From NCBI GenBank assembly GCA_002724245.1, contig PBOG01000268.1:1-33579 (forward strand): a stretch of 33,579 bases of DNA, read 5' to 3'. A program made the position numbers and the translations under genes. Below the pieces are notes generated by a model that saw nothing but the letters and a program-made list of their open reading frames with translations, was not told the DNA's origin and did no database searches. Shown here in pieces: positions 1-33,579 of this stretch (position 1 is the first letter of the stretch; each line of letters starts with the position of its first letter). The DNA is from Planctomycetaceae bacterium (GTDB lineage: Bacteria; Planctomycetota; Planctomycetia; Pirellulales; Pirellulaceae).

Positions 1-2
1 CA

Positions 3-158
3 GCTGCTGCGGCACGTCAGGGCCTATATGCGAGTCGATGTGGCCCTACTGCGGCCGACATGGTTTACGGTGCTCAGTGGCGTGACTGCCTGACAATTAG
101 CGGCGCCGCTGTTGAACTGCAAATAAACAGAAATAGAAATGAAAGAACCAAACAATGA
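3..158 (+). CDS. C-terminal end of a gene cut by the window edge, probably phage-related
   Basis: Frame 3 is open from the window edge to a TGA at 156-158 and gives about 51 residues ending RNRNERTKQ. The stop overlaps the next start in an ATGA arrangement (155-158), typical of translationally coupled genes and of packed phage gene orders; this is the main reason to choose this frame. The other two plus-strand frames are also open for about 90 bases, so the choice is not certain. The fragment is too short to assign a family. A head-tail or minor tail protein would suit the context, but that is a guess. Confidence 0.42.
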   Translation, partial: AAAARQGLYASRCGPTAADMVYGAQWRDCLTISGAAVELQINRNRNERTKQ

Positions 159-586
159 ACGTATCACGTGGAATTAAATTCACTCGGGTACTCGACGCCG
201 TGGCGGCGGGCACCAGCGACCAGAACTCATCTTCCGTGGATATGAAAAGTTTCGACGCCTGCACATTTGTAATCGGTTTTGGTGCGATCACAGCGAGTGC
301 TGTTACATCCGTGAAAATCCAGGGCAGCGACGATGATAGTGCCTGGTCTGATTTGACGGGCACTGCAATCACTGTTGCTGACTCTGATGATGACAAGATT
401 GTTCTTGCCGAAATCAATCAACCACAACAACGCTATGTGCGATGCGTGGTCGACCGTGGAACGCAGAATGCTGTGATTGATTTCGCGGTAGCACTGCAAA
501 GCCAGGCCAGTGTGGCGCCGGTCACCCAATCGGCAACGGTGCTCGGTTCTGAATTTCACCAGGCGCCGGCTGCCGGCACTGCGTAG
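155..586 (+). CDS. Small phage-structural-like protein
   Basis: The 143-residue product has no signal peptide or membrane segment. It is rich in Asp, Ser, Thr, Val and Ala and looks all-beta: a core with GAITASAVTSVKIQGSDDD, then SAWSDLTGTAITVADSDDDK, then a strand containing RYVRCVVDRGTQNAVIDFAV. This layout of a noisy-signal beta domain with YVR..VDRGT..AVID near the end is one I associate with small head or tail-region proteins in planctomycete prophages. The ATG overlaps the upstream stop (ATGA), so translation is probably coupled; no strong Shine-Dalgarno is visible. The exact virion role cannot be told from sequence. Confidence 0.7.
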   Translation: MNVSRGIKFTRVLDAVAAGTSDQNSSSVDMKSFDACTFVIGFGAITASAVTSVKIQGSDDDSAWSDLTGTAITVADSDDDKIVLAEINQPQQRYVRCVVDRGTQNAVIDFAVALQSQASVAPVTQSATVLGSEFHQAPAAGTA

Positions 587-731
587 AGGGAGTAACCACC
601 ACTGACCATGCTCCGGACCGGTGGTGTTATGGAGGCCTCGAGTTGTCGCCGGTGCCTGGTCGGTCCGGTTGCGAGGTTTTCCCCATAACAGGTGGCCGCC
701 TTGAAAACACTAGGGGCGGAAGACGTACACT

Positions 732-752
732 GCCCTGGGCTTGCTCCAGGGC
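732..752 (+). promoter_or_regulatory. Hairpin upstream of the small ORF
   Basis: GCCCTGG (732-738) and CCAGGGC (746-752) form a perfect 7-bp stem with a 7-base loop. It ends 12 bases before a GGAGGG ribosome-binding site (765-770). No T-run follows, so it is not a classic terminator. It may be leader structure or part of an element-end recombination region. The role is unknown. Confidence 0.25.
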
Positions 753-776
753 GGTCACCTTATTGGAGGGCGCAGG

Positions 777-947
777 ATGAAATACGCAAAACGTCCGGAC
801 CCGACTCCCGAGGAGATCCAGGAGCGATGCGGATTTCCAGAGAAGGGCCAAAAAAATCGGCTAGGCAAAACGCCGCGCCATGGCTTCGGCTGTGGCGTGT
901 GTCGTCTTCGCGTAGCGCTCGGTAGTCGTAGACCTGGCGTGCCCTAG
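777..947 (+). CDS. Small hypothetical ORF, possibly a degraded gene
   Basis: ATG at 777 follows a good ribosome-binding site (GGAGGG at 765-770, six bases before the ATG). The 56-residue product starts MKYAKRPDPTPEEIQERC. The PxPEEIQERC stretch resembles the start of short planctomycete accessory proteins that carry an EEI-x-x-RC helix. After about residue 28 the frame runs antisense into the 3' end of the recombinase gene (overlap 861-947), and the C-terminal half looks like shadow sequence. It may be a real small element-encoded regulator, or the 5' stub of one truncated next to the integrase. Function unknown. Confidence 0.3.
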   Translation: MKYAKRPDPTPEEIQERCGFPEKGQKNRLGKTPRHGFGCGVCRLRVALGSRRPGVP

Positions 948-2060
948 CAGGGCTTGCGTCCCCGCGTGGGAGCCTCCCGGCGCGTTAAATGTCCGTGTAC
1001 CGAACGCGTGCCGTAGTTGATGCGGGAACCAACGCGGAATCCCCTCACGCTTGCAAATCCGCCTAATCCGCTTCTGTAGGGTTCCGGAGTCCCACGGGCG
1101 CCCGCCGCTGTCAGCGCGTCCGCCGCGAGCCGATAGCGGCACGTGTGGCCTGGTAAATACGTGCTCAGATTTCTTTTTGCCCTTCATAGCTCGCTCGAGC
1201 ACCGCGATAGCCTCCGGCCCAAAATAGACAATCCGTTGGTGTCCGTGGTGCGCCGTCTTGTGGGCGTCGCCAAGGTCGTAAATCCACAAATCCGGCCGCA
1301 CTTTCTGAACGTCGCCCACCAATAGCTTAAACAGTTCACCGGAACGCGCGCCGGTGTGCCAGAGCGCGTCGATGATGTACTGACCCTCTAGCGGCAGATG
1401 ATCGCGGGTTGCGCGGTAGTCTTCCTCTGGAACCGGGTCCACCTTCTTTGCGGGCCTCGCGCCCTTGCGCAGTCGTTTCAGCGCCCGCAAGTCCAGCCAC
1501 ACGCGCCGCTCTACGTAATCCCGATCTTTCCCCCACCCAAAAATTGCGCGGATTCTGGTGATCTGTCCGTTAATCGTGGTCAGATTATTATCGGCGCGAA
1601 TAAACAATTCACGCACGTCCTCAAGATCGGGCACCGTGATCGAGTTAGCTGGCCGGCTGCCGACAACGTAACAGAGCCGCGCCATAGCCGTGCAAAAGCT
1701 GGCCCACTCCCATTTGGAGTATTCGCGCTGTCGGCGCTCCGTGAATTTGTCGCACAACTCCGCAACTGTCATGCGGTCACCTATAGGGCCGTCCCTATCG
1801 GGCCCTGGCTCCGGCGCCACGTCGTCGCCGATCACCCACGGGGGTACGTCCCCAAACGTCAGATAGTACCCAAGCGAACGCTCAAACGCGGCGCGTGACT
1901 CTGGGGAGTTGTATTCCCCCGGCAACCACTCCTCATAGCGCTTATGGTGCCTGCCTCGTGGGTAACGAATCGTGCCCCGGTTGCGTCTCTTGTGGTGCTG
2001 ATATTTCAGGCTTCGAGACTTGCGACTGCGGCGCGTAGGCTGAGACAATTTTGCAGACAT
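861..2060 (-). CDS. int: Tyrosine recombinase / phage integrase
   Basis: The 399-residue product is a site-specific recombinase that cuts and rejoins DNA through a covalent 3'-phosphotyrosine link. Residues 1-45 are very basic (RRSRKSRSLKYQHHKRRNRG). A SAM-like core-binding domain spans about 96-190 and the catalytic domain about 205-395. The catalytic set is complete: Arg239 in HTGARSGE, Lys268 in the beta-hairpin, His347 and Arg350 in HQLRHAFG, His374 in LLGHARSTTTERY and nucleophile Tyr383. ATG at 2060 is preferred over an upstream TTG at 2084 because AGGGGA lies 8 to 13 bases before the ATG. The gene sits at the element edge beside the truncated DUF1501 gene, so it is the likely integration enzyme. 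No excisionase gene is visible. Confidence 0.93.
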   Translation of the reverse strand: MSAKLSQPTRRSRKSRSLKYQHHKRRNRGTIRYPRGRHHKRYEEWLPGEYNSPESRAAFERSLGYYLTFGDVPPWVIGDDVAPEPGPDRDGPIGDRMTVAELCDKFTERRQREYSKWEWASFCTAMARLCYVVGSRPANSITVPDLEDVRELFIRADNNLTTINGQITRIRAIFGWGKDRDYVERRVWLDLRALKRLRKGARPAKKVDPVPEEDYRATRDHLPLEGQYIIDALWHTGARSGELFKLLVGDVQKVRPDLWIYDLGDAHKTAHHGHQRIVYFGPEAIAVLERAMKGKKKSEHVFTRPHVPLSARGGRADSGGRPWDSGTLQKRIRRICKREGIPRWFPHQLRHAFGTRTFNAPGGSHAGTQALLGHARSTTTERYAKTTHATAEAMARRFA

Positions 2061-2097
2061 GACACACGTTCCCCTATGAAACAACAGAAGTTTCCCC

Positions 2098-2135
2098 GCT
2101 TATGGCGGCGCGCCGCCATAAGCCCCGGTTTTTTT
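2098..2135 (+). terminator. Perfect 26-bp palindrome followed by seven T
   Basis: Bases 2098-2110 (GCTTATGGCGGCG) are the exact reverse complement of 2111-2123. Seven T follow at 2129-2135 after a five-base spacer. Read on the plus strand this has the form of an intrinsic terminator at the element edge, shielding it from or insulating the flanking host gene. Read on the minus strand it lies 38-63 bases upstream of the integrase start. An integrase arm or core site or an operator is therefore also possible. Perfect symmetry with no loop is unusual for a plain terminator. Confidence 0.45.
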
Positions 2136-2210
2136 AGAGGAGCGAACCGCCGACACTATGCGTTTGATTACTGGTTTTCAAGGGGTCGATAGATTCACGG
2201 AGCCGTTTAG

Positions 2211-3395
2211 GTGCCGTATGGCATGAAACCGCACGCACCGAGCGAAGTGCGGGGAGATTTTCGATCGATCGCGACCAGGGTCCCGGGTCTCGGCATCTGC
2301 GAACATCTTCCGCGGGTAGCCCAAATCGCGGACAAACTGACCATCATCCGCAGCATGCACCACCGGATGCGTGACCACAACGCGGCTGCCGTAGAAGCGT
2401 TATGTGGCCGTGCACCGACACAAGGAGACGTCACCTTCCTGGTAGACGATGCCAACAGCTTCCCCAATTACGGCGCGGTACTGAGCTATCTCAAACGGCG
2501 CGATCCGGAACGGTTGCCACACGTCGCACTGCCACACGTGATGTATCGCACGGTCAAACTGCCTGGGCAATCGCCCGGATTTCTGGGTAACGCGCATGGT
2601 CGGTTGCAAATCACAGACGACCCCAGCGCCGCGACTTTTCGAGTCAGGCAACTCGATCTACCCCATGACATGTCCACCAATCGCATTGGCACACGCCTTG
2701 CCTTGCAACAGGTCTACAACACCCACGCCAACTCACTAGGCCGCCACGCAGACGCCGCGGCCGCCGGACGCAATTACCAACGCGCCTTTGACCTGTTGCG
2801 CTCGGACGCCTTGCGGACCGGATTTGACCTTTCGCAAGAGTCCGCCAGTACACGTGCTCGTTACGGACATCACAAACATGGGCAAAGCGTCCTGATCGCT
2901 CGCCGGCTCGTCGAATCGGGGGTGCGTTTCATTAACGTCAACCATCGGCAGTTCAACGGCGGCAGTGGCAGCAATTGGGATACGCACTTTGACAATTTCT
3001 CTCCCCTCAAGAACACCCTTTTGCCGCCAGCGGATCAGGCGCTCTCAGCACTCGTGAGTGACCTCGACGAAAGGGGGCTGCTGGCCTCCACCCTGGTGAT
3101 CGCCATGGGCGAGTTCGGTCGTACACCACGCATCAACAAGTACGGCGCCCGGGACCATTGGCCTGACTGCTATTCGGTGGTCCTGGCTGGCGGCGGCCTG
3201 CACCCAGGGCGCGTCTACGGTGAAAGCGACCGACTGGGTGCGTATCCAGCTGCCAACCCTGTCACACCGGCCGATCTGGCGGCAACCCTCTATTGGCGTT
3301 TCGGCATCGACCACACAATGCTATTTCGGGACCACCAGCAGCGGCCCTACCGTCTGGCAGAAGGGGAACCACTGCGTACCCTCTTTGCGGTCTGA
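2211..3395 (+). pseudogene. 5'-truncated DUF1501 gene, interrupted by the element
   Basis: DUF1501 proteins are Tat-exported members of the alkaline-phosphatase/sulfatase-like fold and usually have about 420-480 residues. This frame opens with an unconvincing GTG at 2211, three bases after an in-frame TAG, and enters the family at MKPHAPSEVRGDF. In intact members this follows the Tat signal and the GGPSxxDTxD strand. About 60-80 N-terminal residues are therefore missing. The rest is well preserved: GICEHLPRVAQ, HHRMRDHN, LIARRLVESGVRFINVN, VIAMGEFGRTPRINKYGARD and LAGGGLHPGRVYGESD, through to a normal C-terminus. It should be non-functional as an exported protein. The missing 5' part, and perhaps a heme-protein partner, are predicted beyond the left end of the element. 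Confidence 0.85.
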
Positions 3396-3511
3396 CTGGC
3401 TACCGGCAGTCCCACCGCCGCTTGCCCCTGGCACGAACACGATCGACCGACGGCGCAGCCCGACCGAAAACACCGCCGGTGCCCGTTTCCGCACCGCAGC
3501 AACTCGCCTCT

Positions 3512-5818
3512 TCAGTCAGACGCCGCACAGCCTTTAAAGCGAATGCTATAAAGGCGCGCATTCTGCAGGTGGAACCTCAAGCGAACCGGTTTCTGCAAGA
3601 ACTGGCGAACGTCTGCCTTGCCATTCCAGCTGGCGACCGCGCTGACGGAGTCCATGACAAGGTCGCTTGCGTCGTCTTTGCCATAACCCGCGATGGGAAG
3701 TCCTGCCTGATCGAGCAGCTCGATGCGGCAGTGTCCGTTATCAGATTTAACATTCACAACCAGCCGGATGGCGGCATCCAATTCGGCCACCGTGTCCAAT
3801 TGCAACAATCTGGTGGTCAACACACCACCACGCGGTGTGGCGTCCATCGACACGAACCCATCGAGGCGCAACGTCCCCAGTCCAATCTGGCCGTGAACCT
3901 CTCCCAGATCCCCGCCCTTGTAGGGTCCGTGATATCTGGTGTCTCCCGAGTAGTACATGTACATGCGCTCGCCGACAACGATCGGCGACCCGATTGCCGG
4001 AGACTGGTTCGTTCGATCCCAGCTGCCATTGGGACCGACGTCCAGAACGGGCTTTCGTCTGGGCATCCGCTTCCAATTCAGTCCGTCACGGCTGTAAATC
4101 AACTCCAAAACGAGACGGTGCTTGTCAGGATCTTCGTGTTGATAGAAGACTTGCAACCAACCCAAAAGCATCTCCCCCCAGACGAAAGCGGTGTTGTTGT
4201 ACAAATCACACGGCTGGTCATCCTGGTCGTCGGTCTTGAGGATCAACCGCGGTTTTGTCCAATGCACAAAGTCGTTGCTTTCACTTTGAAATCGCGAACG
4301 GCCACGATCGGTATAGCGTTTGCCAAAGCAGACGTATCGCTTATGAATCGAGTCATAAAAGAAACCCACGGTGTCGCCCATCGCCGGCATGACCAGCATC
4401 TTGCTCTTGTTCCAACGGATTCCATCAGGACTGGTCGCACTCCACACACCATCTCTACCGCTCATGTACGCAACGCCGGGCGGACGCTCGTAGAAACAGG
4501 TTTTGTATAGGCGACTCCGGTCCGGGTCCCAGGGTGTCTTGATCGCTCCGTAGGTGAACAGTGCTGGCAAGCTACGCAGCTGCTCTCGAGAACTAGCCAT
4601 CACGATGTTGTTGGCCTTGGAACCCTGAAACGCAAACTGCCCCACATTTGGTTTCTTCCAACGGATTCCATCCGTTGAAGTCGCATAGCACATCGCTTTG
4701 ATCTGGCTGGTGGGTACGAGCGAGTCTTCATCATTCAACGTCCAATACCACGCCTTGAAAAGTTTCTCCTCCTGGTCATAGATCACGCTGCCGTGCGTGC
4801 TGATGTATTTACCGCCGAACTCCCAGGGCTGATCAGGACGCAGCACCGGGTTCTCAGGGTGCCGTTCCCACTGGTGAACCGTTCGCCGCAGACCTGGCGA
4901 GGATTCAATCAAGTGGTCATCGACAAATAGTTGCGGCGAGGTCGAGATGCGCACCGGCGCACTAATCAACTTGCGCCCTTGGAGCAAATAGTCCTCGACT
5001 GCCTCGCGTTCGCGCGATCCTAGCGCGCCGTCGTAAAGCAAAAACTCACTAATCCCGCCAGCAAAACTCGTTGCAGCACTCGGAAAAAGTGAGCCGTCGC
5101 TATTTTGCGCCGAACCGAGACAAGCGATTCTTGTGCCACTGATGAACCGGCTGTTATCGGCATCCCCTTTGATCGCAGCCGCAGCTTGGGGATGACCGTT
5201 AATAAAAACCTCGTGGAGGCCTCCAGATCGAACGACCCAGGATATCAGCACAGGTCCTGGCGCTGGGCCATCCGAAAACGGATTGGGAGCGACGATGGTG
5301 TTATCGGAGTTGCCAGCGGCCTTGTAAAGTGCGGCGAACGCATCACTATTTCCATCTGTGGCCAGGATGACGCGATTATCTGTACTGTTCTCGACCAGTC
5401 CGAACCAGACGTCGTCACGGTCTGGGTCGCCGTCGTCCGGCGCGACCACTGCAAACACGGTAAAACTTCCATCGAAGGTACTGCCAAACCCCGATGCGAA
5501 CTTCAGGTGCTCGCCGTCGCCGCCAAACTGGATGACATCTCTGCCACTGCGTGAACTCGGTACATGTCGCGGTTGATCATCCGCATCACTTTGTTTCGCA
5601 TGATGGCCATGTTTCGACTGATCCATCCAAAGCGCAACCCGGCCGTCCCGAACCGTGACGCCGACATCAGCACGCAGCCAAACCTGCATCGCGTTCTTGT
5701 TATAAGCGGGGTCGGGCTTGCCATTTGAAAGGAGTACCTCACCTGCAACGGTGCCGCTCGAACTCGCCAACAGGACGAACGTTCCGACGGTCAAAAGATG
5801 CACCAGTTTCCGACGCAT
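3512..5818 (-). CDS. Exported LamG plus GH32/GH43-like propeller protein
   Basis: The 768-residue product starts at ATG 5818, preceded by AAGGTGG; the longer frame to 5866 lacks a signal at its front. Residues 1-26 are a Sec signal (MRRKLVHLLTVGTFVLLASS). Residues 41-283 are a concanavalin-A/LamG-like jelly roll with the common planctomycete opening VWLRADVGV..WMDQSKHGHHA. Residues 295-660 resemble the five-bladed propeller of GH32/GH43-type proteins: FVDDHLIESSPGLRR, HPENPVLRPDQPWE, repeated DGIRWKKP/DGIRWNKS blade edges and SRDGLNWKRMP. Residues 665-768 form a C-terminal beta-sandwich. Catalytic residues cannot be assigned with confidence, so it could hydrolyse or only bind a polysaccharide. 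It is divergent from the sialidase gene, with which it may share a regulatory region. Confidence 0.82.
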   Translation of the reverse strand: MRRKLVHLLTVGTFVLLASSSGTVAGEVLLSNGKPDPAYNKNAMQVWLRADVGVTVRDGRVALWMDQSKHGHHAKQSDADDQPRHVPSSRSGRDVIQFGGDGEHLKFASGFGSTFDGSFTVFAVVAPDDGDPDRDDVWFGLVENSTDNRVILATDGNSDAFAALYKAAGNSDNTIVAPNPFSDGPAPGPVLISWVVRSGGLHEVFINGHPQAAAAIKGDADNSRFISGTRIACLGSAQNSDGSLFPSAATSFAGGISEFLLYDGALGSREREAVEDYLLQGRKLISAPVRISTSPQLFVDDHLIESSPGLRRTVHQWERHPENPVLRPDQPWEFGGKYISTHGSVIYDQEEKLFKAWYWTLNDEDSLVPTSQIKAMCYATSTDGIRWKKPNVGQFAFQGSKANNIVMASSREQLRSLPALFTYGAIKTPWDPDRSRLYKTCFYERPPGVAYMSGRDGVWSATSPDGIRWNKSKMLVMPAMGDTVGFFYDSIHKRYVCFGKRYTDRGRSRFQSESNDFVHWTKPRLILKTDDQDDQPCDLYNNTAFVWGEMLLGWLQVFYQHEDPDKHRLVLELIYSRDGLNWKRMPRRKPVLDVGPNGSWDRTNQSPAIGSPIVVGERMYMYYSGDTRYHGPYKGGDLGEVHGQIGLGTLRLDGFVSMDATPRGGVLTTRLLQLDTVAELDAAIRLVVNVKSDNGHCRIELLDQAGLPIAGYGKDDASDLVMDSVSAVASWNGKADVRQFLQKPVRLRFHLQNARLYSIRFKGCAASD
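3530..3555 (+). terminator. Weak inverted repeat between convergent genes
   Basis: GCCTTTA (3530-3536) pairs with TAAAGGC (3549-3555). An inner AGC/GCT stem follows after one mismatch, with a GAAT loop. It lies beyond the end of the truncated DUF1501 gene and inside the last codons of the convergent LamG gene. No T-run follows, so a termination role is only a suggestion. Confidence 0.2.
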
Positions 5819-6245
5819 TTCCCACCTTGATTTCGAGTTCCCACTGCCAATCCAGTTTGATCCCATGACCGAGCTGACAAAATCAACTCTAGCGTCCCCT
5901 ACCGCTCAAGCTGCGTCGAGAGACCGCCGGCCCCGACACGGACGGCAGCGAACTGAAGCAGGCCTGCCGTAATGTACCACCGAAGCCGTCAGGTCGTAGC
6001 TTCAGCACCGACCCGCTGCTCGCAACCGCGACTCCAGAAATCTCCGAGGGCACACACCGCTGCGCAAACATCTATATTGATAGCGACTGAATACGCCAAC
6101 CGCAGCGACCGCACGCGCCACGGCTGCTGCTCTGCCACCAATGGTGGGAATGGTATCGCTTCTCTGACAACGGCGGAAGACCATGAGTTCGGCCAAAATT
6201 AGAGAACCCTCGCAACGACAGGGCAACAGGGAAGGACGGTTTCCG
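5819..6245. other. Divergent intergenic region (LamG gene and sialidase gene)
   Basis: This stretch carries no convincing gene in any frame. It must hold the promoters of both flanking genes. A TATATT hexamer near 6072 is -10-like but has no good -35 partner. The 13-base palindrome at 6135-6147 is listed separately. An in-frame ATG at 6183 preceded by GGAAGA could serve as an earlier sialidase start. Confidence 0.5.
6135..6147. promoter_or_regulatory. 13-base palindrome, operator-like
   Basis: CCACCA and TGGTGG flank a single central A, giving a perfect dyad about 100 bases upstream of the sialidase start and in the divergent promoter region. It has the size of a dimeric repressor site, but no regulator gene is in the window. 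Confidence 0.25.
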
Positions 6246-8450
6246 ATGAGTCCAGGCAAGGTTTTATTGGCCATTTGTTGCTGTGCTGCAATGACCTGCT
6301 ATGCCGGATGCGAACCCGTGGAAACCACCTCTCCCGGCAGGAAAGAGCCGAGGCCTTCGGCACCCGGAAACACCGGCACAAACTCGTCCCCCGAGAACGC
6401 ACAAGCCACTTCGGCGGCCGGAGACGTGAGGCTCGCTGAGATCAGCGGTGATGCGACTGGAAACTGGGCGATTGAAATTCCCGAGACCCAGTTCGTTCCT
6501 TACGCGACTGCGAAATATGGCGCGTCGTCAAGTAGCGCGATACCGATGGCGACCATCATGGCGCCTGCCAAGGGCTACAGAATGACCACCGCCGAGACCG
6601 CCGGTGAGGCCACGTTCGATATCCCCTTCACTTTTGCGCAGCCTTTGGTCACGTGCAGTCTTTATTTCGGAACGCTAATCAACTCTACCGGTGGGAACGA
6701 CGGTTACGTGCAGGTTGATGTTACGACGGATGAAGGCACTACGATGATTTACTATCACCAGTCGGTAGATGAGGACCCGAACCAGCCTCAAAGCGACAAC
6801 TATAAAGGCGATGTACCGGCCCCTGATGTGGAACGACTGTATGCCCATTCACAGATCGACGCCCTGGTGGCTGGCAAAACCGAGTTTACGCTGAGTTTTT
6901 CGCTGCGCAGATGTAATGGGCCAGCGGTTTACCACGGTGCAGCCATCATGATGAACCGAGAGGATTCAGGACTCTGGCCAGAGAGCGACTTCCGCATGTC
7001 AGGTACGATGATCCCCCCGCGGGTTGCCATCGTCGAGTCGGACGGCGATACCCAAGTGGCCGAACAAGGCACAACCTCCGACTCATATCAGATCGCGCTC
7101 AGCCGCGCGCCCTCTCATCCTGTGACCGTTACCGCCACTCCCAGGACCAGCGACATTGACCTCGGCGCCGGGCCAGGCGTTGCCGTCAACAGAATATTTG
7201 GCCCAGATGATTGGGCCGCCCGCACCATAACTGTCACCGCGGTAGACGACGCACGACCTGATGACGACCGAGCAATTGCCATTGTTCATGCGGTTACCAG
7301 CAACGACCCGTACTTCCAGACCGTTGGGGCGTCTGCTGTCGGTGTACTTGTCCTCGACAACGACTTTGCACCTGGCACGCTGAGGCAAACCGTCGTCTTT
7401 CGCGCCGGCCAGGAGGGCTATAAGAACATGCGTATCCCGGGAATCGTAGTATCGAAACAGGGGACGCTGCTGGCGTTTTGCGAGGGACGGGTGGGAGCGG
7501 ATCGCTCACGTACCAACGTCGTCCTGAAACGCAGTCACGATGGAGGCCAGACTTGGGGCCCCATGCAGCTCGTTCTGGAAGCCCAGCAGGATACGGACGC
7601 GTATGCCAATGTCTGCCCCGTCGCCGACGCCATCACCGGTGACATTTTCTTTTTTGTAACCCTCTTCCCCGATGGCCCCGTCGAGATCCGACAGTGGGAA
7701 GCGCGCAAGCGATACGGCGTCATTCGCACCCTTGTCACGAAGAGCACCGATGACGGGCTCACGTGGTCTCCGCCGATTGACATTACCGAGCAGATTACGG
7801 ATGTAAAAACCGACATCGGGAAGAAAACTGGACCCGGCGCCGGCATCCAGACTACCAATGGACGATTGGTGATTCCTTATGGGATCGGACCGGAATTAGA
7901 GAGCAGGGCCATGATCGTCTACAGTGACGACCACGGGGAAACCTGGCACGCCGGTGGCCGAGTTGATAGCAAGAGCACCGAAACACAGGTCGTGGAGCTC
8001 TCCGATGGCAGTCTGCGGCTGGACACGCGCAACCAGAGGCCCCAGGAGGAGCCCCATTGCCGCTACTATTCCATCAGCCGAGACGGAGGCCAGACATGGA
8101 CCGAACCAGTACGAGATGTTGCCCTGCTCGACACAGCCTGCCAGGCATCCATCCTGCAACACCCATTTCGGCAGCCAGGGCATGACAAAAACCCCATTTT
8201 GTTCGCCAACGCCGCCGCGACCTTTCAAAACCGTGTGAACATGACGGTTCGGATGAGCTACGACGATGGCAGCACCTGGCCGGTCGCAAAGTCGATTCAC
8301 CCCGGGCCGAGCGCTTATTGCTGCCTCGTTTCCCTGCCCGACGGATCCGTCGGCCTGCTCTACGAGGGCGGCGATTGGGTTTACGAACGTATTACCTTTG
8401 CGCGGTTCGACCTCGAATGGTTGACACGCCCAGCGCGTTCATCACGCTAG
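6246..8450 (+). CDS. Exo-alpha-sialidase (GH33), possibly lipid-anchored
   Basis: The 734-residue product should release terminal sialic acid from glycans outside the cytoplasm. The start at 6246 puts the hydrophobic segment at the front, with GGAAGGA ahead of it; ATG 6183 is an alternative. The signal ends CYAGC, a lipobox-like site with atypical Tyr at -3. Residues 40-255 are an unrecognised beta-rich domain and about 260-380 a Calx-beta-like domain ending VGVLVLDND. The sialidase propeller begins at residue 385. It has the RIP arginine (Arg396), Asp-boxes near 430, 500, 560, 611 and 671 (SHDGGQTW, STDDGLTW, SDDHGETW, SRDGGQTW, SYDDGSTW), Glu579 in TETQVVEL, Arg595, Arg669 and the Tyr713-Glu714 pair in VYERITFARF. 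These match the GH33 arginine triad and catalytic residues, so activity is likely. Confidence 0.93.
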   Translation: MSPGKVLLAICCCAAMTCYAGCEPVETTSPGRKEPRPSAPGNTGTNSSPENAQATSAAGDVRLAEISGDATGNWAIEIPETQFVPYATAKYGASSSSAIPMATIMAPAKGYRMTTAETAGEATFDIPFTFAQPLVTCSLYFGTLINSTGGNDGYVQVDVTTDEGTTMIYYHQSVDEDPNQPQSDNYKGDVPAPDVERLYAHSQIDALVAGKTEFTLSFSLRRCNGPAVYHGAAIMMNREDSGLWPESDFRMSGTMIPPRVAIVESDGDTQVAEQGTTSDSYQIALSRAPSHPVTVTATPRTSDIDLGAGPGVAVNRIFGPDDWAARTITVTAVDDARPDDDRAIAIVHAVTSNDPYFQTVGASAVGVLVLDNDFAPGTLRQTVVFRAGQEGYKNMRIPGIVVSKQGTLLAFCEGRVGADRSRTNVVLKRSHDGGQTWGPMQLVLEAQQDTDAYANVCPVADAITGDIFFFVTLFPDGPVEIRQWEARKRYGVIRTLVTKSTDDGLTWSPPIDITEQITDVKTDIGKKTGPGAGIQTTNGRLVIPYGIGPELESRAMIVYSDDHGETWHAGGRVDSKSTETQVVELSDGSLRLDTRNQRPQEEPHCRYYSISRDGGQTWTEPVRDVALLDTACQASILQHPFRQPGHDKNPILFANAAATFQNRVNMTVRMSYDDGSTWPVAKSIHPGPSAYCCLVSLPDGSVGLLYEGGDWVYERITFARFDLEWLTRPARSSR

Positions 8451-9067
8451 TCACCTTCCAGCCTCCTTGTTTACCACCCTGACCCATAAGGCTCTGATCA
8501 CAGCATGATCTGTGGCTCCTGCCCAGGACCGCCGAGAGGTAATGCAACGGGGTTCTCCTCGCCCGGGCGGGCAGGCGACAGCCATCAGCAAGCGGCGGAT
8601 CTGGGCGATCGAAACTGACCGGGGTAAGCCCCCCCTAACCGATCATCGAGGCCAAAATAACCGAGCGGACGAAACACCAGAACAGGTGCCGTTCAACGCG
8701 GATCAACGTTGCCGCAATGAACAGGAAAACGAAAAGTAGCTCCAGATCGTCCACGTCAGAAAGGAATCGCCCGCTCGAGAGCGTTGTCAACGATCAGCCA
8801 ATGCTCAGACTGCGTCTGAACGAATTCATGGATCCAGACTCCAGCGGCGGCGCGATCAGGAATCGCAGACACATGATCTTCACCGCCGTCGGAACGTGCA
8901 CGCGGTCCATGTGGGAATCTTTTTCCATTGCGGTCCCCAACATCTCGTTCGCAAGTCGTGATCCGTGACGGTCCCGGTGAGTTGGATACTACAGTGGCTG
9001 CCGCGCCACATCCTGCGCAGGATTTACTGGCAAATGTCCGGTGTGCTCCGGGAAAGAAAACCGTTTG
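8451..9067. other. Intergenic region without a recognisable gene
   Basis: About 600 bases between two convergent genes. Short ORFs exist on both strands (for example 8717-8968 plus) but have no signal peptide, family motif or good ribosome-binding site. A CACAG/CTGTG stem just after the sialidase stop is too weak to call a terminator. The length suggests gene decay, but no remnant can be named. Confidence 0.5.
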
Positions 9068-10051
9068 CTAGAAGTGCAAGCTGCCTCCCAGCAGGATTGC
9101 ATCGCGCAACTTGACATCCGCTACTCCGCTGGTGAACTCGAATTCGCGGGCAAACACATAGCCCATCTCAATATTCATTTTTTGCCCGCGCGCGAACGGC
9201 ATGCCCGGCTTGATGCGTGGTGTTGACTCCCACCCCAAGACGAGCCTCCAGTCGCGAAACGTAAGCTGGTCATTCACGCCGCTGGCACGCTGGTAAGCCC
9301 AGGTACCACCGCTAAACCCACCACCAACATACCCCCACTGCTGCCGCAGTGCATTTTCCCTGACGAGTATTGCAATTCGCGGCCGGGGCAATGTGAGATC
9401 AAATCGCAAAGTAGGATGCGGCTGCCACACCGCTCCCGCCGCCGGAACTACGGGGATGTCATTTCGCCCTAACGCCAATGCACCAAAGATCCAGGTAAGC
9501 TGATCATTCCGTCGGTACATGGCAAACCCGCCACCGCGAAATTGCCACGCATCGCTCGCCGTGTTTTCTCCGTCTGTGGCGATGGCCGTGCTGAACATGA
9601 ATCGAAACAACCACTCATCGTTGTATTTACGCATCCAGGAAAGACCCAGCGCGTAGTCATAAAGATCGTCTGGCAAGTCCAAACTCGCTGGGACATTGAG
9701 ATCCGTGTACTTGAAACTGAAATCGACGAACGGGGGCGGGGGGCCAAAGACCGGATAAGTCGGCACTTGCATCTTGCCTGCATACGACGCAAGGCTCACA
9801 CCGCTGTCCTCAGTCTGCCACTCAGACGCAATCGAAAATGTCGGACGCATCAACCTGGCCAGATTTTGCGGTCGCGGAACTGGGCGTTCAATCACCTCCA
9901 GGACACCGGCGGAGGCTGGCGAAGGTGCTGGCTGCGTTGCGCTCGCCACCATCCGCGGGGCTGCCGTGAAAGACGTCGCTTCCTGAGCGGCGGAGAAGGT
10001 CGTCGCGCTAAACAGCAACACCAACCACGGATGCCAAATCTGCTTATGCAT
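9068..10051 (-). CDS. DUF6268-family outer-membrane beta-barrel protein
   Basis: The 327-residue product is chosen from ATG 10051 because the protein then begins with a Sec signal (MHKQIWHPWLVLLFSATTFS, cut near AAQE); the 88 residues upstream in frame look non-coding. After a Pro/Ala-rich linker, from about residue 65 alternating hydrophobic strands run to a terminal Phe (ILLGGSLHF), as expected of an outer-membrane barrel. The pattern DDLYDYALGLSWMRKYNDEW, the WGYVGGGFSGG segment and the late GYVFAREFEF motif match my recollection of DUF6268, a family common in planctomycetes. The function of the family is not established; transport or surface anchoring is inference. It is divergent from the six-hairpin protein gene. 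Confidence 0.8.
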   Translation of the reverse strand: MHKQIWHPWLVLLFSATTFSAAQEATSFTAAPRMVASATQPAPSPASAGVLEVIERPVPRPQNLARLMRPTFSIASEWQTEDSGVSLASYAGKMQVPTYPVFGPPPPFVDFSFKYTDLNVPASLDLPDDLYDYALGLSWMRKYNDEWLFRFMFSTAIATDGENTASDAWQFRGGGFAMYRRNDQLTWIFGALALGRNDIPVVPAAGAVWQPHPTLRFDLTLPRPRIAILVRENALRQQWGYVGGGFSGGTWAYQRASGVNDQLTFRDWRLVLGWESTPRIKPGMPFARGQKMNIEMGYVFAREFEFTSGVADVKLRDAILLGGSLHF

Positions 10052-10406
10052 GGACAGAAACTCATTTCCAGAGCGACAACACTGACGGAGCGTTGGCATG
10101 GTACCGCAGCGTGGAGTCCTGACACAGGTCAATCCAACCCCGCATTCCTGGAAAACAGAAACACTGACAGATTCCCCGCGTTCGTCGTGCGCACTACTGG
10201 CACTGACAGTCAATCCACCCGGCAGACCTGCGAAGCGGCTGCTGACATTTCCCCGCTCGTTCTTGCTTTTCTTCCGCCTCGACGGTAGCCGCCAGGAGCT
10301 GGTTCTCAGTATCACAGAGTGTTATCGTAACAACATGTTACGGCAACAAGGTCTGGCGGAATGACAAGGCGACCTCACGAGGAACAGCACAATTCATATC
10401 AAAGCG
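10052..10406. other. Divergent intergenic region (DUF6268 gene and six-hairpin gene)
   Basis: No gene is supported here; the long minus-strand frame through it is an upstream extension of the DUF6268 gene. The region should contain both promoters. It carries the dyad at 10326-10342 and two imperfect copies of TCAATCCAMCC (near 10130 and 10208). No clear -35/-10 pair was found. Confidence 0.5.
10326..10342. promoter_or_regulatory. 17-base dyad CGTAACA-aca-TGTTACG
   Basis: Two perfect 7-base arms flank a 3-base centre, 65 bases upstream of the 10407 start. Size and position suit a repressor or activator dimer site controlling one or both divergent genes. No T-run follows, so it is unlikely to be a terminator. 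Confidence 0.35.
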
Positions 10407-12092
10407 ATGCCTGTGAAGCCAAGATACCCACTAACGCTCTGCATTCTGTTTTGCATCGCCGCGTCGTCACCAGCTGATCCCTCCCGAGACGATGCCGCGC
10501 CACTTGATGCGCAGCGGCTAAGCCAGGTACGGCAAATGATGAATCGACTCCCACCGCACCAGTTTGTTGGAGTCGACCTGCGCTGGCACGCTGACCTGAC
10601 CGTAAACTATGCTACCCGCGTCTTGCATGAAACCGCGGAGGGCCGGCCTCTCTACGCAAACTTTGTCTGGGGCGCTCCGGCGCATATGGATCATAGCGAG
10701 TGGGACGTCCCCCACTGCGTGGGCCGGCTCTTGCATACCATCTTTTTATGGGAAGAAATGGCGGGGCAGCAAATCAAGGACGACTCACAGGTCGCTGCAC
10801 TTCGCAAACTTCTGCATCAAAGCATCTCGCCAGAGGATCACTTTGCACACTTCCCCAAGTACTGTCGCAAGTCCGAGGAAATTGACTGGCACAGTCAGCG
10901 TGAAGTGCTCTTTGGCCTTGTCGGCCTGGTCCGACACCGCTCAGATGATCGGTCGCGTCAGCTGGCAAACGATTTGATCGCAGCGTGTCTGAAGCTTCTT
11001 GCGAGGGACGATTTCACACCCAACCCGCAATTACACGGCCGCATGCTCGACGCGGTCCTTGACTACAACCGAACATTTGACGACGAGACCGGAAGACAGG
11101 TAGCGCAGCAACTCGCAGATTTGTTTACCACGTGGTGCAACCAGCAGGAAACGTTTCCGGCACCGGCTCACAATCATTCCATCCTGGGCACAATCGCCAA
11201 TCTAATTGAGTTTGGAATCGAAACCGATCAGCCTGGCTACATTCGGGCGGGACAACGAATGATCGATGGGCCTGTCTACTCCGTCCGCTCCACTTTTGCG
11301 CACGTCGCCGAAGGAGCAACCGTCCGCGGCGAAGCCAATTGCACGGGTGACCTGATCCGAGCGCTCCTGATGCTAGGGCGGCAAATCGACCCGAGGTATC
11401 TGGACGAAGCGGAAATAGGCATTCGCAACCATTTACTGGCCAGCCAGCATCTGGATTCGTCTTTAGCCCAATCCGTACCACGTGCCGATCTGCCCGCCGA
11501 CAGTGAGCAGCGTGTGTACACCAACGCCGCCGAGCGCGCGGTTGGTGGATTTGCATTCACGTTCCCCAACGATCTGATCGACGCGAAGTATCCGCATTTG
11601 GCTGTGGACCTTGCCGAAGGGGGCATGCACGCGCTGAAGGATGCATGGGACAACACGATTGACGTTGCCTTCAAAGGCATCACGGTCCACCTGCTGTTTT
11701 CACAAAAGCGGCCAGAAATCGAGGTTCGCTCCCATCTACCAGCAAAGGGGACTGTCGAATTCATCATCCATCGCACGGTGCCCCTCCGCGTGCGCATTCC
11801 CAGATCAGTCAAGCGAAAGAGTCTCAAGATCACGGCGTCTGGAAAGGACATAGCACCACGGTTTGAAGGAGCGTATGCCGTCATCCGTCCGCTCGCTGCT
11901 GGCACCCCGATTACGCTCACCTTTCCGCTGGAGAGAACGCTGACAACTGAAATCATCGGCGACGTTGAGTACCGGCAGGAGTGGCTGGGCGATACACTCC
12001 GCAGCATGACACCGCTCGGCCAGAACGTACCGCTCTATGTCCCGTCGCGGCTCGAAATTTACAGCAGACCTGCATCATCCAATCGGGAATGA
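10407..12092 (+). CDS. Exported six-hairpin (alpha/alpha) glycosidase-like protein
   Basis: The 561-residue product begins with a short Sec signal (MPVKPRYPLTLCILFCIAAS). Residues 40-420 are mostly amphipathic helices of the alpha/alpha-toroid type, with HNHSILGTIANLIEFGIETD, RGEANCTGDLIRALLMLGRQ and EGGMHALKDAWDN. From about 420 the chain becomes beta-rich (VPLRVRIPRSVKRKSLKI), ending with VEYRQEWLGDTLRSMTPLG. This order, toroid then beta-sandwich, recalls GH127-type and related six-hairpin glycosidases. I cannot place the catalytic Cys/Glu set of GH127, so a distinct family is possible. No good Shine-Dalgarno precedes the ATG. Neighbouring genes for glycan-active exported proteins support a role in carbohydrate breakdown. 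Confidence 0.65.
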   Translation: MPVKPRYPLTLCILFCIAASSPADPSRDDAAPLDAQRLSQVRQMMNRLPPHQFVGVDLRWHADLTVNYATRVLHETAEGRPLYANFVWGAPAHMDHSEWDVPHCVGRLLHTIFLWEEMAGQQIKDDSQVAALRKLLHQSISPEDHFAHFPKYCRKSEEIDWHSQREVLFGLVGLVRHRSDDRSRQLANDLIAACLKLLARDDFTPNPQLHGRMLDAVLDYNRTFDDETGRQVAQQLADLFTTWCNQQETFPAPAHNHSILGTIANLIEFGIETDQPGYIRAGQRMIDGPVYSVRSTFAHVAEGATVRGEANCTGDLIRALLMLGRQIDPRYLDEAEIGIRNHLLASQHLDSSLAQSVPRADLPADSEQRVYTNAAERAVGGFAFTFPNDLIDAKYPHLAVDLAEGGMHALKDAWDNTIDVAFKGITVHLLFSQKRPEIEVRSHLPAKGTVEFIIHRTVPLRVRIPRSVKRKSLKITASGKDIAPRFEGAYAVIRPLAAGTPITLTFPLERTLTTEIIGDVEYRQEWLGDTLRSMTPLGQNVPLYVPSRLEIYSRPASSNRE

Positions 12093-12429
12093 CCGACCCG
12101 ATACCCTGACGAGATCTGGCAGGACTGCAGTAGAATATTGGACAAACGCGTGTGCTACAAGCTTTTCCAGATGGCTTTAGCTGGACCGATACATTCCAAC
12201 AGGTTTGGTGGAAATTGCCCCCTCGCTGGACAGGTCAGACGCAGAAAAGGTGACGCACCTTGTCTCTTGCGTCCGCCGCCGTCACGATTGTGGTACGACG
12301 ACAGGGACCTTCAACGGCAATGAACCCAGTCATCAGTTGTAACGTGAGTAACCCAAGGCTGCGCATTGCCACACGTTGTGTGACGCGACATCGCTACCAT
12401 TGGCTGGACACGTGTTGGAGAAATCAACC
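12093..12429. other. Intergenic region ahead of the TIM-BNR fusion gene
   Basis: No gene is supported in these 337 bases. A small dyad CACAC-GTT-GTGTG lies at 12370-12382, about 48 bases before the downstream start. Together with the dyads at 6135 and 10326 it is the third symmetric site upstream of a glycan-related gene, although the three sequences differ. No terminator for the upstream gene was found. Confidence 0.45.
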
Positions 12430-15400
12430 ATGAAGCACTACCGCACAACCAGCGTTTGCCTGTTCCTGCTGGCGTGGGGAAGTTTGGGACTGTGCGAAGA
12501 GGGCGACATGCCATCTTCTCGGCAACTCGGTCGTACCGACAAGTTCCGAGTGCTGGTAGACAAAGTCCTCATGCAGCAGGGTCCAGACAGCAAAACCTGG
12601 AGAATGAAAGATGAATATATCCGGGAGATACGCGATGCCGGATTTAACGTAGTTGTGCCCCGATACGGCGGCGAAGACCTGGCTCGCGTTCGGGACGTTG
12701 CCAGGCGTTCCCAAAAGCATGGCATCCGCTACATGCCTTGGCTGCGTGGGACGCTGCACGCCTATTACAAGAACAGCGATAACAAGCGGATGATCTGGGA
12801 AAACGGCGTCGAGTCCAGGATGTACAGCCCGAACGCTGACGCCTTCTGGCAGTGGTGGACAAGGTTGATTGTCGGCTACGCAAAGATCAGCGCCGAGGAG
12901 AAGTCCATGATCGGCGTCTTCCTCGACTTCGAAAACTATTTCAAGGGCAAGAGTGCGGCATACGACCTCTCCTACGATGACATCATCTTTCAGGCGTTCA
13001 TCGCCGCGCAGAACATGAAAGCGATTGCCGTCGCGCCAAAGGATCGGCACGCATGGCTGGCCGAACAAGGTCTACATCAGAAGTTCGCAGATTTCCAGAT
13101 CGACCGCTGGCGGACGAAGTGCCGTGCGTTACGGCAGGCAATCGACGCCGTGAACCCGCGTTTCCAGCTTTTCGTTTACCCCACACCGGTAGAGTCGCTG
13201 TTCATCCAGAAAGCCGTCGCCCAGGAACTTGCCACCAAACAGGCGCCGATGGTCATCGCGGATTGGAGAACGTACGGTAGACCCCCCGGCGCCATGACCA
13301 GCAAAGAAGGCCTGCTATCAAATCGCTTGTACCTGGAAACCAAACTCAATGCCAACCGAGAGTTTGACCTTCCCCATACAATGTATATCAGCGGCATCGA
13401 TCCGGTCCTCAAGCACACGGACCCTGAGTTCTGCGGCCGCAGCGCGGCCATGATTTCCGAGAAGGTGGACGGCTATTGGGTTTTTTACGAAGGTCCGCAA
13501 TACAAAACCACACACCCAAACTACTTCCGATGGTTCGCCCGCAGCAATCGAGCGATCGTCGAAGGCAGGTACGCATTCTGGAAAGCGAAACGGGAAACAC
13601 CTGAGCCTTTCTCGACAACGCAAATCACGCACCCCAAGAACATACAACAAGTCCTTTCCGAGCCGATCACGGTTCACCCTCTTGTTGACATGCCCGAGAC
13701 CGCAGAACCCCTGCGTCGCTACGAACTCCGCGACGATCAGCATATTGTGATCCAGCCAAAGGTTAGTGAGCGGCTTCGCATCCGCCTCTTCAACCGCAAC
13801 CGTAAACTTACGAAGATCCTGACATACGCCCTTTACGACTCGGAGGGCAGGCAAGTAGTTCGTGGATCTTTGGTAGACGAAACCGACGTTCATTTCCCAG
13901 CAACCGCCGGTGAGACGTACCACCTTTTCCTGACTGGCCCCGGCTTTTATATGCTGCAAATCCACGACGCAGCCTACGCGATCGACGGCCGCCAAAACCT
14001 ACATCTTCGAGCGTACACCACGCCCCTCTATTTCCATGTCTCGGCTGAAGTTAATTCCTTCACGCTGACAATGCGGTCTGGCGCCCCGGGCGAAACGGCC
14101 GTCGCGACACTGTTTGACCCACAGAACCGGTCGGTTGCCGCCCTGCGCACAGTCGAGCAGCCTATCGATCAACAGACTATCGACTGTCGTGGCCATTCCA
14201 ACGGCTATTGGAAACTGGTGGTGGACAAAGCCGACCAAGGTGCGCTGGATGACGTCCATATTGAATTTGGACCTGAGTTAACCGGCTATTGCTCACTCGA
14301 ACCAGGCAAGCTCCTGCTCGTGGAACCAGCTGAAGCGAGGCCCGCGCGCACCACAGGGATGGATCCTTTCGCACGCAAGTTATTGGGTGTAACCGAATCA
14401 CAGCTCTCGGTTTGGCGCAAGGGGGAAGAACTGGGTTTGATTGAGGTAGCGCCGGTCCACCTTCCCGTAAATCCTCCAGGAGATTGCAACCACTACGGCT
14501 GGCCAGTGGCGACAATGGCCAAGGACACCTTGCTCGTCATGCATCGTCGCATCCCAGGTCACCGACGCGATGGCGCCGGTGAACCAAGCGACAAGATGTC
14601 CTACGGCGTGGTATTGCGAAGTACGGATGGCGGCCAACAGTGGTCGCGGCCTTATGATCTACGCAACTGCATGACTCCCGAGGATCGCGTTCGCGGTGGC
14701 ATCGTCCCGCTGTCGCATCGGGCGAAATTTGACCCCACCAACAAATCGCCACTTGGGTACAAGGTGCACCTTCACGCCATCGGCACGACACGCGATGGCA
14801 ATGTCATCGCGGTAAACAATCACGGTGTTTTTCGCAGCGACGATGCAGGTCACACTTGGAAACATTTCTCCAAGGCGCTGCGAGAGGACACCTTCGCGCA
14901 CCCAATCATCAACATCGGTCCGCGCATCGTGGACGATCCACAACACGGCCTGTTGGTATTCGGCAACTGGTTCGGAGAGGTCGACGAATACCACAAGTAC
15001 AGCAAGCAACTTGTGGCCCTCCGCTCCCGTGATGGCGGAAAAACCTGGCAGACTGAAGAGCACCCGGTTGGTTTCAAACAATACGAACCGGCTGTGTTGC
15101 ACCACAATCACCAGTACCTCTTCGTCACGCGCGACCAGAACCAGGTGCGATCCCATCGCCAGATGACCTGGCTGCCCGGCCGAAAACCACGCGTCACTCA
15201 AACCAACCTGGTAGACCCACGACTCGTGGACACCGTGGACCTCTCGTTCAATCCCGAGACGGGCCGTCTGGAAATGGTTCGATCGGAACGACACCACATG
15301 CAACTTTGGTTATGGAGTATTGATCCGAAGAACTGGGCTACCGGGCAATGGCGCCGTGAATGCCGTTTAATGGACCGCGAGGGCAAATTCTATGCGGATG

Positions 15401-15564
15401 CCGATGGCTTCCATCCTGCCGGTGCAGTCGTCGATACAAAACGCGGCCTGCAACACGTCTTTATTTACGTCGGGCATCCCAATGGCCCGGCCGGCGTCTT
15501 TCGCATTACACGCTCGCTCAGCACGCCGAAGCTGGCAGAGTTCCTGAACGCCCAGACCCCCTGA
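12430..15564 (+). CDS. Exported TIM-barrel-like plus sialidase-like BNR propeller fusion
   Basis: The 1044-residue product starts at ATG 12430, preceded by GGAG; residues 1-22 are a Sec signal (MKHYRTTSVCLFLLAWGSLG). Residues about 35-370 look like a glycosidase TIM barrel: EIRDAGFNVVVPRYGGEDL, KHGIRYMPWLRGTLHAYY, GVFLDFENYFKG, RFQLFVYPTPVESLF and DGYWVFYEGPQY. The Asp and Glu in FLDFEN are at the expected end of a barrel strand and could be catalytic, but this is not proven. Residues 420-640 are beta-sandwich. Residues 690-1040 form a BNR propeller with Asp-boxes near 731, 803 and 866 (STDGGQQW, SDDAGHTW, SRDGGKTW). The GH33 arginine triad and Tyr/Glu pair were not recognised, so this half may bind rather than cut. 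Confidence 0.75.
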   Translation: MKHYRTTSVCLFLLAWGSLGLCEEGDMPSSRQLGRTDKFRVLVDKVLMQQGPDSKTWRMKDEYIREIRDAGFNVVVPRYGGEDLARVRDVARRSQKHGIRYMPWLRGTLHAYYKNSDNKRMIWENGVESRMYSPNADAFWQWWTRLIVGYAKISAEEKSMIGVFLDFENYFKGKSAAYDLSYDDIIFQAFIAAQNMKAIAVAPKDRHAWLAEQGLHQKFADFQIDRWRTKCRALRQAIDAVNPRFQLFVYPTPVESLFIQKAVAQELATKQAPMVIADWRTYGRPPGAMTSKEGLLSNRLYLETKLNANREFDLPHTMYISGIDPVLKHTDPEFCGRSAAMISEKVDGYWVFYEGPQYKTTHPNYFRWFARSNRAIVEGRYAFWKAKRETPEPFSTTQITHPKNIQQVLSEPITVHPLVDMPETAEPLRRYELRDDQHIVIQPKVSERLRIRLFNRNRKLTKILTYALYDSEGRQVVRGSLVDETDVHFPATAGETYHLFLTGPGFYMLQIHDAAYAIDGRQNLHLRAYTTPLYFHVSAEVNSFTLTMRSGAPGETAVATLFDPQNRSVAALRTVEQPIDQQTIDCRGHSNGYWKLVVDKADQGALDDVHIEFGPELTGYCSLEPGKLLLVEPAEARPARTTGMDPFARKLLGVTESQLSVWRKGEELGLIEVAPVHLPVNPPGDCNHYGWPVATMAKDTLLVMHRRIPGHRRDGAGEPSDKMSYGVVLRSTDGGQQWSRPYDLRNCMTPEDRVRGGIVPLSHRAKFDPTNKSPLGYKVHLHAIGTTRDGNVIAVNNHGVFRSDDAGHTWKHFSKALREDTFAHPIINIGPRIVDDPQHGLLVFGNWFGEVDEYHKYSKQLVALRSRDGGKTWQTEEHPVGFKQYEPAVLHHNHQYLFVTRDQNQVRSHRQMTWLPGRKPRVTQTNLVDPRLVDTVDLSFNPETGRLEMVRSERHHMQLWLWSIDPKNWATGQWRRECRLMDREGKFYADADGFHPAGAVVDTKRGLQHVFIYVGHPNGPAGVFRITRSLSTPKLAEFLNAQTP

Positions 15565-15832
15565 TGCCCTGCGCGCCGGAATAACGCGTCACCCCTGCCT
15601 GTGTCGGGTTACAAGCGGACGCGCGCGAAACGGCTGACGAGAAAGTAACCGCAAATACATCAAACCTCGCCAACGACGTTCAATCGGCGTGCCACCAGGC
15701 AAGCGGTACGACGGCGGAGACGCGAAGAGAAAGATATTGACTGCGATGTTTTGTCGGCCCCTTACCTTGCGCAGCAGTGCTCAAGGAAGGCACCGGGGTC
15801 GATTACCCGGGAAAGTTTCGATGCGTTGTCCG

Positions 15833-16162
15833 TCAGTCCACTCTGGCAAACTCATGTACCCAGACAGAGTGCTCGGCTTCCCAACTCATGCCTGGATGCA
15901 TACTGAGAATCAGGTTCCGGTAGACTTCGATACTGGGATAACCTTCACACTGGGCATCTTCCTCAGTCATCTCACCAAGGTGTTGGCGCCGGAGGTCTTG
16001 AATCATGAATGAGACGCCATCGAGTTGGAATGTTTCTCCCGGATATCCGTAGATGCCGTCACGTCGTTGCTGTGTCTTGCGCCCCTGCAATGCCGCCGCG
16101 ACCAGTTTCTCGCGTGTCACGAGGCGGTCAATTTCACACGTTTTTTCTGGGTATTCGGTCAT
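15833..16162 (-). CDS. ASCH-domain (PUA-like) protein
   Basis: The 109-residue product covers one compact domain. The motif KLVAAALQGRKTQQRRDG followed by YGYPGE is the typical ASCH opening, with basic residues lining the putative nucleic-acid groove; it ends with MSWEAEHSVWVHEFARV. ASCH proteins resemble PUA domains and are thought to bind RNA; some related small members are amidohydrolases of modified cytidines. The start at 16162 is supported by AAGGA about nine bases upstream. Unlike its neighbours it has no signal peptide and should be cytoplasmic. It lies just downstream of a decayed DUF1080 gene and has no functional link to surrounding genes, which suggests separate acquisition. Confidence 0.82.
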   Translation of the reverse strand: MTEYPEKTCEIDRLVTREKLVAAALQGRKTQQRRDGIYGYPGETFQLDGVSFMIQDLRRQHLGEMTEEDAQCEGYPSIEVYRNLILSMHPGMSWEAEHSVWVHEFARVD

Positions 16163-16163
16163 C

Positions 16164-16680
16164 TTACGTTGCGTTCCTTTGCTTCAAATGAGGGTAAATT
16201 ACCCACGACAGGTTATAACTCGCATCGTTAACGGCCAAGTCCCAGCCCGAGTGCAACCTGCGCATCACCAATGGCACAGCGGCTGCGGGCCCCGCACAGG
16301 CGGCAGGTTGGGCAACCGCCTGGTAGCCGTCGGCTTGCCATTTTGCCGTTTCACGACTCCGAAAGTGGCCCCGGCTGTTACCGCCGACGATGCGGAAATC
16401 GAACGTCATTTTGAAATCGTCCAAAATCGGACCACGCCAGAGCAGGTAGGCACTTCGCTTGAGAGTCTTCTGGAGAGTCTTTTTCGCCCGTGATTGCACC
16501 GTCTTCGACCCTTCAATAAAGGGGAGTCCCATCCAAATTCTGCAGGGCTTTGCCATCAAACAGCGCCATCTTTGGCGAGTCTTGCCTGTCATCCGCTGCC
16601 GCAGCGACTGCGCTGCCAACAAAGAGGCAACCAGCAACAGATAGAAACCGGATACTCCGTGTCCAGATATGTCGTCTCAT
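16164..16680 (-). pseudogene. Frameshifted, truncated DUF1080 (3-keto-disaccharide hydrolase) gene
   Basis: From ATG 16680 the frame encodes a Sec signal (IRFLSVAGCLFVGSAVAAAA) and the family opening MALFDGKALQNLDGTPLY, then hits a stop at 16513-16515. Homology continues in the next frame: SAYLLWRGPILDDFKMTFDF, RIVGGNS, FRSRETAKWQADGYQ, which match the DUF1080 core (LWRGG..DFEL...F.IVGGNSGIQ.RS). A one-base insertion or two-base deletion near 16516-16530 explains the switch. The usual GNSGIQ(F/Y)RS reads GNSRGHFRS, a further decay mark. After about 16330 the family sequence is lost and no C-terminal half is found downstream. Intact members are exported and act on 3-keto-glycosides. The remnant is divergent from the DUF1592-type gene. 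Confidence 0.85.
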
Positions 16681-17027
16681 TCCTGTCATGTGAAATGCCC
16701 GCATATCCGAAGGAAACTGCAATGGGAAACGGAGTTGGCCCTGGTAGTGGAGCGTATCACACTCCGTACGACGGTGAAACAAACACATTCCCGCAGCACT
16801 CGGTGGTCGCATCCACAAAGCACTTATAGAGAGGCAGACGCGAAGGTGTGTGCCTGGCAACCCAACTCGCACCCGCCGCTGGATTAGCGGGTTCACCCCG
16901 GTAAATGCTGCACTTCCGCAGCGATTTCGCACCACCAAGGTTCGCTTTTGCATCTCGGTACCACACAATTGGCAGCAACCGCTGTTTAAGGGATAATGCG
17001 TCTTTCTCCCTTCTGAGATTCGCCACA
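16681..17027. other. Intergenic region upstream of the DUF1592-type gene
   Basis: These 347 bases separate the divergent DUF1080 pseudogene and the heme-protein gene. Frames extend through it on both strands but show no domain or signal. No promoter could be defined; a TATAGA near 16825 is the only -10-like hexamer noticed. Confidence 0.4.
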
Positions 17028-20000
17028 ATGTCTAGAGCCGCCGCCACGGTGCTGGTGTTTCTGCTGTGTTTGCTCATGGCTGTGAACTGCGGCCTCGGCG
17101 CAGCGGAGAAAGAATCGTTCCAGAGAATCGCAGCCCGCTACGCTGCCCAAATCCGGCCTCTTCTCAAGGCGTATTGTGTCCCCTGCCACCACAGCCAGAC
17201 GCCCGAGGGTGATCTCGATCTCGACGCCCTAAAGACACTGAACGACGCGCGACGCAATCCCCGCGTCTGGCAAAAAGTGCTCTTCATGATCGATAACGCC
17301 GAAATGCCACCGAAAGCGAGCAAGCAACTTGCTGCGGCGGAACTGACAACGTTAACGAACTGGGTGCGGACGTACCTGAATGCTGAGGCACTCGCCAATG
17401 CAGGCGACCCGGGCCGCGTCATCATGCGGCGGCTAAGCAACGCTGAATACGACAACACGATCCGCGACCTGACCGGCGTCGACTTCCGGGCAACGCGGGA
17501 ATTCCCGGCTGACAGCGCAGCTGGCGAAGGCTTCACGAATGCCGGTGAATCGATGGTGATGTCGCCCGCCCTCTTCGAGAAGTATGTTGCTGCGGCCCAG
17601 GAGATTGCAGCGCATGTCGTGTTCCTCCCAGACGGCTTTCGGTTCTCGAAGGCGTCCGCGCGCCGTGACCAGACGGACGAAGTCATCGACCAGATCCTCG
17701 CCATCTACGCGAATAAGACCGAGCTGGTCGAGCTTCGCATGACGGGCGGCAACCGTGACGGCCGCATCCGGTGGGGCCACCTCCCGCTGACTCCTTACAT
17801 CAAGGTACTGATCGCGCACCGCGAGAAGCTCACGAACCAGGACTATTTCCGGGTGCTCGCAAAAGCGAACGGGCTGAATCCAATTTACCTGGGCCACCTC
17901 TCTCGCTTACTCGCCGCCCAGCACCCCTCGCCCCTCCTGGCACAGCTCCAAGAGATGCTCCGAACCGCGTCGGCAGACGACACGGACACCGTCGATCGCG
18001 AGACAGCCGCGATCGTGGACTGGATCAAACATTGGCAGAATCAACTGATCGCGCTTGAAGACATTGGCCAGCTCTTCACACCTGGTCAACAACCACTCAC
18101 CCCCATCACGGCCAGCCAGGAGTTTCGACTGGCCCTGACTCCGCCAGTTACTGCTCGTCGTTCCGAGCTTTCGCTCATTGCGCACGCCGGCGACGGAAAC
18201 GCCGAAGGGCGGGCGATCTGGAAGGATGCGCGGCTCGAACATGCGGACTATGGCACGGTTCCTCTTAGAGACCTGCTTCCCTGGTTCAACCGAGTGAGCG
18301 AGTTTCGGCGGGTGACCCTCGCCAGAACGGAAGAGTACCTCGCCGCAGTTGCCGTCGCTGCAACAGCGCAGCAACAGTCGGTCGCAGCGCTGGCGAAAGC
18401 GCGTGACCTCGAGCCGGACTTGCTCACCGCCTGGACCGACTACCTCGACATCCCTGTGGGCTCGGACCATCCCACCCAAGTGCTAGGTTTGATCAGGGAC
18501 AAGAAGACCGCTGTCGCGGGTCTCGACTGGATCAAGGGATGGGGAGCGACCCCACCGAACATCATTGCTAACTCGTCCGAGACCGAAACCGCCAAAGTCC
18601 CTGGCGACGTGCCGCCGCGAACCGTCGGCATTCACCCGACGCCAACTCAGTACGTTGGCGTCGGCTGGAAGAGCCCGATTACAGGATCGGTTGACATCGA
18701 GGCGTTGGTGATCGATCGGCACGCTGGTGGCAACGGCGTCGAATGGTGGCTCGTTGCGCAACGAGGGGAGCGAGAAACCCGCCTCGCAAGCGGTGTGGCG
18801 GCTGACGGACAGGCTGTGACAATTCCGGCAGTGAAAGCGCACGTCGTGCGAACAGGCGATGTCTTATCACTCCGGGTCGGTCCTCGAGACGCAAATCACG
18901 CAAGCGATCAAACGCAGATTGATCTGGTGATTACCGAGCAAAAAGGTAAATCACGCACTTGGAATCTCGCCAAGGACGTATCAGCGGACATTCATGCCGG
19001 CAACCCACACGCGGACAGTCTGGGCAACCCGCAGGTCTGGTACTTCTACACTGGCGAGACAACCTCCGACGCGCCGTCCCAGGTCACACTTCCCGCCGGT
19101 TGCCTGCTCGCGCGTTGGCGCACTGCGATCGACGCCGGAGAGATCGACGAGGCAGCGAATCTCGCGAAAGCGGTGGCTGCGCTCCTGGCCAGTGAGCGTG
19201 TTGAAAACGTCAGCGACGCCGATCGTCGGCTCTACCGCCAGACCCGCGCCATCGACTCGCCCCTCTTCAAACAATTCGATCGTGAAGCCTTCAAGAAGCT
19301 CGGCGCTGCAGGGCGGCGCGGCGCGGATTCGCTTCGTGGCCTTGGAGTCGACCCGGCGGCGTTTGTGTACAACGACCTGGTCACGAACATTCCGCACTCG
19401 CTAGCCATCACGATTCCCGCCGAATTCGCCACCGGTTGGACATTTGCCGTCTCGGGAGAGCTCTCCGGGAACGCGACTGGATTCGTGCAGCTCGAGGCAG
19501 CCAATGGTCGTCGCACCCCGGTGAAGGGATTCAAAGCGGGCTTGCCATTCCTGGTCCGGCCGGGCCACCCTGGTCATGACCAATTGCAAGCGGCATTTGA
19601 TGATTTCCGTGCCCTGTTTCCGCGCGCCATGTGTTGCCGTACCATCGTGCCAATCGACAAGGTCATCACCCTCGTGATGTACCACCGTGAGGACAAGCAC
19701 TTTCGCCGCCTGCTGCTCACCGAGCAGGAACGAGAGCGACTCGACCGGCTGTGGCGGGAAGTCCGTTATATCAGCCAGGATGCCCTGAAGATTCACGAGT
19801 TTTATCCGCTTTTCCTCGAGTTCTCGACACAGGGCAATGACACACATGTATTCCTGCCTCTCAAGGAGCCAATCCGGAAACGGGCTGAGACCTTCAAGAA
19901 ACACCTGGAAGAGACCGCCCCTGCACAGATTCACGCGTTGGTCAACTTTGCGGCCAGGGCTTTCCGCCGTCCGCTCGATCAACACGAAGTTCAATCCCTC

Positions 20001-21182
20001 CGATCCATGTACGCGAACCTTCGTGCCCAAAAAGAGGGACACGAAGCGGCGCTGCGTGGTGTGCTGACGCGTGTTTTGGTCTCTCCCGGTTTTCTCTACC
20101 GTATCGAACAACCCGGCCCGGGAACCGAATCCGTCCCTGTCACGGACTACGAGCTGGCGACCCGGCTCAGCTACTTCTTGTGGTCGACAACACCCGACCG
20201 TGAACTCTTTTCCTCGGCCACGAGCAGGACCCTCCACCAGCCGGCTGCACTCGTAACCCAGACGCGGCGCATGCTCAAGGACGGCCGCGTTCGCGCCCTG
20301 GCGACCGAGTTCGCCTGCCAATGGCTCGGCATCCGCACGTTCAGCTCGCACGACGAGAAAAACGAAAAGCAATATCCAACTTTCGCCGCCGTGCGCCATG
20401 ACATGTTCGAGGAGTCCGTGCACTTCTTCGAGGACCTTTTCCAACGAGACGGGTCTGTGCTGGAGATTCTCAACGCCGACCATACGTTCATGAACAAGAC
20501 ACTCGCAGAGCACTATGGATTCAACGACGTAACGGGAGATAGCTGGCAGCGTGTCGACGGCATGAAGCAGCGGTCGCGCGGCGGAGTGCTCGGCATGGGA
20601 GCGATCCTAGCGAAACAGTCCGGCGCCACCCGTACCAGTCCAGTGCTCCGCGGAAACTGGGTGGTCGAGACGCTGCTCGGCGAGAAACTTCCCGACCCAC
20701 CTGCCACGGTACCCGAACTTCCCGATGCCCTTAGCCGCACGGGCCTCACGGTGCGTCAGATGACAGAGAGGCATGTCGCCGATCCAAGCTGCGCTAAATG
20801 CCATGCGCGAATTGATCCATTTGGCTTTGCGCTCGAGTCATTCGACGCGATTGGCCGCTACCGTGACACCGACCTGATTGGAAAGCCCGTCGACACCAAA
20901 GTGCGACTCCGGGACGGGGTGCAGTTCGAAGGCATTGAAGGTCTACGCAACTATTTGCTGACGCACCGTCGCGACGATTTCCTCGAGCAGTTCTGCCGGA
21001 AGCTGTTGGGATTCGCGGTGGGGCGAACGGTGCAGCTTTCCGACCAGCCACTCGTTGATGAGATGGTCACGCAGCTGAGGAAAAACGACCACCGCATTTC
21101 GACGGCAGTTGAGACCATCGTCGGCAGCCAGCAGTTTCGCTTTCACCGTGGTCTTGAGTCCACGCATGAAGAAGCCAGGTGA
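17028..21182 (+). CDS. Exported heme protein with DUF1587/1595/1592/1588/1585 domains
   Basis: The 1384-residue product starts at ATG 17028, where a Sec signal begins (MSRAAATVLVFLLCLLMAVN); the 41 residues upstream in frame lack one. A cytochrome-c-type site CVPCH (Cys50, Cys53, His54) is followed by DUF1587 (about 130-195, RRLSNAEYDNTIRDLTG). A long central region follows, including a jelly-roll-like module near 530-660 (NIIANSSE, GVGWKSPITGSVDIEALV). Then come DUF1595 (ARAFRRPLDQHEVQSL), DUF1592 (YELATRLSYFLWSTTPDREL), DUF1588 (KQSGATRTSPVLRGNWVVET) ending in a second site CAKCH (Cys1255, Cys1258, His1259), and DUF1585 (FCRKLLGFAVGRTVQLSD). The family is abundant in planctomycetes, with electron transfer linked to polymer breakdown suspected but unproven. 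The DUF1552 gene begins one base after its stop. Confidence 0.92.
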   Translation: MSRAAATVLVFLLCLLMAVNCGLGAAEKESFQRIAARYAAQIRPLLKAYCVPCHHSQTPEGDLDLDALKTLNDARRNPRVWQKVLFMIDNAEMPPKASKQLAAAELTTLTNWVRTYLNAEALANAGDPGRVIMRRLSNAEYDNTIRDLTGVDFRATREFPADSAAGEGFTNAGESMVMSPALFEKYVAAAQEIAAHVVFLPDGFRFSKASARRDQTDEVIDQILAIYANKTELVELRMTGGNRDGRIRWGHLPLTPYIKVLIAHREKLTNQDYFRVLAKANGLNPIYLGHLSRLLAAQHPSPLLAQLQEMLRTASADDTDTVDRETAAIVDWIKHWQNQLIALEDIGQLFTPGQQPLTPITASQEFRLALTPPVTARRSELSLIAHAGDGNAEGRAIWKDARLEHADYGTVPLRDLLPWFNRVSEFRRVTLARTEEYLAAVAVAATAQQQSVAALAKARDLEPDLLTAWTDYLDIPVGSDHPTQVLGLIRDKKTAVAGLDWIKGWGATPPNIIANSSETETAKVPGDVPPRTVGIHPTPTQYVGVGWKSPITGSVDIEALVIDRHAGGNGVEWWLVAQRGERETRLASGVAADGQAVTIPAVKAHVVRTGDVLSLRVGPRDANHASDQTQIDLVITEQKGKSRTWNLAKDVSADIHAGNPHADSLGNPQVWYFYTGETTSDAPSQVTLPAGCLLARWRTAIDAGEIDEAANLAKAVAALLASERVENVSDADRRLYRQTRAIDSPLFKQFDREAFKKLGAAGRRGADSLRGLGVDPAAFVYNDLVTNIPHSLAITIPAEFATGWTFAVSGELSGNATGFVQLEAANGRRTPVKGFKAGLPFLVRPGHPGHDQLQAAFDDFRALFPRAMCCRTIVPIDKVITLVMYHREDKHFRRLLLTEQERERLDRLWREVRYISQDALKIHEFYPLFLEFSTQGNDTHVFLPLKEPIRKRAETFKKHLEETAPAQIHALVNFAARAFRRPLDQHEVQSLRSMYANLRAQKEGHEAALRGVLTRVLVSPGFLYRIEQPGPGTESVPVTDYELATRLSYFLWSTTPDRELFSSATSRTLHQPAALVTQTRRMLKDGRVRALATEFACQWLGIRTFSSHDEKNEKQYPTFAAVRHDMFEESVHFFEDLFQRDGSVLEILNADHTFMNKTLAEHYGFNDVTGDSWQRVDGMKQRSRGGVLGMGAILAKQSGATRTSPVLRGNWVVETLLGEKLPDPPATVPELPDALSRTGLTVRQMTERHVADPSCAKCHARIDPFGFALESFDAIGRYRDTDLIGKPVDTKVRLRDGVQFEGIEGLRNYLLTHRRDDFLEQFCRKLLGFAVGRTVQLSDQPLVDEMVTQLRKNDHRISTAVETIVGSQQFRFHRGLESTHEEAR

Positions 21183-21183
21183 C

Positions 21184-22530
21184 ATGGCAACAGCAACCAA
21201 CCAATCGGCCGATTCGAACCGGAACCGCTATCAGGTATCCCGCCGCACGATACTCCGCGGAGTCGGGGTCAGCATGGCACTTCCATGGCTCGAGTCGATT
21301 CCGGTCTGGGGAGACGAACCGAAATCGACCGCCCAGGATAGCAGCGAAGCTCCCGTGCGGCTGGCGGTCCTTTTTGCTGGCAATGGGTTCCACGGCAAAG
21401 AGTGGTGGGCCGAAGGTGCAGGCGGAAACCTCAAACTCGGCAAGGTTCTCAAGCCACTCGAGCCGCACCGAGAGAAGCTGCTCTTCATTCGCGGCCTCTA
21501 CAACGAAGAAGCTCGCAAAGGCAACATTCACAGCTCGCAGACGGGCAACATGCTCTCCGGTGCGCCGTTGGCGTCCGGTGGAAAGATTCGGTCGGGTACA
21601 AGCCTCGACCAGGTCATCGCGCAAAAGATCGGTCATCAGACCAAAGTGCCGAGCCTGGTGCTGGGTTGCGAGAAGTCGATCGCGTCCGTTCACCGGGAAT
21701 ATTCGATGCTTTACAGCTCTCACATTTCCTGGAGCAGCCCAACAACACCGACCCCCCTTGAGCTCTACCCGGCGCTTGCGTTCGATCGTCTTTTCAAGGA
21801 CAACGCCTCGACAAAGAGCGGCAAGCTGATCGTAGACGGCGTACTTGAGGATGCGAAACGCTTGCGAGGGAAGATCAGCTACTTTGATCGCGCCAAACTG
21901 GACGAGTACCTTAACTCCGTACGGGAGGTCGAGGGCCGCATCAACCGTGCCGGCAAGGAGCGGCGTCTGCAGGGCTGGAAGCCGACCACTGATCAACCCA
22001 ACATCCCACGTCCCCCCGACGGCATGCCGCAAGATATCGACCAGCACATACGTCTCATGTGCGACATCCTCGTCCTCGCTTTCCAGACGGATACAACGCG
22101 GGTCTGCACGTTGAAACTCAACAACGATCACTCCTCGTTGCGTTTTCCACACCTGGGTGTTGACTACATGATCCATCACCTGCTTTCGCACTCCGACACA
22201 GACGACTGGCTCAAGGTCAACCAGTTCTTCCTCGAGCAGATGGCTTACATCGCGGACAAACTTGACGCAATTCAGGAAGGCGAACGTACCGCGTTGGACA
22301 ATTCCATGATCATGATCTGCTCTAGTATGATCGTCGGTAGCCACGACAACAGCCAGCTGCCCGTGGCCATTGTTGGCCGCGCTGGGGGCCAGCTCAAGAC
22401 AGGAAGGACGCTCAATTACTTGGAGAAGCCGAATCGCAAGATGGCGAGCCTCTATCTTCGCATGATGGACATGATGGGCGTAGGATTGGACAACTTCGGC
22501 GATTCGAATGAGCGTTTATCTGAGGTGTAA
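21184..22530 (+). CDS. DUF1552 protein, Tat-exported partner of the heme protein
   Basis: The 448-residue product begins at ATG 21184, one base after the upstream TGA; GAAGAAGCCAGG within the end of that gene can serve as ribosome-binding site. ATG 21166 is an alternative. A Tat signal follows a polar start (SRRTILRGVGVSMALPWLES). The body has family hallmarks: LAVLFAGNGFHGKEWW, LLFIRGLYNEEARKGN, HSSQTGNMLSGAPL, GTSLDQVIAQKIG, PSLVLGCEKS and a late HDNSQLPVAIVGRAGG. DUF1552 proteins, like DUF1501, appear related to the alkaline-phosphatase/sulfatase fold and usually follow a DUF1592-type gene, as here. The substrate and reaction are unknown. Export in folded form by Tat suggests a metal or cofactor, which is inference. 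Confidence 0.92.
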   Translation: MATATNQSADSNRNRYQVSRRTILRGVGVSMALPWLESIPVWGDEPKSTAQDSSEAPVRLAVLFAGNGFHGKEWWAEGAGGNLKLGKVLKPLEPHREKLLFIRGLYNEEARKGNIHSSQTGNMLSGAPLASGGKIRSGTSLDQVIAQKIGHQTKVPSLVLGCEKSIASVHREYSMLYSSHISWSSPTTPTPLELYPALAFDRLFKDNASTKSGKLIVDGVLEDAKRLRGKISYFDRAKLDEYLNSVREVEGRINRAGKERRLQGWKPTTDQPNIPRPPDGMPQDIDQHIRLMCDILVLAFQTDTTRVCTLKLNNDHSSLRFPHLGVDYMIHHLLSHSDTDDWLKVNQFFLEQMAYIADKLDAIQEGERTALDNSMIMICSSMIVGSHDNSQLPVAIVGRAGGQLKTGRTLNYLEKPNRKMASLYLRMMDMMGVGLDNFGDSNERLSEV

Positions 22531-23534
22531 CTGGCGCCGTCTTTGCAGCATCAATGCGAAGCACAAGGCCGGAGATCGGCGTGAATAACCAGGACTGCGC
22601 GAGTTCGGAACAGCTTACGAACCTCGGACCTGGCAGTAACCACCAACCGCTCTCTGTTGCGTTGCTCCCTGAGCTCCGCGTTTGACGGTTTGCTTCCCCG
22701 CGTACGTGTTCCTGACAATTGGCGCACCCGGTGACATGGTACCGGGAGGCCCGTTGGCTGGGACGCGGCACACTTCTTTCGCTTTGCAGGAAGACTCCAA
22801 TTCCGACCGTGGTGACCACATCCAGAATCAACAACCCCTCCTTGGTTTCACCGAGAACGGACAGGGAAACAACCTAGCGCGTAGCCTGCGGTACCCAAAC
22901 TCATTATTTCGATGATCTGTTCTGTTACGTGAAGCCAGGATGCTTCTCTGAGAGATTACAAATGACACTTTGAGCCATAGCACAACTGACAAGTGTTGAT
23001 CACGACACTGAAAACGTCTACATCATTTACCTGCATGGCGTGTTACCTCTTGGCGTCACTGCTCGACGCGCCCATGCATTGGCAGACGTTATGCATGCGG
23101 CTCTCATGCGCACCTCCGCCGCGAGCTTGTCCGGGCAGCAGCACAACTGGCGCCCGCGCACTCAAGTTGATTCCTCTCACCCTGAAGAGAGCAAACCGCG
23201 TCTACCTTGAGGACGTTAAGGCGTTTTGAATGACTTTAATGGTGGGGATCGGCACATCATGCTCAATCGGCTGTACAGCAATGAACTGACCCTGCGTCCC
23301 GTAGGACGCATAGTTCCTCCCGATGAGCGCACCCAAATTCCTCGAATATCGACGCTGGCGCCCCGACGCCTGACACCCAGGCGCGTTATGATGTTTCGCA
23401 ATGGACCCCGCTGCAATAATGAAGCATCTCCGTGCCAGGGAACGCCGTCAGCAAAGAGAACGCCCTGGCAAGACAATGCCGCATGCCGTTTACGAAAGCA
23501 CCATCGCACCCACTTCTTCAAGGACTTTACAACC
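22531..23534. other. One-kilobase region without a recognisable gene
   Basis: The longest non-coding stretch of the window. ORFs of up to 140 codons run through it on both strands, but none has a plausible start, signal or family motif. The frame of the downstream lactonase is open from 23226 but reads as low-complexity basic sequence before ATG 23535. It could hold a decayed gene, a long leader or a small RNA. No T-run hairpin was found after the DUF1552 stop. Confidence 0.45.
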
Positions 23535-24632
23535 ATGAGTCACCGTATCCTTCTGGCCGCATTCCTGCTTGTTGTTACGCCGGCTTTCCTGCAGGCACAG
23601 GACAGGTATCGCGTTTATCTCGGTACGTACACGGGCGAAGTGAGCAAGGGCATCTACCAGTGCGAACTGAATCTGAAGGATGGTTCGCTATCATCGGCAA
23701 CACTAGCCGGAGAGACGAACAGTCCATCTTTCCTCGCGTTCCATCCGACCAGGAATTTTATCTATGCGGTTAATGAGGGGCAGGCGACCATCAGCGCGCT
23801 GGCCATCGACGAAAAGACTGGCAACCTGACCCTCCTCAACTCACAGCCCTCCCGAGGGGGCGCGCCGTGCCATCTCGTTGTTGACGCAACGGGGAAGAAT
23901 GTTCTGGCGGCCAACTACTCCGGCGGCAGTTGCATTTCCATTGCAATCGAATCCGATGGCAAGCTCGGCAAGACATTTTCGTTCAAGCAGCACGTGGGAA
24001 AACGGACGAACGGGCATTCGATCCACGTTGACAAGTCCAATAAATTTGCTCTCTGCTGCGACCTCGGTCTCGACCAGGTCATCATTTACGCCTTCGACGC
24101 CGGCCGGGGAACACTGACTTCGCACGGCGTTTTCGATACGCCAAAAGGGACTGGTCCTCGCCATTTCGCCTGGCACCCGGATGGCAAAACTGCGTACATT
24201 AACGGCGAGTCAAACTTGACGATTGTGGCCTGCGATTACAACGCCACCAAAGGCGTCCTGACACAAAAGCAGGTGCTGTCCACGTTGCCCAAGGATGTCA
24301 CACGCCGAGGTGGCAGCACTGCGGAGACCGTCGTTCATCCCTCGGGGAAATTCGTCTATGTCTCGAACCGCGACCCGTACAACTCGATCGCGATCTTCTC
24401 GATCGACCCGCGGACGCACAAGCTGACGGCGGTCGGACACCAAGGAATGGGTGTCAAAACACCTCGCAATTTTGCCATCGAACCGACGGGGCAATACATG
24501 CTGGTGGCGAATCAATCGGGCGGCAATGTGATTGTGTTTCGCATCAACCAATCCACGGGTGAATTGTCGCCGACAAACGCAAGTGTTCAGGTACCCAACC
24601 CGGTATGCGTCCGGTTCATGGAGATTAAATAG
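23535..24632 (+). CDS. Exported lactonase-family seven-bladed propeller (6-phosphogluconolactonase-like)
   Basis: The 365-residue product starts at ATG 23535 with AAGGA eleven bases upstream; residues 1-22 are a Sec signal (MSHRILLAAFLLVVTPAFLQ). The rest is a seven-bladed propeller of the lactonase family (PF10282): YLGTYTGEVSKGIYQ, SPSFLAFHPTRNFIYAVNE, GGAPCHLVVDATGKNVLAAN, NGHSIHVDKSN, GTGPRHFAWHPDGKTAYING, AETVVHPSGKFVYVSNRDPY and NFAIEPTGQYMLVANQSGG. Cytoplasmic relatives hydrolyse 6-phosphogluconolactone, but an exported copy cannot meet that substrate. A sugar lactone outside the cytoplasm, such as one made by a sugar dehydrogenase, is a more reasonable target; this is inference. It stands alone, about 190 bases before the membrane-protein gene. 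Confidence 0.9.
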   Translation: MSHRILLAAFLLVVTPAFLQAQDRYRVYLGTYTGEVSKGIYQCELNLKDGSLSSATLAGETNSPSFLAFHPTRNFIYAVNEGQATISALAIDEKTGNLTLLNSQPSRGGAPCHLVVDATGKNVLAANYSGGSCISIAIESDGKLGKTFSFKQHVGKRTNGHSIHVDKSNKFALCCDLGLDQVIIYAFDAGRGTLTSHGVFDTPKGTGPRHFAWHPDGKTAYINGESNLTIVACDYNATKGVLTQKQVLSTLPKDVTRRGGSTAETVVHPSGKFVYVSNRDPYNSIAIFSIDPRTHKLTAVGHQGMGVKTPRNFAIEPTGQYMLVANQSGGNVIVFRINQSTGELSPTNASVQVPNPVCVRFMEIK

Positions 24633-24822
24633 CGGAACATGTTCAAGCAGTGGTCACAAGAAGGATGAGACAAAGACGACCACACGTGACCGCGGCGCCC
24701 GTCGTGTTCGTGGTGATTCCGATGTGCGAAACCTCTTTGTGTGGTCACGGCCGGACTACTCAATCTGACTAAAACGAGAGAAGCCAGACGCTTCCCAGTG
24801 GCGCCTGCGCGTTACCACAAGC

Positions 24823-25800
24823 ATGCTCAACGTCTACAAACCCTCGAATCAATCGGGGAATTATCTGCCGTTGCTGTTCATCGGTCTGGGAGCAACAGTC
24901 GGTCTTTCATCCGTCTACGCGCGACTTCTTGCGCTGGCAAGTCGTCCCGAGGGTGTCAACGGTTTGCTCGCAATTGCCTTCGCGGTCCTCGTCGCCATCC
25001 TGGCCGTCCTGACTGCTACGATCGGCCATGTACGAAATCCACGTACTGGGACTTGGATTGGAATCTCGTTCGTTTTGGTTGCCATCGGAGCGAAATTTGC
25101 CTGGCAGTATGAGTACCACGTACGGGCAGCTGTCCAGCAGCGAATCCTGAACAACGACTTCCCAGATGAATCCCCCGCGGAAATTCGCGAAATCGTGCAA
25201 CAAACGCTGACCTTTCCAGCCCACCTCCGCTTGCGTATTGGCAAGGGCTGGCGTTTCAACAACGCCGGCGTCCCGTGGAATGGGCCCACTGTCTACACGG
25301 TGTGGGCACTCGAAGTCCTCTTCTTTCTATCAATGTGTCCGATCGCAACCCGTCACCTCGCCAGACAACCGTATTGTGAACATCTCAAGCAATGGGCCAC
25401 GGACGTCAACATCATATTTCGATTACCCGTCGACAGTGACGCGATGGTCGACAAGATCCGTGCCGCGACGACCGTCGACGCGCTTTTGGACCTTCCTATC
25501 CCCCAAACTGGCACATCGAATCGACATGCCGAGTACCGAGTCAACGGTGTCAAGGGAAAAGCAGGCGAAGCGGCATACCTCTCGATCGATCTGGTGACGT
25601 TGAAAGCGAACAAGAACGGCAGTAAGACTAAACCGCGTCAGAACCTCGTTCAATTCGTGTTTTTGACCTCGGAACAACGCAGGGCATTGACCGAAAACAC
25701 TGAGCTGCTCACCGAGGCGATCGCCGCATATCAGGCCTCGACAAGCTCGTCCCCTAACGCAGAACACCCGCGTCCGGCAACCGACAACCAGCGACCGTGA
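24823..25800 (+). CDS. Four-helix membrane protein of unknown function
   Basis: I do not recognise this 325-residue protein. It has four likely membrane helices at about 15-39 (LPLLFIGLGATVGLSSVYAR), 47-68 (LLAIAFAVLVAILAVLTATI), 75-95 (WIGISFVLVAIGAKFAW) and 158-178 (VYTVWALEVLFFLSM). A soluble loop of about 60 residues lies between helices 3 and 4, and a soluble C-terminal domain of about 145 residues ends in a Pro/Ser-rich tail. The soluble domain mixes helices and strands (AEYRVNGVKGKAGEAAYLSI, QNLVQFVFLTSEQRRAL) without motifs I can name. No clear ribosome-binding site precedes the ATG. It shares strand with the lactonase but the gap of 190 bases gives weak operon support. It converges on the minus-strand DUF1501 gene. 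Confidence 0.75.
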   Translation: MLNVYKPSNQSGNYLPLLFIGLGATVGLSSVYARLLALASRPEGVNGLLAIAFAVLVAILAVLTATIGHVRNPRTGTWIGISFVLVAIGAKFAWQYEYHVRAAVQQRILNNDFPDESPAEIREIVQQTLTFPAHLRLRIGKGWRFNNAGVPWNGPTVYTVWALEVLFFLSMCPIATRHLARQPYCEHLKQWATDVNIIFRLPVDSDAMVDKIRAATTVDALLDLPIPQTGTSNRHAEYRVNGVKGKAGEAAYLSIDLVTLKANKNGSKTKPRQNLVQFVFLTSEQRRALTENTELLTEAIAAYQASTSSSPNAEHPRPATDNQRP

Positions 25801-25967
25801 AGCCGGCCAGGTCATCCGTGAAGTCACCTTACACAGCCCAATGCTTCCCGGCACTGTGCTGCCGACCTCTGGTCACGCCACCGACGTTATGACTCGCGTT
25901 AGTTTCGCCAACAACCAGGCGACCGCCAGTGCCCCTTTCCAGGTCAGAGCGGGCGGCTCCCTGAATG

Positions 25968-27398
25968 TTACACTAGAATGTCATGGACCACGTTGCCATG
26001 GACATCGGTCAACCGGAAGTCACGCCCGCTGTAGCGATAAGTCAAACGCTCGTGATCGAGTCCGACCAGATGCAAAATCGTCGCGTGCAGGTCGTGAATG
26101 TGTACCTTGTTCCTGGTGATGTAAAAGCCGAACTCGTCGGTGGCACCGTAGGTGGTTCCCGGCTTCACCCCCCCCCCGGCCAACCACATCGTAAAGGCGT
26201 GCGGATGATGATCTCGGCCAGCTCCCTGAGCCGTTGGTGTGCGGCCAAACTCGCCCCCCCACACGACAAGTGTTTCCTCGAGCAATCCGCGTTGCTTGAG
26301 ATCGCCAAGCAACGCCGCCACCGGCTGGTCGCAACTTGCAGCTACCTTTTCATGATCTCGCACGTTGGCGTGGCTATCCCACTTGCCACTCACGTTCGCA
26401 ACGACATAGCGCACGCCCCGTTCCACTAGCCGCCGTGCCAACAAGCATTGCTGGGCGTAGTCTCTGGTCGTCTTCTGATCCGTGCCGTACATTTTGTGAA
26501 TGGCCGCTGACTCGCGTGACAAGTCGAACGCTTCCGGTGCTTGCGTCTGCATGCGGAAAGCGAGTTCAAAGGCGGCAATGCGTGCGTCCAGTCTGCTGTC
26601 GTCTTCACGACCTCGGCGATGAAGCTCACTGAAGCGACGTATTGCTGCCAATCGTTGAGCCTGAAACGGTTTCGCTACGGGCATTTCCAGATTGTCGATC
26701 GGGTTGTCGACGTCGGTAATCGCCACTCCTTCAAATGCCGCAGGCAGAAACGACGAACTGTAGGGCACTTTCCCAGGCAAGTCGTTCTGGCTTCCAATGG
26801 AAACAAAGCCGGGCAAATTGTCCGCCTCCGAACCAAGTCCATACAATAACCACGAGCCCAGACTTGGGCGAGGCAGCACGCCATCGCCAGTCGTCAGTTG
26901 GCGAATCGCCCCACTGTGCTCAATCTGATCGCAATGCATCGATCGAATCACGCACAAATCGTCTGCACAGCGGCTGAGATGTGGCAGCAACTCACTGATG
27001 ACGATGCCAGATTCCCCATGTCGTCGGAACTGATGCGGCGACGGACGACAATTGGGGGTTGAATCGCGCGTGATCCGCGGCAACTTGACGGGAATTTTCT
27101 GTTTTGCGTATTTGTTCAGCGTCGGCTTGGGGTCAAACAGATCGACCTGTGATGGTCCCCCACCCATAAACAAAAAGATCACGCTCTTCGCACGAGGCGG
27201 GTGATGCGTCTGTTTGAATGCAAGCGGGTTCGCTGAGGCAGTCGACTCCTGAGCCAACATCGCAGCGAGAGAAACCAATGGGAAACCGGAGGACACCTGA
27301 CGCAGCATGTCCCGACGACCTAGTTGCCGGTAGCCCAACGCCTTCACAAGGGGATGCCTGGTACTTTCGGTCGACAATCTGCTCAAGAATGTGTTCAT
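25968..27398 (-). CDS. DUF1501 protein, Tat-exported partner of the PSCyt1 protein
   Basis: The 476-residue product has a Tat-like start (LGRRDMLRQVSSGFPLVSLA) after about 27 polar residues. The complete family layout follows: SVIFLFMGGGPSQVDLFDPK, LPHLSRCADDLCVIRSMHCD, LLARRLVERGVRYVVANVSG, KWDSHANVRDHE, VVWGGEFGRTPTAQGAGRDH, WLAGGGVKPGTTYGATDEFG and LTYRYSGRDFRLTDVHGNVV. DUF1501 proteins belong to the alkaline-phosphatase/sulfatase-like superfamily, but reaction and substrate are not established. The gene follows the PSCyt1-DUF1549-DUF1553 gene on the same strand after about 100 bases, the standard pairing, so cotranscription is likely. Compared with the truncated copy at 2211 it shows what that copy lost: the Tat signal and the GGGPSQVDLFD strand. 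Start 27398 is accepted, though a later start before the RR pair is possible. Confidence 0.93.
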   Translation of the reverse strand: MNTFLSRLSTESTRHPLVKALGYRQLGRRDMLRQVSSGFPLVSLAAMLAQESTASANPLAFKQTHHPPRAKSVIFLFMGGGPSQVDLFDPKPTLNKYAKQKIPVKLPRITRDSTPNCRPSPHQFRRHGESGIVISELLPHLSRCADDLCVIRSMHCDQIEHSGAIRQLTTGDGVLPRPSLGSWLLYGLGSEADNLPGFVSIGSQNDLPGKVPYSSSFLPAAFEGVAITDVDNPIDNLEMPVAKPFQAQRLAAIRRFSELHRRGREDDSRLDARIAAFELAFRMQTQAPEAFDLSRESAAIHKMYGTDQKTTRDYAQQCLLARRLVERGVRYVVANVSGKWDSHANVRDHEKVAASCDQPVAALLGDLKQRGLLEETLVVWGGEFGRTPTAQGAGRDHHPHAFTMWLAGGGVKPGTTYGATDEFGFYITRNKVHIHDLHATILHLVGLDHERLTYRYSGRDFRLTDVHGNVVHDILV

Positions 27399-27499
27399 AA
27401 CGTATGTAACAGCTCGCAGCGATGTAGCAAGTTCGTGAGAACTTGCCTGCGTTCGACAGTTCCTTGCGCTGCGGCCGACGTCTCACGCCGTCGGCTCCA

Positions 27500-30031
27500 T
27501 CAATCGATGTACAAAAACTCATTGCTGCAAATCATTGCCATACACACGTCGTTCCAGACGCCATTCTCGATCTGCATTGGGTTGGTTGCAAACTTGCGGC
27601 GCGTCTCCCGTGCCTGGCTGACTAAACCCAATGCCACGTCCCTCTCTTGCTGCGAAGGTGTGCGACCAAATAGCACAAGATACAGCGAATCCACGCGTTC
27701 GCTCTCGCACGGTATCCCCATCGCCCGCTGAGCCAGTTTTGCCGCCGTGCCAGTCACTGCGTCATTATTCAGCATGTACAGGGCTTGCGGTGCTGATGTG
27801 GAATCAGCCCGAGCCGGCACTAGAAGGTCTGGGTTAGCGCCGTCGAACAGGTCGAGGGTCGTTTGCGGCTTGTCGCGACTGAACGCGCCGTACAGAGCTC
27901 GCCCATTTACGACGAATTTCCATTCGGGCATCGGCCTGATGCTTCGCTTAACACGACCGGCGTGCCAACCCAGTGTGTCCATAAGCGTTTCGGCATCGAG
28001 CCGTTTACGATTCATACGGCCAAACCAGCGATTGCCAGGATCACGAGCCCGGTTGGCGGCTTTCACCCGACTCGATTGCTGATAAGCGCGTGACAGCATC
28101 ACCTCTCGAATCATCTTCTTGATTGACCATCCATTCTGGACAAAACGCGTGGCCAGGTAGTCGAGCAGTTCTGGGTGCGTTGGTGGTCGCCCCAGTTTTC
28201 CGAAGTTGCTTGGTGTGGCAACGATCCCCCTGCCAAACAAGCGTTGCCAAACGCGATTCACCATCACTCTCGCGGTCAACGGGTGTTCCGGTTTCGTCAA
28301 CCAGTCGGCGAGTGCCCTTCGTCCGCTGCCACTGATCTTGATGGCACCTTGCATGACAAACACACCAGGCACCTGTCGGGGTACTTTCGGGCCGAGCGCA
28401 AGATGGTTGCCGCGAATGAACAACCGAATATCACCAGCGGCTTTGTGACGTGTCTCCGGTACAGGGCCTTCGCGAATCACCATCCGCAAAGGGAACGCGC
28501 CCAGCTTGGTCTTCATACCATCGCGTTGGACAACCAATTTGGCATGCGTCTCCAGCTGCGGCGGATTAATCTTCCAACCCTGCTTCTTTTGGTCCGCCAA
28601 CAGATTTTTCTCCCTGTCGCGCAGAAATTTGATTCGCCGATCCACTCGCGCCTTCTGGTTCGGTGTCTGCGGCTGTTCTTTGAGTTTCGCCACTAGTTCA
28701 TCACGTATCTTCTTCAACTCCAGTGGATTCTCGTATTTATCCTCCAGACTCACGAGCTCCTTCTCCACTTCGGCCAGCTCCTTTTCCAAGGGAGCAAACT
28801 CACACTGCTTTGCTTTGGTTGGGTATGCTCGTTCCTGAATGCGAACTCGTTTACGAGCACTCTCGCCATCGAACTTGAAGCTGTGGCTGCTGTAAAACAT
28901 CCCGGCCAGCGCGTAGTAATCGGTCTGCCGTATTGGATCGAACTTGTGGTCGTGGCACCGCGCACACGAAATGGTTAACCCCAGAAAGGTTCGACCCAGG
29001 ACATCCAGCTGTTCGTCGACGAAGTCAGCAATGACCTTCTCTCGATCGTTACCTTCCACGACATGTGCCAGGCCCCACATACCCGTTGCGGTTGACGCAT
29101 CGACGTTGAAAGACTCGCCGTCTTTCGGCTGCATCAAATCACCTGCGACCTGCAAACGGACGAATTGATCGTAGGGCAAGTCGCGGTTCAAAGACTTCAC
29201 CACCCAATCACGGTAGGGACCGACAGAGAATGCCCCATTACTATTGGCCGCACAGGTCGGATCGTCTTGTGCATACCGGACGTTATCCAACCAGAAACGT
29301 GCCCAGCGAATACCAAAATCGGGGGAGTCAAGAAGGCGATCAATAACTCGAGCGAAGGCACCTTTGCGTTTGTCTTTCAGGTACGCAGTGACTTGCTCGG
29401 CCGTCGGCGGAAGACCAAGTAAATCATAAGTCGCCCGACGAATGAGTGTCGTTCTATCGGATGCGGAAGCAGGAGTTAGCCCATTGGCTTCCAGCTTCGC
29501 CAGCAACAGTCGGTCAATATCAGAGGCAGCCCATTTCGTATTGGCCACTTTCGGCAGCTTGGGCATCGCTGGAGCTTGGAACGCCCAACTTTGGCGTGCG
29601 TCCTGCAGACTGATACCAGCGTGTGCGTTTACTTTTCCGGTTCGTGGATCTGGAGCCCCCAACGTGATCCACTTGAGAAAGTCAGCAATGACCTCATTAG
29701 ACAGTTTGCGTTTGGGCGGCATCTTGAACGTTTCGTGACGAAGGGCCGAGATCAGCAAACTGTCTGCCGGCTTGCCGGGCACAACCGCCGGCCCACTGTC
29801 CCCACCTTTGCGCGTACCTTGCCGTGTATCCAACAGCAAACCACCCTTCAACGTTTTCTTGGCTGCCGCCTGAGCCGAGTGGCACACGTAACAACGCTCG
29901 ACGAGAACTGGTCGAATTTTCCGCTCGAAGAACTCAATGCCTTTGTCGGCAGGGTTCGCGTCCGCCCCCCCAAAGAAGAGCGCCGAGATCCAGCACACCG
30001 CGATGATTCGAATGCTGGAATAACGGGGCAT
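27500..30031 (-). CDS. Exported PSCyt1-DUF1549-DUF1553 heme protein
   Basis: The 843-residue product has a Sec signal (IRIIAVCWISALFFGGADA), then a PSCyt1 cytochrome-like domain with CYVCH (Cys47, Cys50, His51), GGLLLDTRQGTRKGGDSGPA, and MPPKRKLSNEV. DUF1549 follows at about 175-385 (RRATYDLLGLPPTAEQV, RWARFWLDNVRYAQD, with CARCHDHKFDPI). A helical, coiled-coil-like linker covers about 405-485 (EKELAEVEKELVSLEDKYEN). DUF1553 occupies about 570-820 (ADWLTKPEHPLTARVMVNRV, NFGKLGRPPTHPELLDYLA, AYQQSSRVKAANRARDPGNR). CARCH adds a second possible heme or metal site. The family is hugely expanded in planctomycetes and paired with DUF1501, as here. Periplasmic electron transfer in polymer breakdown is a common suggestion without proof. 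Confidence 0.94.
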   Translation of the reverse strand: MPRYSSIRIIAVCWISALFFGGADANPADKGIEFFERKIRPVLVERCYVCHSAQAAAKKTLKGGLLLDTRQGTRKGGDSGPAVVPGKPADSLLISALRHETFKMPPKRKLSNEVIADFLKWITLGAPDPRTGKVNAHAGISLQDARQSWAFQAPAMPKLPKVANTKWAASDIDRLLLAKLEANGLTPASASDRTTLIRRATYDLLGLPPTAEQVTAYLKDKRKGAFARVIDRLLDSPDFGIRWARFWLDNVRYAQDDPTCAANSNGAFSVGPYRDWVVKSLNRDLPYDQFVRLQVAGDLMQPKDGESFNVDASTATGMWGLAHVVEGNDREKVIADFVDEQLDVLGRTFLGLTISCARCHDHKFDPIRQTDYYALAGMFYSSHSFKFDGESARKRVRIQERAYPTKAKQCEFAPLEKELAEVEKELVSLEDKYENPLELKKIRDELVAKLKEQPQTPNQKARVDRRIKFLRDREKNLLADQKKQGWKINPPQLETHAKLVVQRDGMKTKLGAFPLRMVIREGPVPETRHKAAGDIRLFIRGNHLALGPKVPRQVPGVFVMQGAIKISGSGRRALADWLTKPEHPLTARVMVNRVWQRLFGRGIVATPSNFGKLGRPPTHPELLDYLATRFVQNGWSIKKMIREVMLSRAYQQSSRVKAANRARDPGNRWFGRMNRKRLDAETLMDTLGWHAGRVKRSIRPMPEWKFVVNGRALYGAFSRDKPQTTLDLFDGANPDLLVPARADSTSAPQALYMLNNDAVTGTAAKLAQRAMGIPCESERVDSLYLVLFGRTPSQQERDVALGLVSQARETRRKFATNPMQIENGVWNDVCMAMICSNEFLYID

Positions 30032-30845
30032 TGGTAAACACTGGTGAGAGGTCGGGTCGACAATGATCGGTGGTCACCCAAAGTGAAGAGCGACGATCTG
30101 CCTACGCTATGGTGGAACAGGCCTCTCGTAATTTTAGTCCTTTCTCACGACTAGACCAAACGCGTACTCGATGTTCACGTGATCTGGTGGTCGGCGACCA
30201 AGTTGCATACTCTCCAGTGATACGGATCGTGACTATGGTCAGCCTCGCTTGCCATCGCCCCCTGAATGGCCTCCGCTGATACCAAGCCGGTTCCCAGCCC
30301 GTGACAGCAGCTGTCTATGCGCTTTTGTGTGTAACTTTTGGTGACTGCCAAAAGACTTGCCGGGCCCTGGCATTGAACGCGCCTGATCCGCCCGGTGGCC
30401 TCCGTCGACGGGAATCGGATCTCACCCCGTCGCGACAAGCGAGACTTCGGCCAGCAGATCCGTCGAAGATACCACCGTCAGGATGGCCCGCTTGGAAGCG
30501 ACCGAGAACGTCGGTCAGGAATTGGTGACCCGGGGAGCTCTCCAGGTCGGAGTACCGGCGTTGGTCGATTGGCGCCATCTGTCCATTCGCAGGATACGAC
30601 CTCGTCGTGCAGCGTGTTTCATAAGCGGCGATTTGACCGTGAGTTACGACAATGGGATCGCGGGATCGCCTCCCGTCGCTGCCATGACCTTGTGCTGTCG
30701 TTAACGGTCGCCAGTTCCGTGGGTTAACGTGTTGCCAGACGGTAACGGACACTGGTGTCTCCATTCTAGAACGGCTTGTCATATCGAGTACGATGACAGG
30801 TATCGAGACTGGACAAAGTAATTCCTTCTTCGTGGGTGCCCCGTT
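30032..30845. other. Divergent intergenic region (PSCyt1 gene and GH123-type gene)
   Basis: About 800 bases without a supported gene. Minus-strand frames overlapping the GH123-type gene extend into it but are shadows. Two short dyads sit close together: ACAGC-A-GCTGT (30304-30314) and the stem listed at 30335-30354. The region should hold both promoters. A decayed gene between 30380 and 30720 is possible since several frames stay open there, but nothing recognisable was read. Confidence 0.45.
30335..30354. promoter_or_regulatory. Stem-loop CTTTTGG-tgactg-CCAAAAG
   Basis: A perfect 7-bp inverted repeat with a 6-base loop lies about 320 bases after the divergent PSCyt1 start and 490 bases before the GH123-type start. 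It could be an operator or a leader hairpin. No T-run follows, so termination is unlikely. Confidence 0.25.
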
Positions 30846-33266
30846 ATGAAACGCCTCATCGGAATGCTGCCCCTGGCCGCGCTCGTCGCCCTGGGTAATG
30901 TCAACAGGGGAGATGCCGCCGACGTGAAACGTGCCGAAAGAGGCCCACGCCCAGGCGAACTTGTCCGGCATGATTCCGGTCGCCGGGGCGCTGAGGTGAC
31001 CTGGCCGGTCCGACCCTGGCCCAACCAGACCCACCGACTCCGCAAGGATTTCCTGGTTGAGTCCACCAAAGATGTTCAGTCGGCCGAACTGCACATTCTG
31101 GGAGCGCTGCGGGCGCCGGACGGACACTTCAGCTGGGACCGTTGGAAATGGCTCTGGTTCTCGCTGAATGGACACCAGTGGGTGCGACGCGTCGAAGAGG
31201 TACCATTGCTGCGGACCCGTGGAGTGGTCAACTGGAAGAAGGCACCCTGGGCCGTCGTCCGGGTTCCCAACGCCAGGTTCATTAACGATGGCGTCAACGA
31301 ATTGACGATCTGGACGACAAACCCTTTGAAGTACGGGGAAGCCGGGAAGAAGAAATTCCTGGTGGTCGCGGTCGACGATGGCAATCAACCGGGGCGCAGC
31401 TATTCGCTCGTCGACGGCAAGTGGTCCAACCAGGATCTCAACGGCGATGCTGAAGGATCACCTTCCGGGGAGTGGATGATTCGCCTGAAACTCAATTGCC
31501 TCGACAGCGACCAGGCGGCAGTGGCTGACGCCCTGGGACCGGCACGACTCCGCCAGGCCATCGCCGACAAGCAGGAATTCGCCTGGGGATTCACCGATGC
31601 CCTGCATCGGATCTTCCCGGATCGTCCTTACACAGGACCGATCGGCAACACCTGGACCCTGGATGCCGCCCGGAACGAGTATGAGAGTTGCCAGTTAGTC
31701 GTCGCCCCGATCGCCGTGGACATGACCATGGCTGAAGTGGCTACCGGTGATTTTGTCCAGGAGCCACCGAAATCAACGGGGGACTCCAAGCAGCCTGCCC
31801 GGATCCGTCGTGAGATGATCACGGTCAGGCTGGTCCGAACCGCTCGCACAGGCGGGATGAACTGGCCGGATCCCCTGCCAAAGGCCTACCCGATTGATGT
31901 TCCCCGGGGGCGTGTCCAGTCATGGTGGTTGACCGTCCACGTCCCGCAAGAAACACCGGCAGGCTTGTACCACTCGGAGGTGACCATCAGTTCATTAAGC
32001 ACCGGTGGCCGCGACGGCAAGATCACGCGGATCCCCCTCCGCCTGCGGGTCAGGAATTTCACCCTGCCCCGTGTCAGCCCATTCCAGACCGTGGGGCCCG
32101 TCCAACCTGAGATGGAAGCGTGGAAGATCAGCACTATCTCAGCTAGCGGAGGCACCGTCACTCCTCGCCGCACACTCGATCAAGAAGGTAACCTTCTGCT
32201 CGACTTTTCGGAGTTCGACAAGAAGGTGGAAGCACGCCTCGCCGCCGGCCAGAAGTCGTTCTCGATCGGCATCCCTTACACCGGCGCGGGTGTCTTCGCC
32301 CCCTGGGCGTTCGACTGGCGCGTTCCCGTGCAAGGCAACGACACCACGCGCAGGATTTATGTGAATCCCGTTGCCCGTGAAGACCTGGATGCCAGGACTC
32401 CCGAGAACAAGCAGTCTCGAAAATGGTTCGAACAATACATGACGCAGTTCTACAGCCACCTGGAGTCGAAGAACTGGACGCGACATTGGTGGATTTATGC
32501 TGCGGATGAACCTCACCAGCCCGAGTGGAAAGAACCCCTGACCCGGTACTTCGCGATCATCCGAAAGTGCGCACCAAAATTGCGAATCATGGTCACGCGA
32601 GAACCGACCGACAGCTTTGGTCCGAACCTGGATATCGCCTGCATCATGATGAACCACCTTCGCGATGACACACACAAGACCGCGCGGTCACTAAAACAGG
32701 AATTGTGGTGTTACAGCTGCGGTCACCTCAACAATCCTGGACTGACCCTGCGCGAATCAGCGGTCGATATTCGCACTTGGTTCTGGCTCCAGGAGAAGTG
32801 GAACATCCGACGGGTGCTCTTGTGGCATGCGTCGGTCTACGGACACACGTTCGTGAAACCGGGCGCCGACGGGCGAGGCGATGGCCAGGTGTTTTATTTC
32901 AGACGCCGGGGTGAGGAGCCAGACGAGGTTATTCCCAGCATCCGGGCCGAGATGCTCCGCGACGGCGTCGAGGATCGGGACTACCTGTTCCGACTCAAGC
33001 AGCTAGTTACACAAACTGCGGGACACGTCGGCAAAGGGCTCACGGCCGAAGTCCATTCCCGCGCCAAGACGCTGACTGGTGTCCCCGCTGCCCTGGTGCA
33101 TTCGCAGTACGACATGTCCGGCGAGGTCAGCCTGTTGCTTGAACAAAGGCGACACATCGCCGACGCCATCGAAGCCCTCACCACAGTTCTCCCCGGGCAA
33201 AGCGCAAGTCGTGCCCGCGGTCCAGCGAAGGGCCTTCCTGTGCCGGACCCCCCCGCTCGCCGATAA
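30846..33266 (+). CDS. Exported DUF4091/GH123-type glycosidase
   Basis: The 806-residue product has a Sec signal (MKRLIGMLPLAALVALGNVN). Residues 50-215 form a beta-sandwich (WKWLWFSLNGHQWVRRVEEV, NDGVNELTIWTTNPLKYG). Residues 245-400 are a second sandwich of the kind before GH123 catalytic domains (WTLDAARNEYESCQLVVAP, TVHVPQETPAGLYHSEVTI). The catalytic barrel spans about 420-745: WWIYAADEPHQPEW, IMVTREPTDSFG, LDIACIMMNHL, LWCYSCGHL, WFWLQEKWNIRRVLLWHAS and IRAEMLRDGVEDRDYLFRL, the DUF4091 signature. Asp554-Glu555 match the Asp-Glu pair that GH123 beta-N-acetylgalactosaminidases use with substrate assistance. The precise substrate is uncertain because DUF4091 is broader than tested GH123. 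No clear Shine-Dalgarno precedes the ATG. It should act outside the cytoplasm. Confidence 0.85.
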   Translation: MKRLIGMLPLAALVALGNVNRGDAADVKRAERGPRPGELVRHDSGRRGAEVTWPVRPWPNQTHRLRKDFLVESTKDVQSAELHILGALRAPDGHFSWDRWKWLWFSLNGHQWVRRVEEVPLLRTRGVVNWKKAPWAVVRVPNARFINDGVNELTIWTTNPLKYGEAGKKKFLVVAVDDGNQPGRSYSLVDGKWSNQDLNGDAEGSPSGEWMIRLKLNCLDSDQAAVADALGPARLRQAIADKQEFAWGFTDALHRIFPDRPYTGPIGNTWTLDAARNEYESCQLVVAPIAVDMTMAEVATGDFVQEPPKSTGDSKQPARIRREMITVRLVRTARTGGMNWPDPLPKAYPIDVPRGRVQSWWLTVHVPQETPAGLYHSEVTISSLSTGGRDGKITRIPLRLRVRNFTLPRVSPFQTVGPVQPEMEAWKISTISASGGTVTPRRTLDQEGNLLLDFSEFDKKVEARLAAGQKSFSIGIPYTGAGVFAPWAFDWRVPVQGNDTTRRIYVNPVAREDLDARTPENKQSRKWFEQYMTQFYSHLESKNWTRHWWIYAADEPHQPEWKEPLTRYFAIIRKCAPKLRIMVTREPTDSFGPNLDIACIMMNHLRDDTHKTARSLKQELWCYSCGHLNNPGLTLRESAVDIRTWFWLQEKWNIRRVLLWHASVYGHTFVKPGADGRGDGQVFYFRRRGEEPDEVIPSIRAEMLRDGVEDRDYLFRLKQLVTQTAGHVGKGLTAEVHSRAKTLTGVPAALVHSQYDMSGEVSLLLEQRRHIADAIEALTTVLPGQSASRARGPAKGLPVPDPPARR

Positions 33267-33579
33267 GTCTTTGTATACCGCCAGATCTGCTTCCGACAAC
33301 GGCTGAAGGTCCTGGCGTCCGCACCTGGAATCGACTGACTGACGTACACGTTGTTTTCCAACCGCCTGCAGCTGGTGCTACGCAGTCGTCCGGATGTGTT
33401 AGTTCCATGGCCCGACGAAGAAGTCACCTGACGTTGGTTCCAGCTGTTTACTCAAGGACTGCGTGTGGCGGCAACCTGCCCGACACCAACGGCAGAAGGG
33501 GCGAGAAAGCGTTGCGCACACAGGGCCTCTTTGATCGTGTGTGGCATTTGCAGTAAACGCGCGACGCGACGACGCGTCG
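33267..33579. other. Region after the GH123-type gene to the window end
   Basis: No supported gene or terminator is seen in these 313 bases. The end is rich in CGACG-type repeats, including CGACGCGTCG as the last ten bases. Minus-strand frames from about 33430 are antisense extensions of the GH123-type gene. Confidence 0.4.

Follow-up and report, generated by a model that had tools for sequence, protein, structure and literature searches.

A tyrosine-integrase element that probably split a planctomycete DUF1501 gene at a protein-coding attachment site

At one end of the window, by which we mean the whole contig of 33,579 nucleotides that was analysed (C237 of the draft genome G000, which comprises 7.79 Mb in 287 contigs and is a bin with 3.29% contamination), a DUF1501 gene is broken directly to the right of an integrase gene, and its missing 5' end lies on a second contig of the same genome, C231. 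These two junctions are best explained, with a probability of about 0.92, by integration of a tyrosine-integrase element, probably a prophage or a remnant of one, at a protein-coding attB within the DUF1501 gene. The element's own tyrosine recombinase would have crossed its attP with attB inside the gene, leaving attL on C231 and attR in the window, with the leader and first strand of the gene on one side and the remaining ~370 codons on the other. In the integrated state the gene would be broken and its function presumably lost, the 5' piece running into a chimera and the 3' piece lacking an export leader, and excision at the core, should the element still be mobile, would restore the reading frame. 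The features on which this reading rests are collected in Table 1.

Table 1. Features of the element end, the attachment cores and the split DUF1501 gene (window coordinates unless a contig is given)
Feature	Position	Strand	Basis or remark
C-terminal end of ORF cut by contig start	1..93	+	translation
Phage-type ORF within the element	155..586	+	phrog_5707, E 1.3e-13, a PHROG without assigned function
Tyrosine integrase gene	861..2084	-	PF00589, E 3.3e-17; phrog_1 integrase, E 2.1e-37
Element right end between integrase and attR	2061..2221	.	non-coding
26-base perfect palindrome, then T run	2098..2123	.	contains 16-base motif GGCGGCGCGCCGCCAT
Possible restart, GTG (2211) or ATG (2223)	2211..2223	+	ORF list; would give a leaderless DUF1501 protein
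attR core CATGAAACCGCACGCACCGA	2222..2241	+	18/20 vs attL
attL core CATGAAACCCCAAGCACCGA	G000:C231 228-247	-	partner of attR
3' part of split DUF1501 gene	2222..3395	+	Pfam hit, blastn to intact relative; open to natural stop

The ORF at 2211-3395 on the plus strand covers positions 21-388 of the 390 in the Pfam DUF1501 profile, its homology setting in at base 2222 with profile position 21; the other DUF1501 gene of the window (25968-27398, minus strand) covers positions 1-390. The blastn alignment with an uninterrupted gene of G085, a genome of the same genus, begins at window position 2222 as well, and the protein of that gene is 76% identical, in agreement with the initial annotation, which had described DUF1501 homology starting abruptly at about 2222 beyond an integrase. 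The missing part is located at the edge of C231, a contig of 6,236 bp, where the leader and GGPSHVDLWDMKPQAP are followed by unrelated sequence. When the genome was queried with residues 1-76 of the G085 protein, the top of the 141 listed matches was C231 238-429 on the minus strand (E 7.5e-17), the next paralog following at E 7.4e-11. The 5' piece forms a chimeric open frame of about 135-140 codons that reads ...PIQACILIYYFGGPSHVDLWDMKPQAP, then TINQPPRKRQ, with no further DUF1501 sequence, and its leader is, judged by eye, twin-arginine-like (NRREVLLGG). Because this complementary fragment ends at the very codons where the 3' part in the window begins, the abrupt start of the DUF1501 homology is neither chance nor simple decay. 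The proposal that an element edge had split a DUF1501 gene is thus borne out by both the 5' fragment and a short direct repeat on C231. That the part in the window starts without leader or first strand also stands, but the core is not absent from the 5' side: the 5' fragment carries the MKP-x-AP codons too, and about 20 bases (2222-2241) are present on both sides.

When the halves are joined at the core, they form a single frame with the terminal stop only, in which 332 of 459 aligned residues (72%) are identical to the intact G085 protein and for which dN/dS against the G085 gene is about 0.10, with dS saturated. In-frame rejoining of the halves together with a shared core is what site-specific integration of an element predicts. 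The intact gene of G085, which belongs to the same genus and another species, spans the core uninterrupted and provides the aligned relative in which the match runs across it. Flank synteny with G085 did not establish continuity, as the neighbours differ on both sides, and no conspecific genome lacking the element was found. Decay in which no integrase took part, a deletion or an unrelated insertion having cut the gene with the integrase as a chance neighbour, could invoke a DUF1501 gene on C223 whose truncation falls almost at this position and near which no integrase was read. Against such decay, the halves of the split gene together lose nothing and overlap by the 20-base repeat, both are still open and under apparent constraint, and the distance from integrase to core equals that of the relatives to their tRNA, which makes this explanation extremely unlikely.

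The core common to the two breaks is a 20-base imperfect direct repeat, CATGAAACC-C/G-CA-A/C-GCACCGA, and both mismatches between attL and attR fall at codon third positions. Its codons, DMKP-x-APSE, follow just after the conserved GGPSHxDxxD strand. No pair among 200,000 random same-register 20-mer pairs reached 18/20 (the maximum was 14), and none did among 3,000 random pairs of 80-bp segments from C231 and C237. At 26 other sites in G000 the sequence differs from the core by <=3 mismatches, and at least 10 of these sites belong to DUF1501 paralogs, where they cover the same codons; a reversed-pattern control gave 1 match, compared with 28 in total for the core pattern.

A rival explanation is an assembly chimera, in which phage contigs were falsely joined to DUF1501 pieces at a block conserved among the paralogs. 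In its favour, G000 contains at least 127 DUF1501 genes, and the end of C150 and the start of C111 (L101, L105) do fall inside this conserved block, which breaks assemblies. A false join, however, needs a longer exact match than the junctions offer, the longest exact runs common to the two being 9 and 7 bases, and both joins would have had to strike the same codon, leave complementary halves in frame and, towards the element, each have the 16-base motif; we consider a chimera very unlikely. The truncated DUF1501 genes at C150 and C111 were rejected as insertions, both being contig ends, and they look as if the conserved block, or insertions in it, break the assembly. As a separate observation, the DUF1501 5' fragment on C223 (L102 2779-3201, minus strand) is cut after LKPKTPA, nearly at the core position. 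Behind it comes a dispersed ~70-bp repeat, with another copy at L102 735-805 and partial copies at L074 11718-11764 and window 6062-6096.

The integrase of the element to which we attribute the split is 407 aa long from a TTG start, with an internal ATG at 2060 as another possible start. Its residues R247, K276, H355, R358, H382 and Y391, which we take to be the catalytic residues of a tyrosine integrase (R, K, H-x-x-R, H/W, Y), are all identical in the closest relative among the matches listed, the 43% identical integrase of G033 from the same genus. Relatives were collected at a threshold of 1e-26 with <=4 or <=7 best candidates per genome, so that some may be missed. The family, order and phylum searches returned 40 loci other than its own, and in 31 of these a same-strand tRNA lies immediately upstream of where the integrase starts; a strict rule gives 28/40, L027, L031 and L097 having been added with a tRNA that overlaps the called start. 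In three of the nine loci without tRNA (L019, L095 and L096) the upstream sequence is limited to 19, 67 and 163 bp. For named genomes the proportion is 13/15, two of these 15 loci appearing to repeat others (L114, the G033 contig, and L116, the G003 contig). The tRNA end mostly lies 90-145 bp from the integrase start in the relatives, and about 140 bp separate integrase start and DUF1501 core in the window; the core therefore occupies the position that the tRNA end has in the relatives. These tRNA-associated planctomycete integrases thus resemble that of the window in their Pfam and PHROGs families and in the distance from start to att, and differ from it in target, tRNA as against DUF1501 codons, and in descent: in a tree of 42 rows, whose bootstrap is not settled, the integrases of the window and of G033 pair with each other on a long stem, separate from the remaining 40. 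The initial annotation had called a protein-coding gene, rather than a tRNA gene, an unusual target, which holds for the sampled integrase relatives but not for integrating elements generally, since PMC12884075 assigns 56.6% of genomic islands to tRNA/tmRNA genes or intergenic sequence, with many others in protein-coding genes.

The G033 locus has no called tRNA and adjoins a 5' piece of tRNA-Leu(GAG), matched at 36/39 bases, that stops after the anticodon loop; upstream of the integrase, G033 and the window have only short chance-level matches in common. This neighbourhood of the closest relative, a related integrase end on contig C25 that lies ~120 bp from a tRNA-Leu gene, and the single DUF1501 insertion seen would all fit a true integrase insertion at a one-off secondary site, the regular target being a tRNA-Leu gene as in the closest relatives. 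Such a secondary site is unlikely, if not negligibly so: only 2 of the 20 bases distinguish the attL core from the attR core, and neither core resembles the three tRNA-Leu genes tested beyond shuffles (best 10-11 of 20, with 793-1842 of 2000 shuffles equally good), likeness at chance level for which the core as a tRNA-Leu copy was rejected. Since both parental cores persist in attL and attR after a reciprocal exchange, attP and attB would have matched at ~18/20, barring later mutation; for this one element, a regular target in DUF1501 is therefore likelier than a chance secondary site. Two further loci may be noted here. In G000 a second integrase N-terminus (L073 1-750, on C25; 35% identical) sits at a contig edge, and the tRNA-Leu near it, tRNA-Leu(TAG), has its 5' end facing the integrase, opposite to the usual orientation. 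In the element of the G033 relative a Prim-Pol/DUF3987 primase-helicase follows the integrase (L074 14704-17145).

The two ends of the inserted element share a motif in addition to the core. The exact sequence GGCGGCGCGCCGCCAT occurs in G000 at two places only, C231 74-89 near the left end of the element and window 2102-2119 near its right end (on both strands, within the palindrome). The right-end palindrome has a fold z-score of -3.38, and the C231 copy, at -0.45, folds no better than shuffles; an Rfam scan of window 1-3400 gave no match at E <=0.1. Strong hairpins between att region and integrase start were seen in 3/3 same-genus loci (z -6.2 at L074 12455-12560 in G033, -3.4 at L073 540-620 on C25 and -3.4 in the window) and are perhaps terminators or recombination sites. 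The junctions are on separate contigs, and the element is seen as a left end of ~228 bp and a right end of 2.2 kb, with the middle unassembled.

The element is probably a prophage or its relic. The phage-type ORF has a 26% identical relative in Synechococcus phage Sc-Yong805-2, where it lies immediately downstream of the gene for the major capsid protein; a viral-contig match for the same ORF (L110) was dropped, as it extended over 17 residues only and the large protein concerned is unrelated. The ORF cut by the contig start gave no match to PHROGs up to E 1, and one might guess from synteny that it is a capsid protein. Neither capsid PF05065 nor portal PF04860 was matched in the G000 bin, with controls positive in 4/14 named genomes each, and the element body is therefore either absent from the bin or has capsid and portal proteins of other families. 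The integrase was found in none of the viral contigs searched, and a phage collection returned three weak matches to it, 23-28% identical. If the phage-type ORF is indeed a post-capsid gene, a head module would adjoin the integrase without intervening tail genes (window 1-860), and the element could possibly be a capsid-bearing satellite.

The initial annotation had gone further and proposed DUF1501 genes as a preferred site through which an element family could spread among the paralogs. Nothing shows such a family: the genome holds one full-length close integrase, and G033 carries its integrase beside a tRNA-Leu fragment. No integrase relative was present in viral-labelled DUF1501 loci (0/80, the best 80 of 146, a set biased to full-length DUF1501 genes), and none of 59 other integrase-bearing loci has a DUF1501 gene within 5 kb, two of them having any such gene at 5.4 and 6.9 kb. 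Repeated independent insertions in DUF1501 genes were not found among these loci, the window being the one case. The third-position mismatches in the core and the at least 10/26 near-core sites at the same codons of paralogs suggest a further, rather improbable idea, namely that the core of attP was itself copied from DUF1501 coding sequence and that the integrase moved from tRNA genes to the conserved DUF1501 strand; if this were true, the element would have many near-cognate sites, and paralogs could be switched off and on.

Insertion of mobile elements in protein-coding genes is an already known kind of event, and it is DUF1501 as the target that is apparently unreported: literature searches on DUF1501, integrases and planctomycete prophages listed no title that points to an insertion into DUF1501. 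Reversible interruption of a protein gene is familiar as active lysogeny, or regulated gene integrity, for example with a prophage in comK; the present case is alike in principle, and here there is no sign of regulated excision or host benefit. In PMC6329079, DUF1501 appears in a gene table. Islands and prophages with tyrosine integrases and protein-coding attB sites, as mapped with TIGER/Islander (PMC12884075), share with the window an integrase beside att, a short identity block and a split gene; unlike the cases mapped there, the target is a DUF1501 gene and attP brings no replacement end that restores the gene. The helper-embedded PICIs (PMC10111431) are likewise similar, in that an integrase clade, there with repeated tropism for protein genes, has left tRNA targets for coding sequence and the gene stays split until excision, but they comprise 491 cases at 14 late-gene sites of prophages, whereas here one case in a chromosomal gene is at hand.

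Taken together, the two junctions locate precisely the protein-coding attB of one planctomycete element, and the gene that contains it belongs to a family of well over a hundred copies per genome. The contrast within the genus between tRNA-Leu, beside which the closest relative lies, and DUF1501 codons could be used to study how integrases change their targets and, should further cases come to light, this conserved strand of DUF1501 would offer a route to many sites in one genome.
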